Origin: Massilibacillus massiliensis
Lineage (GTDB): Bacteria > Bacillota > Negativicutes > FLKF01
Assembly: GCF_900086705.1 (NCBI RefSeq)
Contig: NZ_LT575483.1
Coordinates: 3,105,516-3,169,515, forward strand
Length of the DNA: 64,000 bases
Reading direction: 5' to 3'
The translations under genes and the position numbers were made by a program. Below the pieces are notes generated by a model that was not told the DNA's origin, searched no databases, and worked only from the letters and a program-made list of their open reading frames with translations. Shown in pieces: positions 1-64,000 of this stretch; within the stretch, counting starts at the first letter, position 1, and each line of letters starts with the position of its first letter.

Positions 1-11
1 GATCATGTAGG

Positions 12-845
12 ATGAAAATGAAGAAAACTTATGATGGGACGCTTAGATTTGCAGTCTTTATTTTGGCGTTAATTCTAGTGTCAGGGATAATGGCACCATG
101 GATTGCGCCGTATAATCCATTTCAGCCGGATCTATTACAACGACTTCAGCCGCCGAATATGAATCACTGGTTTGGGACTGATGTATTAGGTCGGGATTTG
201 TTTAGCAGAATTTTGTATGGAAGTCGTTATACGATTTCGTTGGCACTGCTGCTAAGTTTGCTGCCTTTGATAGTAGGGACATTGTTGGGAACACTTGCCG
301 GATATTATGGCAAAAAGGTAGATGCTTTGGTGATGCTATGCAGCAATATTTTTCAGGGGATTCCTTCTACCTGTTTTATGGTTGCAATTGTGGGCTTTCT
401 AGGACCGAGTTTGGGGAGTTTACTACTGGCTTTCGTGCTTACTTCATGGGTAAGCTTATCACGTATTGTCAGGGTAGAAGTGGTGAAGATGAAAGAAGAA
501 GCTTTTATTGAAGGGTTGATTTGCATCGGGTGTAGTGATTTTCGCATCTTATTTTTTCATATATTGCCTAACATTTTTCATAGTTTGTTGATTTTGGGAA
601 CCCTGCGTCTTGGCAGAAGCGTTTTATCTTTGGCGGGGTTGAGCTTTTTGGGGTTAGGTGTTCAGCCGCCCACGCCAGATTGGAGTGTCATGGTTAGCGA
701 TGCTATTTTATATTATCGGAGTTATCCGCATTTAATTCTGATACCGGGATGCTGCATTTTTTTACTTGTCTATTCTATTAATGTGATTGGTGAAGCCTTG
801 CGAAATAGGTTGGATGTTCGAGCAAATGAGGTGAGGAAATGGTAA
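12..845 (+). CDS. ABC transporter permease, DppC/NikC family
   Basis: Inner-membrane permease of a peptide/nickel-type ABC importer, 277 aa, usual length for DppC/NikC. About six hydrophobic segments are visible. The N-terminus has the family pattern of one membrane helix followed by the NHWFGTDVLGRDLFSRILYG signature of the DppC/OppC branch. The coupling region near residues 165-185 (EEAFIEGLICIGCSDFRIL) matches the EAA loop that contacts the ATPase. Its stop overlaps the next ATPase start by 7 bp, so the three genes form one operon. A stop codon at 8-10 in another frame probably ends the upstream partner permease, which lies outside the window. Peptide versus nickel or metallophore cannot be decided without the binding protein. 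Confidence 0.9.
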   Translation: MKMKKTYDGTLRFAVFILALILVSGIMAPWIAPYNPFQPDLLQRLQPPNMNHWFGTDVLGRDLFSRILYGSRYTISLALLLSLLPLIVGTLLGTLAGYYGKKVDALVMLCSNIFQGIPSTCFMVAIVGFLGPSLGSLLLAFVLTSWVSLSRIVRVEVVKMKEEAFIEGLICIGCSDFRILFFHILPNIFHSLLILGTLRLGRSVLSLAGLSFLGLGVQPPTPDWSVMVSDAILYYRSYPHLILIPGCCIFLLVYSINVIGEALRNRLDVRANEVRKW

Positions 846-1786
846 CAGTTTCGAATCCAGCCGATTTTAAGGTGGAGCAGCTGCATGTGGCATTTCATGT
901 ACAGGCAGGGATTGTGCAAGTAATTGAGGATTTAAGTATATGTTTTAAGTATGGAAAAACAACGGGGATTATCGGCGAAAGCGGCTGTGGAAAATCTGTC
1001 GTAGGTTTGGCTCTGTTTGGCCTATTGCCGCAGTATGCAAAAGTAAAAGGGCATATCTATTACGAAGGGTTAGATGTGTTATCTGCTCCTTTTAGCAAAG
1101 TACAATCTTATCTAGGCAGAGAATGGGGCGTGATCCCACAATCGCCAACGGAAGCCTTGAATCCCGTGCGAAATATAAAAAAACAGTTTGATGATATTGG
1201 TCAAAATGCAGGGCATGGGACTTTTTCTAAACAGGAAGTATGTGATATTTTAGGTTTGTTTGGGCTGCAGGATGGTGCGCGCATACTGAAGGCATATCCG
1301 CATGAATTAAGCGGAGGGATGTTGCAGCGTGTTTTGTGTGCAATGGCAGTATGTTGTAATCCAGCCTGGGTGCTTGCGGATGAACCGACGAAGGGGTTAG
1401 ATCGGGAATCCTTTGCTGCTGTTTATCAAAATTTACAAAAATTGAAAACCTTAAAAACCAAAAGTATGATGATCATTACCCATGATTTGGACTTGGTAAA
1501 GGTTTTATGCGATGAAGTCGTTGTCATGTACGCGGGTGAAATTGTTGAAATAAACGATACTTTATTAAGAAACCCGTTGCATCCGTATACACAAGCTTTT
1601 TTAAAGGCTTTACCTGAAAATGGTTTCCAACCGATGCATGGTAGGAGCCCGGAATTAAATGAGCATATCATTGGCTGTAAATTCGCTGCAAGATGTGCGG
1701 CTGCTAGCAAACGATGCCAGGAAGAACATCCGGAGCTATACGAAATTGATGCAGTCAATAAGGTGAGGTGCTTCTTATATGCTTGA
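839..1786 (+). CDS. ABC transporter ATP-binding protein, DppD/NikD family
   Basis: First ATPase of the peptide/nickel-type importer, 315 aa. Walker A is GESGCGKS near residue 47, the Q-loop is VIPQSPTEALNP, the signature is LSGGMLQR and Walker B is WVLADEPTKGLD. The C-terminal oligopeptide/dipeptide extension is present, with its cysteine pattern (GCKFAARCAAASKRC ... RCF) that in this family can bind an iron-sulfur cluster. It overlaps the permease upstream by 7 bp and the second ATPase downstream by 8 bp, consistent with translational coupling. Confidence 0.93.
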   Translation: MVTVSNPADFKVEQLHVAFHVQAGIVQVIEDLSICFKYGKTTGIIGESGCGKSVVGLALFGLLPQYAKVKGHIYYEGLDVLSAPFSKVQSYLGREWGVIPQSPTEALNPVRNIKKQFDDIGQNAGHGTFSKQEVCDILGLFGLQDGARILKAYPHELSGGMLQRVLCAMAVCCNPAWVLADEPTKGLDRESFAAVYQNLQKLKTLKTKSMMIITHDLDLVKVLCDEVVVMYAGEIVEINDTLLRNPLHPYTQAFLKALPENGFQPMHGRSPELNEHIIGCKFAARCAAASKRCQEEHPELYEIDAVNKVRCFLYA

Positions 1787-2468
1787 AGCTAGGTGTATTA
1801 CAAAGTATCGTTTGGATCGGGCGGAAAATAAACGAATCAAAATATTGGATCAATGCAGTTTAAAATTAAGAGAAGGACGAGCTTTGGGGCTTATGGGGAA
1901 AAGTGGCTGTGGAAAAAGCACTTTAGCGAAAATTTTGTTGGGTTTGCTTGCTGTGGATACAGGAGACGTTCTTTTTGATGGAGTCTCCTATCGGACGTTT
2001 CATCGTGCACAGTGGAAAAACTTTAGAAAAAAAGTGCAGTTTATATCCCAATCGCCAGAGACTTTTTTTGACCCGCGACTTACTTTGGAAACTAGCCTGC
2101 GGGAACCGTTTATTGTGCATGGATTGAAGCAAAGGGAAGTATGGAATGAAAGTATTGCATACTATTTGTCGCTTGTTAAACTTCATGAAACAGTGCTGGA
2201 ACGTTATCCACATCAGCTCAGCGGCGGTGAAATTCAACGCTTAAGTATTTGTCGGGCACTTTTATTGGAGCCGGAGGTTTTGATATTGGATGAACCAACC
2301 TCCATGCTGGATCTATCTGTACAAGCGCAGATTTTACAGTTGCTAAGAGATCTGTTTAAAGAAAGGAAACTAACCTGTCTGTTTATTTCACATGATCAGG
2401 CCGTTCTTGAATGGATTTGTGATGAGATAGAGTATTTGGAGGATGGGAGAATTTGTCCATCCATTTGA
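1779..2468 (+). CDS. ABC transporter ATP-binding protein, DppF/NikE family
   Basis: Second ATPase of the importer, 229 aa. Walker A is GKSGCGKST, the signature is LSGGEIQRLS and Walker B is VLILDEPTSMLD. It lacks the C-terminal oligo_HPY extension that DppF usually carries and is NikE-sized, which mildly favours a nickel or metallophore system; that is inference. It is the last gene of the operon and is followed by a terminator. Confidence 0.9.
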   Translation: MLEARCITKYRLDRAENKRIKILDQCSLKLREGRALGLMGKSGCGKSTLAKILLGLLAVDTGDVLFDGVSYRTFHRAQWKNFRKKVQFISQSPETFFDPRLTLETSLREPFIVHGLKQREVWNESIAYYLSLVKLHETVLERYPHQLSGGEIQRLSICRALLLEPEVLILDEPTSMLDLSVQAQILQLLRDLFKERKLTCLFISHDQAVLEWICDEIEYLEDGRICPSI

Positions 2469-2500
2469 AGAATATAAAGATAAAAAAAGAAAAAGAGAAA

Positions 2501-2540
2501 ACTTCAATTGATGGTGATCGTCAGTTGGAGTTTTATTTTA
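2501..2540 (+). terminator. Rho-independent terminator after ABC operon
   Basis: Ten-base stem (CTTCAATTGA with TCAGTTGGAG, including G-U pairs) around a 9-nt loop, followed by a T-rich run. It closes the ABC importer operon. Confidence 0.75.
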
Positions 2541-2714
2541 TAAATTTGTTTTATCATGTATGATTTTGGCAGGGGTTTTTGATCTTGTGGGGAAATGTAA
2601 AGATAGAGAAATCTATTTGAAAATTTATGAAGCGTAGTGATAAGGAAGAAAGTTTTTTATTTGAATTGAGGGGTTATAATAAAACGAATCTTAAAATAGA
2701 GGGAAGATGAAAAG

Positions 2715-3416
2715 ATGAAAAAAATAGTTTTTATCAGACACGGCGAAAGTGTCTGGAATAAGAAAAATTTATTTACTGGCTGGACCGATGTTGATCTGAC
2801 AGAAAAAGGAGTTGCTGATGCCAGAAATGCCGGCAAGATTTTACGGCAGGGAGGGTTTTTATTTTACATAGCATATACATCTTCACTAAAACGGGCGATT
2901 AAAACCTTACATCATGTTTTGGATACAATGGATTTGTTATGGATTACTGAGTATAAAACGTGGGTACTCAATGAACGGCATTATGGTGCTTTACAGGGGC
3001 TGAATAAGGCGGAAACTGCTGAGAAATATGGTGCTGATCAGGTGAAAATCTGGCGTAGAAGCTATGATGTGAAACCGCCGCAATTAGATGAGGAAAAAGC
3101 ACAAGAACAGGCGCAAGAAGAAAAATATAGAAACGTTTCTCCTGCATTATTGCCAAGAGGGGAAAATCTCAAAGAAACAGTGACGCGTGTTGTTCCGTTT
3201 TGGCAGGATACGATTGTTCCCTTGCTGCAGCAAGATAAAAAGATTATTATTGCTGCGCACGGCAATAGTCTGCGAGCTTTAGTGAAATATATTGATAAGG
3301 TACCGGATGACGAGATTGTCAACTTGGAGATACCGACAGGCGTTCCCTTGGTTTATGAATTTGATGATGAATTGCAGCCATTGAAACATTATTATCTGCA
3401 AAACAGTGTTCAATAG
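2715..3416 (+). CDS. gpmA: 2,3-bisphosphoglycerate-dependent phosphoglycerate mutase
   Basis: Interconverts 3- and 2-phosphoglycerate in glycolysis. It has the histidine-phosphatase motif IRHGESVWN near residue 7 (His8 is the phosphorylated residue), the LFTGWTDVDLT segment, the ERHYGALQGLNKAETAEKYG active-site region, and the second catalytic histidine in AAHGNSLRALVKY. Length is 233 aa, slightly shorter than the roughly 250 aa of E. coli GpmA. It stands alone, with a good ribosome site (gggaagatgaaaag) before the ATG. Confidence 0.95.
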   Translation: MKKIVFIRHGESVWNKKNLFTGWTDVDLTEKGVADARNAGKILRQGGFLFYIAYTSSLKRAIKTLHHVLDTMDLLWITEYKTWVLNERHYGALQGLNKAETAEKYGADQVKIWRRSYDVKPPQLDEEKAQEQAQEEKYRNVSPALLPRGENLKETVTRVVPFWQDTIVPLLQQDKKIIIAAHGNSLRALVKYIDKVPDDEIVNLEIPTGVPLVYEFDDELQPLKHYYLQNSVQ

Positions 3417-3545
3417 ACGAGCAAAATCTAGCATAAAGTTCGTCTTAAAAATAAATAGATTGACAAATATGTATAGAATATATTAGATTTAAATTATGCA
3501 GACTAGCATTATATTTCTCATGTTCTATGAAAAGGAGGCGTTATT

Positions 3546-3971
3546 ATGGCTAAAAATTTGGAGATTTACAGATGTTCTGATTGTGGGTATATGTTAGAGG
3601 TTGTTGATTCGAGGAAAAAGAATGCCGAATCTCATACGCATACGTGTGATGACGCGATAAGTTGTTGTGGGAAAGCAATGGAATTGTTGGAAGCCAATAC
3701 TGTAGAGGCTTCAGCAGAAAAACATCTGCCTGTGGCTGCTTTTGAGGAAGACCATAAATTGGTTGTGAAAGTTGGCAGTGTTCCGCACCCAATGATTGCT
3801 GAACATTATATTCAATGGGTTTGTCTTGTTTATGGTGAAACTACACAAAGAATTAAGCTTGAAGCTGGTCAAGCGCCAGAGGCAACTTTCAGTGTAGGCG
3901 ACGTGAATGAGGTAGATATATATGAATATTGCAATCTGCACGGTCTTTGGAAAAGCACCATTAAAAAATAG
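3546..3971 (+). CDS. dfx: Superoxide reductase (desulfoferrodoxin type)
   Basis: Reduces superoxide to peroxide in the anaerobic cytoplasm without producing O2. The N-terminal desulforedoxin-like centre has C10, C13, C40 and C41. The catalytic domain carries the FeN4S ligands: His60 in EKHLPV, His81 and His87 in VPHPMIAEHY, Cys129 and His132 in CNLHGLWK. Glu58-Lys59 form the usual EKH active-site lid. The spacing C13 to C40 is longer than in classical desulfoferrodoxins because of a His/Cys-containing insert (SHTHTC). 141 aa. The ribosome site AAGGAGG lies just before the ATG. Confidence 0.95.
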   Translation: MAKNLEIYRCSDCGYMLEVVDSRKKNAESHTHTCDDAISCCGKAMELLEANTVEASAEKHLPVAAFEEDHKLVVKVGSVPHPMIAEHYIQWVCLVYGETTQRIKLEAGQAPEATFSVGDVNEVDIYEYCNLHGLWKSTIKK

Positions 3972-4044
3972 TAGAAAATATAGGTCGTTCGTAACTAGAG
4001 CGTTAAAAGAACGAATTATAATTTAGATAGGGTTATCTGATCAT

Positions 4045-4095
4045 AGAGCATGTACAAAATTCGAGAATGACTTGAATTGTATATGCTCTATTTGT
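4045..4095 (+). terminator. Terminator after superoxide reductase gene
   Basis: A 13-bp stem (AGAGCATGTACAA with TTGTATATGCTCT) around a 19-nt loop, followed by a T-rich stretch. Confidence 0.7.
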
Positions 4096-4171
4096 TTATT
4101 TTTAGTACAGCTCACATATCTAAAATAGGTTTGGTAAAACTATAGATATCAACCGATTGGAGGAATGAAAA

Positions 4172-4399
4172 ATGAATGAGAAATATCAAGCAGCGGATGG
4201 CTTAGATTCATCAATGCCGGATAAACATGAGGTTGCTAAAGAGCTGGGAATACCACTCGATCAAGGCTATAATGGAGATTTGACGACCAAAGATGTGGGG
4301 CGAATTGGCGGTAGAATGGGCGGCAAGATTGGCGGACAAAAGGTAAGAAAGATGATCCAAGCAGCAGAAGCCGAGATGGCAAAAGAGGATATGCATTAG
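4172..4399 (+). CDS. Small acid-soluble spore protein, alpha/beta type
   Basis: 75-aa DNA-binding spore protein that coats and protects forespore DNA. It shows the alpha/beta SASP layout: the EVAKELGIPL block containing the germination-protease recognition region, then TTKDVGRIGGRMGGKIGGQ and the helix KVRKMIQAAEAEMA. It has one extra GG repeat (MGGKIGG) compared with the paralogue at 14295. Start supported by TTGGAGG ten bases upstream. Expected to be sigma-G dependent; I did not identify the promoter. Confidence 0.88.
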   Translation: MNEKYQAADGLDSSMPDKHEVAKELGIPLDQGYNGDLTTKDVGRIGGRMGGKIGGQKVRKMIQAAEAEMAKEDMH

Positions 4400-4441
4400 A
4401 ATTTGGATGCGGTTTACTTTGTTTGATACGTTCATTATAAA

Positions 4442-4502
4442 AACTAGGGCATGTGCATGATGCAAGAACAACTTGGAATGCGCATACTCTAGTTTTTTTT
4501 TT
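4442..4502 (+). terminator. Terminator after spore protein gene
   Basis: A 17-bp imperfect stem beginning AACTAGGGCATGTGCAT, a loop of about 18 nt, then a run of nine T. Confidence 0.75.
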
Positions 4503-4744
4503 ATGGTTGATTCATAATAGAGATGGACAAGACATAAACATCTTAAAGTCTACGATAAGAATAGGTGTAAATTTGGAATGTTTTGTTTACGCTTGGAAAG
4601 ATGCTATTCCATTATATGGAACGTTTTATTTCCAGTGATGTAAGTCTATTATGTTTTTATTGCTTTTAAAGGTTGGCACATAATTTGCGTTAATTATAGG
4701 ATAGATAAAAGCTATAAAATTGAATTGATGCGGAGGTTTGTTTC

Positions 4745-4834
4745 ATGCATATTGGCTTAGTGAAAGAAATGAAGAATGATGTGTATTGGTTTAGCTTAAT
4801 CAGGAAGAAAGTATTTTATCAAATAAGATCGTAA
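4745..4834 (+). pseudogene. Possible 5' remnant of alanine dehydrogenase gene
   Basis: A 29-codon reading frame with a strong ribosome site (GCGGAGG, 8 nt before the ATG). The peptide starts MHIGLVKEMKNDVYWFSL, which resembles the conserved start of alanine dehydrogenase (M-x-IG-x-x-KE-x-KN-x-E-x-R-V-x-L). The match stops after about 18 residues and no further Ald-like sequence follows before the permease at 4944. It could instead be a real small peptide or chance similarity. Confidence 0.35.
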
Positions 4835-4943
4835 AAATATTCAGTTTTAGTTTTTAAAATAAGAATTCAAAAAATTCACAAAATAAATCGGTTTATATCT
4901 TCGAGTGTTTATGATCAGCAAAAGAACATGGAGGTATTTTTAT

Positions 4944-7046
4944 ATGAGTCTAAAAACTACGCAAAAGACAGATAGTCATTTAAGTGCAGATTTAGGGTTA
5001 GTTACCGCATTATCATTGGTTGTAGGTATGGTTTTAGGCGCTGGGGCATTTATGAAGCCTCCTGCTGTACTTGCAGTGACAGGCGATACAAATTTAGCGT
5101 TGGCGGCTTGGGCTGTTGGTGGTTTATTGTCAATGGCTGGTGGTTTATCTTTATGTGAATTGGGTGTTTTGTTTCCTCGGACGGGCGGTGTTTTTGTTTA
5201 TTTGGAAGAATTGTACGGAGCTAAGGTTGCGTTTTTATTTGGCTGGATGTTAAGTATTATTTTTGGACCAGCACTTGTAGGCGCATTAACCGGATATTTT
5301 AGCTCGGTTTTTTGTTTGTTATTTAATGTTTCCACGCAGTATGCACCAGTTGTTGGTGCTGGAGCACTGGGATTTATTGCTTTCGTAAATTCAATTAATG
5401 TGAAAGCATCTGGATATTTGCAGACAACGGCTACTTTTTGTAAGCTACTTCCTGTTTTATTATTAATAACTTTTGGATTGCTTAAAGGAAATGGGCAGGT
5501 CGCGTTATTCAGTTCTGCTGCATCAGGAGTAGCTGCGACAGCACCATTTTCCGTTGCAGTATTAGCTACCTTGTTCGCTTATGATGGCTGGGCGCAGGTC
5601 GCATCCGTTGCTGGAGAAATGAAGAACCCTGGGAAAGTACTGCCTAGAGCCATTATTGGCGGATTAACCTTTTTACTCATTGTATATTTAAGTATCAATA
5701 CAGCCTTCTTCAAAATTTTTGGGGTTGAGCAGATGATCGCATTAGGGCATGATGCTTCTGCCGTAGCTGCACAGCAGATGTTTGGTGTTTTTGGCGGCAA
5801 CTTGATTGCTGTAGGCATCATGGTTTCTATTTTGGGTGGGCTCAATGGTTATATCATGACGATCTCCCGTAATATTTATGTAATGGGAGAACGGGGTCTG
5901 GTTTTGGGATCAGGTTTTTTACGCAAAATTGATGCGGATAGCAAGGCACCGGTAAATGCGATGCTTGTGCTGGTTTTCTGCTCGTTCATTTATTATCGGA
6001 TGCTGGATGCGGATAAGCTTTCAGATATTGCGATGTTTTCAATTTGGATTTTTTATTTATTAACCTTTTTGGGTGTGTTTATTGCGCGTAAAAAATTTCC
6101 CGATGCACCGCGTTCTTATAAAGTGCCGCTGTATCCTATCACTCCATTGATTGCCTCGGCTGGAGCTGTTTATGTAATCTATGGTATGTTGAGTGCACAT
6201 TTTTGGAATGGGATCATCTCGATTGTTTTAACTTTATCTGGTTTACCGATGTATTATTATTTAAAAAATAAAAATAGAGCGAGTTCGTTTTTGGAAAAAT
6301 GGAAAACTTGTTATATTGTCGGTGCAAGTGTGATCTGTATATTGGGATTGCTGACGGTGTCAACTCGATTTATTGATACGCGGGAAGAATTGCGTGTTGC
6401 AGTAGATCCTACGTTTGCTCCGTTTGCTTATGAAGAAAATAGCGGACGGATGGCGGGCTTCGATATTGAGCTTATGAACAAATTGGCAGATAAGGTGGGC
6501 GTTAAGGTAACTTATCAAGTTACGCCATTCAATAATATTTTTAATACGATGCGGAATGGATATGCTGATTTGGCTATATCTTCTTTAACGATTACGCCGG
6601 AGCGCAAAGAGGATGTTATTTTTACGAATCCATACATAGAGAAAAGTGGATTTGGTTTGTTGGTAAAAAAAGAATCCAATCTGCATAATATCCAAGATTT
6701 AAGAGGCAAGACGGTTGGTGTACAGCGCGGTTCAACAAGTGAAATTTTTGTGCAGCGATATCATAATTTCAAAGTACAATTTTTCAATTCCAATATCGAT
6801 ATGAGTACTGCTTTTAATCAAGGGCAAATCGATGCGATCATTTTTGATCGGTTGATATTAGAACATTTTATGGCGAAGGGGATCATTGAGGATGGTGCTA
6901 TCGTAGAAATGCTCAATCAGGAAGATTATGCGATTGCTTTGACGAAAAAGTATAAATCAATCGGGGACAAGATGAATGAAGCTTTGGAAGAAATGAAGAA
7001 AAACGGGGAATTGGATGCTTTATATCAAAAATGGATAGAAGGATAA
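4944..7046 (+). CDS. Amino-acid permease (APC) fused to solute-binding domain
   Basis: A 700-aa two-domain membrane protein. Residues about 10-445 form an APC-superfamily amino-acid transporter with about 12 membrane segments, starting with the unwound-helix signature VVGMVLGAGAFMKP. After a further membrane span near 450-475, residues about 480-700 form a family-3 periplasmic solute-binding domain: LRVAVDPTFAPFAYEE, GFDIELMNKLADKVGV, AISSLTITPERKEDVIFTNPY, GKTVGVQRGSTSEIFV, and the closing LDALYQKWIEG. The binding domain would be tethered on the outer face of the inner membrane. Start chosen at ATG 4944 behind GGAGG at 4930-4934; an upstream ATG at 4905 has no ribosome site. Substrate unknown; the binding domain type suggests polar amino acids. 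Confidence 0.9.
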   Translation: MSLKTTQKTDSHLSADLGLVTALSLVVGMVLGAGAFMKPPAVLAVTGDTNLALAAWAVGGLLSMAGGLSLCELGVLFPRTGGVFVYLEELYGAKVAFLFGWMLSIIFGPALVGALTGYFSSVFCLLFNVSTQYAPVVGAGALGFIAFVNSINVKASGYLQTTATFCKLLPVLLLITFGLLKGNGQVALFSSAASGVAATAPFSVAVLATLFAYDGWAQVASVAGEMKNPGKVLPRAIIGGLTFLLIVYLSINTAFFKIFGVEQMIALGHDASAVAAQQMFGVFGGNLIAVGIMVSILGGLNGYIMTISRNIYVMGERGLVLGSGFLRKIDADSKAPVNAMLVLVFCSFIYYRMLDADKLSDIAMFSIWIFYLLTFLGVFIARKKFPDAPRSYKVPLYPITPLIASAGAVYVIYGMLSAHFWNGIISIVLTLSGLPMYYYLKNKNRASSFLEKWKTCYIVGASVICILGLLTVSTRFIDTREELRVAVDPTFAPFAYEENSGRMAGFDIELMNKLADKVGVKVTYQVTPFNNIFNTMRNGYADLAISSLTITPERKEDVIFTNPYIEKSGFGLLVKKESNLHNIQDLRGKTVGVQRGSTSEIFVQRYHNFKVQFFNSNIDMSTAFNQGQIDAIIFDRLILEHFMAKGIIEDGAIVEMLNQEDYAIALTKKYKSIGDKMNEALEEMKKNGELDALYQKWIEG

Positions 7047-7073
7047 TGACATCCATAGGTTGACTAAAAACTT

Positions 7074-7112
7074 ACTCCAACTGCTATTGAAATGCAGTTG
7101 GAGTTTTTTTTA
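7074..7112 (+). terminator. Terminator after permease fusion gene
   Basis: Perfect 11-bp stem ACTCCAACTGC / GCAGTTGGAGT with a 9-nt loop and a T8 tract. Confidence 0.9.
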
Positions 7113-7207
7113 TGGTCTGTATAATGTTATAATGATAAAAAGATTATACAATGAAGTTATGCAACTGTTTGTACTTCATAATATGAGGCAGAAAGAAGGT
7201 TTTTATC

Positions 7208-7831
7208 ATACGTAGTATTATATTTGATGTGGATGGCACTTTATGGGACACGACAGAAGTTGTGGCAGGGGCTTGGAATAAAGCAATTTCAGAAGTTGGC
7301 GGTACGAAGGCAGTTGTAAGTGCTGCTGTATTGAAGAAAGAATTTGGCAAGACGATGAGGGTGATTGCCGATAACTTATTTTATGATGCTGATGAAACAA
7401 CGAAAAAACTGTTAATGGAAAAATGCTGTATCCATGAACATGAATTTATAGAAGAAAATACGGCAAATCTTTTGTTCTCAGATGTAGTAGAAACGATAAA
7501 AAAACTTTCTGAAACTCATCGTTTATTCATTGTGAGTAATTGTCAGGCTGGCTATATTGAACTGTTCATGAAAAAGGCAGGAATTGAAGACTATATTGAA
7601 GACTGGGAATGCTTTGGTAATACAGGTAAGGGAAAAGGCGATAATATTACGTGTTTGATGAAAAGGAATAAGTTAACCGATGCTGTATATGTTGGTGATA
7701 CGCAGGGAGATTATGAAGCGACGCAAATAGCGCAAATTCCATTTATCTTTGTAAAGTATGGCTTCGGGCATGTGAAAGATTGTGAAAGGTCTATCGATAC
7801 AATCACAGATTTATTATCTTTGGCAGAATGA
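7208..7831 (+). CDS. HAD-superfamily phosphatase, phosphoglycolate phosphatase-like
   Basis: Haloacid-dehalogenase hydrolase of about 207 aa. Motif I is IFDVDGTLWDTT (catalytic Asp pair), motif II is LFIVSNCQ, motif III is the Lys in the GKGKGDN region, and motif IV is VGDTQGDYEA. A helical cap lies between motifs I and II, so it is a cap-C1 enzyme acting on a small phosphorylated metabolite. The frame has no ATG, GTG or TTG between the stop at 7184 and the GTG at 7229, and starting at 7229 would remove the catalytic aspartate. The ribosome site GAAGG at 7195-7199 points to ATC 7205 or ATA 7208 as initiator. An alternative is a one-base error in the T5 run at 7200-7204, which would connect to ATG 7183. 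Confidence 0.8.
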   Translation: MRSIIFDVDGTLWDTTEVVAGAWNKAISEVGGTKAVVSAAVLKKEFGKTMRVIADNLFYDADETTKKLLMEKCCIHEHEFIEENTANLLFSDVVETIKKLSETHRLFIVSNCQAGYIELFMKKAGIEDYIEDWECFGNTGKGKGDNITCLMKRNKLTDAVYVGDTQGDYEATQIAQIPFIFVKYGFGHVKDCERSIDTITDLLSLAE

Positions 7832-8334
7832 TAATAAATCTGATTTAGAATTTGATTTGTAACTTGTCTTTGAGAGTTGAGTTAAATTAATCTCGGCAAT
7901 AATTTTAATGATATAGGGCATTCTATGAATTTTTGCAAATATCTTGTAATTGTAAAAAGATGCATAGTAGAAATTTATATAAAAAGAGCGGATATGGATG
8001 CTTTAATTAGAGTTTCCATATCCGCTCTTTTCGTTTTTATTTTATGCTAGTTTGGCGGACTAAAGAGTACAGTAAACGGTGACAAATAACATGTAAAAGA
8101 ATTCTATGCCGTTTATCATAAAATAATGTTTTGCATTTGGTTATCATGATGAATTAAAAAAAATACAGGAAAATTGGCTGACTATGTCGAATTAAGTTAT
8201 AATATTTGCTTATTTCCATAAATTGTATAAATGAAAAAGTTGCTAACTTGCCAGGATAGACTGTGGTGTATTTTTTGAAATTTTGTTCTAATGGATGACG
8301 AGTCATCAGATAAAATATAGATAGGTGGTGCAAA
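7832..8334. other. Intergenic region, 0.5 kb
   Basis: Holds the strong hairpin at 7981-8032 and a small perfect palindrome GATGACgaGTCATC near 8293-8306, about 30 nt upstream of the HD-GYP gene. No coding frame with a ribosome site and no recognised riboswitch was seen. Confidence 0.5.
7981..8032 (+). terminator. Strong hairpin terminator
   Basis: A stem of about 16 bp (starting AAAGAGCGGATATGGA) with a 15-nt loop, followed by TTTTCGTTTTT. It lies 150 bp after the HAD gene. Confidence 0.8.
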
Positions 8335-9405
8335 ATGACTTCTAATCAATCGATAAATAAAAAAATAGTTGAACAAAAAATAGAATATTTAGTACCTGGA
8401 ATGGAACTGGCGCAGGATATATGTGCAACGAATGGATCCATACTAGCCAGTGAGAATACAATTATTAATAAATCTCTTATTGAAAAACTACAAAATTGGG
8501 ATATTGAAAAAGTAGCTATCGTTGCAGAAATGACAGAGAATCCATTGGCTGACCTTGAAGTTGAGCAATTTTTAAATAGCTATAATCAATCCGTGACCGT
8601 TGTACAGCAGGCCTTTGATAATATCCGTCAAACAAAAGAAGTTCCAATTGAGGCATTTGCACAAACTGCAGATGAAATTGTGGATAATATATCGGATAAC
8701 AGCAGCCTTGTTGATCAGATGTATAACTTGCCTAAATGTGATGATTATACGTTTCGACATAGTGTCAATGTCAGTGCCATTGCAGCACTAATTGCTACAT
8801 GGCTGAAGTACCCACAGGAAAGTATCAGTGCGATTGCGTTGGCTGGACTTTTGCACGATGTAGGAAAATCTCAGCTGCCGACGGAAATTTTGAATAAACC
8901 GTATAAACTTCCTCCGCAGGATTATGCTTTATACCAGACCCATACAGCAATTGGCTATGATTTGGCAAGTAAAATACCCAATGTAGCGCAAAGTATTCTA
9001 GCAGGCATCTTGGACCATCATGAACGGGAAGATGGATCGGGGTATCCAAAGGGCTTGAAAGCCGATGACATCCATCCTTATGCGAAAATTATCGCTGTGG
9101 CGGATATGTTTGATGAAGCTCTGACCATTAATTGTGATACACCTGGTGTGGTTAGTCCGTATGCAAGCTTAAGTAAAATACGCGAGGAAATACATAGAAT
9201 CGATGCAAAAGCTGGGATTATCTTTATGGATAATATGATGAATTTTCTCTCGGGAAATCGAGTTGTACTTAGTAATCATCAGGAGGGACGCGTCGTTTTT
9301 GTCAATAAAGATAAACCGTCTCATTCCATCATACAGCAGGATGATGGTACGGTAATCAATTTAGCAGAGAAAGAAGATGTTTGTATTCATCATGTTGTGA
9401 AGTGA
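8335..9405 (+). CDS. HD-GYP domain protein, likely cyclic-di-GMP phosphodiesterase
   Basis: 356-aa cytoplasmic protein with no membrane segment. Residues about 1-70 form the N-terminal domain often found in front of HD-GYP (LVPGMELAQDICATNGSIL). The HD-GYP domain spans about 120-330: FRHSVNVS, LLHDVGKSQLP, then ILDHHEREDGSGYPKGL with the diagnostic GYP, and AVADMFDEAL. The metal-binding His and Asp residues are all present. The family hydrolyses c-di-GMP. No N-terminal receiver domain is seen, so the input signal is unknown. The ribosome site AGGTGG precedes the ATG. Confidence 0.9.
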   Translation: MTSNQSINKKIVEQKIEYLVPGMELAQDICATNGSILASENTIINKSLIEKLQNWDIEKVAIVAEMTENPLADLEVEQFLNSYNQSVTVVQQAFDNIRQTKEVPIEAFAQTADEIVDNISDNSSLVDQMYNLPKCDDYTFRHSVNVSAIAALIATWLKYPQESISAIALAGLLHDVGKSQLPTEILNKPYKLPPQDYALYQTHTAIGYDLASKIPNVAQSILAGILDHHEREDGSGYPKGLKADDIHPYAKIIAVADMFDEALTINCDTPGVVSPYASLSKIREEIHRIDAKAGIIFMDNMMNFLSGNRVVLSNHQEGRVVFVNKDKPSHSIIQQDDGTVINLAEKEDVCIHHVVK

Positions 9406-9430
9406 ATACAAACATCTTGAAAATCTACAA
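9374..9430. terminator. Hairpin between convergent HD-GYP and MarR genes
   Basis: Perfect 16-bp stem (starts AAGATGTTTGTATTCA) whose left arm lies inside the last codons of the HD-GYP gene. No clear T tract on either side, so it may end transcription weakly from both directions. Confidence 0.6.
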
Positions 9431-9448
9431 TTGATGGATGAATCTTTA

Positions 9449-9901
9449 TTAAAAATGTCGTTCAATCAAATTTTCAGCATGTTGAAAGAAATCATGCAGG
9501 ACTTGTAATTCATGGTCATTGAGACCATCGATATAATCGAATAACGGGCGATCATATTTTTTATGGTATGCATCGTGTAGTTTATACGCTTGCGCTCCTT
9601 TTTCTGTTAAAAAGAGGCGCAGGCGTTTTTTATGGGCAATGTCTTCTTCTTTTGTTAAAAAGCCTCGTTCTTCTAATTTACGGATTGTTTTTGCGACAAC
9701 GGCACGGGTGATATTGAATTTTCTAGCCATTTCAGAAATGAAAATACCCGGATCATCGCCTACCAGTTTAAGCATATGAATTTCACCGCGGTAAAAAGTC
9801 ATATCTTCTGAACCAAAATTTAATACGTGCGTCTTACCATTCGCAATTTGTTCAGTTAGTTGGATGAAATGATGGATCACTTGATTTCTTTTGTCGCTCA
9901 T
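9449..9901 (-). CDS. MarR-family transcriptional regulator
   Basis: 150-aa winged-helix regulator. The recognition region is ISEMARKFNITRAVVAKTIRKLEERGFLTKEED, followed by the wing (HKKRLRLFLTEKG) and a C-terminal dimerisation helix. It overlaps the methyltransferase gene by 4 bp (ATGA), so the two are co-transcribed from the promoter near 10960. That promoter is covered by two palindromes, which suggests autoregulation. Confidence 0.92.
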   Translation of the reverse strand: MSDKRNQVIHHFIQLTEQIANGKTHVLNFGSEDMTFYRGEIHMLKLVGDDPGIFISEMARKFNITRAVVAKTIRKLEERGFLTKEEDIAHKKRLRLFLTEKGAQAYKLHDAYHKKYDRPLFDYIDGLNDHELQVLHDFFQHAENLIERHF

Positions 9902-10914
9902 GCTAGACTCCTTCTGTAAAATTTTCCGGGCATGTCTTTGAATATGCCGCCTGTGGTTCCGTTTTGTACACAGGTGAAACCTTGACGTAAGAGGGCCGAT
10001 TCAATCGTCGGTCTTGTCAGTAAGATATCCAAACCGTCCAGGTGACTGGAGAGCCAGCCTAAAATGACTTCCGGCGGAGATTGATAATCCGCACTTACCG
10101 TATGTGATACAAGGTATAGATATCCGTTAGGTGACAGCGCGTGATAAAGTTTATTTAATAGTTTATCTGGATCACCGCCCGAAAAATCTAAAATACCGGA
10201 TGCAATGATAAGGTCATATTCACCGCCGAGTTCATCTACATTAAAATCGCCGGCAATGACCTTGATAGATTCTGTGAGATTGTGTTGTTCAATCAGGGTT
10301 TGGGGCAATTTGGCTACACTGGGATGCTCGAATATCACCCCCTGGCATCCGGGAAACGCTGAAACAGTCTCTATTGCTAAAATACCGTTTCCGCCGCCAA
10401 GATCTAAAATTTTTTTTGGAGCACCGTCTTTGTATAGTTCGGAAAGTGCAGCAAGTAGTGCTTGTACGCGTCCTGTATACATTTCAGGAATACTGACGCG
10501 TGCTGATTCATAAAAGTCATAGACGTTTACGCCGCTATTGTCCGTAATGATTTGCGCATCTGCTCCGGTTTGTATTCGATCGTCTAGGTTGGCAAGCGAC
10601 ATCATTTTTTCTCGGAATAAAAGATGTTCACCGAGATAGAGCGGACTATTTTCATTCAGAAATTCGTTGCTTTCCTTCGTATTGCGGTATTTATTTTCAT
10701 GCTTTTCCAGCAGACCAATGCAAGCTAAGGCGTTTAGATAGAAGGAAAGGTTGCGTTCGTTCAGGTTTGTCTTTTTTGCCAGTGAATTTGCTGTTTCTAA
10801 GTTCTCGAGTGCGGAGAAAATGCGAAGCCGAAGCGCAGATAAAAAAAGTTCTGTTGCACGCTTTTGATGCAGCATTTTGTAATAAATTTGCGGATTTCCT
10901 TGAGGATGTATCAT
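9898..10914 (-). CDS. SAM-dependent O-methyltransferase (plant/bacterial O-MT type)
   Basis: 338 aa. Residues about 15-95 form the winged-helix dimerisation domain typical of acetylserotonin/hydroxyneurosporene-type methyltransferases. The catalytic Rossmann domain follows, with motif I KILDLGGGNGILAIET, the acidic residue in GVIFEHPSV, and IIASGILDFSGG. The small-molecule acceptor is unknown. Being first in an operon with a MarR repressor suggests induction by a phenolic or antibiotic-like compound; that is inference. The ribosome site is AAGGAGTG before the ATG. Confidence 0.85.
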   Translation of the reverse strand: MIHPQGNPQIYYKMLHQKRATELFLSALRLRIFSALENLETANSLAKKTNLNERNLSFYLNALACIGLLEKHENKYRNTKESNEFLNENSPLYLGEHLLFREKMMSLANLDDRIQTGADAQIITDNSGVNVYDFYESARVSIPEMYTGRVQALLAALSELYKDGAPKKILDLGGGNGILAIETVSAFPGCQGVIFEHPSVAKLPQTLIEQHNLTESIKVIAGDFNVDELGGEYDLIIASGILDFSGGDPDKLLNKLYHALSPNGYLYLVSHTVSADYQSPPEVILGWLSSHLDGLDILLTRPTIESALLRQGFTCVQNGTTGGIFKDMPGKFYRRSLA

Positions 10915-10943
10915 TTTTTCACTCCTTTATTTTGTTCTATTTA

Positions 10944-10990
10944 TGTATGCCAAGTATACAATGTGATTATTATGTATGTCAAGCATACAT
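10944..10990 (-). promoter_or_regulatory. Promoter embedded in two MarR-type palindromes
   Basis: Two 17-bp palindromes lie at 10944-10960 and 10973-10989 (TGTATG-n5-CATACA type), 29 bp centre to centre. Read on the minus strand, a TTGACA -35 (10977-10982) lies in one palindrome and a TATACT -10 (10953-10958) in the other, separated by 18 bp. A dimer on either site would block RNA polymerase, giving tight repression of the methyltransferase-marR operon. Confidence 0.8.
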
Positions 10991-11124
10991 GGTGAAATTT
11001 TTCTTAAAAAGTAGATGGCGATGATTCGTATTGGAAAATATTTAATGATTGCTATTTAGAAAAATAGGTGTTAAAATACATATCGTATGTTATTAATTTC
11101 ATATTGAACTTCGTATGAAGATAA

Positions 11125-11278
11125 TGGGAGAGAGATTTTATAATCCGCCGAAGATGTTATGCTTTCAGGCAAAAGGACCGTTATTGGACGAAACTCTGGA
11201 GAGCCTCAATTGAGCACCGAAGGAGCAAGCTGATTTAATTTAAATTAGTGAATCTCTCAGGTAAAAGGACAGAGCAGA
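11125..11278 (+). ncRNA. Glycine riboswitch, tandem aptamers
   Basis: Two consecutive glycine aptamers. The first (about 11125-11197) contains GCCGAAG and CTTTCAGGCAAAAGGACCG. The second (about 11198-11278) contains CACCGAAGGAGCAAGC and CTCTCAGGTAAAAGGACAGAG. These are the conserved junction and pairing elements of the gcvT RNA family. The downstream gene is a CycA-like permease rather than a glycine-cleavage operon, so the switch appears to control glycine transport. Confidence 0.93.
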
Positions 11279-11292
11279 CAAACTGTTTATTT

Positions 11293-11322
11293 TGAGGTCA
11301 AATTTTATATTTGACCTCTTTA
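11293..11322 (+). terminator. Riboswitch terminator, first copy
   Basis: Stem GAGGTCAAAT / ATTTGACCTC followed by a short T run, just after the second glycine aptamer. Confidence 0.7.
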
Positions 11323-11330
11323 TGCATTTT

Positions 11331-11362
11331 TTGAGGCCAGATTTTTATATTTGGCCTCTTTC
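11331..11362 (+). terminator. Riboswitch terminator, second copy
   Basis: A near duplicate of the preceding hairpin, GAGGCCAGAT...ATTTGGCCTC. Paired changes (T/C with A/G) keep the stem intact. Two tandem hairpins sit between the aptamers and the permease gene. Confidence 0.65.
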
Positions 11363-11504
11363 TGTATTTTTAGAGAAAGTTTTTAGTATTTTGTACGATC
11401 TGCTGATTGTGCAATGTGTTATCGTATAACGTTACAGAGTGAATGTACAGCTTGGACCTGGCACATACGGGGGAAATCGTAAGAATTGGAAAGGTGGAGT
11501 CGAT

Positions 11505-12887
11505 ATGTCGGAAAACCAAAATTTATCGAGAGGATTAAAAAATCGCCATGTGCAATTGTTGGCGATTGGTGGAGCAATCGGTACAGGATTGTTCTTAGGA
11601 TCGGGCAGATCCATACACTTGGCGGGGCCCTCTATTTTATTTGCCTATATGATTACTGGTGTTATTTGTTTTTTTGTAATGCGGGCGCTTGGGGAATTAT
11701 TGCTTTCTAATTTGAAGTATCATTCTTTTGTCGATTTTGTTCGTGAGTATATGGGAAATGGAGCGGCATTTATTACAGGATGGACCTATTGGTTTTGTTG
11801 GATTTCATTGGCGATGGCTGATGTAACTGCTGCCGGACTCTATATAGAGTATTGGTTTCCCAATATCGCACAGTGGGTTCCGAGTTTGATCATTCTCATG
11901 ATTTTACTGATTATGAATCTTACGGCAGTAAAGTTATTCGGTGAGATGGAATTTTGGTTTGCTTTAATTAAAGTGGTAGCGATTATGTCATTGATTGTCA
12001 TCGGGACATTTATGATTATCAAAGGATTTTCTACGGATGCAGGTGTATCCAGCTTTACAAATCTCTGGAGTTATGGCGGGTGGATTCCAAATGGAATCAG
12101 CGGATTTATTCTCTCTTTCCAAATGGTTGTATTTGCATTTACAGGGATTGAATTGGTCGGCTTAACTGCTGGTGAAACTGAAAATCCAGAACGTGTAATT
12201 CCAAAGGCAATCAACAATATACCAATTAGAATCATTATCTTTTATATCGGAGCACTTCTCGTTATTATGAGTATCTATCCATGGACTTCAATTAGTCCGG
12301 ATAAGAGCCCATTTGTGCAGGTCTTTTCTGCAGTAGGAATCGCGGCAGCCGCAACGATTGTAAATTTCGTTGTATTAACTTCAGCTGCATCTGCTTGTAA
12401 TAGTGGAATTTTCAGTACAGGTCGTTTAGTGTATTCTCTGTCGAAAGAAGACAATGCACCAGCGTCCATGAAAAAATTAACTGCGAACCAAGTCCCGGCA
12501 AATGCAACAATATTTTCAACAATTGTTGTTTTGATTGCGGTTATTTTGCAATATATTATGCCGGAAGGTGTGTTTGTACTCATTACGAGTATATCAACGT
12601 TTTGCTTCATTTTTATTTGGGGTATTATTACGGTTTGCCATCTAAAATATCGCAAGCAGAATCCTGAACTTGCCGCAAGAAGTAAATTCAAAATGCCGTT
12701 GTATCCACTCATGAATTATGTAATTTTAGCATTTTTTGCTTTCGTTTTAGTGACGTTAGCATTGAATGAAGAAACTCGTATTGCTTTGTTTGTAACGCCA
12801 GTCTGGTTTATCATGCTTGGGGTGATTTACAAGGTTTTTAAAGCAAGAGCGAAAGAGGAAGTTAAGACTAGTTTTATTACAAGATAA
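11505..12887 (+). CDS. cycA: Amino-acid permease, CycA-like (glycine/D-alanine/D-serine)
   Basis: 460-aa APC-superfamily (AAT family) proton symporter with 12 predicted membrane segments. It is strikingly CycA-like over its length: [87 protein letters not shown]. coli CycA imports glycine, D-alanine and D-serine. The glycine riboswitch upstream independently supports glycine as substrate. Start at ATG 11505 is set by AAGGTGGAG; an upstream ATG at 11439 lacks a ribosome site. Confidence 0.92.
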   Translation: MSENQNLSRGLKNRHVQLLAIGGAIGTGLFLGSGRSIHLAGPSILFAYMITGVICFFVMRALGELLLSNLKYHSFVDFVREYMGNGAAFITGWTYWFCWISLAMADVTAAGLYIEYWFPNIAQWVPSLIILMILLIMNLTAVKLFGEMEFWFALIKVVAIMSLIVIGTFMIIKGFSTDAGVSSFTNLWSYGGWIPNGISGFILSFQMVVFAFTGIELVGLTAGETENPERVIPKAINNIPIRIIIFYIGALLVIMSIYPWTSISPDKSPFVQVFSAVGIAAAATIVNFVVLTSAASACNSGIFSTGRLVYSLSKEDNAPASMKKLTANQVPANATIFSTIVVLIAVILQYIMPEGVFVLITSISTFCFIFIWGIITVCHLKYRKQNPELAARSKFKMPLYPLMNYVILAFFAFVLVTLALNEETRIALFVTPVWFIMLGVIYKVFKARAKEEVKTSFITR

Positions 12888-13185
12888 TATAATAGCTTTG
12901 TTCAAAATTAGTATTGGCTTTAATTCATTTCAACCTGCTTGCGAGTAGGCTTGATATGGGCATAGCTAGCTTATTTTGTAGCGAAAATATGAATCGATAG
13001 GTGGTTAATAAAAAGTTAGATTCGTAAATTAAATTGGTAAAAATTTACTACAAAAACAAACATTTTTTATAGAGTCTCTTATTGTTAGTGTGCGTTTTTA
13101 GATATATACTATATTTATGCTTAAATGCTTCTTACAAAAAGTGTGGAAGCATTTATAATTTTATATCAGGAAAGAAAGAGACTGA
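12888..13185. other. Intergenic region, 0.3 kb
   Basis: AT-rich; probably the hydrolase promoter. I see no convincing terminator, small gene or structured RNA. Confidence 0.4.
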
Positions 13186-14136
13186 ATGAGAAAACTATTA
13201 ATTTTTTGTATGGGAATTACCATTGGTATATTTGTTGCGGTCAATGTACTTGGTCTGATGATGGGCGAATTTATTTATCGCGAATTAACATCGCCGCATT
13301 TATATCAAAACTTATTTAATTTACAGGATAATTCTAAGAATATCGAAAAAATTGCCAATGCAGAAAAAAAGTATGAATGGGAAAAGGTCAGTTTGACTTC
13401 ACCGCATGGTTATGCAATACGTGGTACGTATATTCCAGCAAAACGACCATCAAAGCAAACGATTCTTTTTTTGCACGGACTTTTCCAAAACCGCTCAGCA
13501 GGACTTGATTATTTAGATATTTATCAAAAACTGGGCTATAATGTACTGATTGTTGATGCGCGTGGGCATGGTGATAGTGGCGGCGTCTCTATTTCCTGGG
13601 GCTATTTTGAAAAAGATGATATCAATGTTTGGTTAGATTGGCTAGAGCGAAAAACGCCGCAGGGAATTATCGGGGTTCATGGAATTTCAATGGGGGCAGC
13701 AACCGCACTCTTGCATAGTGCACTTAATGAAAGTACGCATCGTGTTAGCTTTTATATCGCCGATAGTTCTTATGATGATTTCAAAGCGTTGCTCGTAAAA
13801 CAGCTAACGACAATTGCCGGATTACCAAAGGATACATATGCCTTGGACATTGTTTTATTTTATACGCAGATTGCGGCGTATTATCATGACAAATTTACGT
13901 TTGATCAAATTTCACCGCGATTGGCCGTCGAGCAATCAACAACGCCTATTCTTTACCTTCATGGAGAGAAGGATACCCTGATACCGCCACAAATGTCACA
14001 GGATCTTTACAATGATACGGCGAGTGCAAAGGAACTGCACTTTTTTGCGGATACTCCACATGCGAGTGCTGTTTATCATGATAAAGCCACTTACGCCGAA
14101 ACGATTCGTGCCTTTATAGAAAAAAATACAAAATAG
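13186..14136 (+). CDS. Membrane-anchored alpha/beta hydrolase
   Basis: 316 aa. An N-terminal hydrophobic stretch (residues about 3-25) forms a membrane anchor or signal. The hydrolase fold follows: TILFLHGLFQNRSAG (oxyanion loop), VDARGHGDSGG, the nucleophile elbow GVHGISMGAAT (Ser in G-x-S-x-G), the acid in LHGEKDTLIPP and the His in DTPHASAVYH. This is the layout of the YqkD-like peptidase/esterase family. Natural substrate unknown. Confidence 0.85.
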   Translation: MRKLLIFCMGITIGIFVAVNVLGLMMGEFIYRELTSPHLYQNLFNLQDNSKNIEKIANAEKKYEWEKVSLTSPHGYAIRGTYIPAKRPSKQTILFLHGLFQNRSAGLDYLDIYQKLGYNVLIVDARGHGDSGGVSISWGYFEKDDINVWLDWLERKTPQGIIGVHGISMGAATALLHSALNESTHRVSFYIADSSYDDFKALLVKQLTTIAGLPKDTYALDIVLFYTQIAAYYHDKFTFDQISPRLAVEQSTTPILYLHGEKDTLIPPQMSQDLYNDTASAKELHFFADTPHASAVYHDKATYAETIRAFIEKNTK

Positions 14137-14201
14137 AGGAACCTGTAGAGCAATCTATTTTCTAATGTTCAACATAAATATTTATGTTGTTTACAGTCTG
14201 T

Positions 14202-14248
14202 CGTTATGAAATGATGATAAATGATTTCATAACGCATTTTTTTTTGGA
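14202..14248 (+). terminator. Terminator after hydrolase gene
   Basis: CGTTATGAAAT / ATTTCATAACG arms around a 9-12 nt loop, followed by a run of nine T. Confidence 0.75.
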
Positions 14249-14294
14249 AATACTATGTTTGTATAAATATTGTTCAATTGGAGGTGGTTTTAAG

Positions 14295-14513
14295 ATGACG
14301 GAAAATTATGATTCAATGGAAGCGTTAGATGCATCCCTTCCGGATAAGCATGCTGTTGCCGAAGAACTTGGAATACCATTGGATAAAGGGGATAACAGTA
14401 AATTAACAACGGAAGAAGTCGGCAAAATCGGTGGCAGAATCGGCGGACAAAAGGTGAAAAAAATGATACAGGCAGCTGAAGCCGCAATGGCAAAAAAAGA
14501 TGATAGTTTTTAA
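14295..14513 (+). CDS. Small acid-soluble spore protein, alpha/beta type (paralogue)
   Basis: 72-aa paralogue of the protein at 4172, sharing DKHAVAEELGIPLDKG, TTEEVGKIGGRIGGQ and KVKKMIQAAEAAMAKK. Like the first copy it has an acidic N-terminus and a basic C-terminal DNA-binding half. Start at ATG 14295 is supported by TTGGAGGTGG. A longer frame from 14184 runs through the preceding terminator and is rejected. Confidence 0.88.
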   Translation: MTENYDSMEALDASLPDKHAVAEELGIPLDKGDNSKLTTEEVGKIGGRIGGQKVKKMIQAAEAAMAKKDDSF

Positions 14514-14649
14514 ATGACCAAAATCTGTTTTGCCTATAGATCATAAAAGTTGTATGCTATTTGTGGAACATGTAAAGAGATCTTCGAGAATCTGGATAGC
14601 ATGATGGAATGAGAGCCGAGAATACGCTGCGGTTTAATCATGAAATAGA

Positions 14650-14698
14650 ATAAAGCCTATATCATGCGTGTCGTTTGCAGGATATAGGCTTTATTTAT
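14650..14698. terminator. Bidirectional terminator, spore protein / HD-GYP
   Basis: AAAGCCTATATC / GGATATAGGCTTT stem with T-rich sequence on the plus side and A-rich (T on the minus strand) on the other, between convergent genes. Confidence 0.8.
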
Positions 14699-14701
14699 AT
14701 A

Positions 14702-15577
14702 TTATTTAAAAAGATTTATAAATGTATCGACAATTTGTGGATTGAAGTCCTTTCCGCTGGAAAATTTAATTCGCTCTACAGCTTCTTTAGGAGGTCGAAC
14801 ATTACTTTGATAAATAGATGTAGTTAAATAATCAAAAGTATCGCAAATATTTATAATGGAAGCATTTTTGGTTATTTCATTTTCTTTTAAACCTGCAGGA
14901 TAGCCTCTGCCATCAAACTTTTCATGATGCTGTAAGATTGGAATATAAATTTCTTTTGGCAATTTATCTCCTTTTAGAAGATCAGATCCTAGTCGAGGAT
15001 GTTGTCGATATAAAAGCTCCTGCTGATCATCAATTCTAGAAACCGATTTTAAAATTTCCGGTGGAAGCAATATTGCACCTATATCATGAAATAAAGCAGC
15101 AATAGATAAATCTTGCAATTGTTGTTGATCGTAGTTAAGAAGACTCCCAAAGCTTAATGATAAGATTGCGACGTTAATCGAATGAGAAAGCGTCATGTTA
15201 TTTGATGATAAGGTTTTTAAAGAATTACTAAAAAAATTATCTTTTCGAATGGTAGATAACGTATTTTGTAAATAATCTGAAGCTGCTGAAACAATTTCTG
15301 ATTTTAAAGAATCAAATTTCGGATCGAGTGTGTCCGGAACTTTAAAAATATTTTTCTGATTTTTAAATAATTTTTTTGCGGATAGTTTCGGTGGAAGTAA
15401 AACGGCACTTTTCTTTTTTTCTACGGGAGTATACTCACAGCAAATGTGGAGACCTTCAAGTTTTTCTTTTAATAAAACATTAAGGGGCATGCCTTTAGTT
15501 AATAGAACACGTCCAAATTTGTCAGTGGCATTTTTCGTTAAATAGCCAATAATATCAATTTCTTTTTCTAGTTTCAT
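14702..15577 (-). CDS. HD-GYP domain protein, likely cyclic-di-GMP phosphodiesterase
   Basis: 291-aa cytoplasmic protein. N-terminal residues about 1-60 form a small domain (DIIGYLTKNATDKFGRVLLT) like that of the other HD-GYP protein. The catalytic domain has LSHSINVAILS, ALFHDIGAILLPPEIL, ILQHHEKFDGRGYPAGL and NICDTFDYLT. The catalytic His/Asp and GYP residues are intact. The ribosome site GGAGG lies 9 nt before the ATG. Only about 103 bp separate its start from the left inverted repeat of the recombinase segment, so its promoter region may be affected by inversion. Confidence 0.88.
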   Translation of the reverse strand: MKLEKEIDIIGYLTKNATDKFGRVLLTKGMPLNVLLKEKLEGLHICCEYTPVEKKKSAVLLPPKLSAKKLFKNQKNIFKVPDTLDPKFDSLKSEIVSAASDYLQNTLSTIRKDNFFSNSLKTLSSNNMTLSHSINVAILSLSFGSLLNYDQQQLQDLSIAALFHDIGAILLPPEILKSVSRIDDQQELLYRQHPRLGSDLLKGDKLPKEIYIPILQHHEKFDGRGYPAGLKENEITKNASIINICDTFDYLTTSIYQSNVRPPKEAVERIKFSSGKDFNPQIVDTFINLFK

Positions 15578-15680
15578 AATTTTTCCTCCAAATAAAATAA
15601 TTTCTAAATATAAAGTGTGTTTGCGCTTTTTTGCTAGAAGGATTGTTAAGAAAAGTAAATATATCCTTGAAAATATGAAT

Positions 15681-15710
15681 GTAACAAAATCTTATTATGT
15701 TACTTGCTAT
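15681..15710. repeat. Left inverted repeat of putative invertible segment
   Basis: A 30-bp sequence whose exact reverse complement occurs at 16356-16385 (31 bp if the next inner base is counted). Inside it, GTAACA and TGTTAC face each other across an 11-bp spacer, the layout of a tyrosine-recombinase core site. Confidence 0.92.
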
Positions 15711-16355
15711 TTGTATGTAAAGTATCATATTATAGAAAAAACAAGTGATAGGATGCTGTAATTGGTGATAAAGAATGAACAATGTTGAACCGATTCGAGA
15801 AAGAACAAAAATAGTAGAAATTAAAGCATATTTAAGAAAAAATAATTTACGCGATTTTCTATTATTTGTTTTAGGGATTAATAGTGGCTTAAGAATTTCA
15901 GATTTATTATGCTTGAAAATAGAGGATGTGATGAATAAGGATAGGATCATTTTAAAAGAAAAAAAGACTGGAAAGACAAAAGATTTCCCCATATCAAAAA
16001 ACTGCAAGAATGCTATTAATGACTACTTACTGCAAAGCATGAGGAAAAGCGGCTGGCTCTTTGTCAGCAGAAGAGGGAACAATCCGATCAGTCGTATACA
16101 AGCCTATAGAATTATCAATCGTGCGGCACGGCAAGTAGGAATAACAGAAGCGATCGGAACACATACTTTACGTAAAACGTTTGGCTATTGGGCCTATAAA
16201 ACTGGAACGGATGTAACGCGGATACAAAAACTATTAAATCACTCATCACCGGAAATTACATTGGCGTACATAGGGATTACAAAAGATGAGCTTGATGATG
16301 TTTACATTAATTTAAATTTATGAAAATTGCGATTTTTATGAAGAACTATAGTATA
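15711..16355. other. Putative invertible DNA segment with its own recombinase
   Basis: Segment of about 645 bp between perfect inverted repeats, filled almost entirely by one tyrosine-recombinase gene. A possible recombinase promoter has its -35 (TTGCTA, 15704-15709) in the left repeat and its -10 (TATTAT, 15728-15733) inside the segment. A TATAAT at 16352-16357 sits just past the recombinase stop and points outward through the right repeat. Inversion would turn this outward signal from the DUF3748 gene toward the HD-GYP gene. Confidence 0.65.
15775..16323 (+). CDS. Small tyrosine recombinase (FimB/FimE-size DNA invertase type)
   Basis: 182 aa, a catalytic domain with almost no N-terminal core-binding domain, like FimB/FimE and unlike 300-aa XerC/D. 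Catalytic residues visible: Arg in NSGLRISDLL, Lys in the beta-hairpin (KKTGKTKDF), His-x-x-Arg in THTLRKTFG, the second His in LLNHSSPEITLAYIG, and the nucleophile Tyr in the same block. It sits inside perfect inverted repeats. Likely role: inverting that segment. Alternative: a minimal mobile element moved by this enzyme. Confidence 0.92.
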   Translation: MNNVEPIRERTKIVEIKAYLRKNNLRDFLLFVLGINSGLRISDLLCLKIEDVMNKDRIILKEKKTGKTKDFPISKNCKNAINDYLLQSMRKSGWLFVSRRGNNPISRIQAYRIINRAARQVGITEAIGTHTLRKTFGYWAYKTGTDVTRIQKLLNHSSPEITLAYIGITKDELDDVYINLNL

Positions 16356-16385
16356 ATAGCAAGTAACATAATAAGATTTTGTTAC
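16356..16385. repeat. Right inverted repeat of putative invertible segment
   Basis: Exact reverse complement of 15681-15710. Flanking bases outside the two repeats show no direct duplication (left gaat, right tttt), which argues against a simple transposon with a target-site duplication. Confidence 0.92.
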
Positions 16386-16651
16386 TTTTTTTGTTTTAAA
16401 GAATTTACTTGATATGTATTCAATGCCCAAATTAGGGCGATATTGGTGTTGGGATTGTAGAATCTTAACGCCTTTTAGTGTTTTCATGATCGGAAATCGA
16501 AATTATGAAGCTACATAGAGAATGTTATAAAAATCTTATGATTTATGCGATCGTTAGAGATGACTATGTAAAAAGTTGCTAAAAGAATAGATGAAAGCTA
16601 ATAAAACGGCTATAATGAAATGGTTGAATTGTTTGAAGGAGATGATCGTAG
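16386..16651. other. Intergenic region between right repeat and lipoprotein gene
   Basis: AT-rich. A TATAAT-like -10 near 16610-16617 without an obvious -35 may be the native promoter of the lipoprotein gene. Nothing else recognised. Confidence 0.4.
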
Positions 16652-18061
16652 ATGAAAAAATTTAAAAAGTTGGTTTACTCAATTTGTTCTAATTTACTTG
16701 CGTTAACTGCATTTGGTGGATGTGGAACAACTATGGTAAATACACAATCTTTGAGAGGTAAAGAAGTACAGCTTACGAAAAGTCCCAATGGACATCAGCT
16801 TGTAAATAAAAATATTTTTTCTCCGGATAGCAGTTGGATCGTATATGATGTACGTTCACAAGATCATATTTTTGACAGTGAATGTATTGAAAAGGTTAAT
16901 ATTCATACGAAAGAGCGTGTTGTTTTATACAAGGCTTCGAATCAGGCAAAAGTTGGGGTTGCCAGTTACCATCCGTTTGAAAATAAAGTCGCCTTTATCC
17001 ATGGTCCGGAATTTCCAACGGAGGAATATTCGTATAGTGCGGTTCATCGTTATGGAGCTATGGTTGACGAGAAAAACCTTATGCATGCTGAAAACATTGA
17101 TGCGCGTGATGTGACGATACCATTTACACCGGGCGCACTGCGCGGTGGGACGCATGTTCATATTTGGCATTCAGATAGCAGTATGATGAGCTATACATAT
17201 GAAGATGAAATTTTAGCCGATGTAATGCAAGAATCAGCTGAGCAGGATATGAATATTCGTAATGTAGGTGTTACGGTTTTTAACAAGCACATAGCCGTTC
17301 ATCCCGGGAAAAGAAATTTTGACGGTTATTTCAGCGTACTTGTGACAAAAACGAATGCCAACGCGCAGCCGGATTCAGATGATATTGTGAAAGCCCTGGA
17401 AGAGGGGTGGATCGGGAAAAATGGGTACGTAAAAAAAGATGGAAACAGGCAGAAGAAAGCATTGGCTTTTCAAGGGTTTGTTATTGGGAAAGATGGAATG
17501 CAAGTTCCTGAAGTATATCGGGTAGATTTGCCGGATGATCTCACGATCTCTGGAGATTCAGGACCGATTCAAGGTACTGTGTCAAAGCGTCCACAGCCGC
17601 CGGAAGGCGTTGTGCAGACGAGACTTACTTTTACAACGGATCGTAAGTATCCAGGTATTCAAGGGCCTCGCCACTGGCTTAGGACAAATCCAGACGGATC
17701 AAAAATTGCTTATATGGCAAAAGATGATCAAGGGGTCGTGCAGATTTGGACCGTGCCAACGACTGGGGGGACGCCCGCGCAGGTAACGCATCATCCGTTT
17801 TCTATTCAGACCGGTTTTTCTTGGAGTCCGGATGGTGAATATTTTGCCTATGGTGCAGACAACAGCCTTTTTGTAACGAGCATTTCTGATGGGATATCTA
17901 CGCGGTTGACGACGAGGGCAAATGATCATGAGGCTATTTTACCTTATTGTGTGAGTTATTCTCCGGATGGAAAAAATATTGCTTACTTAAAAAATGTACG
18001 TTGTGGTGCTGATGCTAAAGAGTCTTATTCCCAAATCTTTTGTTTTCAATTTGAAAAGTAG
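16652..18061 (+). CDS. DUF3748 (YidR-like) beta-propeller protein, probable lipoprotein
   Basis: 469 aa. The N-terminal signal ends in a lipobox-like FGGC (Cys near residue 24), so it is probably a lipoprotein; Phe at -3 is unusual. The body resembles E. coli YidR/DUF3748 with PD40/TolB-like blades: NIFSPDSSWIVYDVR, LRTNPDGSKIAYMAKDD, FSWSPDGEYFAYGADN and VSYSPDGKNIAYLKN. Function of the family is unknown; such propellers usually bind proteins or glycans. The ribosome site GAAGGAG precedes the ATG. It lies beside the invertible segment. Confidence 0.8.
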   Translation: MKKFKKLVYSICSNLLALTAFGGCGTTMVNTQSLRGKEVQLTKSPNGHQLVNKNIFSPDSSWIVYDVRSQDHIFDSECIEKVNIHTKERVVLYKASNQAKVGVASYHPFENKVAFIHGPEFPTEEYSYSAVHRYGAMVDEKNLMHAENIDARDVTIPFTPGALRGGTHVHIWHSDSSMMSYTYEDEILADVMQESAEQDMNIRNVGVTVFNKHIAVHPGKRNFDGYFSVLVTKTNANAQPDSDDIVKALEEGWIGKNGYVKKDGNRQKKALAFQGFVIGKDGMQVPEVYRVDLPDDLTISGDSGPIQGTVSKRPQPPEGVVQTRLTFTTDRKYPGIQGPRHWLRTNPDGSKIAYMAKDDQGVVQIWTVPTTGGTPAQVTHHPFSIQTGFSWSPDGEYFAYGADNSLFVTSISDGISTRLTTRANDHEAILPYCVSYSPDGKNIAYLKNVRCGADAKESYSQIFCFQFEK

Positions 18062-18096
18062 AAGATTTTCAAAAATGAAAGTTCTAGCGATGCATA

Positions 18097-18147
18097 AAAA
18101 ACAGGAGTACTTTGCTCACCATGAGCAAAGTACTCCTGTTTTTTAAG
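18097..18147. terminator. Bidirectional terminator with long perfect stem
   Basis: About 22 bp of near-perfect pairing (starts AAAAACAGGAGTACTTTG) with a 3-nt loop and T runs on both strands. It serves the DUF3748 gene and the convergent small gene. Confidence 0.92.
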
Positions 18148-18277
18148 TGTTTGGATGATTTGGTTGATCCATGCCAGCAATAAATGCGGCATTTTTAACA
18201 TCTTGCTTCTTTTCTTTGTCGCTTCGTTGTTTTTTATTTTGTTTTTGCGATGCATTTTTAGATTGTGCTTGTTTCAT
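18143..18277 (-). CDS. 44-aa Lys/Gln/Asn-rich small protein
   Basis: Reading frame too short for standard calling, but with an excellent ribosome site (GGGAGGTG, 5 nt before ATG) and its own terminator. The peptide starts MKQAQSKNASQKQNKKQR and ends AFIAGMDQPNHPNT. It is very basic and hydrophilic with no membrane segment or cysteines. In a spore-former such composition recalls minor small acid-soluble spore proteins, but I see no specific family match. A different frame over the same region (18046-18255) lacks a ribosome site. Confidence 0.65.
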   Translation of the reverse strand: MKQAQSKNASQKQNKKQRSDKEKKQDVKNAAFIAGMDQPNHPNT

Positions 18278-18519
18278 AAAAACACCTCCCAGATATAGTG
18301 TTTACGGCTGAGAATTGAGATATGTAATAAAGCAGAAGATGATGTATGGTAAATATTTTATGACAATTTACAAGTTAAAAAGAAAGGAATAGAGGATCTA
18401 TTTAAAATAAGTCTAATTTTTCATAAAAGTTTAGAATAAAATCCTTTAGTCAGATCCACAATAATTACGATAACTATAGTATAAGACAAAATTTTATCGT
18501 TTGGATTGAGGAGGTACAT

Positions 18520-19743
18520 ATGAGTGAATTAATTAATAATCGGGAATATCGGCAAAAAGCTTTGAAACAAATTATTTTAGAGTTGCACGAGGGAAAATCG
18601 GTACAAGATGTTAAGGCAAAATTTAATGCGATTGCAAAAGATTTGGATCCTGCAGAACTGTCACTTGTTGAACAGGGATTAATTCATGACGGTTTACCGG
18701 TGGAAGAAGTCCAGCGATTATGCGATGTGCATGCAGAGGTTTTTCGCGATGCATTGGAACAAAATCCTGCGTTATCTGCAGAACCGGGACATCCAGTGGA
18801 AATTTTTATGGCGGAAAATGAGGCTTTACAGGCGTTAATAGAGGAAGTCAAGCCGCTGATCAAGCAGCTGCAACAAGCAACAGACAGCGATGAAAAATCC
18901 ATTGTTTTGCAGCTTGCTGAAAAATTAAATTTATTGTGGGATGTGGATAAGCATTATCGCCGCAAAGAAGATTTAATTTTTCCGTTTTTAGAAAAGTATG
19001 AGATTACCGGTCCGCCTAAAGTAATGTGGGGGGTGGATGACGAAATCAGAAAGCTCTTAAAAGAGGCAAAAAATATGGCAGTAAGTTATCAGCCCACAAC
19101 GAAACAGAAGTTTGTAGAAAAATTAGAAGAAGCATCAAAGCAAATCGAAGAAATGATTTTCAAAGAAGAAAAAATATTTTTACCAATGGCAATGGAAACG
19201 CTTTCGGAAGATGAGTGGTATCAAGTTTTATCAGATAGTGATGAAATCGGATTTTGCTTGGTTGAACCAAAGCAAAGTTGGAAGCCGTCAAGAGTAAATG
19301 TAAATAAAGATATTGTAAATACGACTGATGAACATAAAACGGGGAATATTAAATTTGATACGGGTATTTTGTCTCCCGAAGAGATTGAGTTGATTTATCG
19401 ACATCTCCCTGTGGATATTACTTATGTTGATAAACATGGGGTAGTAAAATTTTTCTCTGCCACAAAAGAAAGAATCTTTCCTCGGACGCGGACAATCATT
19501 GGTCGAAAGGTTGAAAATTGTCATCCGCCGGCAAGTGTTCATGTAGTAGAAAAGATTGTAGAAGATTTCAAAAACGGCAAAAAAGATCATGAAGACTTTT
19601 GGATTAAAATGGGGAATAAATATGTATATATTCGTTATTTCGCAGTAAAAGACAAGGCTGGAAATTTTGCTGGCGTGTTAGAGGTAACACAAGATATCAA
19701 ACCGATACAAGAGATTACAGGCGAAAAGCGAATTATGGATTAA
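18520..19743 (+). CDS. DUF438-hemerythrin-PAS domain protein
   Basis: 407 aa, cytoplasmic. Residues about 1-75 match the DUF438 domain. Residues about 85-235 form a hemerythrin HHE bundle (HPVEIFMAENEAL, DKHYRRKEDLIFPFLE, MIFKEEKIFLPMAMETL) that binds a di-iron centre. Residues about 285-400 form a PAS domain (PVDITYVDKHGVVKFFSATKE, GRKVENCHPPASVHVVEKI, DFWIKMGNKYVYIRYFAVKD, GVLEVTQDI). This three-part layout is a known family thought to sense O2 or NO. No output domain, so it may act by protein contact. It precedes the nitrosative-stress cluster. Start set by TTGAGGAGG. Confidence 0.9.
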   Translation: MSELINNREYRQKALKQIILELHEGKSVQDVKAKFNAIAKDLDPAELSLVEQGLIHDGLPVEEVQRLCDVHAEVFRDALEQNPALSAEPGHPVEIFMAENEALQALIEEVKPLIKQLQQATDSDEKSIVLQLAEKLNLLWDVDKHYRRKEDLIFPFLEKYEITGPPKVMWGVDDEIRKLLKEAKNMAVSYQPTTKQKFVEKLEEASKQIEEMIFKEEKIFLPMAMETLSEDEWYQVLSDSDEIGFCLVEPKQSWKPSRVNVNKDIVNTTDEHKTGNIKFDTGILSPEEIELIYRHLPVDITYVDKHGVVKFFSATKERIFPRTRTIIGRKVENCHPPASVHVVEKIVEDFKNGKKDHEDFWIKMGNKYVYIRYFAVKDKAGNFAGVLEVTQDIKPIQEITGEKRIMD

Positions 19744-19762
19744 CTTGATATGCTGTAATAAA

Positions 19763-19815
19763 AATAAAACATGGTATGACCTTTTCAGCGAGGGTCATAC
19801 CATGTTTTATTTTCA
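19763..19815 (+). terminator. Terminator after DUF438 gene
   Basis: Stem of about 20 bp starting AAAATAAAACATGGTATGAC, loop about 10 nt, then TTTTATTTTC. Confidence 0.85.
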
Positions 19816-19901
19816 AGCAGAATAAATTCATGCTTTGAAGGTACATAGAAGTTTTTTTGATATTTTGTTATAATAAAAATAATTTAGAGGAGGGTTGCAC
19901 A

Positions 19902-20582
19902 TTGAATTTTGCGTATTTGAGAAATGTTCCAGTATTTGAAGAGTTGCCGCCGGAAGACCTAGCAATCATTAATCAGGTAACCCTTGAACGGAAGTATAAA
20001 AAAAATGAAGCGATTTTTCGGGAAGGAGACGCTGGTGCAGGGTTCCATTATGTCAAAACCGGAAAAATTAAAGTGATTAAATTAGCGGCAGATGGGCGAG
20101 AACATATCATTAATATTTTGGGGCCAAGTGATATTTTTGCTGAAGTGCTGTTGTTTAATCAAGGGCCCTATCCAGCTACTGCAATTGCGATGGAAGAATC
20201 CTGTGTAGGTATGATACGTAATAGTGAATTGGAGCATGTCATTATCAATCACCCGAATGTTGCAATGAATATCATTCAGGCGATGAGTAAAAAGTTGTTG
20301 TTTATTCAGCAGAAAGTCAAGTCTTTAGCTTTTTCTGATAGTTATGCAAAGGTTGCGCAAGCAGTGGAAACTTTGGCTTATCGATATGGAAAGAAAAGTG
20401 ATCTGGGGATGGAAATTGACCTTGATTTTACGCGGCAGGATGTTGCAAATCTCGCTGGCACGACAAGGGAAACCGTCAGTCGGATCTTTAGTGCAATGAA
20501 GAAAGAAAAGATTTTGGATTGGGATGAGCGAAGATTGATCATTCTTGATTTGCAGAGTTTACGTCAATATTATGAAATTTAA
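19902..20582 (+). CDS. Crp/Fnr-family regulator, HcpR-like
   Basis: 226 aa. Cyclic-nucleotide-binding fold (FEELPPEDLAIINQV, EAIFREGDAGAGFHYVKTGKIKVIK), a long dimer helix, and a C-terminal helix-turn-helix FTRQDVANLAGTTRETVSRIFSAM. There is no N-terminal cysteine set for an Fnr Fe-S cluster. It directly precedes the sirohaem reductase-ferredoxin-Hcp genes, the location typical of HcpR, a nitrosative-stress regulator of hcp and its ferredoxin gene in anaerobes. TTG start at 19902 chosen because GAGGAGGG lies 8 nt upstream; a longer frame from 19857 has no ribosome site. Confidence 0.85.
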   Translation: MNFAYLRNVPVFEELPPEDLAIINQVTLERKYKKNEAIFREGDAGAGFHYVKTGKIKVIKLAADGREHIINILGPSDIFAEVLLFNQGPYPATAIAMEESCVGMIRNSELEHVIINHPNVAMNIIQAMSKKLLFIQQKVKSLAFSDSYAKVAQAVETLAYRYGKKSDLGMEIDLDFTRQDVANLAGTTRETVSRIFSAMKKEKILDWDERRLIILDLQSLRQYYEI

Positions 20583-20636
20583 TTCTTTGTGGATACTCTG
20601 GAACATCTTTTTTCGGAAAAGTCAGGTGCTAAAACG

Positions 20637-20677
20637 CTGGGGTTGCCGCATTAAAATGCGATCCCCAGTTTTTTTAT
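20637..20677 (+). terminator. Terminator after Crp/Fnr gene
   Basis: CTGGGG...CCCCAG outer stem with inner CGCATT/AATGCG stem, then T7. Confidence 0.85.
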
Positions 20678-20681
20678 TTAG

Positions 20682-20697
20682 CGTGATGTAGATCATA
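20682..20697. promoter_or_regulatory. Candidate Crp/Fnr-type operator before sirohaem reductase
   Basis: GTGA-TGTAGA-TCAT, a TGTGA-N6-TCACA-like imperfect palindrome about 70 nt before the start codon. It matches the better site in front of hcp at 22728-22743. Confidence 0.55.
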
Positions 20698-20766
20698 GTC
20701 GTGCAATAAAAAAAAGTGTAATATAAGATTAAAAGTTGAACAGTGTACGTGATAGGAGGAAAACGC

Positions 20767-21735
20767 ATGTTACCTAAAGGCGCTAATTTACAAAAAATTC
20801 ATAATGGAAGAAGAACATATGCAGTTACGCCGCATCTGCCTGGTGGATTTGTTAAACCGGAAGTTTTGGAGAAATATGCTTATATTGCTCGGAAATATAA
20901 TGGAATCTTAAAGTTGACTTCAGCCCAGCGTATTATGATTACCGGGCTAAATGCAGAAGATATTGAATCGATCTGGGACGAACTTGGAATGAAACCAGCC
21001 ATCGGTTTTGCCAACTGCGTACGCAGTGTGAAAATTTGTCCGGGTATTGCTTTCTGCAAACGTGGCAAGCAAGACAGCGTTAAATTGGGGTTGGAGCTTG
21101 ATCGCAGATACATAAAAAAAGAAATGCCATCCCGGATGAAAATAGGTGTTTCGGGATGTCCAAATTCCTGCTCAGAAAGTGTGATTAAAGATATTGGGGT
21201 CGTTGGTACCGATGAAGGATGGGATGTCTATGTTGGCGGCAGTGCTGGTTCTCATCCTCGGATTGCGGATCAATTAATTACAGGCTTAACGAGTGATGAT
21301 GTACTGAAAGTGGTAGATATCATTGTAAAATACTATCAAAAAAATGCCGAGATAGAACGAATCGGTCAGTTTATAGAACGGATTGGTTTTGATAAATTTA
21401 AACAGGATATTATGACAGAATTCAACAATGAAACAATCGTCGAAACCCCAGCAGCTGCTTTCATTAAGCAAGAAGCGACGCATTTACAAGCTAGCAATGA
21501 TGCAGAATGCAAATTGGCCGTTGGTGATCAAATTGATGATGAGAGTATTGTTGCGGATATTATTCGCGTATATCCGCAAACGATTCCTATACTTCGTAAT
21601 TTTGGGATGGGATGTCTAGGCTGTCCATCCGCTACAGGTGAAGCACTAAAAAAAGCTGCGGATATTCATGGAATCGACGTAAAAGAGTTAGTAAGTGAAT
21701 TAAATAAAACGTGTCAAGAAGGAGAAAGAGCATGA
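20767..21735 (+). CDS. Sirohaem nitrite/sulfite reductase-like protein with DUF1858 tail
   Basis: 322 aa. Residues about 1-215 form a half-size sirohaem [4Fe-4S] reductase: ferredoxin-like repeat (YNGILKLTSAQRIMITGL), then Cys-x5-Cys (CPGIAFC) and Cys-x3-Cys (CPNSC), the cluster and sirohaem ligands. Residues about 255-318 are a DUF1858/TIGR03980 domain (IIRVYPQTIPILRNFGMGCLGCPSA) with its CxxC redox pair, a domain associated with hybrid-cluster proteins. Expected role: reduction of nitrite, NO-derived species or sulfite, with the tail exchanging electrons or thiols. Start at ATG 20767 is set by AGGAGGA. It overlaps the next gene by 4 bp. Confidence 0.85.
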   Translation: MLPKGANLQKIHNGRRTYAVTPHLPGGFVKPEVLEKYAYIARKYNGILKLTSAQRIMITGLNAEDIESIWDELGMKPAIGFANCVRSVKICPGIAFCKRGKQDSVKLGLELDRRYIKKEMPSRMKIGVSGCPNSCSESVIKDIGVVGTDEGWDVYVGGSAGSHPRIADQLITGLTSDDVLKVVDIIVKYYQKNAEIERIGQFIERIGFDKFKQDIMTEFNNETIVETPAAAFIKQEATHLQASNDAECKLAVGDQIDDESIVADIIRVYPQTIPILRNFGMGCLGCPSATGEALKKAADIHGIDVKELVSELNKTCQEGERA

Positions 21736-22391
21736 GTGCATTTATTGGTCCAATTCATTATTGGTTATATGGAAAAATTAAAATCGTCAACCAAAGAGAA
21801 GCCTATATTTTTGAGAAGGCATCGGAATTATGCGGTTCTACAGCTGAGGAACTCAGAGAAACCGTATGGCAAACCTATGGTGCGCCATTACCAGATACGG
21901 AGCTTAGCGATTTAATTGATCATGATAATATTCATGGTTGGCTGCATCGGCAGATTCAACTGGCTGAATCTAGGGAAGCTGCATTTATCAAAGAATTGCT
22001 TGCAACGTGCGCTGCGCAGGATTTAATAAAGGAAAGCTTTATTCAGCATGGAAAAATGATTGGCAAGGCGGCAAAAGATGCTGGTAAGCAAGATGTAAGC
22101 AATGCATCAGGACTATATAAAATACTCAATGATTTTTACTTAAATGGAATGCCTTGTGATCAAGGTGATATGATCGTGTCCTCGACCGAGGAAGAACTTA
22201 TTTGGGAGAGTGATACTTGTCTGCAAGCACCAAACTGGAAACGTGCTGGTGCGGATTCTGCCTTGATGATGGAATTTTATCAAAATTGGATACAAGCTTT
22301 TATTCATGAAGTAAATCCTGCATATAATTTTGAACGAATACAACAAGAAAATGAAAGTGTTTTTAGGTATAAAATCTACAAAATATGCTAA
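21732..22391 (+). CDS. Conserved-looking protein coupled to sirohaem reductase
   Basis: 219 aa, not recognised. It starts MSAFIGPIHYWLYGKIKI and is translationally coupled to the reductase (ATGA overlap). It looks soluble and mostly helical, with scattered His, Cys and Trp (LIDHDNIHGWLHRQI; GMPCDQGDMIV; APNWKRAGADSALMMEFYQNW). The last 70 residues could form a small alpha/beta domain. No membrane segment and no CxxC motif. Its position between the reductase and the ferredoxin suggests an accessory role in the same redox process, for example assembly or substrate handling. Confidence 0.75.
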   Translation: MSAFIGPIHYWLYGKIKIVNQREAYIFEKASELCGSTAEELRETVWQTYGAPLPDTELSDLIDHDNIHGWLHRQIQLAESREAAFIKELLATCAAQDLIKESFIQHGKMIGKAAKDAGKQDVSNASGLYKILNDFYLNGMPCDQGDMIVSSTEEELIWESDTCLQAPNWKRAGADSALMMEFYQNWIQAFIHEVNPAYNFERIQQENESVFRYKIYKIC

Positions 22392-22488
22392 TTTTAATAA
22401 AGTGAGCAGATAAAAATTTTCTTAGTAGTTTGATTTATGATGAACAGTTCTAAATGCTAAAGAAAATATAATTTTGGAGGAAAAGTAT

Positions 22489-22680
22489 ATGAAAGGTTTT
22501 GTTGATAAGGAAATTTGTATTGGTTGTGGGATGTGTCCGGGTATTTGTCCGGAGATTTTTGCAATGGATGATGATGATGGAAAAGCGATTGGTCTAGATA
22601 AAGAGATTACAAATGACTTGTTTGAAAGTGCGGAAGATGCAAGAGATCAATGTCCTGTTAGTGCAATAAGCTTGGAATAG
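22489..22680 (+). CDS. Single-cluster ferredoxin (FrdX-like)
   Basis: 63 aa. One [4Fe-4S] site: CIGCGMCPGIC plus the distal CPVSAI. Acidic middle (MDDDDGK) as usual for electron-carrier ferredoxins. Start at ATG 22489 behind TTTGGAGGA. It directly precedes hcp, the arrangement known for the hcp-linked ferredoxin in clostridia and sulfate reducers, so it is the likely electron donor to Hcp. Confidence 0.92.
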   Translation: MKGFVDKEICIGCGMCPGICPEIFAMDDDDGKAIGLDKEITNDLFESAEDARDQCPVSAISLE

Positions 22681-22727
22681 ACAAGAATTAAATGAACAAA
22701 TGTACAAAAACAAAGAAAATATTGTGA

Positions 22728-22743
22728 TGTGATGCCGGTCACA
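22728..22743. promoter_or_regulatory. Candidate Crp/Fnr-type operator before hcp
   Basis: TGTGATGCCGGTCACA: a perfect TGTGA-N6-TCACA palindrome about 65 nt before the hcp start. Probable target of the regulator encoded at 19902. Confidence 0.75.
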
Positions 22744-22808
22744 GGCAAGAGCCCTCCTTTCTGTTAAAATACAATCAAATGATTTTAGCAATAGGAGGGC
22801 TCTTGAAT

Positions 22809-24527
22809 ATGTCAATGTTTTGTTATCAATGTCAAGAAACTGCGAAAGGTACTGGCTGTACGATGCGTGGTGTATGCGGAAAAACTGCTGATGTAGCAAA
22901 TCTTCAAGATTTACTCATTTATACCCTTAAGGGAATTTCAGTATATACAATGGAAGCACGTCAAGCTGGAATTGCAACACCAAAGGCAGATAAATTTATT
23001 ATGGAAGGTTTATTTGCTACAATTACCAATGCGAATTTTGATAAAGCATATTTTGTGGGATTAATTCAAGAAGCATTGGAAATAAGAGAAGAAGTGAAAG
23101 CTGCATTAATTCAAGCTGGAAGAAAGATGGATAGTGCCGATGAAAATACAAAATCTGTATGGCAGAAATTAACTGGCTGGCTTGGTGCAAGCGGAAATGA
23201 GCAAACGCCTGCGCATGACAGTACACAATGGTTTGCAAATACGGAAGCTGCTTTTGAAGAAAAGGCTGCTGTGGTTGGTATTTTAGCAACAGAAAATGAG
23301 GATGTTCGTTCACTGCGTGAATTGCTTACCTATGGGGTGAAAGGAATGGCTGCTTATGCTGAACATGCGTTTACACTAGGCTATAAAGAAGATGCTCTTT
23401 TTGCGTTTATGCAAAAAGCACTTGCAGCTACACTTGATGATCAATTGAGTGCCGAAGAACTTACAGCACTTGTGCTAGAATGCGGTAAATATGGTGTTGA
23501 TGTTATGGCTTTACTCGATAAAGCAAATACAACAACTTATGGAAATCCCGAAATTACCAAAGTGAATATCGGCGTAAGAAATAATCCTGGTATTCTAATT
23601 AGCGGTCACGATTTAAAAGATCTAGAAGAATTACTTGAACAAACAAAAGATACTGGTGTAGACGTGTATACGCATGGTGAAATGCTGCCGGCACATTATT
23701 ATCCGGCATTCAAAAAGTATTCGCATTTTGCCGGCAATTACGGAAATGCTTGGTGGCTGCAAGATAAAGAATTTGCAACCTTTAATGGTCCAATTCTTAT
23801 GACGACAAATTGTCTGGTGCCACCGAAGGACAGCTATAAAGATCGTGTGTATGTAACCGGTGTCGTTGGGTTCACAGGCCTTAAAAAAATTGATGAACGT
23901 AAAAATGGCAAACCAAAGGATTTTTCTGCAATCATTGCGCATGCAAAACAATGTCCACCACCTAGCAGTTTAGAAGAAGGTGAAATTGTCGGTGGTTTTG
24001 CCCACAATCAAGTATTGGCACTTGCTGATAAAGTAGTAGATGCAGTGAAAAGTGGTGCGATTAAACGTTTCTTCGTCATGGCTGGCTGTGATGGACGAAT
24101 GAAGAGCAGAGATTATTATGCGGAATTTGCACAAAAATTACCGAAAGATACAGTAATCTTGACCGCAGGCTGTGCAAAATATCGTTACAATAAACTCGAA
24201 TTAGGCGATATTGGCGGAATTCCTCGCGTATTAGATGCCGGACAATGTAATGACTCTTACTCCTTAGCTGTAATTGCACTAAAATTAAAAGAAGTATTTG
24301 GTCTAGAGGATGTAAATGATCTGCCAATTTCCTATAATATTGCTTGGTATGAACAAAAAGCAGTTATCGTTCTCTTAGCGTTATTGTATCTCGGTGTAAA
24401 AAATATTCATCTTGGGCCAACTTTACCTGGATTCCTATCACCAAACGTTGCAAAAGTTCTCGTTGAGAATTTTGGAATCGGCGGTATCACCACTCCAGAT
24501 GAAGATATTAAAATGTTTATGAAGTAG
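22809..24527 (+). CDS. hcp: Hydroxylamine reductase (hybrid-cluster protein)
   Basis: 572 aa. The N-terminal cluster ligands are C5, C8, C17 and C23 (C-x2-C-x8-C-x5-C). Later cysteines of the hybrid [4Fe-2S-2O] cluster are visible in [32 protein letters not shown] and [10 protein letters not shown], with the ligand histidine in ISGHDL. The family reduces hydroxylamine and acts as an NO reductase under nitrosative stress. It is slightly longer than the usual 550 aa because of a segment near residues 115-150. ATG 22809 chosen behind TAGGAGGG. Confidence 0.96.
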
Positions 24528-24597
24528 TAAAAATTCAGTTCGATTATCATCATTGACTTAGTCTTACTTTAAAATAAGGATATTCTATAAATTATAA

Positions 24598-24628
24598 GGG
24601 GCTGTCGCATTGAAAATGCGGCAGCCTT
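24598..24628 (+). terminator. Hairpin after hcp
   Basis: GGCTGTCGCATT-gaa-AATGCGGCAGCC; only a short T run follows. Its inner stem matches three other terminators in this window. Confidence 0.55.
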
Positions 24629-24850
24629 TGTTCGTGCCTGGCCTTTTCCGGAAAAATACGTTCCGAAGGATGAAAAATAACCGACTTACGTTAAGAAATC
24701 CGTTTGTCTGAACGAAAGTGAGTTTACGGATTTTAGTAAGTCGGTTATTTTTCAAGTATTTTCGAGGTTTGTGGCCTAGCCTTTTTGGTCCGTTTGTGGC
24801 AATGACAAAAGGACACCTATAGGGCGCATGGCGCATTCAGAGTTTTTATA
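24629..24850. repeat. Intergenic palindromic repeat element
   Basis: The core is an inverted repeat at 24672-24689 / 24736-24753 (arms GAAAAATAACCGACTTAC), with inner arms AAATCCGT / ACGGATTT. Weaker symmetry extends outward (GAAAATA and GGCC motifs on both sides). The core recurs at 31152-31231. A minus-strand frame over it (24585-24836) is probably not a gene. Confidence 0.6.
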
Positions 24851-24875
24851 AATTGCAGTATCTATTTACGGCAAT

Positions 24876-26231
24876 TTAATTATACGAACTATGAACGGAG
24901 CTTGTAGTATCTAAATTGTTTGGCGATTCTTCAATTGCATCAATTTTAATCAATTTCTTAGGAATTAATATCGTTAATACACCGGCTAGAATTGCAAATC
25001 CAGCTAAGACATACATGCTGTAATTGATCGATCCGGTTAAATCTTTTAAATAGCCAACCGCATAAGGTCCAACAAAGCCGCCAAGATTTCCGATAGAATT
25101 GATTAAAGCAATGCCCACGGCAGCTGTGGCTTCAGACAAAAATGAACTTGGTAAAGTCCAATAGCTTCCGGCGAATCCATAAATTCCGGCAGTACTGAAT
25201 GTAATCCAAAATAGACTCCATACAATATCTTGTGTCATTGTTAAAGCAAAGAGACCAATTGCTGAAATCGCGATCGGCAAACCAATGTGATAACGGCGTT
25301 CCATGGTTTTATCCGAACTTCTGGCAACAGTAATCATTGCAATTACACCGATAAAATAAGGAATGGTTGATATTAATCCCACGCTTGTATTGGATAAAGT
25401 TTGCCCAAGTGATTTGATTAACTGCGGCATCCACATGCTGAGTCCATACATTGCGCAGACATAACCAAACCATATGATGGACAAATGCCAGACACGTCCA
25501 TTTTTCAATATTTCCCACATCGAAGCATTGGTTTTTTTCTCTTTCGCTTGGCGTTCCAGTTCTAGCTGGCCAATTAGCCAAGATTTTTCTTCGGGTGTTA
25601 AAAATTTAGCCTGCTCAGGGCGGTCTACAAGATAAAATAATGTTATAATCCCAAAGGCAACTGCAGGTATACCCTCGACAATAAACATCCAGCGCCAGCC
25701 TTCAAGTCCCCAAAGTTGAACATTATCCATAATCCAAGTCGACAGTGGTGCTGTAATGATATTGTTTAGCGCCATACCGGTCATAAAGAAGGCCAGTGTT
25801 TTGCCCATATACTTGGAAGGAAACCAAAGTGTCATATATAAGATCATACCTGGATAAAAGCCGGCTTCAGCAATACCGAGCAAGACGCGCATAATGCCTA
25901 ACTGTGTTGCGGTATGTATAAATCCGGTTCCAATCGTAACAAGTCCCCACGTAATTAAAATACGTGCGATCCAGACGCGACAGCCTATTTTATGCATCAT
26001 TACATTACTGGGAACTTCAAAAAAGAAATACGCAATAAAAAAAATCCCGGCAATGACGCCGAAAGCTGTGGAGGATATGTTGAGTGCATGGTTCATTTCA
26101 AGGGCTGCGAAACTGATATTGACGCGGTCCATCATGGATATGATATAGAGAATAAAGAGAAAAGGGATTAACCGTAGTTGTAATTTATGAATTACCTGTT
26201 TTTCGTTAATGGAATTTTCTTTTTCTAGCAT
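24876..26231 (-). CDS. MFS transporter, anion:cation symporter (ACS) family
   Basis: 451 aa, 12 predicted membrane segments. N-terminal IISMMDRVNISFA and the loop 2-3 region are typical of ACS-family sugar-acid/organic-anion importers (ExuT, GarP, phthalate type). It is divergent from the transketolase genes and shares an intergenic region with two copies of a GntR-type palindrome, so it probably imports the acid metabolised by that cluster. Confidence 0.9.
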   Translation of the reverse strand: MLEKENSINEKQVIHKLQLRLIPFLFILYIISMMDRVNISFAALEMNHALNISSTAFGVIAGIFFIAYFFFEVPSNVMMHKIGCRVWIARILITWGLVTIGTGFIHTATQLGIMRVLLGIAEAGFYPGMILYMTLWFPSKYMGKTLAFFMTGMALNNIITAPLSTWIMDNVQLWGLEGWRWMFIVEGIPAVAFGIITLFYLVDRPEQAKFLTPEEKSWLIGQLELERQAKEKKTNASMWEILKNGRVWHLSIIWFGYVCAMYGLSMWMPQLIKSLGQTLSNTSVGLISTIPYFIGVIAMITVARSSDKTMERRYHIGLPIAISAIGLFALTMTQDIVWSLFWITFSTAGIYGFAGSYWTLPSSFLSEATAAVGIALINSIGNLGGFVGPYAVGYLKDLTGSINYSMYVLAGFAILAGVLTILIPKKLIKIDAIEESPNNLDTTSSVHSSYN

Positions 26232-26310
26232 GGGATAGTCTCCTTTACTGTTGTAATAAGATTGGGAAACAAATCAAATTTTGAACGGGAGATACCAAAT
26301 AGACAAAACC

Positions 26311-26335
26311 ATCAAACATTAGACATCGGATGTTA
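26311..26335. promoter_or_regulatory. Candidate GntR/FadR operator, site 1
   Basis: Palindrome GACATCGGATGTTA preceded by ATCAAACATTA. The same arrangement recurs 140 bp away; this copy lies near the MFS start. Confidence 0.65.
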
Positions 26336-26450
26336 AACTAAAGCTAGTATATTTTATCTCAAAGTGAAAGTCAATAGAATTTTTAGAATATTTCGATAAA
26401 GTTTTTAAGGAAATAGTATTGCATAGTCAGAAAATTCATGCTAATATTAC

Positions 26451-26475
26451 ATCAAACATTAAACATCAGATGTTT
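26451..26475. promoter_or_regulatory. Candidate GntR/FadR operator, site 2
   Basis: Perfect palindrome AAACATCAGATGTTT preceded by ATCAAACATTA, near the transketolase promoter. Likely bound by the GntR protein encoded at 29299. Confidence 0.7.
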
Positions 26476-26541
26476 GGCTGATTTAAAGGATTTAAGGTCA
26501 AAAAGATTGTGAAAATAAGAGAATAGGAAGTGAGTAAATTC

Positions 26542-27369
26542 ATGCATGCAGAAAGAAGTATAGAGGAATTGCAAGGCATCGCAAATCGAATCAGACTCGA
26601 TGTGATGAAAATGGTTTATGAAGCAAAAGATGGACATCCGGGGCCCGCTTTCTCGATCACAGATATTATGACTGCATTGTATTTTAAAGAAATGCAGATT
26701 GACCCCAAGCGTCCTAGGTGGGAAGATCGGGATCGATTTATTCTATCAAAAGGTCATGCCTGTCCTGCGCTATATGCAGTATTAGCGCATTTGGGATATT
26801 TTTCAACTGATGAATTAAGCGGTTTACGAAAAACTGGTTGTATGCTGCAGGGGCATCCGGATATGAATAAAACGCCGGGAATTGATATCACATCCGGTTC
26901 TTTAGGAAATGGTTTATCTATGGCGGTGGGCATGGCAATTGCAGCCAAATATCAAAAAAAATCTTATTATACTTATGTCGCTATGGGAGATGGAGAACTG
27001 CAAGAAGGTTTGGTATGGGAAGCTGCAATGTGTGCGAGCAGATATAAATTAAATAATCTGATTGCTTTTATTGATCATAATGGCTGGCAAAGTGGCGGCA
27101 GCTTAGAAGAAGTAAGTGGAATATTACCAATTTTGCCGAAATGGCAAGCGTTTAACTGGGATTGTCAGGTGATCGATGGACATGATTTTTCGCAAATTCT
27201 GCAAGCGATTGAAAAAGCGAAACAAAGTACAGAGAAGCCATCTATGATTATTGCAAAGACGATCAAAGGCAAGGGACTGTCGTTTATGGAAAATGATAAT
27301 TCCTGGCATAAAAGAGTGCCTACAGATGAGCAGATGTCAGAAGCGATCAAGGTATTGGGGGGACAATAA
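26542..27369 (+). CDS. Split transketolase, N-terminal (TPP-binding) subunit
   Basis: 275 aa. Thiamine-pyrophosphate domain: DGHPGPAFSITDIM, LSKGHACPALYAVLA, TSGSLGNGLSMAVGMA, the GDGELQEGLVWEA metal/TPP motif, and IIAKTIKGKGLSFMEN. It forms one enzyme with the next gene, transferring a two-carbon ketol unit. Split transketolases are common in Firmicutes and include apulose-4-phosphate transketolase AptA/AptB. Its place next to an ApnO-like oxidoreductase suggests a specialised substrate. ATG 26542 preferred over GTG 26530 by spacing from AGGAAG. Confidence 0.93.
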   Translation: MHAERSIEELQGIANRIRLDVMKMVYEAKDGHPGPAFSITDIMTALYFKEMQIDPKRPRWEDRDRFILSKGHACPALYAVLAHLGYFSTDELSGLRKTGCMLQGHPDMNKTPGIDITSGSLGNGLSMAVGMAIAAKYQKKSYYTYVAMGDGELQEGLVWEAAMCASRYKLNNLIAFIDHNGWQSGGSLEEVSGILPILPKWQAFNWDCQVIDGHDFSQILQAIEKAKQSTEKPSMIIAKTIKGKGLSFMENDNSWHKRVPTDEQMSEAIKVLGGQ

Positions 27370-27370
27370 T

Positions 27371-28327
27371 ATGGCTGAATATAAAGGAACCAGAGAGGCT
27401 TTCACACGGGCAATAGAAGATTTGGCAAAAGAGAGTGAAAAAGTAGTATTTGTTTCGGCGGATTCGCTTAAGGCGATGCGTGCAACTTCCTTTGCGGATA
27501 CATATCCGGAGCGCTATATTGAAGTCGGAATTGCAGAACAAAATGCAGTCGGTGTATCAGCGGGATTAGCAAGTGCCGGACTTATGCCTTTTATCGGTAC
27601 GTATGCAGGATTTCTTACGATGCGCGCTTGCGAACAAGTTCGTACTTTCGTTGCTTATCCGAATTTGAATGTAAAAATAGTTGGGATAAATGGCGGTATC
27701 TTTACCGGAGAAAAAGAAGGGGTAACGCATCAATTTTTTGAAGATCTTGCGATTATGCGATCTATTCCGAATATTACAGTTCTAGTTCCGGCAGATGCGC
27801 ATCAAATGTATCATGCGATTAAGGCGGCAGCGAAGATTGATGGCCCAGTATATATTCGTGGCGGCAGTGGACGTGAGCATACGGTATATGATGCAGAAAC
27901 GCCATTTGAAGTCGGCAAAATTCGCGTGTTAAAAAAATATGGTAATGATGTTGCTTTATTTGCTAATGGATTTATTTTAAATCGGGCGATAGAAGCTGCA
28001 CGCATTTTGCATGAAGAAGATATCAATGTGACTTTAGTTGATGTACCAACCTTAAAACCTTTAGATGAAAAGGGGATTGCCAAAGTTTTAGAAGATTGTA
28101 AAACAGCTGTTACCGTAGAGGATCATAATGTGATTGGCGGTTTGGCTGATGCGATCTCAAAAGTCAGCAGTACATATTATCCTGCATTGATTGAAAGAGT
28201 GGGGCTGCAGGATATCTTCCCTAGCAGTGGCGGTGCCGAAGAAATTTTAGATCAATATGGTATGTCTGTACAAGATATCGTTTGTGCTGTTAAAAAAATG
28301 AAGGAAAAGAGGCTAAAACATGTGTGA
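27371..28327 (+). CDS. Split transketolase, C-terminal subunit
   Basis: 318 aa. Pyrimidine-binding domain with the catalytic Glu in VGIAEQNAVGVSAGLA, AYPNLNVKIVGINGG, THQFFEDLAIMRSIPNI, PVYIRGG, and the C-terminal domain VALFANGFILNRAIEAA, VEDHNVIGGLADA. It starts 2 bp after the first subunit's stop with GGGGGGAC as ribosome site; a longer frame from 27251 overlaps subunit 1 and is rejected. It overlaps the next gene by 8 bp, so the three are tightly coupled. Confidence 0.93.
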   Translation: MAEYKGTREAFTRAIEDLAKESEKVVFVSADSLKAMRATSFADTYPERYIEVGIAEQNAVGVSAGLASAGLMPFIGTYAGFLTMRACEQVRTFVAYPNLNVKIVGINGGIFTGEKEGVTHQFFEDLAIMRSIPNITVLVPADAHQMYHAIKAAAKIDGPVYIRGGSGREHTVYDAETPFEVGKIRVLKKYGNDVALFANGFILNRAIEAARILHEEDINVTLVDVPTLKPLDEKGIAKVLEDCKTAVTVEDHNVIGGLADAISKVSSTYYPALIERVGLQDIFPSSGGAEEILDQYGMSVQDIVCAVKKMKEKRLKHV

Positions 28328-29174
28328 AAAAATTGTAGTAAGTGTAATTGGTGCAGGCGGAAAAATGGGAACACGGGTGAGTAATAATTTAGCGAAACAT
28401 GCAACGGAGATTACAATGCATTTATGTGAAAACTCTCCGCAAGGTGTGAAGGGCATTCAAGAACGCGGTTTTTCTGTTACGGATAGTAAGGAAGCTGTAC
28501 CAAAGAGTGATGTCATTATTTTAGCTGTTCCAGATACCTTGATTCAGGTAGTTTCAAAAGATATTGTCGAATTAATGACACCAAATACTACGTTAATGAT
28601 TTTGGATCCAGCGGCTGCAGTCGCGAAAGAATTGGCTTTGCGCGATGATTGTACATTTGTTGTGGTGCATCCATGCCATCCATCTTATTTTCTCGATCAA
28701 GATACACCGGAAGCACGACAGGATTATTTTGGCGGAGTTGCAGGAAAACAAGATATCGTTATGGCAAAAATCCAAGGCGATGATGACAATTTTGCCAAAG
28801 CGAGAAAAATTGGTGAGATTATGTTTGCACCAGTCCTGCATAGTTATGTGATGAGTGTCAGAGACATAGCTTTTTTAGAACCGACACTTGTGGAAATTTT
28901 AGGTGCTACGACACTTTATGCTATGGCTGAAACAGTAAAAGAGGCAGAACGGCGTGGAATACCTAGGGCGGCTGCAGAATCCTTCCTTTCGGGTCATATC
29001 TATAATTTAAGTGCAAATTTCTTAGGAAAATTAAATGCAAAAGTATCGGATGCCTGTATGGTGGCAATTGAACTAGGAAATCAGTTGGTGCTTCGAGAAG
29101 ATTGGAAGAAAATTTGGGAAGATGATGTTTTGGATGCAAGTATTCAAGCGATGTTACATCCAAATAAAAAGTAG
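28320..29174 (+). CDS. NAD(P)-dependent oxidoreductase, D-apionate oxidoisomerase-like
   Basis: 284 aa. N-terminal Rossmann domain (VVSVIGAGGKMGTRVSNNLAKHA; VIILAVPDTLIQ) and a helical 6-phosphogluconate-dehydrogenase-like C-terminal domain. The central segment VVVHPCHPSYFLDQ, ARQDYFGGVAGKQDIVMA and VRDIAFLEPTLVEI resembles, from memory, the family that includes ApnO, D-apionate oxidoisomerase, formerly labelled semialdehyde or phosphogluconate dehydrogenase. Coupling with transketolase and nearby glycerate dehydrogenase fits an oxo-isoapionate product. It could act on another branched or chain sugar acid; substrate is inferred. Confidence 0.7.
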   Translation: MCEKIVVSVIGAGGKMGTRVSNNLAKHATEITMHLCENSPQGVKGIQERGFSVTDSKEAVPKSDVIILAVPDTLIQVVSKDIVELMTPNTTLMILDPAAAVAKELALRDDCTFVVVHPCHPSYFLDQDTPEARQDYFGGVAGKQDIVMAKIQGDDDNFAKARKIGEIMFAPVLHSYVMSVRDIAFLEPTLVEILGATTLYAMAETVKEAERRGIPRAAAESFLSGHIYNLSANFLGKLNAKVSDACMVAIELGNQLVLREDWKKIWEDDVLDASIQAMLHPNKK

Positions 29175-29298
29175 AAAAGTTTGCAGTGTTTTTTCTCGTT
29201 GCGTGTGTTTCCTTACGCTTGATTCATTGCATGCAAAAAATGTTGATGTTATAATGAACTATTAGGTATGCAGAAAATTTGGTAAGGGAGCATTGTCT

Positions 29299-30048
29299 AT
29301 GGAAGAAAAGGATAGAAAGGGAAATTTGGCAAGCATATTTGAACCAAAGGAACGGGAGTCTTCCGTAAATTATGTGATCAATAACATAAAAGATTCATTA
29401 TTGGCACAGCAAATTATGCCGGGCGAGAAACTGCCTTCGGAAATGGAACTGGCGAAACTCTTATCAGTTAGCAGAGGTTCTATTCGTGAGGCTATGAAAA
29501 TTTTAGCAGCCTTTGGCATTATAGAAATAAAACGCGGAGATGGAACGTATGTAACAAAAGACTTCGAGGGGAAGGTTATTTTTGATCCTTTATTATTCAG
29601 TTTTATTTTATCGCAGCCGGCATTCGAGGAGTTAAAAGAACTTAGACTTATGCTGGAAAAGTATATTGTTCGCCTTGCGATACGCAATCAAACCGAGCAA
29701 GATATTGCAGTATTAAAGGAATGTAACCTTGAATTAAGAAGCTTGAAACATGCACAGGAAAACATGAGTGAGGAAGATCTCAATGCGTTATTGGAATGTG
29801 ATTTAAAGTTTCACTATATTCTCGCGAAAATAGCAAAAAATAGGTTGATTGAGAAAATTTACTTATTTGTTTTAGAGTATTTTAAACCATATATTAAAGA
29901 GAGTATGAAAAATCAAATTTATTTTACCTTTACTTCCAGTTCATCGCATGAAAAAATATTGGCTGCGATGGAGAAAGATGATCGTGCGCTGGCTGAATTA
30001 GCCGTAGAGGCTTCTATTGAGGATTGGGGAAAACTCATGTTCAAATAG
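29299..30048 (+). CDS. GntR-family (FadR/FCD) transcriptional regulator
   Basis: 249 aa. Winged helix LPSEMELAKLLSVSRGSIREAMKILAAFGIIEIKRGDGTYV, then an all-helical FCD ligand domain with the metal-site pattern Asp-x3-His (CDLKFHYILAKIAK) and a later His (SSSHEKIL). FCD proteins bind carboxylate effectors such as sugar acids. Probably controls this cluster through the AACATC-n-GATGTT palindromes. Half of the motif (TTGATGTTAT) also sits at its own -10 region near 29246. ATG 29299 preferred to TTG 29293 for spacing. Confidence 0.92.
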   Translation: MEEKDRKGNLASIFEPKERESSVNYVINNIKDSLLAQQIMPGEKLPSEMELAKLLSVSRGSIREAMKILAAFGIIEIKRGDGTYVTKDFEGKVIFDPLLFSFILSQPAFEELKELRLMLEKYIVRLAIRNQTEQDIAVLKECNLELRSLKHAQENMSEEDLNALLECDLKFHYILAKIAKNRLIEKIYLFVLEYFKPYIKESMKNQIYFTFTSSSSHEKILAAMEKDDRALAELAVEASIEDWGKLMFK

Positions 30049-30061
30049 GGCAAATAAAAAT

Positions 30062-30107
30062 TGCTTACTACTTATGACAGAGTGTTTACTTTAACGTAAG
30101 TAGTAAG
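30062..30107 (+). terminator. Hairpin after GntR gene
   Basis: Perfect 12-bp stem GCTTACTACTTA / TAAGTAGTAAGC; A-rich rather than T-rich afterwards, so termination strength is uncertain. Confidence 0.5.
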
Positions 30108-30173
30108 CTGAACAAAAAATTTGTAGAAACATTATTTATCTGAATATTCTATTATATTAAAAGGAGGAGTAAG

Positions 30174-31145
30174 ATGAAAGCGGTTGTTTTGGATGGATAT
30201 GCATTGAATCCGGGGGATTTGTCATGGGGGACACTGGAAGCATTATGTGAAACCGTTGTGTATGAACGAACAGCATATGATACCACAAATTTAGAGCTGA
30301 TTACCCAAAGAATCGGGGATGCTGAGGTCGTGTACACCAATAAAACGCCTTTGCCTAAAGCGGTGATTGATGCAGCACCAAACCTTAAGTTTATTGGTGT
30401 TTTGGCAACTGGATACAATGTTGTAGATGTAGAAGCGGCAAAGGCAAAAAATATTGCAGTTACCAATATTCCTACATATGGAACAGATTCAGTAGCACAG
30501 ATGGCGATTGCTTTGTTATTGGAAATGTGTCACCATGTCGGAGAACATAATCGTGCTGTGCATAAAGGTGACTGGGAACATAATGCAGATTGGTGTTTTT
30601 GGAATTATCCGTTGATTGAGCTAGCTGGAAAGACGATTGGCATTGTTGGCTTTGGGCGAATTGGTCAAGCTGTAGGCAGAATTGCACAAGCTTTAGGGAT
30701 GAAAGTACTGGCATTTGATAAGCACAAAATTGCAGAGCTAGAAAGTGCTGTACTGCAGTATGCAGACCTGGATGAGATTTTTAAATCAGCAGATGTGATT
30801 AGCTTACATTGTCCGTTATTTGAAGAAACGAAAGGTATGATCAATCGCACCAATATTAGTAAAATGAAGGATGGTGTAATGATTATCAATAATTCACGCG
30901 GCCCGTTGATTGTCGAAGCTGATTTAGCTGAAGCGCTGAAAAGCGGCAAAGTAGCAATGGCGGCTTTGGATGTCGTATCGACAGAACCGATCCAAGGCGA
31001 CAATCCATTGCTTGGATTAAAAAATTGCATCATCACACCGCATATTTCTTGGGCACCGAAAGAATCAAGGCAAAGACTTATGGATATAGCCGTTGATAAT
31101 TTAAAGAGTTTTATTGCTGGTTCACCAAAAAATCTAGTACGTTAA
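30174..31145 (+). CDS. hprA: Glycerate dehydrogenase / hydroxypyruvate reductase
   Basis: 323-aa D-2-hydroxyacid dehydrogenase. Substrate domain VVLDGYALNPGDLSW, LATGYNVVDVEAA, NIPTYGTDSVAQMA; NAD domain GKTIGIVGFGRIGQAVG; catalytic Arg in NNSRGPLI, Glu in STEPIQGDNPL and His in ITPHISWAPKESR. The whole sequence follows the glycerate dehydrogenase branch, which reduces hydroxypyruvate to D-glycerate. In this cluster hydroxypyruvate could be what transketolase leaves behind. The ribosome site AAGGAGGAG is strong. Confidence 0.9.
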   Translation: MKAVVLDGYALNPGDLSWGTLEALCETVVYERTAYDTTNLELITQRIGDAEVVYTNKTPLPKAVIDAAPNLKFIGVLATGYNVVDVEAAKAKNIAVTNIPTYGTDSVAQMAIALLLEMCHHVGEHNRAVHKGDWEHNADWCFWNYPLIELAGKTIGIVGFGRIGQAVGRIAQALGMKVLAFDKHKIAELESAVLQYADLDEIFKSADVISLHCPLFEETKGMINRTNISKMKDGVMIINNSRGPLIVEADLAEALKSGKVAMAALDVVSTEPIQGDNPLLGLKNCIITPHISWAPKESRQRLMDIAVDNLKSFIAGSPKNLVR

Positions 31146-31151
31146 AAGAAA

Positions 31152-31231
31152 ATGACCGACTTACAACAATCCGTGAACGCACTTCGCGTAAATAAAAACG
31201 GATTTGTAAATGTAAGTCGGTCTTTTTTTTA
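31152..31231 (+). terminator. Terminator / second copy of ACCGACTTAC palindrome
   Basis: Outer arms GACCGACTTAC / GTAAGTCGGTC, inner AATCCGT / ACGGATT, then T8. Same nested arms as the element at 24672-24753. Confidence 0.75.
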
Positions 31232-31344
31232 TACGGAACATATTTTCTAAAAAGCAGCTAGAATGTGGACAAAATAAATATTTAAACCTAATATTAGAAA
31301 ATAACTAAACCCATCCCAATTATAAACTAGTACGAAGATAGGTT

Positions 31345-31469
31345 GCTGGTAGGTGAGAAGTGCTCAGATGCTAGGCGCAAAAAAGGGGATGCAAAGGAGT
31401 CGTACTTGTGTACGTCGACGAGTATCCCCTTTCTGCAACGACGCAGATGAGTGCTTATCGCCTACCAGC
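31345..31469. repeat. 125-bp imperfect palindrome
   Basis: Arms of about 60 bp begin GCTGGTAGG and meet at GTAC-ttgt-GTAC near 31406-31417. The arms agree at most positions and differ mainly in the middle. It lies between convergent hprA and araC and could form a large cruciform or RNA hairpin; probably a dispersed REP/MITE-like repeat. Confidence 0.75.
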
Positions 31470-31491
31470 GGCCTGTCTGTCCATAGACTAT

Positions 31492-32409
31492 TTACAATTT
31501 GGCATGTGATGATTCCGGTTTCCTTTTTAATGGAATTTCGTATTCACCGGAAGGCGTATAGGCACTATTTACGATATTTAGGCTGGTATCTAGTTTCATT
31601 TTTGTGCGATCAAGATATGCCTTGGGTGTGATTCCGATGATTTGTTTGAATATACGGCTGAAATAATGAATGTTTTCGAAGCCTAATTTTTCTGAAATTT
31701 GTGTAATCTTTAAATCAGTTGAGATGAGCAAGGATTTTGCCATCGCAATTTTTTTTGCATGAATGTATTTAATAGGCGCGATTCCCATGCAATTTTTAAA
31801 ATACGTAGAAAAATAGTTCTCAGTATAATTGCAGAGTTTTGCTAATTCTTTAATTCGTAAAGGTTCGTTGATGTGCTCGTTGATATAATTGATTGCCGGC
31901 ATAATCGTTTGTATTTGCGGATAATTTTTGTACCGAATTGAAGTGGTTATATATTCTGTTGGTGTGATAGCTTCTTGCGTTTCTTGTGAAGCACGCAAAA
32001 TATAAAGCAGAACTTCGGTCATTTTAGCATTGATGATATCTTGATAAAAACTTTGTGATTGGATACCTTCATGAAACATTTCTTTGATTTGAAAGTCAAT
32101 GTAATCATTCACTTTATGTTTGAATGGCCCTTGAATAGATTTGAGTTTTTCAGAAAGCTCTTCGCAGCATTGGAATTTTATATCAAAACTTAGAAATTCA
32201 TCAATACCGTATATTTCATGCGGTGTTTCCGGAGGAATCATAATAAGGCTTTTGGCAGTTGCGATACATTCCGTTTGATCTATAACAACTTTCGCTGTGC
32301 CACTTAAACCGTAAATATAATGAAAAAAAGTATGTGTATGGCGTTCGATATAATCGAGTTTGGATTTCTTTTGCTTTACAATACGATGGACAATAATAGT
32401 TTGTAGCAT
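31492..32409 (-). CDS. AraC-family transcriptional regulator with cupin sensor
   Basis: 305 aa. N-terminal cupin-like ligand domain (HTHTFFHYIYGLSGTAKVVID, SLIMIPPETPHEIYG), C-terminal double helix-turn-helix (EPLRIKELAKLCNYTENYFSTYFKNCMGIAPIKYIH and ITQISEKLGFENIHYFSRIFKQIIGITPKAYL). Divergent from the cupin-aldolase-dehydrogenase-MFS genes. Two near-identical 21-bp sequences in the shared intergenic region are candidate sites. ATG 32409 chosen behind GAGGAAGG; the upstream GTG at 32427 is less likely. Confidence 0.9.
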   Translation of the reverse strand: MLQTIIVHRIVKQKKSKLDYIERHTHTFFHYIYGLSGTAKVVIDQTECIATAKSLIMIPPETPHEIYGIDEFLSFDIKFQCCEELSEKLKSIQGPFKHKVNDYIDFQIKEMFHEGIQSQSFYQDIINAKMTEVLLYILRASQETQEAITPTEYITTSIRYKNYPQIQTIMPAINYINEHINEPLRIKELAKLCNYTENYFSTYFKNCMGIAPIKYIHAKKIAMAKSLLISTDLKITQISEKLGFENIHYFSRIFKQIIGITPKAYLDRTKMKLDTSLNIVNSAYTPSGEYEIPLKRKPESSHAKL

Positions 32410-32536
32410 AGTAGACACCTTCCTCACACTAAAGTCATGAGAGAACTGATATAATTTTAATTCTAATGTATTTAGTCAGAAGTTTCAAGAAAGGGGGCAA
32501 TTTTTGTCGAAAATAAAAAGAATAGATATAAAATTG

Positions 32537-32557
32537 CGAATTTTTGTGTAAATACAA
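32537..32557. promoter_or_regulatory. Candidate AraC site 1 (direct repeat)
   Basis: 21-bp sequence starting CGAATTTTTGTG and ending AAATACAA. Differs by one base from the copy at 32709-32729 in the same orientation. Confidence 0.6.
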
Positions 32558-32708
32558 CTTCAAGAGGATCAAATATAATTAATTTGTACAGAAAATACAG
32601 AATATATGAATTTAAAAAGGTGAGGGGAAGAATCTGTAGCTGATTTAGATCATGTAAAATTGTTTTCGTATTTAGCATTTAAAAATAGAAAGAAAAGATA
32701 CAATATTT

Positions 32709-32729
32709 CGAATTTTTGTGCAAATACAA
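32709..32729. promoter_or_regulatory. Candidate AraC site 2 overlapping a -35 region
   Basis: Second 21-bp copy. It ends 17 bp before TATAAT at 32746-32751 and so covers the -35 position of the cupin operon promoter, as expected for an activator touching RNA polymerase. Confidence 0.6.
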
Positions 32730-32792
32730 ACAACTGTAATTGCAATATAATGAAGTTGCAAAAAGATATTATGGATGAGGGAGGATTTGGTT

Positions 32793-33179
32793 ATGAGAAT
32801 TATTGAAAGAGAAGCGATTTATAAAAATATGCTTCCAGGAAGAATTATTCAAGGCGCGGTAGGCAAGAATTCTGCGCTCGACAGCAAAAAAATGACAGTT
32901 TCTTTTGCTACGTATTCTGCAGAAAGCGGGCCTATGGAGCCACATAATCATGCGGAAGAAACCGTGGTCGTTCTTGATTGTAAGAATGGTTGGGTAAGAA
33001 GAGGCCCATCCAAAGAGAATTTAAATGAAAAACATATGCTTCAAAAAGGTACTGTTATGTATTTTGATGAACTCGAATGGCATGTATTTGAATATGGTGA
33101 GGGCGGCTATATTGATGCACTGTGCATTTATGGTCAAGTAGATAATATTCGTCCGGAAGAAATTAAAGCACAAAAATAA
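32793..33179 (+). CDS. Small cupin-domain protein
   Basis: 128 aa single cupin. Metal-binding motif 1 is EPHNHAEETVVVL (His, His, Glu) and motif 2 is in FDELEWHVFEY (His). Soluble. Small cupins in sugar-acid clusters are usually isomerases, lyases or sugar-acid binding proteins. First gene of the AraC-controlled operon; start at ATG 32793 behind GGGAGG. Precise reaction unknown. Confidence 0.8.
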   Translation: MRIIEREAIYKNMLPGRIIQGAVGKNSALDSKKMTVSFATYSAESGPMEPHNHAEETVVVLDCKNGWVRRGPSKENLNEKHMLQKGTVMYFDELEWHVFEYGEGGYIDALCIYGQVDNIRPEEIKAQK

Positions 33180-33198
33180 TGGTTGAGGAGAGATGAAG

Positions 33199-34113
33199 AT
33201 GGCAAAGGAAATTATCGGTGTAATTCCACCAATTATCACACCAGTAGATGAGAAGGAAAATGTGGATGAAAAGGGATTACGATTATTAATTCGCAGATGT
33301 ATTGACACAGGAATTCATGGTATTTTCGTAGCAGGCTCCAATGGAGAAACGATGGCGCTTACACAAAAGGAAAGAAATCGTGCGATTAAAATTACCTTAG
33401 ATGAAACAAAAGACGCAGTACCTGTCCTTAGTGGTGTAATGGATGCAAGTACAAGACGTGTAATTGAAAACATTAAAGAATTAGAACAAATGGGTGGTAA
33501 AGTTGCTGTTGTAACTCCTGTTTTCTATGCACGTCATGCAACGCAGGATGAAACAATCCGTCATTTTGAAGAAATTGCACGTCATACGGAAATCGATTTG
33601 ATGATTTATAATATTCCACCTTTTACGGGGCAAACGCTTACCCCACAAACGATCTTTAAGATTGCTGAAATTGATAAAGTAATTGGCTATAAAGATACAA
33701 CTGGGCGTCTACCGGATTTCCTTGCTTGTTTAGATCATTTTAAAGGCACAGATTTCGTTTTGCATCAAGGTGCTACGAATTTGGCTGCAGTCAGTCTTTT
33801 GATGGGAGCAGATGGTTATATTCCATCTATGGCACCACTGTATCCAAAACCTTTCATTAAACTTTTTGAATATGGTCAAAAAGGCGATGTAGAAAAAACG
33901 AAGTATTATGATCAAATCGTTGGTATGACTTCCGCAATTTGGCCAATGGCAAAAAGTCAAACAGCATCAACAAAATATGCATTGAGTAAATTAGGATTCC
34001 ATCATCGTGTAGTTCAGCCATCGGAACCGATCACCGAGGATCAGATGAAAGCAATTGACAGCAAAATAGCGGAAATTGAGACTTATTTAGCTGCGCAAAA
34101 TCTGCTTGATTAA
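33199..34113 (+). CDS. Dihydrodipicolinate synthase-family aldolase
   Basis: 304-aa class I pyruvate-type aldolase. Schiff-base Lys in [11 protein letters not shown], Tyr in YNIPPFTG, and GSNGETMAL in place of the GTTGE of true DapA. The DapA substrate-binding Arg that follows the Tyr is replaced here by Phe, so lysine biosynthesis is unlikely. Expected to cleave or condense a 2-keto-3-deoxy acid with pyruvate. In operon with the cupin and a D-2-hydroxyacid dehydrogenase. Start ATG 33199 fits GAGGAG spacing better than 33193. Confidence 0.87.
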
Positions 34114-34160
34114 AAGTAATAAGAAGATAATTCAGTAGAGAAAGAAGGTTTGAAGATACA

Positions 34161-35147
34161 ATGGCAAAAACAGTGCTAATGTCACATGCTTTATATGAGA
34201 CGGGCATGGCTGTACTAAAAGAAAATGCCGAAGTTATTGTTGCTAACAACAGTGATATGCAGGCGGTTTTAGATGATTTAAAAAAAGCGGATGGCCTTAT
34301 CCTCCGTGTTGGAAAAATCACACGTGAAATTATGGAAGCATGTCCGAATCTTAAGGTAATTGCCCGCCCTGGTGTCGGCGTAGATAATGTAGATATGAAG
34401 GCGGCTACAGAACTTGGCATTCCAGTAGTCATTGCACCGGGAACGAATAAACGATCCGTTGCTGAACATGCTGTTGGGATGGCGTATGCGATCACGAAAA
34501 ATATTGTAGAAAGCCACACGGAAACAAGCAAAGGAAATTTTAACATACGCAATAAATATATGGCAATTGAACTTGAACGGCATCATGTGGGGATTGTAGG
34601 TTTTGGTAACATCGGCAGAGAGACAGCAAAAATATTTGCTAATAATGAAATGCAGGTGCACGTCTATGATCCGTTTGTAGCGAAAGAAGTCGTTGAGGAA
34701 GAATATCACTACGTTTATCATGCAGATTTGGCAGATTTACTGAAAGTATGTGATGTGATATCTCTGCATATGCCTTCCTTGCCGGAAACACGCAATATGC
34801 TGAACACTGAACGCTTTGCTCAGATGAAAGACGGTATTTTTATTGTAAATTGCGCACGTGGCGATATCATTGACGAAGATGCTTTATATGACGCTTTAAA
34901 GAGTGGCAAAGTGGCTGGTGCAGCAGTAGATGTTTTATGCTCCGAACCTATGGATACATCCAGTAAACTCTTTAGTTTACCTAATTTCATCGCTACACCG
35001 CATATGGCTGCACTTACACAAGAGAGTGCGGATCGTACCTCTAGATTGACAGTAGAGGGTACTTTAGCCGTACTGCGAGGCGAAAAATGGGATAAAGTAG
35101 CGAATAAAGAAGTGTATCAGCATAAACGCTGGCAAGAAAATAAGTGA
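34161..35147 (+). CDS. D-2-hydroxyacid dehydrogenase (phosphoglycerate dehydrogenase-like)
   Basis: 328 aa, without the C-terminal ACT domain of biosynthetic Ser[18 protein letters not shown], the NAD motif [14 protein letters not shown], Arg in [13 protein letters not shown], Glu in CSEPMD, His in [15 protein letters not shown]. Likely oxidises or reduces a 2-hydroxy sugar acid in the catabolic operon. It is a different branch from the glycerate dehydrogenase at 30174. Confidence 0.87.
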
Positions 35148-35461
35148 TTAGAATAAAAAAGATCTCCCATTGAACAGGAAAATGGCTTTATCGCCAAAAT
35201 CATGCAATAGGAGACAAGTAAAAACGAATAATTAAAGTTTAGCATAAAAGAGAAAAAAATACTATATAGAAATGCGATAAATAGGCTTTTGCTCGAGCGC
35301 TTTTGTAATCGAGTGTGTGACGGGCGCGTAAGTCTTTGGTTTGACTGCGGTTTAGGCGGCGCACAAATACCACCGCCTAGCGTAAGTCACTAGCAATAAA
35401 ATTGAAGTTTGAATTGTGAGAATAATTTAAATTTTATATTAAAGTTAAGGGAGATGAGATA
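35148..35461. other. Intergenic region with GC-rich structured block
   Basis: 35170-35216 holds a loose inverted repeat (TCTCCCATTG ... CAATAGGAGA). 35283-35395 is clearly richer in G+C than its surroundings, with CTCGA...TCGAG and TTTAGGCGG...CCGCCTAG pairs and a repeated GCGTAAGTC. No coding frame or known RNA family recognised; possibly a dispersed repeat or a leader RNA of the MFS gene. Confidence 0.45.
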
Positions 35462-36733
35462 GTGGATCAGGAAGTAAAAATTCCGAATAAAAGATGGATG
35501 TATATTATACCTGCTACAATTATATTGTATATCATGACTTTTATGGATCGGATGAATATAAGTTTTGCCATTGCCGGGGGAATGCGTGAGGAACTTGGGC
35601 TGAGTATGACAATCGCCGGCCTGGCAGCAGGAATTTTCTTTATTGGTTATATATTTTTGCAAATTCCGGGCGGTTATATTGCGGAAAATAAAAGCGCCAA
35701 ACATTTTATTACGTTTACGATTATTGGTTGGGGTACGCTGACAATCATCAATGGATTTGTCACAGAGGAATGGGAATTACTTGTTATTCGATTCCTATTA
35801 GGCTTTGTAGAAGGTGGCGTTTACCCTGCCATACTTGTTATCTTAGGAAATTGGTTCCCGGAAAATGAAATTGGTCGAGCAAATGCAATGTTTATGACGA
35901 GTACTTCGCTTGCTGCAATTATTACAAATCCTGTTTCTGGATGGATCGTAGAGAACTATCATTGGCAATGGTTATTTTGGGGTGAAGGGGTCGTATCTTT
36001 ACTTTTGATTTTCATCTGGCTGCCATTGATTGAAGATACACCGGAAAAAGCAAAATGGTTATCTGATGAAGAAAAAAATTATTTAGTTTCTACGTTGAAG
36101 AAAGAAAAAGAGCTTGCTGTTGAGGAAATGAAGAAAAATCATGTAAAAGTATCTTGGAAAGAGCTGCTGTTAGACAAAAATATGTGGCTGCTTATCCTAA
36201 TCTTCAACTGCGGCATGATTGGTGCATATGGATTTAATCTCTGGCTGCCAACCATTTTGAAAAACCTTACGAAGATGGGGATGACAAATGTCGGATTACT
36301 CAGTGTTCTGCCATATATAACTTCAATTATTGGTTTGTATGTGATCGGATACTTTTCTGATAAAACACAAAATCGTAAATTGTTTACAGCACTGCCGCTC
36401 GTTTGCTTTGGGGTGGGGTTATGGTTGTCCACGATATTTTCTGATAATACTTGGGTATCTTTTTTTATCATCATCATGACGGGTACCTTTATAAAGTCGA
36501 TGCCGTCTTCTTTCTGGACGATGGTGCCAATGTTGTTCCCGCCGGGGTCAATTGGCGCGATCAGAGGCTTTATTAATGCACTTGGAAACTTGGGCAGTTT
36601 TGCCGGGCCATATATGGTTGGACTGATCACGAGTACGTATGGAATTCAGTATGGCTTATACAGTCTAGTCGGCTTTTTATTCTTGGGTGCCTTTTTGGTT
36701 ATTTTTCTACCGGCAAAAACAGCGGGAAAATAA
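35462..36733 (+). CDS. MFS transporter, ACS family
   Basis: 423 aa, 12 membrane segments. Typical N-terminus IIPATIILYIMTFMDRMNISFA and IPGGYIAENKSAKHFI in loop 2-3. Same family as the transporter at 24876 but distinct. Last gene of the catabolic island and probably imports the acid used by the AraC-controlled operon. GTG start at 35462 with AAGGGAG upstream. Confidence 0.88.
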   Translation: MDQEVKIPNKRWMYIIPATIILYIMTFMDRMNISFAIAGGMREELGLSMTIAGLAAGIFFIGYIFLQIPGGYIAENKSAKHFITFTIIGWGTLTIINGFVTEEWELLVIRFLLGFVEGGVYPAILVILGNWFPENEIGRANAMFMTSTSLAAIITNPVSGWIVENYHWQWLFWGEGVVSLLLIFIWLPLIEDTPEKAKWLSDEEKNYLVSTLKKEKELAVEEMKKNHVKVSWKELLLDKNMWLLILIFNCGMIGAYGFNLWLPTILKNLTKMGMTNVGLLSVLPYITSIIGLYVIGYFSDKTQNRKLFTALPLVCFGVGLWLSTIFSDNTWVSFFIIIMTGTFIKSMPSSFWTMVPMLFPPGSIGAIRGFINALGNLGSFAGPYMVGLITSTYGIQYGLYSLVGFLFLGAFLVIFLPAKTAGK

Positions 36734-36770
36734 TTGGAGTCTAAGGGAACTGTATCTGAAATTTAGAAAC

Positions 36771-36814
36771 AAAAAAGAGATTTTCGCAGTTAAACGCGAA
36801 AATCTCTTTTTTAT
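36771..36814. terminator. Bidirectional terminator
   Basis: Perfect 17-bp stem AAAAAAGAGATTTTCGC / GCGAAAATCTCTTTTTT with an 8-nt loop between the MFS gene and a convergent small gene. Confidence 0.9.
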
Positions 36815-36823
36815 AAAGCGACG

Positions 36824-37012
36824 CTAGATGAGAGAGCCTCTATCATACGTGTAATCAAATTCGACAGAGGAAATGTTATTGGACACGATAGGATCTCTCA
36901 CTGGATCGGGTAATAAAGTATAATCTTTTGCAGAGTAGGCCTTATAGCGCCGCGGTTTTTGCAGAAAATATCCTCTATCATTCGGCCCATATCCAATTTT
37001 AGATTTTTTCAT
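36824..37012 (-). CDS. 62-aa uncharacterised protein
   Basis: Starts MKKSKIGYGPNDRGYFLQKP; rich in Tyr, Arg and Pro, soluble, no cysteine. The ribosome site AAAGGAGG lies 10 nt before ATG 37012, and a strong terminator follows. No family recognised. Confidence 0.65.
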   Translation of the reverse strand: MKKSKIGYGPNDRGYFLQKPRRYKAYSAKDYTLLPDPVRDPIVSNNISSVEFDYTYDRGSLI

Positions 37013-37153
37013 CGTCACAAAACCTCCTTTGAAATGATGGTGCTGTATGACATAGCTTAGTGTTCCAATTATTGTGAAATGTATTTATAGTTTTGTTGTA
37101 TTTATACAAGTGTAAGTAAAAAACAGGTGGTGAAGAGATAATAAAAAAAGATA

Positions 37154-37182
37154 TTGACAATCATTATCAATTATAATATATT
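37154..37182 (+). promoter_or_regulatory. Promoter with overlapping Fur box
   Basis: TTGACA (37154-37159), 17-bp spacer, TATATT (37177-37182). A Fur 7-1-7 site TGACAATCATTATCA (37155-37169) overlaps it with one mismatch to TGATAATNATTATCA. No gene with a ribosome site starts before the terminator at 37285. Confidence 0.75.
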
Positions 37183-37189
37183 ATAAGCA

Positions 37190-37327
37190 AGAATGATGTT
37201 GAGCTTAAAAGAATAAAGCATTGCTTTTCCTAGAATATTTAAAGCGTTTTATATTTTAGTGCAGAGCGCAAGAAAGAAAGCCAGGAGCTTCATTATGTAA
37301 AATTATTGCATAGGAGGCTCTTTTTTT
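37190..37327 (+). ncRNA. Candidate Fur-regulated small RNA, about 138 nt
   Basis: Predicted from a consensus promoter with a Fur box and a terminator at 37285-37327 (GAGCTTC / GAGGCTC stem then T7), with no plausible coding sequence between. It could also be a short leader of the TonB receptor gene, but that gene has its own promoter further downstream. Confidence 0.45.
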
Positions 37328-37387
37328 ATTGGAAAAATTAAGAAATAGGAGTGTGATTGAGGGGGTTATATTAAATTCATAAAGAAT

Positions 37388-37443
37388 TTTGACATCACAA
37401 GCTTAAAATGTTAACATCGATAATGATACTGATAATCATTATC
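37388..37443 (+). promoter_or_regulatory. TonB-receptor promoter with Fur box
   Basis: TTGACA (37388-37393), 17-bp spacer, TAACAT (37411-37416), and a Fur box TGATAATCATTATCG (37429-37443) overlapped by GATAATGATACTGATA. Indicates iron-repressed expression of the receptor and probably exbB-exbD-tonB. Confidence 0.85.
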
Positions 37444-37473
37444 GATGATTTAAAATTATATTAGGAGGTATTT

Positions 37474-39600
37474 ATGTATAATAAGGTATCAAGGAAGAAA
37501 ATTTTGTGTTCTGCGCTTTCTATTGGGGTGCTATTGGGGAGTTATGGTGGTGCATCAATCGTGTATGCGGAGTCTGCACCGGAGCCTAAAGCTGAATCTG
37601 CGATTGAATTGGAAGATTCTTATGTTCATCCGGATTATGTCGAAGTCGAACGATTAAGGGACACGAAACAGATTATCGTTATCAGAAAAGAGGATATTGA
37701 GGGTAAGGGGTATAGGACTGTTTCAGATGTATTGCAAGACGTGCCTAGTATTAGTGTTGGCGCAACTTTTATGGGAGATATTGATATTCGAGGACAAGGC
37801 GATGGTCAGGCTACAAGAAATATTCAAGTACTGTTGGATGGTTCTCCTATTACTACAATATCAGATCATCCAGCAAGAACAAATTATGATGTAGTTCCAA
37901 TAGAGCAAATCGAAAAGATCGAAATTATTCCTGGTGGTGGATCTGTACTGTATGGTTCAGGTGCCGCTGGCGGTGTAATTAATATCACAACGAATCTGCG
38001 TAGTATGGATAAACCGAAAAGTTCAATTTCTACAGAATGGAATTCAGATGGTTATCGGCTTAATCTAAATTACGGAGAAAAAGTTAACGATAAAATAACG
38101 ACAGAAATTGGCTACTCGAAGTTGGATCGAGATTTATATTTTAAAAATACCTATAGAGATAGTGAATATCTTTCTGTAGGAGTTCGATATGATGTTGGAC
38201 AAGGTGAACGTCTGACCTTTAGGGGAAGCAATTTGAAAGAAACAGGTCGATTTGTCAACAGCGTGCAATTGGATAAGTTGAATGAAGTAGGAAGGGATTA
38301 TGAACCAGCGGAGTTTACCCAAATTGTTGGAATAGATGAAAATGGACAACTGATAAAAGAAACGAGAAAAAGATATTTAGATAGTGAGCGAGATTTAGAT
38401 TCCTATAACATCACCTATCAAAAAAATTTGAATGATAAATGGAGATTTAGCAGTGATCTTTTTTATACGAGTGGATTTTATAGAAATTCTTGGTTTGACT
38501 ATGTCAAAGTTGATCAAGAGACAAAAGGTGTAAAATTCAAGTTAGATCATGCTTATGGTGAAGAGAATAATTTGTTGATTGGGATAGATTATTACAAGCA
38601 AAAAGCAGAAAATACATATGATAGTCGTAGTGATGTAGGAGGCGTTGTTAAAGTTAAGCCAATAAGAATAAATTATGGAACCAATACAACTGCCCTTTAT
38701 TTATTAAATAATATAAAAAATGGAAAGTATACTTTCACACAAGGGGTACGACGTGAGAAAAGCGAATTAGATTTTGATAAAATTGAGGCTCAGTTTGCAG
38801 GGGATGGGACTAAAAAACAATGGAATACAGCGGCAGAACTTTCTACGGCATATCATTACAGTGATACAGGACGAGTTTTTGGGAGATGGGAACGAGGATA
38901 TACTGCTCTACATGGTCCAGAAGTAGCAGATAAAGTAACTGTTAATGGGAAAAAGATACTTGTTCCGACGCAAGCAGAAAATGAAAAATTTGATCTTTTT
39001 GAAATCGGGTTACGAGATAAGATGGGGATATCCACAGTGAATTTAACGTTATTTAGCTCTAATACAGATAATCAGGTCTCCCGAGTAAATATTGATAAGA
39101 ATACCATCAATATGTATCAAAGTAAACGTAAAGGGGCAGAACTTTCTTTCACACAAAAAATTGGTAAACTATCTATGGAAGAAGGATATGCATACTTACG
39201 AGGAAGGAAGAATTATACTGCTGCTGGACGTGAACTTGCAAACAAATATGGTGAAAAGATGTTGGCATTGACCCAAGATGGACTTATGAAAGTTCCTAAA
39301 CATAAAATAAACTTGAATGCAAATTATGCATTTGACGATCAATTCAGTATGGGATTGAACTATACTTATGTTGGAAAATACAATAATTTTACAAGAGTTG
39401 TGGATAGAGATGACGCTGGTTTGATGCAATCTCATTCTTTACTCGATTTAGACTTAAAGTATAAAGTAAATAAAGATATGGAATGGTACGGTGGCGTCAC
39501 AAACCTCCTCAATCGGCGATATTATGACTATGGATATAAAGCTTCAATTGTTCCAGGTTCCGCTCGTACTTATTATTTCGGTGTAAAACATAATTTTTAA
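37474..39600 (+). CDS. TonB-dependent outer-membrane receptor
   Basis: 708 aa. Signal peptide of about 32 residues (ends VYAES). Plug domain: KQIIVIRKEDIEGKGYRTVSDVLQDVPSI, DIRGQGDGQATRNIQVLLDG, IEKIEIIPGGGSVLYGSGAAGGVINI. The 22-strand barrel ends RTYYFGVKHNF with the terminal Phe typical of outer-membrane insertion. The Fur box upstream points to iron, siderophore or haem uptake. No haem FRAP/NPNL motif seen, so a siderophore is more likely. It establishes that the organism has an outer membrane. First of the TonB operon. Confidence 0.94.
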   Translation: MYNKVSRKKILCSALSIGVLLGSYGGASIVYAESAPEPKAESAIELEDSYVHPDYVEVERLRDTKQIIVIRKEDIEGKGYRTVSDVLQDVPSISVGATFMGDIDIRGQGDGQATRNIQVLLDGSPITTISDHPARTNYDVVPIEQIEKIEIIPGGGSVLYGSGAAGGVINITTNLRSMDKPKSSISTEWNSDGYRLNLNYGEKVNDKITTEIGYSKLDRDLYFKNTYRDSEYLSVGVRYDVGQGERLTFRGSNLKETGRFVNSVQLDKLNEVGRDYEPAEFTQIVGIDENGQLIKETRKRYLDSERDLDSYNITYQKNLNDKWRFSSDLFYTSGFYRNSWFDYVKVDQETKGVKFKLDHAYGEENNLLIGIDYYKQKAENTYDSRSDVGGVVKVKPIRINYGTNTTALYLLNNIKNGKYTFTQGVRREKSELDFDKIEAQFAGDGTKKQWNTAAELSTAYHYSDTGRVFGRWERGYTALHGPEVADKVTVNGKKILVPTQAENEKFDLFEIGLRDKMGISTVNLTLFSSNTDNQVSRVNIDKNTINMYQSKRKGAELSFTQKIGKLSMEEGYAYLRGRKNYTAAGRELANKYGEKMLALTQDGLMKVPKHKINLNANYAFDDQFSMGLNYTYVGKYNNFTRVVDRDDAGLMQSHSLLDLDLKYKVNKDMEWYGGVTNLLNRRYYDYGYKASIVPGSARTYYFGVKHNF

Positions 39601-39618
39601 GGAAAGTAGAGATTGAAA

Positions 39619-40233
39619 ATGGAAATTATTACTTTATTTCATAAGGGCGGCTTGGTCATGTATCCAATCGTATTGGCTTCGGTGATTACCGTGATGATAA
39701 CGATCGAAAGATATTTATATTATAAGAAATCAAAAAGCAATGTAGAGTTGCTCGCGGCGGAATTGCCGGAAAAACTTATGCAAAAAGATTTTAAGGGTGC
39801 GGAACAAATCTGTCAGAATGCGGGTGGTATCGCGGCGACGGTTTTGCTGCATGCGCTAAAAAACATTAAGTATCCGGGAAAACAACGTGATATTTTGGAA
39901 GGTACAGCGAATCGTGCGGCTTCTATATTGCGACAATATTTGAGTTATTTAAGTGTGATTGTTACGATGTCACCGTTGCTTGGGCTTTTAGGTACGGTAA
40001 CAGGGATGATTCAATCTTTTAGTGTACTTGCTATTTCGGAGGGACAACCTTTTGCAATTACGGGCGGTGTCGGAGAGGCTTTGATTGCAACGGCAACGGG
40101 ACTTTTAGTGGCAATTTTTGCTCTAACGCTGCATACGTATTTGTCGCATAAAGCCAATGCTTTGATTGCCGATATTGAATATACTTCAACGATTTATTTG
40201 ACTGCGATTCATGGAGGAAAAGATGAAAATTAG
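39619..40233 (+). CDS. exbB: ExbB/MotA-TolQ-type proton channel protein
   Basis: 204 aa with three membrane segments (about 10-30, 115-140, 155-180). The conserved MotA/TolQ/ExbB core SPLLGLLGTVTGMIQSF and GGVGEALIATATGLLVAIFAL is present. With ExbD it harvests the proton gradient for TonB. It begins 18 bp after the receptor gene, so it is in the same operon; ATG 39619. Confidence 0.93.
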   Translation: MEIITLFHKGGLVMYPIVLASVITVMITIERYLYYKKSKSNVELLAAELPEKLMQKDFKGAEQICQNAGGIAATVLLHALKNIKYPGKQRDILEGTANRAASILRQYLSYLSVIVTMSPLLGLLGTVTGMIQSFSVLAISEGQPFAITGGVGEALIATATGLLVAIFALTLHTYLSHKANALIADIEYTSTIYLTAIHGGKDEN

Positions 40234-40627
40234 GTCTTTGCAATCCGAAGAACAGCCCGCTTTAATGATTATCCCGATGATTGACATCATTTTTTTCCTT
40301 TTGGTCTTTTTTATGATGAGTATGCTGTCCATGGTAGAGCAAAAAAGTATTGCTTTAACTTTGCCGGCAGCCGAATCTGCACAGGTCAATACAGCGAAAA
40401 CAATTCCAATCACAATTACGAAAGAGGGACAGGTTTATTGGGAACGTGATGCGATTTCGATCAATGAACTGGAAAAGAAACTGGTTCTTGAGAAACGGGA
40501 AAATAAAGAAGTCAGTGTTATTCTAAGAGGTGATGAGGCTTCTTCTTATGGTAAAATCGTCCGTGTTATGGATACGGTTAAAAAGGTTGGAATCGCAAAA
40601 GTATCTATAGCCACGGACAGTCAATAG
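40223..40627 (+). CDS. exbD: ExbD/TolR-type biopolymer transport protein
   Basis: 134 aa. One N-terminal membrane segment with the essential Asp (MIIPMIDIIFFLLVFFMM), then a periplasmic domain (VILRGDEASSYGKIVRVMDTVKKVGIAKVSIATD). ATG 40223 has GGAGG 5 nt upstream. It overlaps exbB by 11 bp. Confidence 0.93.
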   Translation: MKIRSLQSEEQPALMIIPMIDIIFFLLVFFMMSMLSMVEQKSIALTLPAAESAQVNTAKTIPITITKEGQVYWERDAISINELEKKLVLEKRENKEVSVILRGDEASSYGKIVRVMDTVKKVGIAKVSIATDSQ

Positions 40628-40636
40628 GTGATTGTA

Positions 40637-41458
40637 ATGTATAAAAGAGAACCTTGGAAAAAATATTTTTCCGCATCGTTAGGCGTTCATGGTATCTTTG
40701 TTGTATTGATTCTTTTGGCTGATTTGCATTTTCCAATGGATAAAATAGTACCTGCCAGTGCATTAAGTGTAGAATTTGTTGACAGCAAGGATGCAGGGCA
40801 AAGCGGTGGTGGCGGAGGAGATGCAGGCGCAAGTTTTGGCGAAAATACAGTACCGATTGCAGCGCCGCAAACAAGTAAGAGTATGCCATTGCAAGAGAAA
40901 GAATTTTCTATGCAAAATACCAATCCTTTGGAGGGTGAACAGGAAACTCTGCAAGAGGATGTTGGGCAATCAGCGCAATTCACTGAAAAACAGTCAACTA
41001 GTAATCAACGCACAGCCGCGTCTGGAAATACGGATACAAGTGCGAGCAGTGGAAATGGCGGAGAAAATAGCAGTGGCAATGACGGCAATAGCGGTACCGG
41101 AAGCGGCAGTGGAGAGGGAATTTTTGATGGCGGAGGATTTTCTGCCAATGGAGATGGTACGTATACCGCATTAAGTGCGGATGGAATCTCTTACAGGATT
41201 CTTCAGGATGCCGAAGCTGCTTATCCGGATGAGGCTCGTTCTATTGGTTATAGTCGTAAAGTCAGTGTACAAGCTAAAATTTTGGTTGGCTTAGACGGCG
41301 GCGTGGAGCAGGTGGAAATATTGAATTCTGCACCTAATCTTGGTTTTAGAGAATCGGCAGTACGAGCTTTACGTAATATGCAGTTTGCACCGATTTATTA
41401 TAAAAATCACAATATTAAGATGTATTTTATTAAAACGATTCATTTTCAACCGCAATAA
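40637..41458 (+). CDS. tonB: TonB energy transducer with Gly/Ser-rich linker
   Basis: 273 aa. N-terminal membrane anchor (ASLGVHGIFVVLILLADL with the His typical of the TonB helix). A long periplasmic linker (about 50-180) is rich in Gly, Ser, Asn and Gln rather than the Pro-Lys/Pro-Glu repeats of proteobacterial TonB. The C-terminal TonB domain has YPDEARSIGYSRKVSVQAKI, LNSAPNLGFRESAVRALRNMQFAP. Last gene of the operon. Confidence 0.9.
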   Translation: MYKREPWKKYFSASLGVHGIFVVLILLADLHFPMDKIVPASALSVEFVDSKDAGQSGGGGGDAGASFGENTVPIAAPQTSKSMPLQEKEFSMQNTNPLEGEQETLQEDVGQSAQFTEKQSTSNQRTAASGNTDTSASSGNGGENSSGNDGNSGTGSGSGEGIFDGGGFSANGDGTYTALSADGISYRILQDAEAAYPDEARSIGYSRKVSVQAKILVGLDGGVEQVEILNSAPNLGFRESAVRALRNMQFAPIYYKNHNIKMYFIKTIHFQPQ

Positions 41459-41489
41459 AATACATAGAATCTTAAATGCTGTATAAGCA

Positions 41490-41535
41490 AAGAAAGCTCT
41501 AATTGAGCTACAGTGGCAGTAGAGTTTTCTTTAAA
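41490..41535 (+). terminator. Terminator after tonB
   Basis: AGAAAGCTCT / AGAGTTTTCT arms (one G-U pair) with a 20-nt loop and a short T run. Confidence 0.55.
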
Positions 41536-41575
41536 ATATTATGAATTTAGAAGAAACAAAAACTTAAAATAGATA

Positions 41576-41604
41576 TTGACAAATATAACATATAGGATTA
41601 ATAT
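41576..41604 (+). promoter_or_regulatory. Consensus sigma-A promoter
   Basis: TTGACA (41576-41581), 17-bp spacer, TAATAT (41599-41604). The first downstream signal is a terminator rather than a gene. Confidence 0.7.
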
Positions 41605-41610
41605 GTATTA

Positions 41611-41698
41611 TACAAAGAAGTTGTATATTCTAAATGCATGTATGCGGTTGACTAGAAAACTAGAGACCAATTCCTTTAAAAGGAAAGGTCTCTTTTTC
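41611..41698 (+). ncRNA. Candidate short noncoding transcript or attenuator leader
   Basis: Bounded by the promoter at 41576 and a hairpin at 41662-41693 (AGAGACC / GGTCTCT with inner TTCCTTT / AGGAA, then T5). A second terminator follows at 41765. Could be a small RNA or a leader controlling the ABC operon at 41914. No known riboswitch family recognised. Confidence 0.35.
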
Positions 41699-41764
41699 AT
41701 TTTTTTATTAAATCAAAAATGTGGTTTATGCTAATATTGTTGCGACTGATTAGGAAATTTACCT

Positions 41765-41818
41765 AAAGGTCATATTTCACTTATTTCTTAATGAAATGGG
41801 TAAAATATGACCTTTTTT
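41765..41818 (+). terminator. Second hairpin terminator before ABC operon
   Basis: AAAGGTCATATTT / AAATATGACCTTT stem followed by T6, about 95 bp before the permease gene. Confidence 0.75.
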
Positions 41819-41913
41819 CTTTTAGCAAAATGGCAAGAGAGGTGTTTAAAATGTGCATAAGATAAACGAGGGAGTACTTGATGTAGTTATTTAATGTTAT
41901 GAAGGAGAGCGTG

Positions 41914-42864
41914 ATGATGAAAAAAATAAATGTCTGGTTGCCAGTTCTTTCGGTAATTTTTGCAATTATAATTGAAGTTTTCTTAACAAATTCCAGCAAG
42001 CATACGATTACGAAACAGCCATATTTATTGTATTTCCTGATTGCAATTGGTTTGTTCTATGCGTCAATTGCAATCGCAGCTTACTTTAATGGCAAAATGA
42101 AGAGTTGGGCTGAAGAGAGTGCGTTGTTTACGGCTGTTGCTATTTTAAGTTTAAATTTACTAAATATCGTTACGAAAAAATTTGCATTATTACCTGTGAT
42201 TTTTTTCCCATCACCGGATAAAATTTTGAGTGTTATGTTTGAGGATTGGGAATTTTTACTGACATGCTTGACTTCTTCGGGGAAACTGCTGTTTACAGGG
42301 TACATTTATGGAGCGGTAGCCGGTTTTATTACAGGTATTGCAGTTGGTTTTAGTAAACGAGCGGCCTATTGGGTGAATCCGTTGATTCGAACGCTCGGTC
42401 CCATTCCAGCAACAGCATGGATTCCTATTGTATTGATTAGCTTTCCTACCACCTTTTCTGCCAGCAGTTTTTTGATTGCTCTTGCAGTATGGTTCCCGAC
42501 TGCAGTCATGACCAGCAGCGGCATATTAAATGTACAGAATGCGTATTTCGAGGTTTCCAGCACGCTTGGGGCAGGAAGATTATATCAAATTTTTAAAGTT
42601 GGTGTTCCGGCAGCGATGCCGCATATGTTTATTGGCTTATTTAATGGGACTTGTGCTTCTTTTATTACATTGATGACGGCTGAAATGCTGGGCGTTAAAA
42701 ATGGAATTGGCTGGTATATAAATTGGCAGAAGGATATGATGGCATACGCCAATGTATATGCGGGGCTTATTATCATCGCAGTCACCTTTTCGATTCTGAT
42801 AACGCTATTGTTTAAAGTGCGTGATTATGTACTTGTTTGGCAGAAAGGAGTCATAAAATGGTAG
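41914..42864 (+). CDS. ABC transporter permease (SsuC/TauC-like)
   Basis: 316 aa. About two extra N-terminal membrane segments, then the binding-protein-dependent permease core (GAVAGFITGIAVGFSKRAAYWVNPLIRTLGPIPATAWIPI; EAA loop EVSSTLGAGRLYQIFKVGVPAAMP). This branch moves sulfonates, nitrate, thiamin precursors and similar small molecules. ATG 41914 behind AAGGAGAG. It overlaps the ATPase gene by 7 bp. Confidence 0.9.
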   Translation: MMKKINVWLPVLSVIFAIIIEVFLTNSSKHTITKQPYLLYFLIAIGLFYASIAIAAYFNGKMKSWAEESALFTAVAILSLNLLNIVTKKFALLPVIFFPSPDKILSVMFEDWEFLLTCLTSSGKLLFTGYIYGAVAGFITGIAVGFSKRAAYWVNPLIRTLGPIPATAWIPIVLISFPTTFSASSFLIALAVWFPTAVMTSSGILNVQNAYFEVSSTLGAGRLYQIFKVGVPAAMPHMFIGLFNGTCASFITLMTAEMLGVKNGIGWYINWQKDMMAYANVYAGLIIIAVTFSILITLLFKVRDYVLVWQKGVIKW

Positions 42865-43637
42865 GTGAAATCAAGGTTGATAGGGTTGTAAAACGATTTA
42901 CGCAGCAAGATGGAAAGGTAATCATTGCACTAAGTGGAGTTGATCTTACCATTAAAGCCGGAGAATTTGTGTCATTTATTGGTGCATCAGGTTGTGGAAA
43001 ATCAACATTGCTGCGGTTGATTGCGGGCTTGAATTGTGCGGATGAAGGAAAACTTTTTATCGATGGAGAGGAAATCGTTAAGCCATCTTATGAACGAGGT
43101 TTGGTATTTCAAAATCCGATGCTTTTTCCTTGGCTCAATGTATATCATAATGTTGCTTTTGGGTTAAAAGCGCGCAATGTATATAAAGAAAAGAAGGCAG
43201 AAGTGGAAAGATTCATTGATTTAGTGGGTTTGTCAGCATTTCATAAATCGTATCCGCATCAGCTGTCGGGCGGAATGGCACAACGTGTGTCATTAGCACG
43301 TGCATTGGTGAATCATCCTAAAGTATTGCTTTTAGATGAGCCGTTGGGCGCTTTAGATGCATTTACTCGTATGAATATGCAGGATGAGTTAATTCGTATC
43401 TGGAAAGAAAGACAGACTACGATGATTATGGTAACACACGATGTAGATGAAGCGATTTACCTCTCTGATCGTATTATTGTGATGACACCGCGCCCGGCAA
43501 AAGTTGAAAAGTGTATTGAAGTACAACTTGCAAGACCGAGAGATCGCAGTAATCCGGAGTTCTTAAATTTGCGTACCGCAATTTTGAAGATATTAGATTT
43601 GGCTGGAAATGAAAAAGAATTGGACTATTACTTATAA
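42858..43637 (+). CDS. ABC transporter ATP-binding protein (SsuB/TauB-like)
   Basis: 259 aa. Walker A GASGCGKST, Q-loop VFQNPMLFPWLNV, signature LSGGMAQRVSLARAL, Walker B VLLLDEPLGALDAFTR, H-loop VTHDVDEAIYLSD. Partner of the permease upstream and the binding protein downstream. ATG 42858 behind AAAGGAG. Confidence 0.93.
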   Translation: MVGEIKVDRVVKRFTQQDGKVIIALSGVDLTIKAGEFVSFIGASGCGKSTLLRLIAGLNCADEGKLFIDGEEIVKPSYERGLVFQNPMLFPWLNVYHNVAFGLKARNVYKEKKAEVERFIDLVGLSAFHKSYPHQLSGGMAQRVSLARALVNHPKVLLLDEPLGALDAFTRMNMQDELIRIWKERQTTMIMVTHDVDEAIYLSDRIIVMTPRPAKVEKCIEVQLARPRDRSNPEFLNLRTAILKILDLAGNEKELDYYL

Positions 43638-43650
43638 GGAGAGGATTCTG

Positions 43651-44652
43651 ATGAAAAAAAGATTGGTATGGATTTCTATGATGCTTATTATTTCATTACT
43701 GATGACAGCTTGCGGAGGTCAGCAAGCTGCGACCGAGAAAAAGGAAGATTTGGTCTTAAAAGTCGGTTATAGTGGCAGCTTATGCGAAGCACCGGTGCAT
43801 ATTGCTTTAGAAAAAGGCTTTTTTGAAGAGGAAGGTTTGAAGGTAGATTTAATAAAATTGGCACCAGGGACTGCTTTTGAAGCTGTAACAGCAGGACAGG
43901 TGGATGCAGGATTTGGTCTTTTGGCAAGCTTAGTCCAACCTTTGTCAAATGGTTTGCCGATCAAAGTTACGACCGGTTTGCATACCGGTTGTGATAAGGT
44001 ATTGGTATCAAATGGTTCAAACATAAAAACGCTTACGGATTTGAAAGGAAAACGTATTGGTGTTCCTAGTATGAACAGCAGTCCAATTATTTTTGCCAAA
44101 CGTGCGCTTGCTGATGCAGGTGTCAATGTTTCACAGCAAAATCCTGAAGTTGAATTTGTTGTGTTTAGTCCTTCGGAGTTACCACTGGCATTAGAAAGAG
44201 GAGCAGTAGATGCACTGGCGATGAATGATCCAACTGCATCGGTAGCCATAAAAGAAAATAGTCTGATTACTTTGGTTGATTCAGCAGTAACTAAACCGTA
44301 CAATGAACAATATTGCTGTGCAGCTTATGTTCGTGATAATATTGCAAGTGATTCACCGGAAATTGCGGCTAAATATACGCGTGCTATGCAAAAGGCAAGT
44401 GCGTGGATCGCAAAGAATCAGGATGAAACTGCTAAAATTCAGGTTGAGAAAAAGTGGGTGCCGGGAGATCCTGTATTTAATGCATCCGTGTTAAAAACTT
44501 ACAATTATGTTCCTTCAGCGCAGGGCGCTTATGATGCATTTGGCATAACAGCGAAACAATTACAGCAAGTAGGGATGATCGATAAAGGGGTTGATACAGA
44601 TGCCTTGCAAAAAAACAGTTTTCTTCTATTAAAAGATCAAGGAATCCAATAA
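43651..44652 (+). CDS. ABC transporter substrate-binding lipoprotein (NMT1/SsuA-like)
   Basis: 333 aa. Lipoprotein signal with lipobox LLMTAC (Cys near 21). NMT1/SsuA-type fold: VGYSGSLCEAPVHIALEKGFFEEEGLKVDL, AGQVDAGFGLLASLVQPL, LKGKRIGVPSMNSSPIIFAKRAL, LERGAVDALAMNDPTASVA. The cysteine near the ligand loop (LHTGCDKVLV) is notable. Ligand unknown; proximity to the Fur-controlled TonB operon raises a metal-chelate or cofactor, but no sequence proof. Confidence 0.9.
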   Translation: MKKRLVWISMMLIISLLMTACGGQQAATEKKEDLVLKVGYSGSLCEAPVHIALEKGFFEEEGLKVDLIKLAPGTAFEAVTAGQVDAGFGLLASLVQPLSNGLPIKVTTGLHTGCDKVLVSNGSNIKTLTDLKGKRIGVPSMNSSPIIFAKRALADAGVNVSQQNPEVEFVVFSPSELPLALERGAVDALAMNDPTASVAIKENSLITLVDSAVTKPYNEQYCCAAYVRDNIASDSPEIAAKYTRAMQKASAWIAKNQDETAKIQVEKKWVPGDPVFNASVLKTYNYVPSAQGAYDAFGITAKQLQQVGMIDKGVDTDALQKNSFLLLKDQGIQ

Positions 44653-44756
44653 AACGGTTTATTTTGCAATGAAGCATGAGCAGTATTTTACTGAAACGTA
44701 TAAATTTTGTTTTCGCAATAAAATATATACTGTTATGAGCTGATCAGATGACTGAA

Positions 44757-44798
44757 GGCTAAAGGAATTTCTTAACGAGATTCCTTTAGCCTTTTTTA
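44757..44798 (+). terminator. Terminator after binding-protein gene
   Basis: GGCTAAAGGAAT / ATTCCTTTAGCC perfect stem, loop of about 11 nt, T6. Confidence 0.9.
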
Positions 44799-44908
44799 TA
44801 TATAAATTAAATTAAAGCTTCGTAATCCAGTGGAGGAAAAGAACGTAAGTGTTTTAGAGTGAGCATTTAAAACCTCAAAAGGTATGGATTAAGATAGGAG
44901 AATGCGTT

Positions 44909-45061
44909 ATGAATCTAAACAAATATTTTGTTATTGCTTGTATTGTTTTTATCCTTGCTATATTTGGTTTTTACACAGGGATAAATCATCCAGCGATGGA
45001 TAAACCGCCTGTATTGGAAACCGGACAAGAGGTGCATCATCATGACAGCAATAAAAATTGA
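44909..45061 (+). CDS. 50-aa membrane peptide with C-terminal histidine cluster
   Basis: Short gene with GGAG 8 nt before the ATG. One membrane helix (KYFVIACIVFILAIFGFYTG) followed by a polar tail ending GQEVHHHDSNKN, probably facing the periplasm. It lies 20 bp before the DUF4418 gene and heads the operon with the FtsX-like permease and ATPase. The HHHD tail could bind metal; function unknown. Confidence 0.7.
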   Translation: MNLNKYFVIACIVFILAIFGFYTGINHPAMDKPPVLETGQEVHHHDSNKN

Positions 45062-45081
45062 CAATGAAAGGCGGGGTAAAA

Positions 45082-45480
45082 ATGAAGTTAGATAAAGCAT
45101 TTTATTGGTTAGCAATTCTTACAAGTGGAATTTTACTTGCTTTGCCAGCTATTGTTCCTATCTGTCCGATCGAGGCAAAGCCAATGCGGTGCTTTTTTAC
45201 ATTTCAATCAGAATTTCTATTTGCTTTGCTTTCCTTTATCATAGCGATTAGTTTATTTTTTACTACGGAGAGTGAAGCAAAAAGGCTGAGCGGCAGTTTC
45301 TTATTCTTTATTGGTATTATAATTTTTATTTTGCCTTTTTCATGGAGTCTTGGTATTTGTGGACATAACGATAGTCCTTGTCACCTAACAGCTGCGTTGA
45401 CTAAAGGGATAAGTATAGTTTTAAGTGTAATTGGTGCATGGATTGCTGTACGTAAGAATCCAGTTTCCGATGAGGCATAA
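45082..45480 (+). CDS. DUF4418 family membrane protein
   Basis: 132 aa, four membrane segments. Cysteines are placed at IVPICPIEAKPMRCFFTFQSE and LGICGHNDSPCHLTAAL, the pattern I associate with DUF4418. Such proteins accompany FtsX/MacB-type ABC pairs, as here. Two Cys pairs on the outer face could bind metal or form disulfides. Start ATG 45082 behind AAAGGCGGGG. Function unknown. Confidence 0.8.
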   Translation: MKLDKAFYWLAILTSGILLALPAIVPICPIEAKPMRCFFTFQSEFLFALLSFIIAISLFFTTESEAKRLSGSFLFFIGIIIFILPFSWSLGICGHNDSPCHLTAALTKGISIVLSVIGAWIAVRKNPVSDEA

Positions 45481-45484
45481 TAAA

Positions 45485-46684
45485 ATGATGCATTTAATCT
45501 TAAAATCTTTATGGCATCGACGTGTTCAAAATATCGCCTTATTATGTTCAATTGCCGTGGGAATCTGCATGGTTTTTTCTGTAGCTTTAGTGCAATATGG
45601 GGTGTCGGAAGGAATGGAGAAGGCAAAGCAGCGACTTGGTGCGGATCTCTTGGTTGTTCCTGACAGCGCAACGATAGAACCAGGTGAAATTTTGTATGGT
45701 GGATCACCGCAAAATATTTATATGGAAAAAGATATTGAACAAAAAATTGCAACAATTGCGGGCGTAAAGCGTGTTACAGCGCAGTTTTACTCGCAAACAC
45801 TTGATGAAGAATGTTGTAATATTGGTGAACCAGTTCGTTTGGTTGGATTTGACCCGGAAACAGATTGGCTTGTACAGCCATGGCTTAAAAATATCGGGAA
45901 GCTTCAGCTGGAAAATGACGAAGTCATTGTTGGGGCAAAGGCGTCTGGCTTTTCATCACAAAAAATTTTCATTTTAGGAAAGATTTTTCGAGTTGCAGCA
46001 GTTATGGAACCAAGTGGTACTGGGATGGATCAATCTATTTTAATGAATATCGAGGAGGCGCGTGCTCTCGCTGGAAAATCTGCCAGTTTACAAGAAGTTT
46101 TTGATGTTCAAGGCGCACCAATTGATTTGCTTTCGGCGGTGTTGGTTGAAACAGAAGCAGATGCCAATGTTTCTTCTGTTCGTAAGCAGATAGAGGCAAT
46201 TGATAATGTACACGCTTTTTCAGCAGTAGAAACAAAACAGCAGATCTATGGTCAGATTGTTATTCTTACCGGGCTTTTATTGGCAGTGGCCTTTTTAACA
46301 ATGCTTGTTTCCCTAATTCAGCTATTTTCTCGATTATATTCTTTGATCTTAGAACGGCAGAGCGAATTTGGACTGTATTTAGCGTTGGGGGCTGTGCCTA
46401 AGACGATTTTGACGATTATTATAACAGAAGCGGTATTGTTGTGCGGAATCGGTTCGCTGGCTGGGCTAGTGCTTGGTTATGGTTTATATGTCTGGTTGAT
46501 TGATTTCATTATGGTACATCAGGCCTTTCCTTTCGTCTATTCCAATGCTGCTACGGTAGTGCTACTGGGGGCTGGTATTTTTGGTGCGTGGACATTGATT
46601 GGCGCAATTGCCGCATTAATTCCTGCCTATCGCAGCAGTCATATTGAACCAAATTCCGTTATGGTACGTGGAGAATACGATTGA
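45485..46684 (+). CDS. FtsX/MacB-like ABC transporter permease
   Basis: 399 aa. One N-terminal membrane segment (IALLCSIAVGICMVFSVALV), a large extracytoplasmic MacB-type domain (about 45-260) with RLGADLLVVPDSATIEPGEIL, and three C-terminal membrane segments (GLLLAVAFLTMLVSLIQLF onward). Works with the next ATPase in mechanical transmembrane transmission or lipoprotein/substrate release rather than classical import. ATG 45485, 4 bp after the DUF4418 stop. Confidence 0.87.
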   Translation: MMHLILKSLWHRRVQNIALLCSIAVGICMVFSVALVQYGVSEGMEKAKQRLGADLLVVPDSATIEPGEILYGGSPQNIYMEKDIEQKIATIAGVKRVTAQFYSQTLDEECCNIGEPVRLVGFDPETDWLVQPWLKNIGKLQLENDEVIVGAKASGFSSQKIFILGKIFRVAAVMEPSGTGMDQSILMNIEEARALAGKSASLQEVFDVQGAPIDLLSAVLVETEADANVSSVRKQIEAIDNVHAFSAVETKQQIYGQIVILTGLLLAVAFLTMLVSLIQLFSRLYSLILERQSEFGLYLALGAVPKTILTIIITEAVLLCGIGSLAGLVLGYGLYVWLIDFIMVHQAFPFVYSNAATVVLLGAGIFGAWTLIGAIAALIPAYRSSHIEPNSVMVRGEYD

Positions 46685-46697
46685 AGGGAGCATGCTT

Positions 46698-47360
46698 GTG
46701 GCGATATTGAAGATAGAAAGTGTAAAAAAATATTATGAGAAAGAAATTATCTTAGCAGGGTGTAATTTAGAAGTTAAAGAAGGCGAACTGGTATCTATCG
46801 TTGGGCAATCTGGAAGCGGAAAGACAACAATGCTTTCCCTTATGGGGTTATTACAAAATCCTACGGATGGGCAAGTCGTAATTGATGGCGTAAATACGGT
46901 GGGATTGAATACAGAGGCGAAAGCTAAACTTCGCAGTACATATATTGGTTTTGTTTTTCAGCGAGCTAGGTTGGTAGGCGCTCTTACAGCCATTGAAAAC
47001 GTTCTTTTACCTGCATGGCTCTTATCGCACAAAAATTCATTGGAAAAACGAGCAAAAGACTTGCTTATAAAACTTGGCTTACAGAACCGTCTTGATTTTT
47101 TGCCAGAAAAATTAAGTATTGGTCAAATGCGGCGAGTTGCGCTGGCACGAGCACTTTTGTTAAATCCTAAAATTATTTTGGCGGATGAACCCACCAATGA
47201 TTTGGATTCTGATACTGCAAATCTTGTTTTTGAGCATTTAAAAATGGCCAGAGATAACGGTGCCGCAGTGGTTTTAGTAACACACGACCAAAACTATGCT
47301 TGTCGTGCGGAGCGTTTGGTTGAGTTAAAAGAGGGGAGATTGTATGAACAAAAGAAATAA
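46698..47360 (+). CDS. ABC transporter ATP-binding protein (LolD/MacB-like)
   Basis: 220 aa. Walker A GQSGSGKTT, Q-loop VFQRARLVGALTAIENV, signature LSIGQMRRVALARALLL (deviates from LSGGQ), Walker B IILADEPTNDLD, H-loop VTHDQNYACR. GTG 46698 chosen because GGGAG is 7 nt upstream; the ATG at 46692 is too close. Partner of the FtsX-like permease. Confidence 0.9.
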   Translation: MAILKIESVKKYYEKEIILAGCNLEVKEGELVSIVGQSGSGKTTMLSLMGLLQNPTDGQVVIDGVNTVGLNTEAKAKLRSTYIGFVFQRARLVGALTAIENVLLPAWLLSHKNSLEKRAKDLLIKLGLQNRLDFLPEKLSIGQMRRVALARALLLNPKIILADEPTNDLDSDTANLVFEHLKMARDNGAAVVLVTHDQNYACRAERLVELKEGRLYEQKK

Positions 47361-47404
47361 AAGACAATTGTAGGTTCCGATGTATTTATATGTTCTACAA
47401 AAAT

Positions 47405-47439
47405 AAAAACAACTGAAATAAAAAATCAGTTGTTTTTTT
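47405..47439 (+). terminator. Terminator after MacB-like operon
   Basis: AAAACAACTGA / TCAGTTGTTTT stem with a 9-nt loop and T7. Confidence 0.85.
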
Positions 47440-47528
47440 ATAGAGAAAAGTTCTAGCGATGGTAGATCATGTCTACAGACTAGAGAACTTAGCTGATATG
47501 TATTTTTAAGATAAGAAAAATAGCATTA

Positions 47529-48014
47529 TTATTTGTATTTTTCTTGTAAAACTTTTAAATCGTCATTATATTCTTTTGCAACTTGTTGCAATTCTTGTCG
47601 TTTTTTATTAATATCATCAAGCGTTGATTGATCAAATGAATCTGTTTGAACGGCTTGAATGATTTTATTGAGTTCTTCTAATGTCATATCCATTTGTTTT
47701 ATCGCTTTGTCGTGCAGATCTTGCACTTCTTTTGTTTTAGGTTTATAGGCTTTTTGTTTGTCAGCTATTGTTGTAAATTTCTGTACTACATCATTAAGTG
47801 CAGCTAGTTTTTCTTCTTTGCTATTCATGGATTGGCGATTGCTCATAATTTGGCTGGCTTTACTGTTAAAATCAGCTATGATCGGGCCTGCTTCAGCGCT
47901 TGATGTTTGCTGGAATTTCATGTATTCGTCTAAATCGCTTTTGACTGAGTTGCCACAGCCGGCAACAATAACTAATACGAAAATGGCCAATACTGCAAAT
48001 ATTTTTTTGTTCAA
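47529..48014 (-). CDS. Small coiled-coil lipoprotein
   Basis: 161 aa. Lipoprotein signal with lipobox VIVAGC (Cys20). The mature part is hydrophilic and helical with heptad-like spacing (KLAALNDVVQKFTTIADKQK; LDDINKKRQELQQVAKEYND). No enzyme motif. Likely anchored in a membrane facing the periplasm; function unknown. Confidence 0.8.
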   Translation of the reverse strand: MNKKIFAVLAIFVLVIVAGCGNSVKSDLDEYMKFQQTSSAEAGPIIADFNSKASQIMSNRQSMNSKEEKLAALNDVVQKFTTIADKQKAYKPKTKEVQDLHDKAIKQMDMTLEELNKIIQAVQTDSFDQSTLDDINKKRQELQQVAKEYNDDLKVLQEKYK

Positions 48015-48506
48015 ATGTGTATCCTCCCAATTGTGCTAAATTCTCTAGTCTCTATACTTGAACGGAGCGCAGAACATTACATTTTCATATAAAGTCCTAT
48101 GATTCCAATGATTAAAAAAAGAAATGATAAGCAAAACTTATTAAATTTAAGTAGAAAATAACTATTTATTAATATATTATGCAATTTGCAGAAAGTTGTC
48201 AATTGAGTAATTTATACTATATTGTTACACAACTGGCGAAAAATTTATATTTTGGATATTGATTATTTTAGCTAAATTTTTGAGGCCATGTTGTTTAGCT
48301 TTGTATACGTCGCCAAACTGTAACTTGTTGAATGATACAGATGAAAACTGAGCGCTGGGATTATCTGTTTAGCGTTTATTGCAAATGGAATACATAAATA
48401 TTCTTAATTGTGATTTGACAAAGTTCTACGAATTTCATATCATGAATGATGAAACATTTACTTAAATTACATATTTATAGTAAAAAATAATATTTAGGGG
48501 GATTTT
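48015..48506. other. Intergenic region, 0.5 kb
   Basis: AT-rich stretch between divergent genes with at least two promoters expected. I found no structured RNA, repeat or convincing small gene. Confidence 0.4.
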
Positions 48507-48704
48507 ATGTCAGATTTTTTAAATTATAGCGGTGTTGTTTGCGCAGTCATTGGATTAGTTTATTTATTTTTGTTTTGTGTTAGTATGATTATACCGAGTA
48601 TGCAAAAGAACTGGAAAAAGTATCTTTTTCGTTCGTTGTTATTTATTGGGATTGCTTTCTTGGAAGTATTCATTTTAATTCAGTTAGGATTGCCAATTCT
48701 ATAA
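48507..48704 (+). CDS. 65-aa membrane protein with two helices
   Basis: Two hydrophobic segments (VVCAVIGLVYLFLFCVSMII and FRSLLFIGIAFLEVFILIQL) joined by a basic loop (QKNWKKYL), so both ends probably face outside. TTAGGGGG ribosome site and its own terminator support expression. No family recognised. Confidence 0.7.
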   Translation: MSDFLNYSGVVCAVIGLVYLFLFCVSMIIPSMQKNWKKYLFRSLLFIGIAFLEVFILIQLGLPIL

Positions 48705-48732
48705 TTGTTCTAGTTCATTCATTTTAGTATAA

Positions 48733-48766
48733 TAATAGCGAGGGGAGTATCCTCTCGCTATTTTTT
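48733..48766 (+). terminator. Terminator after small membrane protein gene
   Basis: AATAGCGAGGGGA / TCCTCTCGCTATT hairpin with a 3-4 nt loop and T6. Confidence 0.9.
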
Positions 48767-48834
48767 GATGAAAAGAAAAATAAATTATGATATATAGTGT
48801 AGGAGCTCTGTAGAAAAGGCAAGAGGAGAAATTT

Positions 48835-50241
48835 ATGATTTTATTAGATCCCCGGAGTAAGACGCCACTTTATAGGCAGCTATATCAACAATTGCGTATG
48901 AAAATTCTATGTGGTGAAATTTCTCCTAAGACAAAGCTTATTTCAAGCAGGCAGCGATCTGTGGAACTTCATGTGAGTCGAAATACTGTAGATACAGCGT
49001 ACCAACAGCTTTTGGCGGAAGGCTATGTTGTCGGTAAAGCAAGAAGCGGTTATTATGTTGAGCCAGTGATGCATCAGGTAAATGCAGATGCTGCGCTAAG
49101 TGAGGAAGAGCCTCCAGTGATGTGCAGCGGAACGGAGAAGAACACCCTATATAATTTTATGTATGGGAGTCTTCCTGTTGATACGTTTCCTTTTTCAAAA
49201 TGGCAGCGTTTGACGAATCTATGTCTTCGTGAACATGAGGCTGAAATGCTGCGTTATGGCTCGAGTATGGGAGAATTCGGACTTCGTAGAGAAATTGTAA
49301 AATATCTACGTGCATATCGTGATGTAAATTGTACAGTGGATCAGATTTTAATTACTTCGGGAACAAAACAATGTATCAGCATCGCTTGTCAGCTGCTGCA
49401 ATCTTTTACTGCGGATATAGCGATCGAAGATCCTGGTTTTCAGGGTGCTTACTTTGCATTCAAAGCACATGGATTTGGTGTAACTCCTGTGTCTATAAAT
49501 CATCACGGTATCGATGTAAAAGCATTAGATGCTTCTTCGGCGAAGGCTGTGTATATAACACCTTCGCATCAGTTTCCTACAGGCACGATTATGTCGATTA
49601 CAAGACGGCTGGCTTTGATTGAATGGGCTGATAAAAAGGATGCATATATTATTGAAGATGATTATAGCAGTTATTTGCGGTACAATGTCAAACCGATTTC
49701 TTCTTTGCAGGGCTTGGCACCTGATCGGGTAGTTTATGTGGGAAGTTTTTCAAAGGTTCTTTTGCCTTCACTGCGTGTTGCGTATATGGTACTTCCTAAA
49801 AAATTGGCAGAAAAGTTGCAGCAACAGTCAGAATATAATGTGTGTCCTGTTCCTTTTCTCATGCAAAAACCACTGGAAATTTTCTTGAAAGAAGGATATT
49901 TTGAAAGTCATGTACGGAAAATGACACAGCATCTTAAGAAAAAACATGATAGACTTGTCGCTGTTCTTCATGAAACATTTGGCGATCGAATTACGATTTC
50001 TGGGATGAATGCAGGACTACATATTTTATTGCAAGTTCATTGTGTGCTTTCTTCGGAAGCATTGATTCAACGGGCATGTGAGGCAGGTATTGCCATTTCT
50101 GAAAACCATAAATTATGGATTGAATTTACACCGCGTTCTGATCCTTATGTATTGTTAGGATTTGGTGCAATTGCACTCGATGATATTGCCCCAGCGGTTG
50201 AGCTTCTTAAAAAAGTTTGGTTTAAATGTAATGCAGTTTAA
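48835..50241 (+). CDS. MocR/PdxR-family regulator (GntR-aminotransferase fusion)
   Basis: 468 aa. N-terminal GntR winged helix (LYRQLYQQLRMKILCGEI, RQRSVELHVSRNTVDTAYQQL) and a C-terminal fold-type I aminotransferase domain with PLP Lys in YVGSFSKVLLPSLRVAYM, Asp in AIEDPGFQG, and IIEDDYSSYL. MocR proteins sense PLP or amino acids. It is isolated, and the downstream DJ-1 gene is convergent; target genes are not evident. Confidence 0.92.
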   Translation: MILLDPRSKTPLYRQLYQQLRMKILCGEISPKTKLISSRQRSVELHVSRNTVDTAYQQLLAEGYVVGKARSGYYVEPVMHQVNADAALSEEEPPVMCSGTEKNTLYNFMYGSLPVDTFPFSKWQRLTNLCLREHEAEMLRYGSSMGEFGLRREIVKYLRAYRDVNCTVDQILITSGTKQCISIACQLLQSFTADIAIEDPGFQGAYFAFKAHGFGVTPVSINHHGIDVKALDASSAKAVYITPSHQFPTGTIMSITRRLALIEWADKKDAYIIEDDYSSYLRYNVKPISSLQGLAPDRVVYVGSFSKVLLPSLRVAYMVLPKKLAEKLQQQSEYNVCPVPFLMQKPLEIFLKEGYFESHVRKMTQHLKKKHDRLVAVLHETFGDRITISGMNAGLHILLQVHCVLSSEALIQRACEAGIAISENHKLWIEFTPRSDPYVLLGFGAIALDDIAPAVELLKKVWFKCNAV

Positions 50242-50284
50242 GTTTATTGTGTAAAGCGGTAGATGAGTTTTCAAGCGGTTTAAA

Positions 50285-50333
50285 AAAACGACCTTCTTTC
50301 TAGCCTATAATTTAGAAAGAAGGTCGTTTTCTA
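50285..50333. terminator. Bidirectional terminator, MocR / DJ-1
   Basis: 17-bp perfect stem starting AAACGACCTTCTTTCTA, 10-nt loop, T4 on the plus side and T-rich on the minus side. Confidence 0.85.
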
Positions 50334-50375
50334 TGATGAGAAAATGCTTTTAATCGATATTGTTTTGTATCATTT

Positions 50376-50957
50376 TCATGCATCGCCATACTCTAATATC
50401 TCACATGAGTGGAGGTAGGCTTCTTTTCCAAGCTTTTTATCAATAATATATAATGCTGCATCAATTCCGGCAGAGATTCCGGCAGAGGTTACAATGCTGC
50501 CATTATCAATAAAGCGTGCTTTTTTTTGCAGTTGAATCGTAGAATCAACCTCAAGGAGTGCAGCATAAAATTTATGGTGTGTAGTGGCAGGTAATCCTTT
50601 TAGTAAGCCTGCCTTAGCTAATAACAATGCACCGTTGCAAACAGAGAAGAGAAGCTCTGTTTTTTTGCTTTGTGCTTGCAGCCACTGAATGATAGCAGCG
50701 TTGTCTAATATTTGTGGCGTTTTACCGCCCGGGATGATGATGATATCTGCCTGTGGACAATCGGTAAAGTCGTAGTTTGCTTTAATTGTTAAGTCAAAGG
50801 TATGAATGTCTCCTTTGACTTCACTAACAGTGAAAATTTCACAACGAGGTGAATCAGCGTAATTTAAAACCGAAAATGCTTCATATGGACCGACAAAATC
50901 CATTGGACATGCATCTTTAAATAATAATATGCCTATTTTAATTGTTGTTGTGTTCAT
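50376..50957 (-). CDS. DJ-1/PfpI family protein
   Basis: 193 aa. Class I glutamine-amidotransferase-like fold with the nucleophile elbow LLFSVCNGALLLAKAG (Cys) and ADIIIIPGGKTPQ. N-terminal IGILLFKDACPMDFVGPYEAFSVL is typical of the ThiJ/PfpI branch used in AraC-like sensors and isonitrile hydratases, but no helix-turn-helix follows, so it is enzyme-sized. Possible isocyanide hydratase or glyoxalase; unproved. Confidence 0.85.
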   Translation of the reverse strand: MNTTTIKIGILLFKDACPMDFVGPYEAFSVLNYADSPRCEIFTVSEVKGDIHTFDLTIKANYDFTDCPQADIIIIPGGKTPQILDNAAIIQWLQAQSKKTELLFSVCNGALLLAKAGLLKGLPATTHHKFYAALLEVDSTIQLQKKARFIDNGSIVTSAGISAGIDAALYIIDKKLGKEAYLHSCEILEYGDA

Positions 50958-51222
50958 TCGTTATTCCTCCATTGACTAAAATTATCATGTGCACACGTTG
51001 TTTTTATTACACCATAGGTATGAACAGAAAAAAAGAGCCAATTCTAAATACGCAATAGATGCCAGATTATTTTTATAAACAAAAGATGAACATAATAAAG
51101 TACCTTATAGCGTGTTGATATGCAAGAAAAAGGGAGTTTTATTGGGAATAAAGTAAAATATTGTATCATAATGACGAAAATGGTATGATATAAAATAGTT
51201 TACAGTATAGGAGGGCGTTTAT

Positions 51223-51999
51223 ATGGATTTAAAAAGAATGATTTCTGCCATGGTGATTGTTTTGGTGATTGGTAGCGCAGGAATTGTCAATGCTTCAGCA
51301 ACTAAAGCATGGGAAATTCCGTTTTTAGGGACGCTGCAAGTGCCAGAGCAGTTAGAAATTATTGATGGAAAGGATGTAATGTTTGCGTTCGTAAAATATG
51401 GTGAGGAAATAGAAAAAAATAAAAACAAAAATAAAATTTTGCGTTCTGAATTTAAGGCAAACCCATACGAAGAGATTGAAAAAGCGTTTGATCAGAATTA
51501 TATTGGTGTTTATCAATTTGCATTTAAGGATAAAGGAAGTTATAATACCGCATTTGGATTTGCAGGGAAAATTCCTGCACAGTATAATGCGAATGGTATA
51601 GATTTTTTTGATGTATTGAAACATACCGATCGGAAAAAACAAGAGGAGATACATACACTTATTCTTAAGACGATGAAAGACATATATGAGAAAGAAACAG
51701 GATTGAAAGACACCTTTGATATCGAAATTTTGGATTTTTATCCTTTGAAACAGTTTAAAAATGAAGAGGTTCAAGTCATTAGTGGTGGTGCAAATCTGGT
51801 AGTTCGGAATTTTAAGCTGGTACGGCCTTTTGCGGTAAAAGTATATTTAATTCAGAAAAATTCTGAAATATATGTATTTGGTGTTTTAAATTCCGGATAT
51901 GATCGGAAGTTTTGGGATAAGATGACTGAAAAAATGCTGCGTACTGCTGACTGGACTTCATCTGGAATAAAAATAAAAAACCCGCGTAAGGATTTGTAA
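51223..51999 (+). CDS. Secreted protein of unknown function
   Basis: 258 aa. Signal peptide of about 25 residues (MVIVLVIGSAGIVNASA), mature part soluble and Lys-rich, with no cysteine. Segments such as WEIPFLGTLQVPEQLEI and VRPFAVKVYLIQKNSEIYVFGVL look like beta strands. No family recognised; likely periplasmic. AGGAGGG ribosome site. Confidence 0.75.
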   Translation: MDLKRMISAMVIVLVIGSAGIVNASATKAWEIPFLGTLQVPEQLEIIDGKDVMFAFVKYGEEIEKNKNKNKILRSEFKANPYEEIEKAFDQNYIGVYQFAFKDKGSYNTAFGFAGKIPAQYNANGIDFFDVLKHTDRKKQEEIHTLILKTMKDIYEKETGLKDTFDIEILDFYPLKQFKNEEVQVISGGANLVVRNFKLVRPFAVKVYLIQKNSEIYVFGVLNSGYDRKFWDKMTEKMLRTADWTSSGIKIKNPRKDL

Positions 52000-52020
52000 T
52001 AGATCCTTAACGCGGGTTTA
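51979..52020 (+). terminator. Terminator overlapping end of secreted-protein gene
   Basis: AACCCGCGTAAGGAT / ATCCTTAACGCGGGTT stem; the left arm is inside the coding sequence. Confidence 0.85.
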
Positions 52021-52040
52021 TCATTATTTAATGAGGAACG

Positions 52041-52811
52041 TTAGTACACAGGAATGTTTTTCTTAAACATTTCTGCGATAATTGCTTCCATTGTATACAT
52101 GCCAGCCGGTTTGCCAATTAGTGATTTGATCGCGAAAATGGCACCTTGGCCAAAAGCGGCACGGCTGATGCTTTCGTGAGATAATCGTATGATTTGGTTT
52201 GGCATCCCGAAAATGATTTCATGACGGCCAACGATTCCGCCAACGCGGATCGAATTTAAGTGATCAGCTACAGAAAGCCCAAGTACATTGGCAATTTTCT
52301 TGGCTGTTCCGGATACCTCGGGTTTTCCTTTAAAGTGTTCTTCGACGATTTCAATATCAGCATGTGGTGTGATCTTCTGTAAAATTTGTGCAGCTACCAT
52401 TAAGACATTAATCCCAAGCGTGATATTAGGTGAGTATAAAACGGGGGTGGATTTTGCTAAAGATTGCAGCAATGTCATATCTTCAGGTTCATAGTTTGAG
52501 ATTGCGGATATGATGGGAATCCCTCTCAGCGCAACTTTATTACAATACAATTGAACACCCTTTGAGTGGGAGAAATCGACGATTGCATCGACTGGATTTT
52601 CAGAAAAAAAATCATCGTCAATGTCAGCTGCTGCAAAAATCTTCCCGGCATCATATTCGTAACCTAATAAACGGCTTGCGTATTTTTCATGATCTACAGT
52701 ATTTTTACGAACTACCCACTGCAACGAGAATGAAGGGTCATGTAAAATTTCGCTGGCAATGATTTTACCAGTTTTACCAAATCCCCAAATGCCAATTTTA
52801 ATCTTATCCAT
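52041..52811 (-). CDS. DapB-like dihydrodipicolinate reductase family protein
   Basis: 256 aa. Rossmann N-terminus KIGIWGFGKTGKIIASEI, IVDFSHSKG, SPNITLGINVLMVAA, and the DapB C-terminal domain with VEEHFKGKPEVSGTAKKIA and VGGIVGRHEIIFGMPNQIIRL. In true DapB the motif reads E-x-H-H-x-x-K-x-D-x-P-S-G-T-A; here the second His, Asp and Pro are changed while His, Lys and SGTA remain. It may be a divergent DapB or a paralogue reducing a related cyclic imine. It is preceded directly by a c-di-AMP riboswitch. Confidence 0.82.
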   Translation of the reverse strand: MDKIKIGIWGFGKTGKIIASEILHDPSFSLQWVVRKNTVDHEKYASRLLGYEYDAGKIFAAADIDDDFFSENPVDAIVDFSHSKGVQLYCNKVALRGIPIISAISNYEPEDMTLLQSLAKSTPVLYSPNITLGINVLMVAAQILQKITPHADIEIVEEHFKGKPEVSGTAKKIANVLGLSVADHLNSIRVGGIVGRHEIIFGMPNQIIRLSHESISRAAFGQGAIFAIKSLIGKPAGMYTMEAIIAEMFKKNIPVY

Positions 52812-52829
52812 GTGATTTCCTCCTCTTTC

Positions 52830-52946
52830 AACGCCTACGAAGTTAGCTGACGGATTCGGACAGAAAGAACATTGCCCTACCTGATTAAGTAACAGGATTC
52901 ACCCCAAAGATTGGATCCTCCGTTTTCGAAAATGAAATTCGGCGTC
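52830..52946 (-). ncRNA. Cyclic-di-AMP riboswitch (ydaO/yuaA class)
   Basis: On the minus strand the closing helix GACGCC / GGCGTT encloses the conserved blocks GGGGTGAATCC, AGGTAGGG and CCGTCAGCTAAC-TTCGTAGGCG of the ydaO class. The aptamer ends about 8 nt before the ribosome site GAGGAGG of the DapB-like gene, so ligand binding could act on translation. The class is normally switched off by c-di-AMP. Confidence 0.88.
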
Positions 52947-53435
52947 TACGATAAAATGACTTAGTTTTTATATGAATCATCTAGTGCCTAGTAATATCGG
53001 AGTCAGTGGGGTGAGCTTAAACGCTTTCCGTATAGATATTACTTGTCTAGTAGATGCATAAAACAATGTGGAAGAATGCAGATATATACAAAAAACTTTA
53101 CAATGGATAAAAAAACAACATCGCAAGATAGAAAAAAATTGTAGCAAAGAAGAAAGTTACTGCTTGATCTTTTGCTACAATTTTATAGTTTTATTTCGTA
53201 TGAATGCAAGGGAAATAAAGAAAGAAGCCATGATACTGGGCTCCTTCTAAAGTATGCATTTTGTTACTATTATTATAAAATACATGCTTTAAACCTGTCA
53301 AGAAAAAGGCGGATATAAGTTGTTGGGAGTCTATTTGGTGTTTTTGGAAAATGATGATATAATCTTTGAGAGTTTTGTATTATGAATATAAACTACAACA
53401 TGTAGTTTAGGTGCTTGGAGAAGGGGTAAGGCGTT
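52947..53435. other. Intergenic region with hairpin
   Basis: Contains the promoter side of the riboswitch transcript and a strong hairpin at 53129-53183 (AAATTGTAGCAAA / TTTTGCTACAATTT) with A/T tracts on both sides. A 60-codon frame over it (53068-53250) has no ribosome site. Confidence 0.5.
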
Positions 53436-54815
53436 GTGAAAGAAAAAGAACTAGATCGTGGGTTGAAAGCACGGCATATCGAGTTAATTGCTTTAGGTGG
53501 TACGATTGGTGTCGGTTTGTTTATGGGATCAGCAAGTACGATTAAATGGGCGGGGCCATCTGTGATGATTGCATATGGGCTAGCGGGAATTATTATGTTT
53601 TTTGTTATGCGTATTATGGGGGAAATGCTTTATTTGGAGCCAGTTACAGGATCGTTTGCTACTTATGCGCACAAGTATATAAGTCCTTTCGCAGGTTATC
53701 TAACTGCGTGGTGTTATTGGTTTTTATGGGTGACGGTGGGAATGTCTGAGGTAACGGCAATTGGCATTTATATGAATTACTGGTTTCCTGATTTGGCTCA
53801 GTGGATTCCGGCATTAATCGGAGTTGGAATTGTGGCGTTGGCAAATTTAGTTTCGGTTAAATATTATGGAGAATTTGAATTTTGGTTTGCACTCATTAAA
53901 GTAACTACGATCGTAGCTATGCTGGTTGTCGGATTTGGTGTAATCTTTTTTGGCATTGGAAACGATGGAGTTGCTATGGGCGTTGGAAATTTATTTCAAC
54001 ATGGTGGATTTTTTACCGGCGGGCTAGAAGGATTTATTTTTGCATTATGTCTTGTGACGGCATCATATCAAGGCGTAGAGCTTGTTGGGATTACCGCTGG
54101 TGAAGCCAAAGATCCTAAGAATACACTACGTAAAGCAATTCAAAATATTATTTGGCGTATTTTACTTTTCTATGTCGGTGCGATCTTTGTGATTTTATCC
54201 ATTTATCCTTGGAATCAAATTGGTACAATTGGCAGCCCTTTTGTTATGACCTTTGCTAAAGTAGGCATTGCTTCAGCCGCTGGTATTATTAATTTTGTTG
54301 TACTAACTGCTGCAATGTCCGGGTGTAACAGTGGAATTTACAGTGCTGGTAGAATGTTGTACACGTTAGCTAAAAACGGACAAGCACCAAAATTTTTAGG
54401 TGAAGTATCATCGAAAGGTGTTCCAAGTAATAGTATTAAAATAACAATCGGCTGTTTGTTGATCGGCGTATTTTTCAACTATATGTATCCAAATTCTAAA
54501 TTGTTTGTCTACATATATAGTGCAAGCATTCTTCCGGGGATGGCTTCGTGGATCGTATTATGTATAAGCCAGATTAAATTTCGCAGAAAGTGGAAAACGG
54601 CAATGCCAAAGCATCCTTTTAAATCGGTCTTTTTTCCGATCAGCAATTATATTACATTAATTTTTTTGCTGCTTGTCTTGGTCGGCATGTGGTTTAATGA
54701 AGATACAAGAGGTGGATTAATTGCCGGAGCGGCATTTTGCGTTTTTATTACGATTTGCTATTATAGTCTTGGAATACAGAAACGTTCAATAGAAAAACAG
54801 ATGGATAACGATTAA
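53436..54815 (+). CDS. Amino-acid permease, AAT family (APC superfamily)
   Basis: 459 aa, 12 membrane segments. [36 protein letters not shown]-like region, [52 protein letters not shown]. Related to but distinct from the CycA-like protein at 11505; closer to the general AAT permeases for proline, GABA or branched substrates. GTG start at 53436 behind AAGGGGTAAG. No riboswitch in front. Substrate not assigned. Confidence 0.9.
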
Positions 54816-54843
54816 GAAGTTATTTACAATTGTTATTTACATG

Positions 54844-54872
54844 TTGACAAATTTATTTAAAACCAGTATAGT
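54844..54872 (+). promoter_or_regulatory. Consensus promoter of the T-box transcript
   Basis: TTGACA (54844-54849), 17-bp spacer, TATAGT (54867-54872), about 30 bp before the leader RNA. Confidence 0.85.
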
Positions 54873-54904
54873 AGATAAAAACAATTGTGTTTTAAAAATA
54901 TATA

Positions 54905-55193
54905 TCTATAAATGTGATGAGGGAGAACGTCGTGTTTGGATGCGTTTCAGAGAGCCGGTGGTAATGGTGCGAATCGGTAGCGCTAGAGATACGAGAATCA
55001 CTCCTGAACAGCAAGGCTGAATGAAGTAAGCTGCGCCGATCTCTACTCTAAAGAGTGCAGTCGTTATCCTGCTAAGGTTGTTGGACCTGATGAGAGATAT
55101 GGATCATTTTGATCTGTAAAAAGGGTGGTACCGTGAGAGATATACCTCTTGCCCCTTTAAGTCTATTGGCTTAAGGGGGCAGGAGGTTTTTTG
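54905..55193 (+). ncRNA. T-box leader, probable isoleucine specifier
   Basis: Stem I with GAGAGCCGGTGG and GGTGCGAATCGGTAGCGC, the antiterminator T-box AGGGTGGTACCG (55122-55133), then a terminator at 55144-55193. Placing the base helix as GGGAG/CTCC leaves GAATCA in the specifier loop, with ATC (54997-54999) followed by A as the codon, i.e. Ile. The codon is inferred by hand-folding. Controls the BASS transporter and LarA-like genes. Confidence 0.85.
55144..55193 (+). terminator. T-box regulated terminator
   Basis: 17-bp stem with arms starting ACCTCTTGCCCC and CTTAAGGGGG, then T6. Competes with the antiterminator. Confidence 0.9.
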
Positions 55194-55286
55194 TTTTTGT
55201 AAAAGCAAGATTTCTTATTGATAAAACACAGTAGCTTTGATGATTAAGCGTATAAGTAAAGGTAAAAACCAAGGAGGATTCAAGTG

Positions 55287-56252
55287 ATGAATTTTTTAGA
55301 AAAAACGGCGCAATTTATTTGTAAGTACATGACATTGTGGGTGGTTGTAATTTCAGGAATTGCGTTTTTCAATCCAGCACCCTTTAAACCTATAGGGCCG
55401 TATATTTCTTATATGCTGGGCGTCATCATGCTGGGCATGGGGCTGACCATGTCGGTGCGGGATTTTCAATTGATTTTAACGCAACCTAAAGATGTATTTT
55501 ATGGCGTGTTTTTTCGGTATTTGATCATGCCGTTGGTTGGGTATGGTGTTGCGAAAGTATTGGGATTATCGCCGGCGTTGGCTGCCGGTATGGTTCTCTT
55601 GGGCGCGTGTCCAAGTGGAACAGGGTCGAATGTGATGACCTATATTGCAAAAGGTGATACAGCCTTGTCAGTTACGATATCGAGTGTCAATACGATATTG
55701 GCGCCTGTGCTTACCACCTATATTTTTTCCTGGCTTGCCGGTTCTATGATTCCGATCGATGTTGGTGCCTTGCTGCTCGATATTATTAAAATTGTTTTAG
55801 TCCCAGTTGGCTTAGGGGTTGCTCTTCATACAGCTGCACCTAAATTAATTGAGAAAATTACCAAAGTTGTACCGGCTGTTTCGGTGATTTTTATCATTGC
55901 AATCATGGCATCCGTGGTAGCATTAAATGCGGAAAAGATGGCAACAATGGCACTCATTTTATGTTTGGCAGTGGCAGTTCATAATATTGTTGGGCTAGTG
56001 CTTGGTTATTACGCCGGAAAAACGGTTGGAATGTCAGAGCGAAAATCCAGAGCTGTTACATTTGAAATTGGTATGGAGAATTCGGGCCTTGCTGTGGCCT
56101 TGGCTTTGGCGCATTTAGATCCGATAGCGGCACTACCGGCTGCGGTTATGTCAGTATGGGAATATGTTACAGGCAGCCTTCTTGCCAGCTACTGGGGCAA
56201 TCGTCAAACAGAAGAAAGCAGTGAAGCAGAAGAAAGTCAAATATTAGTATAA
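55287..56252 (+). CDS. Bile acid:sodium symporter (BASS) family transporter
   Basis: 321 aa, about 10 membrane segments. Family motifs GLTMSVRDFQLILTQP, GACPSGTGSNVMTYIAKGDTALSVTISSVNTILAP (sodium-site crossover) and TFEIGMENSGLAVALAL. Bacterial members move ketopantoate, pyruvate and other organic anions with Na+. Because the mRNA carries an apparent Ile T-box, a branched-chain 2-oxo or 2-hydroxy acid is an attractive substrate; that is inference. ATG 55287 behind GGAGG. Confidence 0.9.
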   Translation: MNFLEKTAQFICKYMTLWVVVISGIAFFNPAPFKPIGPYISYMLGVIMLGMGLTMSVRDFQLILTQPKDVFYGVFFRYLIMPLVGYGVAKVLGLSPALAAGMVLLGACPSGTGSNVMTYIAKGDTALSVTISSVNTILAPVLTTYIFSWLAGSMIPIDVGALLLDIIKIVLVPVGLGVALHTAAPKLIEKITKVVPAVSVIFIIAIMASVVALNAEKMATMALILCLAVAVHNIVGLVLGYYAGKTVGMSERKSRAVTFEIGMENSGLAVALALAHLDPIAALPAAVMSVWEYVTGSLLASYWGNRQTEESSEAEESQILV

Positions 56253-56277
56253 TTTAAAAGAAGAAAGGATAAAAAGA

Positions 56278-57567
56278 ATGTTACAAGACTATGTATTACG
56301 CTATGGTGCCGGTGAAATGGTTCTGCGTATAGAAAAAGAAAAAGTATTGCAAGTGATAGAAAGCAATCCAGTTACGTTTGAAAAAACAGAGGAGGAGATT
56401 CTTGCCGATGCGCTTGCACAGCCGATTGGCAGTGCAAGGTTAAGTGAGTTGGTGCATCGCGGTGAAAAAGTATGTATTGTAATCCCAGATGTAACACGTG
56501 CTTGGCAAAAAACGAGTTTTTATTTGCCGAAACTTATTGAGGAACTTGAGCAAGGCGGCATTCAAGATGAGGATATTGTGTTTATCTGTGCGTTGGGCAC
56601 ACATCGTGGTCAAACTGCCGAAGAACATAGGATGCTGTTGGGCCCTGCATTGGCGGATCGATTTACTGTGGTTGATCACGACTGTTATGATAAAGATAAA
56701 TTAAAATATTTAGGAAAAACAACGTATGGGACACCGGTGTGGATAAATAAGACGGCAATGGACTGTGATCATATTGTTTTGGCAGGCGGTATTGTTTATC
56801 ATTTTCTGGCAGGATGGGCAGGCGGACGAAAGTATATTTTGCCGGGGATATCTTCTTATGAAACGGTAATGGCAAATCACAGTTTATCTTTAAACCCTGA
56901 ACGAGGCAAGGGTCCGCAGCCAGATGTACGCTCAGGCAATATAGAAAATAATCTTTTGCACTTGGATATGCTCGAAGCGGCTAGTTTTGTAAGGCCAACA
57001 TTTATGTTTAATGTGATCATAGCCGAAAATAGAATTGCTGGTGCTGTAGCAGGAAACTATATTGCGGCGCATGAAGCAGGGCGGAATATGGTAGATGCGA
57101 TTGATGGTGTCAGCATTGAAGAAAGAGCAGATCTTGTGGTTGCGTCTGCAGGCGGCAGTCCCAAAGATGTGAATTTATATCAATCGATTAAAACTTTGAT
57201 TAATGCACGAGAGGCGGCAAATCCTGGTGGAACGATCATTATGCTAACAGAATGTCCGGAAGGTTTGGGCGGCAATGCTGATGTGCAGGATATGATTTTA
57301 AATTATGATACGGTTTTAGAACGTGAAGATGCATTGCGAGCGGATTATAGTATTTCTAAATATGTAGCGTATTATTTTTGCGAAACAGCGGAAAAGTATA
57401 ATTTGATTTTGGTTTCCTCATTAGAAGAAAATTTGTTAGCAAAAGCAAAGATTCAAATTGTAAAAACGTTGGATGCGGCAATGCAGCTTGCACACAGCAA
57501 AGGGCAAGTTTATCATACCGTTCATGTGATGCCACATGCAGCGAATACTCTGCCAAGGGTAAAATAA
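56278..57567 (+). CDS. LarA-family (DUF2088) lactate racemase-like protein
   Basis: 429 aa. LarA motifs: PDVTRAWQ, CALGTHRGQTAEEH, the cofactor region YHFLAGWAGGRKYILPGISS (Lys and His that hold the nickel-pincer nucleotide) and MANHSLSLNP. LarA homologues epimerise 2-hydroxy acids. The cofactor synthesis genes larB, larC and larE are not in this window. In operon with the BASS transporter, 25 bp downstream, so it probably racemises the imported hydroxy acid. Confidence 0.88.
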   Translation: MLQDYVLRYGAGEMVLRIEKEKVLQVIESNPVTFEKTEEEILADALAQPIGSARLSELVHRGEKVCIVIPDVTRAWQKTSFYLPKLIEELEQGGIQDEDIVFICALGTHRGQTAEEHRMLLGPALADRFTVVDHDCYDKDKLKYLGKTTYGTPVWINKTAMDCDHIVLAGGIVYHFLAGWAGGRKYILPGISSYETVMANHSLSLNPERGKGPQPDVRSGNIENNLLHLDMLEAASFVRPTFMFNVIIAENRIAGAVAGNYIAAHEAGRNMVDAIDGVSIEERADLVVASAGGSPKDVNLYQSIKTLINAREAANPGGTIIMLTECPEGLGGNADVQDMILNYDTVLEREDALRADYSISKYVAYYFCETAEKYNLILVSSLEENLLAKAKIQIVKTLDAAMQLAHSKGQVYHTVHVMPHAANTLPRVK

Positions 57568-57589
57568 CGGAAAACTGTCCAATCTTTCA

Positions 57590-57632
57590 AAATGGAGGTA
57601 TCGCATTTTAATGCGACACCTCCATTTTGATT
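57590..57632. terminator. Bidirectional terminator, larA-like / lysR
   Basis: Perfect AAATGGAGGT...ACCTCCATTT stem with inner TCGCAT/ATGCGA stem. Shared inner stem with other terminators here. Confidence 0.85.
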
Positions 57633-57667
57633 CTCGTCCTTGTCTTTTTTTAAGTTTTTGCCCTTTG

Positions 57668-58543
57668 TTAGTTCATTCCTTTTAATAGTGATAAAAAATG
57701 CTGGCTGCTGGCCGAGAGTCGGCGGTTTCTTAGCCAAGCAACAACCGTTTGAGTGGATACAGTGGGATCAATAATCGTTTTGTAGGTCAACGTCGCATCT
57801 TCAATAAGCCCTTCTGTTGATTTAGGAACGAGAGCCATACCAAAGCCCATTTTTGCACAGAGGATATTCATAATAATACCGTCGCAGGAGCAGATGATAT
57901 TTGGCGTAAATCCGGCTTTGTTGCACCAGTTGATCAGCATGGATTTCCAGCGGATTGGAACGATAAGTGGTTGATGCTCCAGTTCGATGATGTGTACACT
58001 TGCAGGATCTTCACCACAATAACAAGCGCCTTTTTTCATCGCCAATACTAATGGTTCAGGCGGAAGGGTAATCGATTCATACGTGTCTGCATCAAATGGT
58101 GTTCGAATGATGCCCACTTCGATAATGCCTTTATTTAGAAGTTCTAAAATACGGAAACCGTCACCTTCCCATAATTGAAATGTGACGGCAGGGTACAATT
58201 GATGAAATTGATGAATTAAATTTGGCAGCAGTATGGCTCCCGAAGTGGTAACTGTACCGATAGAAATGGTTCCAACAAGCCCAGAGTGTAGTTCTTTAAT
58301 TTCTTTTTTAGTTCCTTCTACTAATTCTAAAATGTGTTCCACGCGTTCATGCATTAAATGTCCGGCTTCGGTGAGCTTAATTCTACGGCTGCCGCGTTCA
58401 AATAATTGTACGCCTAAATGTTCTTCAAATTGTTTGATTTGCCGGCTAAGGGCTGGTTGGGCGATATTTAATCGTTTAGCCGCATTGCTGATATTTCCTT
58501 CTTCGGCAATTGTGTAAAAATATTTCATATCTCTAATATCCAT
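57668..58543 (-). CDS. LysR-family transcriptional regulator
   Basis: 291 aa. N-terminal helix-turn-helix MDIRDMKYFYTIAEEGNISNAAKRLNIAQPALSRQIKQFEEHLG, then a periplasmic-binding-like effector domain (LVGTISIGTVTTSGAILLP; VGIIRTPFD). Divergent from the interrupted MFS gene, which is its most likely target; it could also control the convergent LarA operon. Confidence 0.92.
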   Translation of the reverse strand: MDIRDMKYFYTIAEEGNISNAAKRLNIAQPALSRQIKQFEEHLGVQLFERGSRRIKLTEAGHLMHERVEHILELVEGTKKEIKELHSGLVGTISIGTVTTSGAILLPNLIHQFHQLYPAVTFQLWEGDGFRILELLNKGIIEVGIIRTPFDADTYESITLPPEPLVLAMKKGACYCGEDPASVHIIELEHQPLIVPIRWKSMLINWCNKAGFTPNIICSCDGIIMNILCAKMGFGMALVPKSTEGLIEDATLTYKTIIDPTVSTQTVVAWLRNRRLSASSQHFLSLLKGMN

Positions 58544-58675
58544 ATTGAGCTCCTAACTATAATAATTTGATATACAAGACATACTTTTTTGATAATTTTA
58601 TTATAGTTTTGTCTATGCTATAATGCAAGAAACCTACTATAGTTATTGCAATGTATCTTGAAAGAAGGAACTTGA

Positions 58676-58876
58676 ATGTTAATTGAACGATGGAAAAAGA
58701 ATTTGGCTATTTTATGGTCGGTTCAATTTATTGGAATGTGTGCGATTACGGGGGTGATTTCGTTCTTACCGCTCTACGTAGGTCATTTGGGAATTACAAG
58801 TGAGGCGAGAATGGCTTTATGGTCGGGTGTATTGATGGGAGCGGCATCTCTTTGTGCCGCGATTTCAAATCCTTTA
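58676..58876 (+). pseudogene. MFS efflux transporter, 5' part (interrupted by IS)
   Basis: First 67 codons of an MFS drug/metabolite transporter: start behind GAAAGAAGG, first two membrane segments (NLAILWSVQFIGMCAITGVISFLPLYV; SGVLMGAASLCAAISNPL). The coding sequence is broken after TTA at 58874-58876 by an IS110-family element and continues at 60408. Confidence 0.92.
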
Positions 58877-58962
58877 CTATGAAAACCTCTTCTATATCCT
58901 AGAAAAAGGACGCACAAAGACAAGCCCTATAATTCAGGACAAAAAATATCGTATATAGACAA

Positions 58963-60183
58963 TCAGGTTGTAGCTGTGGTGGGGCGCTCCCAACCCAAAG
59001 CCGCTAATTTCTTCAAATAGGATTGTATTTTCTTCTCTCGGTTAAATTGATTGTAATATTCCGAACCTAACTCTCGATAAGGAACTTTTGCTTTTAGTAT
59101 GTAGTAAATAGCGATTAGTATGGAATGAGCCACAGCTACGGCGGCTCTGCTTTTTCCTCTTCGCGCTGCAATCCGTTGATATTGAGCTGAAAAAAAGCTT
59201 CCCTTCGTCTTTTGCGCAGCCTTAGCACATTGTACTAACATAGCTTTTAATGTTGTATTTCCATGCGTAGTTTTTCCACTCTTTCGTTTCCCTGCACTCT
59301 CATGGTTACCTGGCGCCACACCAGCCCAAGAACTAATATGTCTTTCGGTTGGAAACCGATTCATATTTAATCCGATTTCCGCTAAGATTGTTTCTGCACT
59401 GATTCTCCCAACACCCGGTATTTCATCTATGGCTGCGATGGCTTCTTCATATTTGTTCAAGTAGTCTTTGATTAGTTTGTCCATATCTTCGATACGTTTT
59501 GTCATATCGTCAATATGATCCAAGACATTACGAAGCAATCTGCGTTGCAAGGGCGAAATAATTCCATCAACGCAAGCCATGATTTCATTGAGTTTAGCGT
59601 GCATACTAGGATGAAGCAGCCTTAAAATCTCGTCTTCATCAAGCTTTTTATCTTGGACAATGCTTTCCAAAAGTCGCCTGGAACTCTTGCCGTTGATGGC
59701 ACTTACTACACTGGATAGTTTCACATTGGCTCCTTCTAGCATTTTCTGCAATCGGTTCAGCTCTCGGCTTCGCTCATCAATCAAGCTCTTGCGATAGCGA
59801 GAGATTTCCCGTAGTTCCCGTTGTTCACGGTCTGGAATATAGCTTGCTTTTAGTAACCCATGTCGAAGAAGATCGGCAATCCATTCTGCATCTTTGACGT
59901 CGGTCTTACGACCAGGCAAAGCTTTCATGTGCTGGGCATTTACTACCATGGCATTGAGATCGGAAAGCTCAAAGATATTGTACAATGGTTTCCAGTAGGA
60001 AGCGGTACTTTCCATGGCAATCATTTGACAACCGGCGTCAACTAACCAAGCTGATAAATCTCTCAGTTCTTTTGTCGTTGTACCAAACTGACGAAGTTGC
60101 TGCTTTCCACCACAGATTAGACAGGCAACTATCATCTTTTTGTGTACATCAATCCCACAACAACGCTCATAAGTTATGTCCAC
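58963..60183 (-). CDS. IS110-family transposase (DEDD)
   Basis: 406 aa, full length. N-terminal RuvC-like DEDD domain (CCGIDVHKKMIVACL, AMESTASYWKPLY, GRKTDVKDAEWIADLLRHG), a coiled-coil middle, and the C-terminal Transposase_20 domain with helix-hairpin-helix AIDEIPGVGRISAETILAEIG and WAGVAPGNHESAGKRKSGKTT containing the catalytic Ser. The gene is intact, so the copy may be active. Confidence 0.95.
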   Translation of the reverse strand: MDITYERCCGIDVHKKMIVACLICGGKQQLRQFGTTTKELRDLSAWLVDAGCQMIAMESTASYWKPLYNIFELSDLNAMVVNAQHMKALPGRKTDVKDAEWIADLLRHGLLKASYIPDREQRELREISRYRKSLIDERSRELNRLQKMLEGANVKLSSVVSAINGKSSRRLLESIVQDKKLDEDEILRLLHPSMHAKLNEIMACVDGIISPLQRRLLRNVLDHIDDMTKRIEDMDKLIKDYLNKYEEAIAAIDEIPGVGRISAETILAEIGLNMNRFPTERHISSWAGVAPGNHESAGKRKSGKTTHGNTTLKAMLVQCAKAAQKTKGSFFSAQYQRIAARRGKSRAAVAVAHSILIAIYYILKAKVPYRELGSEYYNQFNREKKIQSYLKKLAALGWERPTTATT

Positions 60184-60404
60184 AATACCATCCCCTTGTA
60201 GATAAAATATGGCGTGACTTCCTGTAAGTTATTACTTTACTACACGTCCTTTCGCCCGAAGGGGCTGGACAATATGTGGTGCAAGCAGGAAATCATATCA
60301 ATTTTGGGGTCGAGTTCTTGACTCAAAAAGAATCGACCTTATGCCATACTTTAATTATACATCATTGTTTTCGTTCATGGTGATGCTACCGCTTGCGTTG
60401 CATC
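60184..60404 (-). ncRNA. Candidate bridge RNA region of the IS110 element
   Basis: The longer noncoding end lies upstream of the transposase, where IS110-group elements encode a bridge RNA. Visible hairpins: GCCCgaaGGGGC near 60254 and a stem of GGTCGA with TCGACC (outer) and GAGTTCTTGACTC (inner) near 60308-60340. Loops for target and donor pairing were not resolved by eye. Confidence 0.45.
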
Positions 60405-60407
60405 TTA

Positions 60408-61433
60408 TTTTGGGGGGCAATCGCCGATCGAAAAGGGCGCAAACCTATGGTTGAAAAGGTATTATTGATGTTTGGGTTGATTATGATTATCATGGGGTAC
60501 GCATCAAATGTATATCAGCTATTGATTTTACGTATGTTGCAGGGATTTTGCGGTGGATTTGTTGCTGCTTCGACTGCGCTGGCGGTGAGCATGTCACCGA
60601 ATGAAAAAATTCCTTTTACTGTAGGTATGCTGCAAACGGCCTTAATTGTCGGCGGTGCAGTAGGACCAATGCTTGGTGGAATGATTGCAGATTCTTTTAG
60701 TTATCGTGCTCCATTCCTCGTATTTGGCGGCTTATGCATTTTGGCGTTGGTTGTGAGTCATTTCGCAGTGAAAGAAACATTTAAGCCCATTACTAGCCGT
60801 GAGAAACCATCATTGAAAACAGTGTTTCACTACATTTGGTCGTTGGGAGACTTAAAATTGATGTTGCTTGTGCAATTTTTAGCGCAGTTTGCAATTCAAA
60901 GTATTGGGCCGATTTTACCTATCTATATTTTATCCATGGTGCCTAATCATGAAAATCTTGCCAGTATTTCTGGTACGATTATTGCAATTGGCGGGATAAC
61001 AAGTGCAATTGCTTCGGCGAGTATGGGATTGTTAAGCAAATATTTTTCTCATAAACGAATTTTGATTGTGGCTGCTTTTCTTGGGGGAATATCTTTTGTG
61101 GGGCAGATCGTCGCACATGACATTATGACTTTGTCTATACTGCGAGCGATGAATGGACTTTGTGTTGGTGCGATGATTCCAAGTTCCAATACAATTATTG
61201 CTTATTTAATCCCGGAAGATAAGCGTGGTGCGGCATTTGGTATTACGAGTGGTGCGTCACTCATGGGAAATGTATTTGGTCCAATTTCTGCAGGTGTCAT
61301 GTCTATGGTGTTGGGGATGACCGCTATCTTTTGGATTACGGCAGGTTTATTTTTATTGGTTGCCGTTTTATTATTTTTTCAAATTAGAGGTAATTACGTG
61401 ACTTGTCAAAAACAAACAGGTGCAACGATATAA
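60408..61433 (+). pseudogene. MFS efflux transporter, 3' part (interrupted by IS)
   Basis: Remaining 341 codons of the transporter, beginning FWGAIADRKGRKPMVEKV, the MFS loop 2-3 signature, then VAASTALAVSMSPNEKIPFTVGMLQTALIVGGAVGPMLGGMIADSF (motif C) and further helices to the normal end. The joined protein would be 408 aa, the usual DHA1 length, with no other defect. Inactive unless the element is lost. Confidence 0.92.
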
Positions 61434-61455
61434 TTTAATGAAGGCTATACAAGGT

Positions 61456-61490
61456 GGGGTGTTGCATATAAAATGCGGCACTCCTGTTTT
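61456..61490 (+). terminator. Terminator after MFS gene
   Basis: GGGGTGTTGCAT / ATGCGGCACTCC hairpin followed by TGTTTT; inner GCAT stem shared with other terminators in the window. Confidence 0.75.
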
Positions 61491-61523
61491 CATACCGCAT
61501 AAAATAAAATAGGAGGCGATGGG

Positions 61524-61859
61524 ATGGCATATAAAATTATTGTCAATCGGCAGGAAAGAAGACTGATGCTTTATCGGGATGGTGCTATGGAGAAATCTTA
61601 TCCTGTCGGTATTGGCAAAGTACTTACGCCGACGCCGATCGGTACTTATACGATTATCAATAAAGTACCAAATCCCGGAGGGGCTTTTGGCGATCTGTGG
61701 ATGGGATTAAGTAAACCGCATTATGGTATCCATGGAACGAATAATCCGTCCTCGATTGGCAAAGTCGTATCGCGCGGATGTATTCGTATGTACAATAAAG
61801 ATGTACTTGAGTTATCTCGGATTGTGCCAATTGGGACAGTTGTAACAATTACACAATAG
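61524..61859 (+). CDS. L,D-transpeptidase (YkuD) catalytic domain protein
   Basis: 111 aa, just the YkuD domain. Catalytic motif [20 protein letters not shown] (His, Ser, Cys, Arg). It makes 3-3 peptidoglycan crosslinks or attaches proteins to the wall in this family. No signal peptide or LysM domain is visible, so export is unclear; the same short form is common in spore-formers. AGGAGGCGATGGG gives the start. Confidence 0.9.
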
Positions 61860-61885
61860 AAATTTTTAAAATTGCATCGTTAGTA

Positions 61886-61932
61886 AAAAGGGATTTTCGA
61901 ACTGTATTGACAGCGGAAAATCCTTTTTGTTT
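61886..61932 (+). terminator. Terminator after YkuD gene
   Basis: AAAAAGGGATTTTC / GAAAATCCTTTTT stem with a T-rich tail. Confidence 0.8.
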
Positions 61933-62066
61933 TATATCTGTATAAGAAAAATAAAATCTTTGAAAAACGTAAAAACACATACAATGATAATTTTGCGTGA
62001 TTTTGACAATTCTTTTACATAATCTTCTATGGAATGTTGATACTAAGAAAAAAAGGAGGAATGTAA

Positions 62067-64000
62067 GTGACGCACGATAAAAATTCTTTAATTCCGAGTC
62101 AAGATGAAACGAATCGTGGCGATGTGGAGTCTATCGCAGGCCGAGGTGATGCTTGTGGGACAAACAATCCAGATCGCCATTTTGATGTACATGAAAATGC
62201 GAAAAAATTTTATGATATTGAAAAATCACCGGAGTCCATGGAAGCGGTTCATAAATGGCAGCGTCAGCATATTCAGACACATGACCAAGGAAAAGAAGGT
62301 TATCCTTTAAATGTTATCTTGGATCCGGCGATGCGTGAAATGTATCAGCATGTTCATGAGCAAGGGCTTACCAATGTATTTGATCGGTTTGAGCAACAAG
62401 AAAAAATTCGCTGTAATTTTTGTTCATCTGGCTTATCTTGCCAATTATGTGCAAATGGTCCGTGCCGTATCAATGCCAAAACACCAAGAGGAAATTGTGG
62501 CGTAGATGCAGATGTAATGGTGGCGAGGAATTTTGTTTATCGGCATGTTACGATCGGAACTTCGGCTAATATTTTTCATGCGCAACAGGCCGCACGTACA
62601 TTAAAAGCAGCGGCAGAAAGCCCACAGAGTGGATTGAAAATTCGCGATAAAGAAAAACTGCTCAAATATGCTAAAATGGCGGGCTTAAATCATCATGGGG
62701 ATATCAATACCGTTGCAGTTCAATTTGCCGATTGGGTGCTAAAAGATATAAGCAGAGCCTATTGGGAAGAATCTACAATGACAAAAGCTTTTGCGCCAAA
62801 AAAACGGCAAGAATTATGGCGTAAGTTAAATTTATTCCCCGGCGGTGGATTTAGTGAAGTTGCACTGGCGCAGACAAAGTGCATGACCAATCTAAATGCT
62901 GATCCTGTGGATTTTCTACTTACCTCTGTAAGATTAGGTATTGCAAATGAATATCAAGGGTTATTTGCACTTGATATTTTACAGGAAATCTTGATGGGAA
63001 CACAGAAAATAAGGACTGCAAAACAAAATATGGGTTTATTGAAAAAAGATATGGTAAATATTATTACCAATGGACATATGCCGTTAACTGCTCATGTTGT
63101 GATTGAATTGGCTTCAACACCAGAATGGCAAGAAAAAGCTCGTAAGGCAGGAGCGAGTGGGCTTCAAATTCTTGGACATGTATGTGAAGGACAACAATTG
63201 CTCAACTATGAGGCAACTGGGCAAATGAGTGCTTATGGCGGACAAGAAGGGGAATGGCTGTCGGAAGAGTATCTGCTGGCGACGGGTGCGATTGATTTAT
63301 TTATGTTTGATTATAATTGTACAATTCCGACGCTTCCTTTATACGCTAAACGGTTTGGGACAACGATGGTTAGTACGCATGAAGTGATTCGTATGCCGGG
63401 GACTGAAGTTATAGAGTTCAAGCCGGAAGAAATGCAAGCCCAGGCTGAAAAAGTTTTGACGATGGCAATTGAAGCGTATGCAAAGCGCAAAGCCGAAAAT
63501 CGGGAAATTTACATTCCGCAATATGTATCAGAGTGTATGGTTGGCTTTAGTACAGAGTCAGTAAAGGCTGCTTTAGGCGGTTCTTGGAAACCTTTGATTG
63601 ATGCGATTGTTGCAGGTAAAATTCGTGGTATCGCAACTGTAGTCGGTTGTACAACAGCGCGCTATGGACAGGGTGGCAGCAATATCTTTAGAATTACAAA
63701 AGGATTGATTGAAAACAATATATTAGTTCTGTCAGGTGGCTGTACCTCTTCGGTAATGCAGTATAGCGGATTAACGAATCCTAAAGCTGCTGACGAAGCT
63801 GGTGATGGATTAAAAGAAGTATGCAAAGCGTTAGGAATTCCTCCGGTATTATCTTATGGCGCTTGTGTGGACATCGGAAAAATGACACAAACGGCGAAAG
63901 AAATCGCCGAAGCTTTAGATGTAGATACCAATATGCTGCCATTGGTTATTGGGGCACCTGAATATTTAGAGCAAAAGGCAGTTGCAGATGCTTGTACAGC
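62067..64000 (+). CDS. cooS: Anaerobic carbon monoxide dehydrogenase catalytic subunit (partial)
   Basis: Open to the window end, at least 644 codons of about 660-680 expected. GTG start at 62067 with GGAGG 7 nt upstream. N-terminal cluster cysteines: CNFCSSGLSCQLCANGPCR, then RGNCGVDADVMVARNF. Later Ni-Fe cluster residues are visible in LGHVCEGQQ, YNCTIPTLP, GCTTARYGQGGSN, SGGCTSSVMQYSG and YGACVDIGKM. It oxidises CO to CO2 with ferredoxin. The next gene, outside the window, would tell whether it is a stand-alone CooS (with CooF) or part of a Wood-Ljungdahl cluster. Confidence 0.95.
   Translation, partial: MTHDKNSLIPSQDETNRGDVESIAGRGDACGTNNPDRHFDVHENAKKFYDIEKSPESMEAVHKWQRQHIQTHDQGKEGYPLNVILDPAMREMYQHVHEQGLTNVFDRFEQQEKIRCNFCSSGLSCQLCANGPCRINAKTPRGNCGVDADVMVARNFVYRHVTIGTSANIFHAQQAARTLKAAAESPQSGLKIRDKEKLLKYAKMAGLNHHGDINTVAVQFADWVLKDISRAYWEESTMTKAFAPKKRQELWRKLNLFPGGGFSEVALAQTKCMTNLNADPVDFLLTSVRLGIANEYQGLFALDILQEILMGTQKIRTAKQNMGLLKKDMVNIITNGHMPLTAHVVIELASTPEWQEKARKAGASGLQILGHVCEGQQLLNYEATGQMSAYGGQEGEWLSEEYLLATGAIDLFMFDYNCTIPTLPLYAKRFGTTMVSTHEVIRMPGTEVIEFKPEEMQAQAEKVLTMAIEAYAKRKAENREIYIPQYVSECMVGFSTESVKAALGGSWKPLIDAIVAGKIRGIATVVGCTTARYGQGGSNIFRITKGLIENNILVLSGGCTSSVMQYSGLTNPKAADEAGDGLKEVCKALGIPPVLSYGACVDIGKMTQTAKEIAEALDVDTNMLPLVIGAPEYLEQKAVADACT

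Follow-up and report, generated by a model that had tools for sequence, protein, structure and literature searches.

A probable self-contained DNA-inversion switch beside an HD-GYP gene of Massilibacillus massiliensis and related units in the Negativicutes

Features of the locus

The window analyzed here is a stretch of 64,000 nucleotides from Massilibacillus massiliensis. It contains an element of approximately 0.7 kb, located between a gene for an HD-GYP c-di-GMP phosphodiesterase and a gene for a DUF3748 protein, in which a recombinase gene is the sole gene between the two arms. The features of the locus are listed below.

14649-14695, minus strand: inverted repeat after the HD-GYP gene, arms 95% complementary; probable terminator
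14702-15577, minus strand: HD-GYP c-di-GMP phosphodiesterase gene (Pfam HD_5, E 3e-26; HHEKFDGRGYP in the translation)
15681-15711, plus strand: left inverted repeat, 31 bp, perfect; holds the 23-bp recombination site GTAACAAAATCTTATTATGTTAC at 15681-15703
15694-15721, minus strand: alternative promoter-like sequence TTTACA-16-CATAAT, reading outward from the left arm to the HD-GYP gene (10 of 12 matches)
15704-15733, plus strand: TTGCTA-18-TATTAT, probable (predicted) recombinase promoter
15722-15734, plus strand: half-site-like GTATCATATTATA, overlapping the -10 of the probable recombinase promoter
15775-16323, plus strand: gene for the 182-aa tyrosine recombinase (invertase; Pfam Phage_integrase, E 1.8e-29)
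16352-16357, plus strand: TATAAT in the right arm, candidate outward -10; the best -35, TTGCGA at 19 bp, is off spacing
16355-16385, minus strand: right inverted repeat, 31 bp, perfect; 23-bp recombination site at 16363-16385
16652-18061, plus strand: gene for a DUF3748/beta-propeller protein (Pfam DUF3748, E 3.4e-36)

The inverted repeats at the ends of the element are perfect, as described in an earlier note on this DNA, and their length is 31 bp rather than the 30 bp given there. The enclosure of a single gene, for a 182-aa tyrosine recombinase, was borne out by Pfam (Phage_integrase), which also agrees with the HD-GYP and DUF3748 assignments of the flanking genes. The pattern GTAACA-N11-TGTTAC was recovered in each repeat at 15681-15703 and 16363-16385, and the TATAAT placed at the right inner edge is present at 16352-16357. 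Of the three matches to GTAACA-N11-TGTTAC in the 4.0-Mb genome, two are the pair at this element, so the pair is not a product of chance. The central bases of the left and right sites are the same. No second copy of the unit was found elsewhere in its own genome, and the near-identical copies that mark an insertion sequence or transposon are thus absent there. When sites for action in trans were sought in this genome with up to three mismatches, 71 matches were obtained against 74 for the reversed control, which is no excess.

The residues of a tyrosine recombinase were located by inspection of the translation: R (SGLRISD), K (KTGK), HxxR (HTLR), H (LNHSS), and Y (AYIG). This R-K-HxxR-H-Y set, together with the catalytic domain, places the protein in the tyrosine recombinase superfamily PF00589. 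Its Pfam domain is Phage_integrase, and the serine recombinase catalytic domain of Hin-type enzymes was not found. The proposed kinship with FimB/FimE does not extend beyond size (about 180-200 aa) and the catalytic domain. The NCBIfam models for Fim-type invertases (NF007370 and NF007371) give 60-64 bits, below their cut-offs of 221-222, and are outscored on this protein by the XerA/XerD models. The window switch differs further from FimB/FimE in that it encloses its recombinase.

A gap of 104 bp separates the left site from the start of the HD-GYP gene, whose product contains an HD domain with the HHExxDGxGYP motif. On the right, the gap to the DUF3748 start is 267 bp and includes a weak terminator-like hairpin. 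No counterpart of the DUF3748 gene is found beside the switch in relatives, and it is probably a bystander; HD-GYP is most likely the target of the window switch. The right arm of the window copy does not contain the AGGA...CGTA/GAAT promoter motif of the relatives described below, and no -35 stands at a proper distance from its TATAAT. The left-arm match resembles a sigma-70 promoter at 10 of 12 positions, but the promoter scan overall gave values no higher than shuffled sequences. Because the family motif is missing from the right arm and the left-arm match faces HD-GYP, the ON direction of the window copy cannot be assigned confidently.

The earlier suggestion that flipping could alter expression of the recombinase itself was not upheld. 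The probable recombinase promoter lies inside the element and moves along with the gene, so that self-regulation by inversion is unlikely. The half-site-like motif over the -10 of this promoter is present in 16 of 24 left arms (shuffled mean 0.26), and its position is compatible with a possible autorepression by the recombinase.

Related recombinases, matched cores, and conserved neighbors

Family- and genus-level searches for relatives returned the host genome alone, and no second orientation of the window copy was seen in the single genome of the host family compared. When one genome per species was searched, relatives of the recombinase turned up mainly in the Negativicutes, and a match at E <= 1e-40 was obtained in 33 of the 380 genomes of the class-wide search. 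The window included, the unit is present at 25 loci in 24 Negativicutes genomes, where a recombinase gene lies between two 23-bp GTAAC...GTTAC sites that are inverted relative to each other and some 40-165 bp away from it. Three of these loci are cut by contig ends, and 22 complete site pairs were compared. Positions 8-16 of the site are the same at both ends in all 22 pairs, and the mismatches within loci are confined to positions 7, 17, 19, and 22. Across loci, 13 different 8-bp cores (positions 9-16) appear. For a tyrosine recombinase to act, the binding arms of its sites must be conserved, whereas the region of strand exchange may have any sequence so long as both partners agree. The 23-bp sites look like recombination sites for this reason, the core being matched within a locus and different between loci. 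Cores matched within and mismatched between loci amount to a naturally occurring set of recombination sites that are probably orthogonal.

In a tree of the recombinases of the class, all 25 paired-site enzymes form one clade (support 98/94). The window recombinase is placed inside this clade on a long branch (0.62), and the sister groups of the clade have one site or none. Relatives were also found in viral contigs; the nearest sisters (best 65 and 62% identity), part of which are in such contigs, are without paired sites. Five sister recombinases (L117, L121, L123, L124, and L126) have a single 23-bp site approximately 164 bp upstream of the recombinase start with no partner nearby; such enzymes are possibly integrases of prophages or integrative elements. 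The M. massiliensis genome itself encodes a 62% identical paralog (L002; C6:166961-167518) near a gene that by eye resembles one for a GIY-YIG domain protein. The paralog was rejected for its lack of flanking sites; it is probably the recombinase of a prophage or island.

The nearest gene transcribed away from the switch encodes an HD-GYP protein at 12 of the 25 loci, a chemoreceptor (MCP) at 12, and a SigH-like sigma factor at one, where part of the neighbors were scanned for domains and the remaining members were assigned by sequence clustering. One of the 12 MCP targets sits behind what by eye is an IS110-type transposase. At several loci the gene order is HD-GYP, MCP, and CheW-like, the last recognized by inspection only. 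The HD-GYP genes often start 12-50 bp from the site, so the promoter is probably in or across the element. Only one side of the switch is a conserved target, and the gene on the other side is transcribed toward the element in most relatives. The same chromosomal locus is retained in five Pelosinus genomes.

The SigH-like gene adjoins the switch of G008 (L106, 4154-4741, minus strand). This element-borne sigma factor was examined as a dedicated factor for all of the promoters and rejected, as only some genomes of the class, a minority, encode a close homologue, while all have a more distant one of SigH type. Full-length paired-site units with broken recombinase frames adjoin MCP genes in G033 and G309 (L197 and L198), and these are possibly locked switches or sequencing errors.

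Inversion and outward promoters in relatives

Comparison of orientation among relatives, which the earlier note had recommended, revealed both orientations. The flanks of the element in Pelosinus fermentans JBW45 (L107) and Pelosinus G104 (L108) are collinear with identities of 93.5 and 93.9%, and the 0.83-kb element between them matches in reverse only, at 95.5%. The distinguishing base of the outer half-site remains with its flank. G104 is placed in Pelosinus by the genus code that it has in common with JBW45. In Pelosinus propionicus DSM 13327 (L169), the arm with the promoter motif is joined to an ABC-transporter flank and, in another contig piece, to an HD-GYP flank, and both orientations were thus present in the sequenced culture. 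The left arm in Sporomusa acidovorans Mol is joined to two different flanks. In Propionispira raffinosivorans the second junction is ambiguous, with 11 arm bases only. Both orientations, as expected of an inverton, are therefore represented by L107 versus L108, by the P. propionicus junctions, and by the small segment L168 versus L161/L164 described below.

Eight draft contig ends coincide with a site to within about 8 bp, compared with about 0.2 expected by chance according to a rough hand estimate from contig density. Contig ends at the sites are expected if reads branch there. Third sites in L095, L103, and L169 were considered as a shufflon and rejected, because the adjoining runs of N are scaffold joins of contigs in alternative orientations.

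An outward motif, AGGA(W) - about 13 - (C)GTA(T) or GAAT, is found in the arm downstream of the recombinase. The loose pattern matches 21 of 23 right arms, some 20 of them convincingly, versus 0 of 24 left arms, and the strict form occurs in 12 of 23 right arms against a shuffled mean of 0.58. We take the motif to resemble a SigH-type promoter, and it may be read by a SigH-type sigma factor. Judged by the direction of the motif, the target is OFF in most deposited assemblies and ON in three cis loci (L107, L098, and L113).

Further inverted site pairs, approximately 200-260 bp apart and with no recombinase between them, are clear in G023, G104, G035, G108, G039, G008, and G031; some other occurrences are lone halves at contig ends. 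Those with an assignable neighbor precede MCP or HD-GYP genes, and most contain the family promoter motif in one direction only (partly by inspection). The small segment L168 of P. propionicus is inverted relative to L161 and L164 of two other Pelosinus genomes. The shared site suggests that the recombinase probably acts on these pairs in trans. At L199 (G011:C2:328519-337006), a 465-bp inverted site pair at 4001-4488 precedes an MCP-HD-GYP operon and contains a decayed recombinase; this locus likely marks a transitional stage from the full element to the small promoter switches. The decayed or broken recombinases in G011, G033, and G309 suggest that the small promoters derive from full elements whose enzyme was lost, and that they rely on an intact copy. 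We lean, by a modest degree, toward a class-wide regulon in which one self-inverting tyrosine recombinase, autoregulated by way of a half-site in its own promoter, coordinately phase-varies chemoreceptor, CheW, and HD-GYP operons of the Negativicutes. Its small SigH-like invertible promoters, occupying as many as four or five loci in a genome, would have arisen from copies of the whole element minus the recombinase gene, of which L199 would be a relic.

Proposed mechanism, alternatives, and known systems

The architecture, the matched cores, the inversions in relatives, the conserved targets, and the promoter-like motif, as read from genome sequences, are best accommodated by a self-contained DNA-inversion switch with HD-GYP as the target of an outward promoter, a reading in which we have good confidence. 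The recombinase would bind the 23-bp site at each end, and strand exchange within the matched central positions would invert the segment together with the recombinase gene and its promoter. The outward promoter, located in the arm that follows the recombinase gene, would then face HD-GYP (ON) or away from it (OFF), and cells would vary in c-di-GMP breakdown as a result. In several relatives the same recombinase would also flip distant small promoter segments driving chemoreceptor and HD-GYP operons. For the window copy, activity and transcription are predicted by this mechanism, as is any effect on c-di-GMP. The switch most likely lets the bacteria turn genes for c-di-GMP breakdown or chemotaxis receptors on and off at random. 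The original proposal of such a switch next to a c-di-GMP phosphodiesterase gene is strengthened by the relatives, which share the architecture, show inversions, and nearly always have HD-GYP or chemoreceptor neighbors.

The note had further proposed a two-way switch in which the outward promoter serves DUF3748 and HD-GYP in turn. The TATAAT currently faces the DUF3748 side and the genes on both sides are transcribed away from the element, but the 267-bp gap with its hairpin separates DUF3748 from the right site, no other copy has this gene beside it, and the gene opposite the single conserved target mostly reads toward the element in relatives. Alternation between the two genes is accordingly improbable. 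A switch that operates in relatives and is locked or decayed in the window, with no regulatory effect on HD-GYP, is likewise unlikely. The right arm without the family motif, the long recombinase branch, the broken recombinases of G033 and G309, and the single window orientation seen would suit such a copy; the perfect 31-bp repeat, the intact frame, the catalytic residues, the matching core, and the half-site-like motif kept at the recombinase promoter argue against it. In its architecture, core match, gene integrity, and half-site-like motif, the window copy fits the switch family.

Terminal inverted repeats that enclose one recombinase could also belong to a small transposable element moving between loci, and the unit does adjoin different genes in different species; G316 has two elements, and G011 a decayed duplicate (L199). 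As a rule, however, a genome has one intact paired element and copies within a genome are diverged; the locus is constant in the five Pelosinus genomes, and inversions are observed in situ. The neighbor is always an HD-GYP, MCP, or sigma gene, and a core that varies by locus yet matches within each is not expected of IS ends, which leaves transposition very unlikely. An integrase of the phage or integrative-element type, with attachment sites and no switch, is highly improbable. The nearest sisters of the recombinase are partly in viral contigs and lack paired sites, some with one site about 140 bp upstream, but the paired-site recombinases form a separate clade with no evident mobile-element cargo, and their sites are inverted rather than direct and enclose the recombinase alone.

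The preferred DNA-inversion switch may be compared with known systems. The best-known cases of DNA inversion concern surface structures, and in the Hin system the recombinase gene is carried inside the invertible segment. In the Salmonella Hin/hixL-hixR flagellar switch, a segment flanked by inverted sites turns an outward promoter ON in one orientation (PMC9368917). The Negativicutes unit shares this layout of inverted sites around a recombinase gene plus a candidate outward promoter, and it differs in having a tyrosine rather than a serine recombinase, locus-specific cores, and HD-GYP or chemoreceptor targets. Clostridioides difficile has an invertible promoter before the c-di-GMP phosphodiesterase genes pdcB and pdcC (PMC9286219), a position upstream of a phosphodiesterase gene that is common to both systems. 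Those phosphodiesterases are of the EAL type, no recombinase is described inside the switch, and the pdcB recombinase was not identified in that study (PMC9286219). In Bacteroides fragilis, the recombinases Tsr19 (BF2766) and Mpi each flip several promoters, both local and distant (PMC4747536). Tsr19 is a tyrosine recombinase, and the local-plus-distant action of Tsr19 and Mpi parallels the trans action proposed here, whereas their genes are near rather than inside the flipped segment and their targets are polysaccharide and outer-membrane genes.

Literature searches on this system in Pelosinus, Sporomusa, or the Negativicutes, and on invertible promoters of chemoreceptors, returned nothing relevant from a body of literature that excluded most subscription papers. 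The recombinase family is widespread, with no published description found, and is linked almost without exception to c-di-GMP phosphodiesterases and chemoreceptors, so that populations would split into cells differing in signaling and taxis states. Several of the switches are in cultivable strains of Pelosinus, Propionispira, and Sporomusa, and hence are directly testable. In a Gastranaerophilales genome (Melainabacteria; L032), where the neighboring genes do not cluster with HD-GYP or MCP genes, the same design is found with a 24-bp site at 4905-4928 and 5650-5673.
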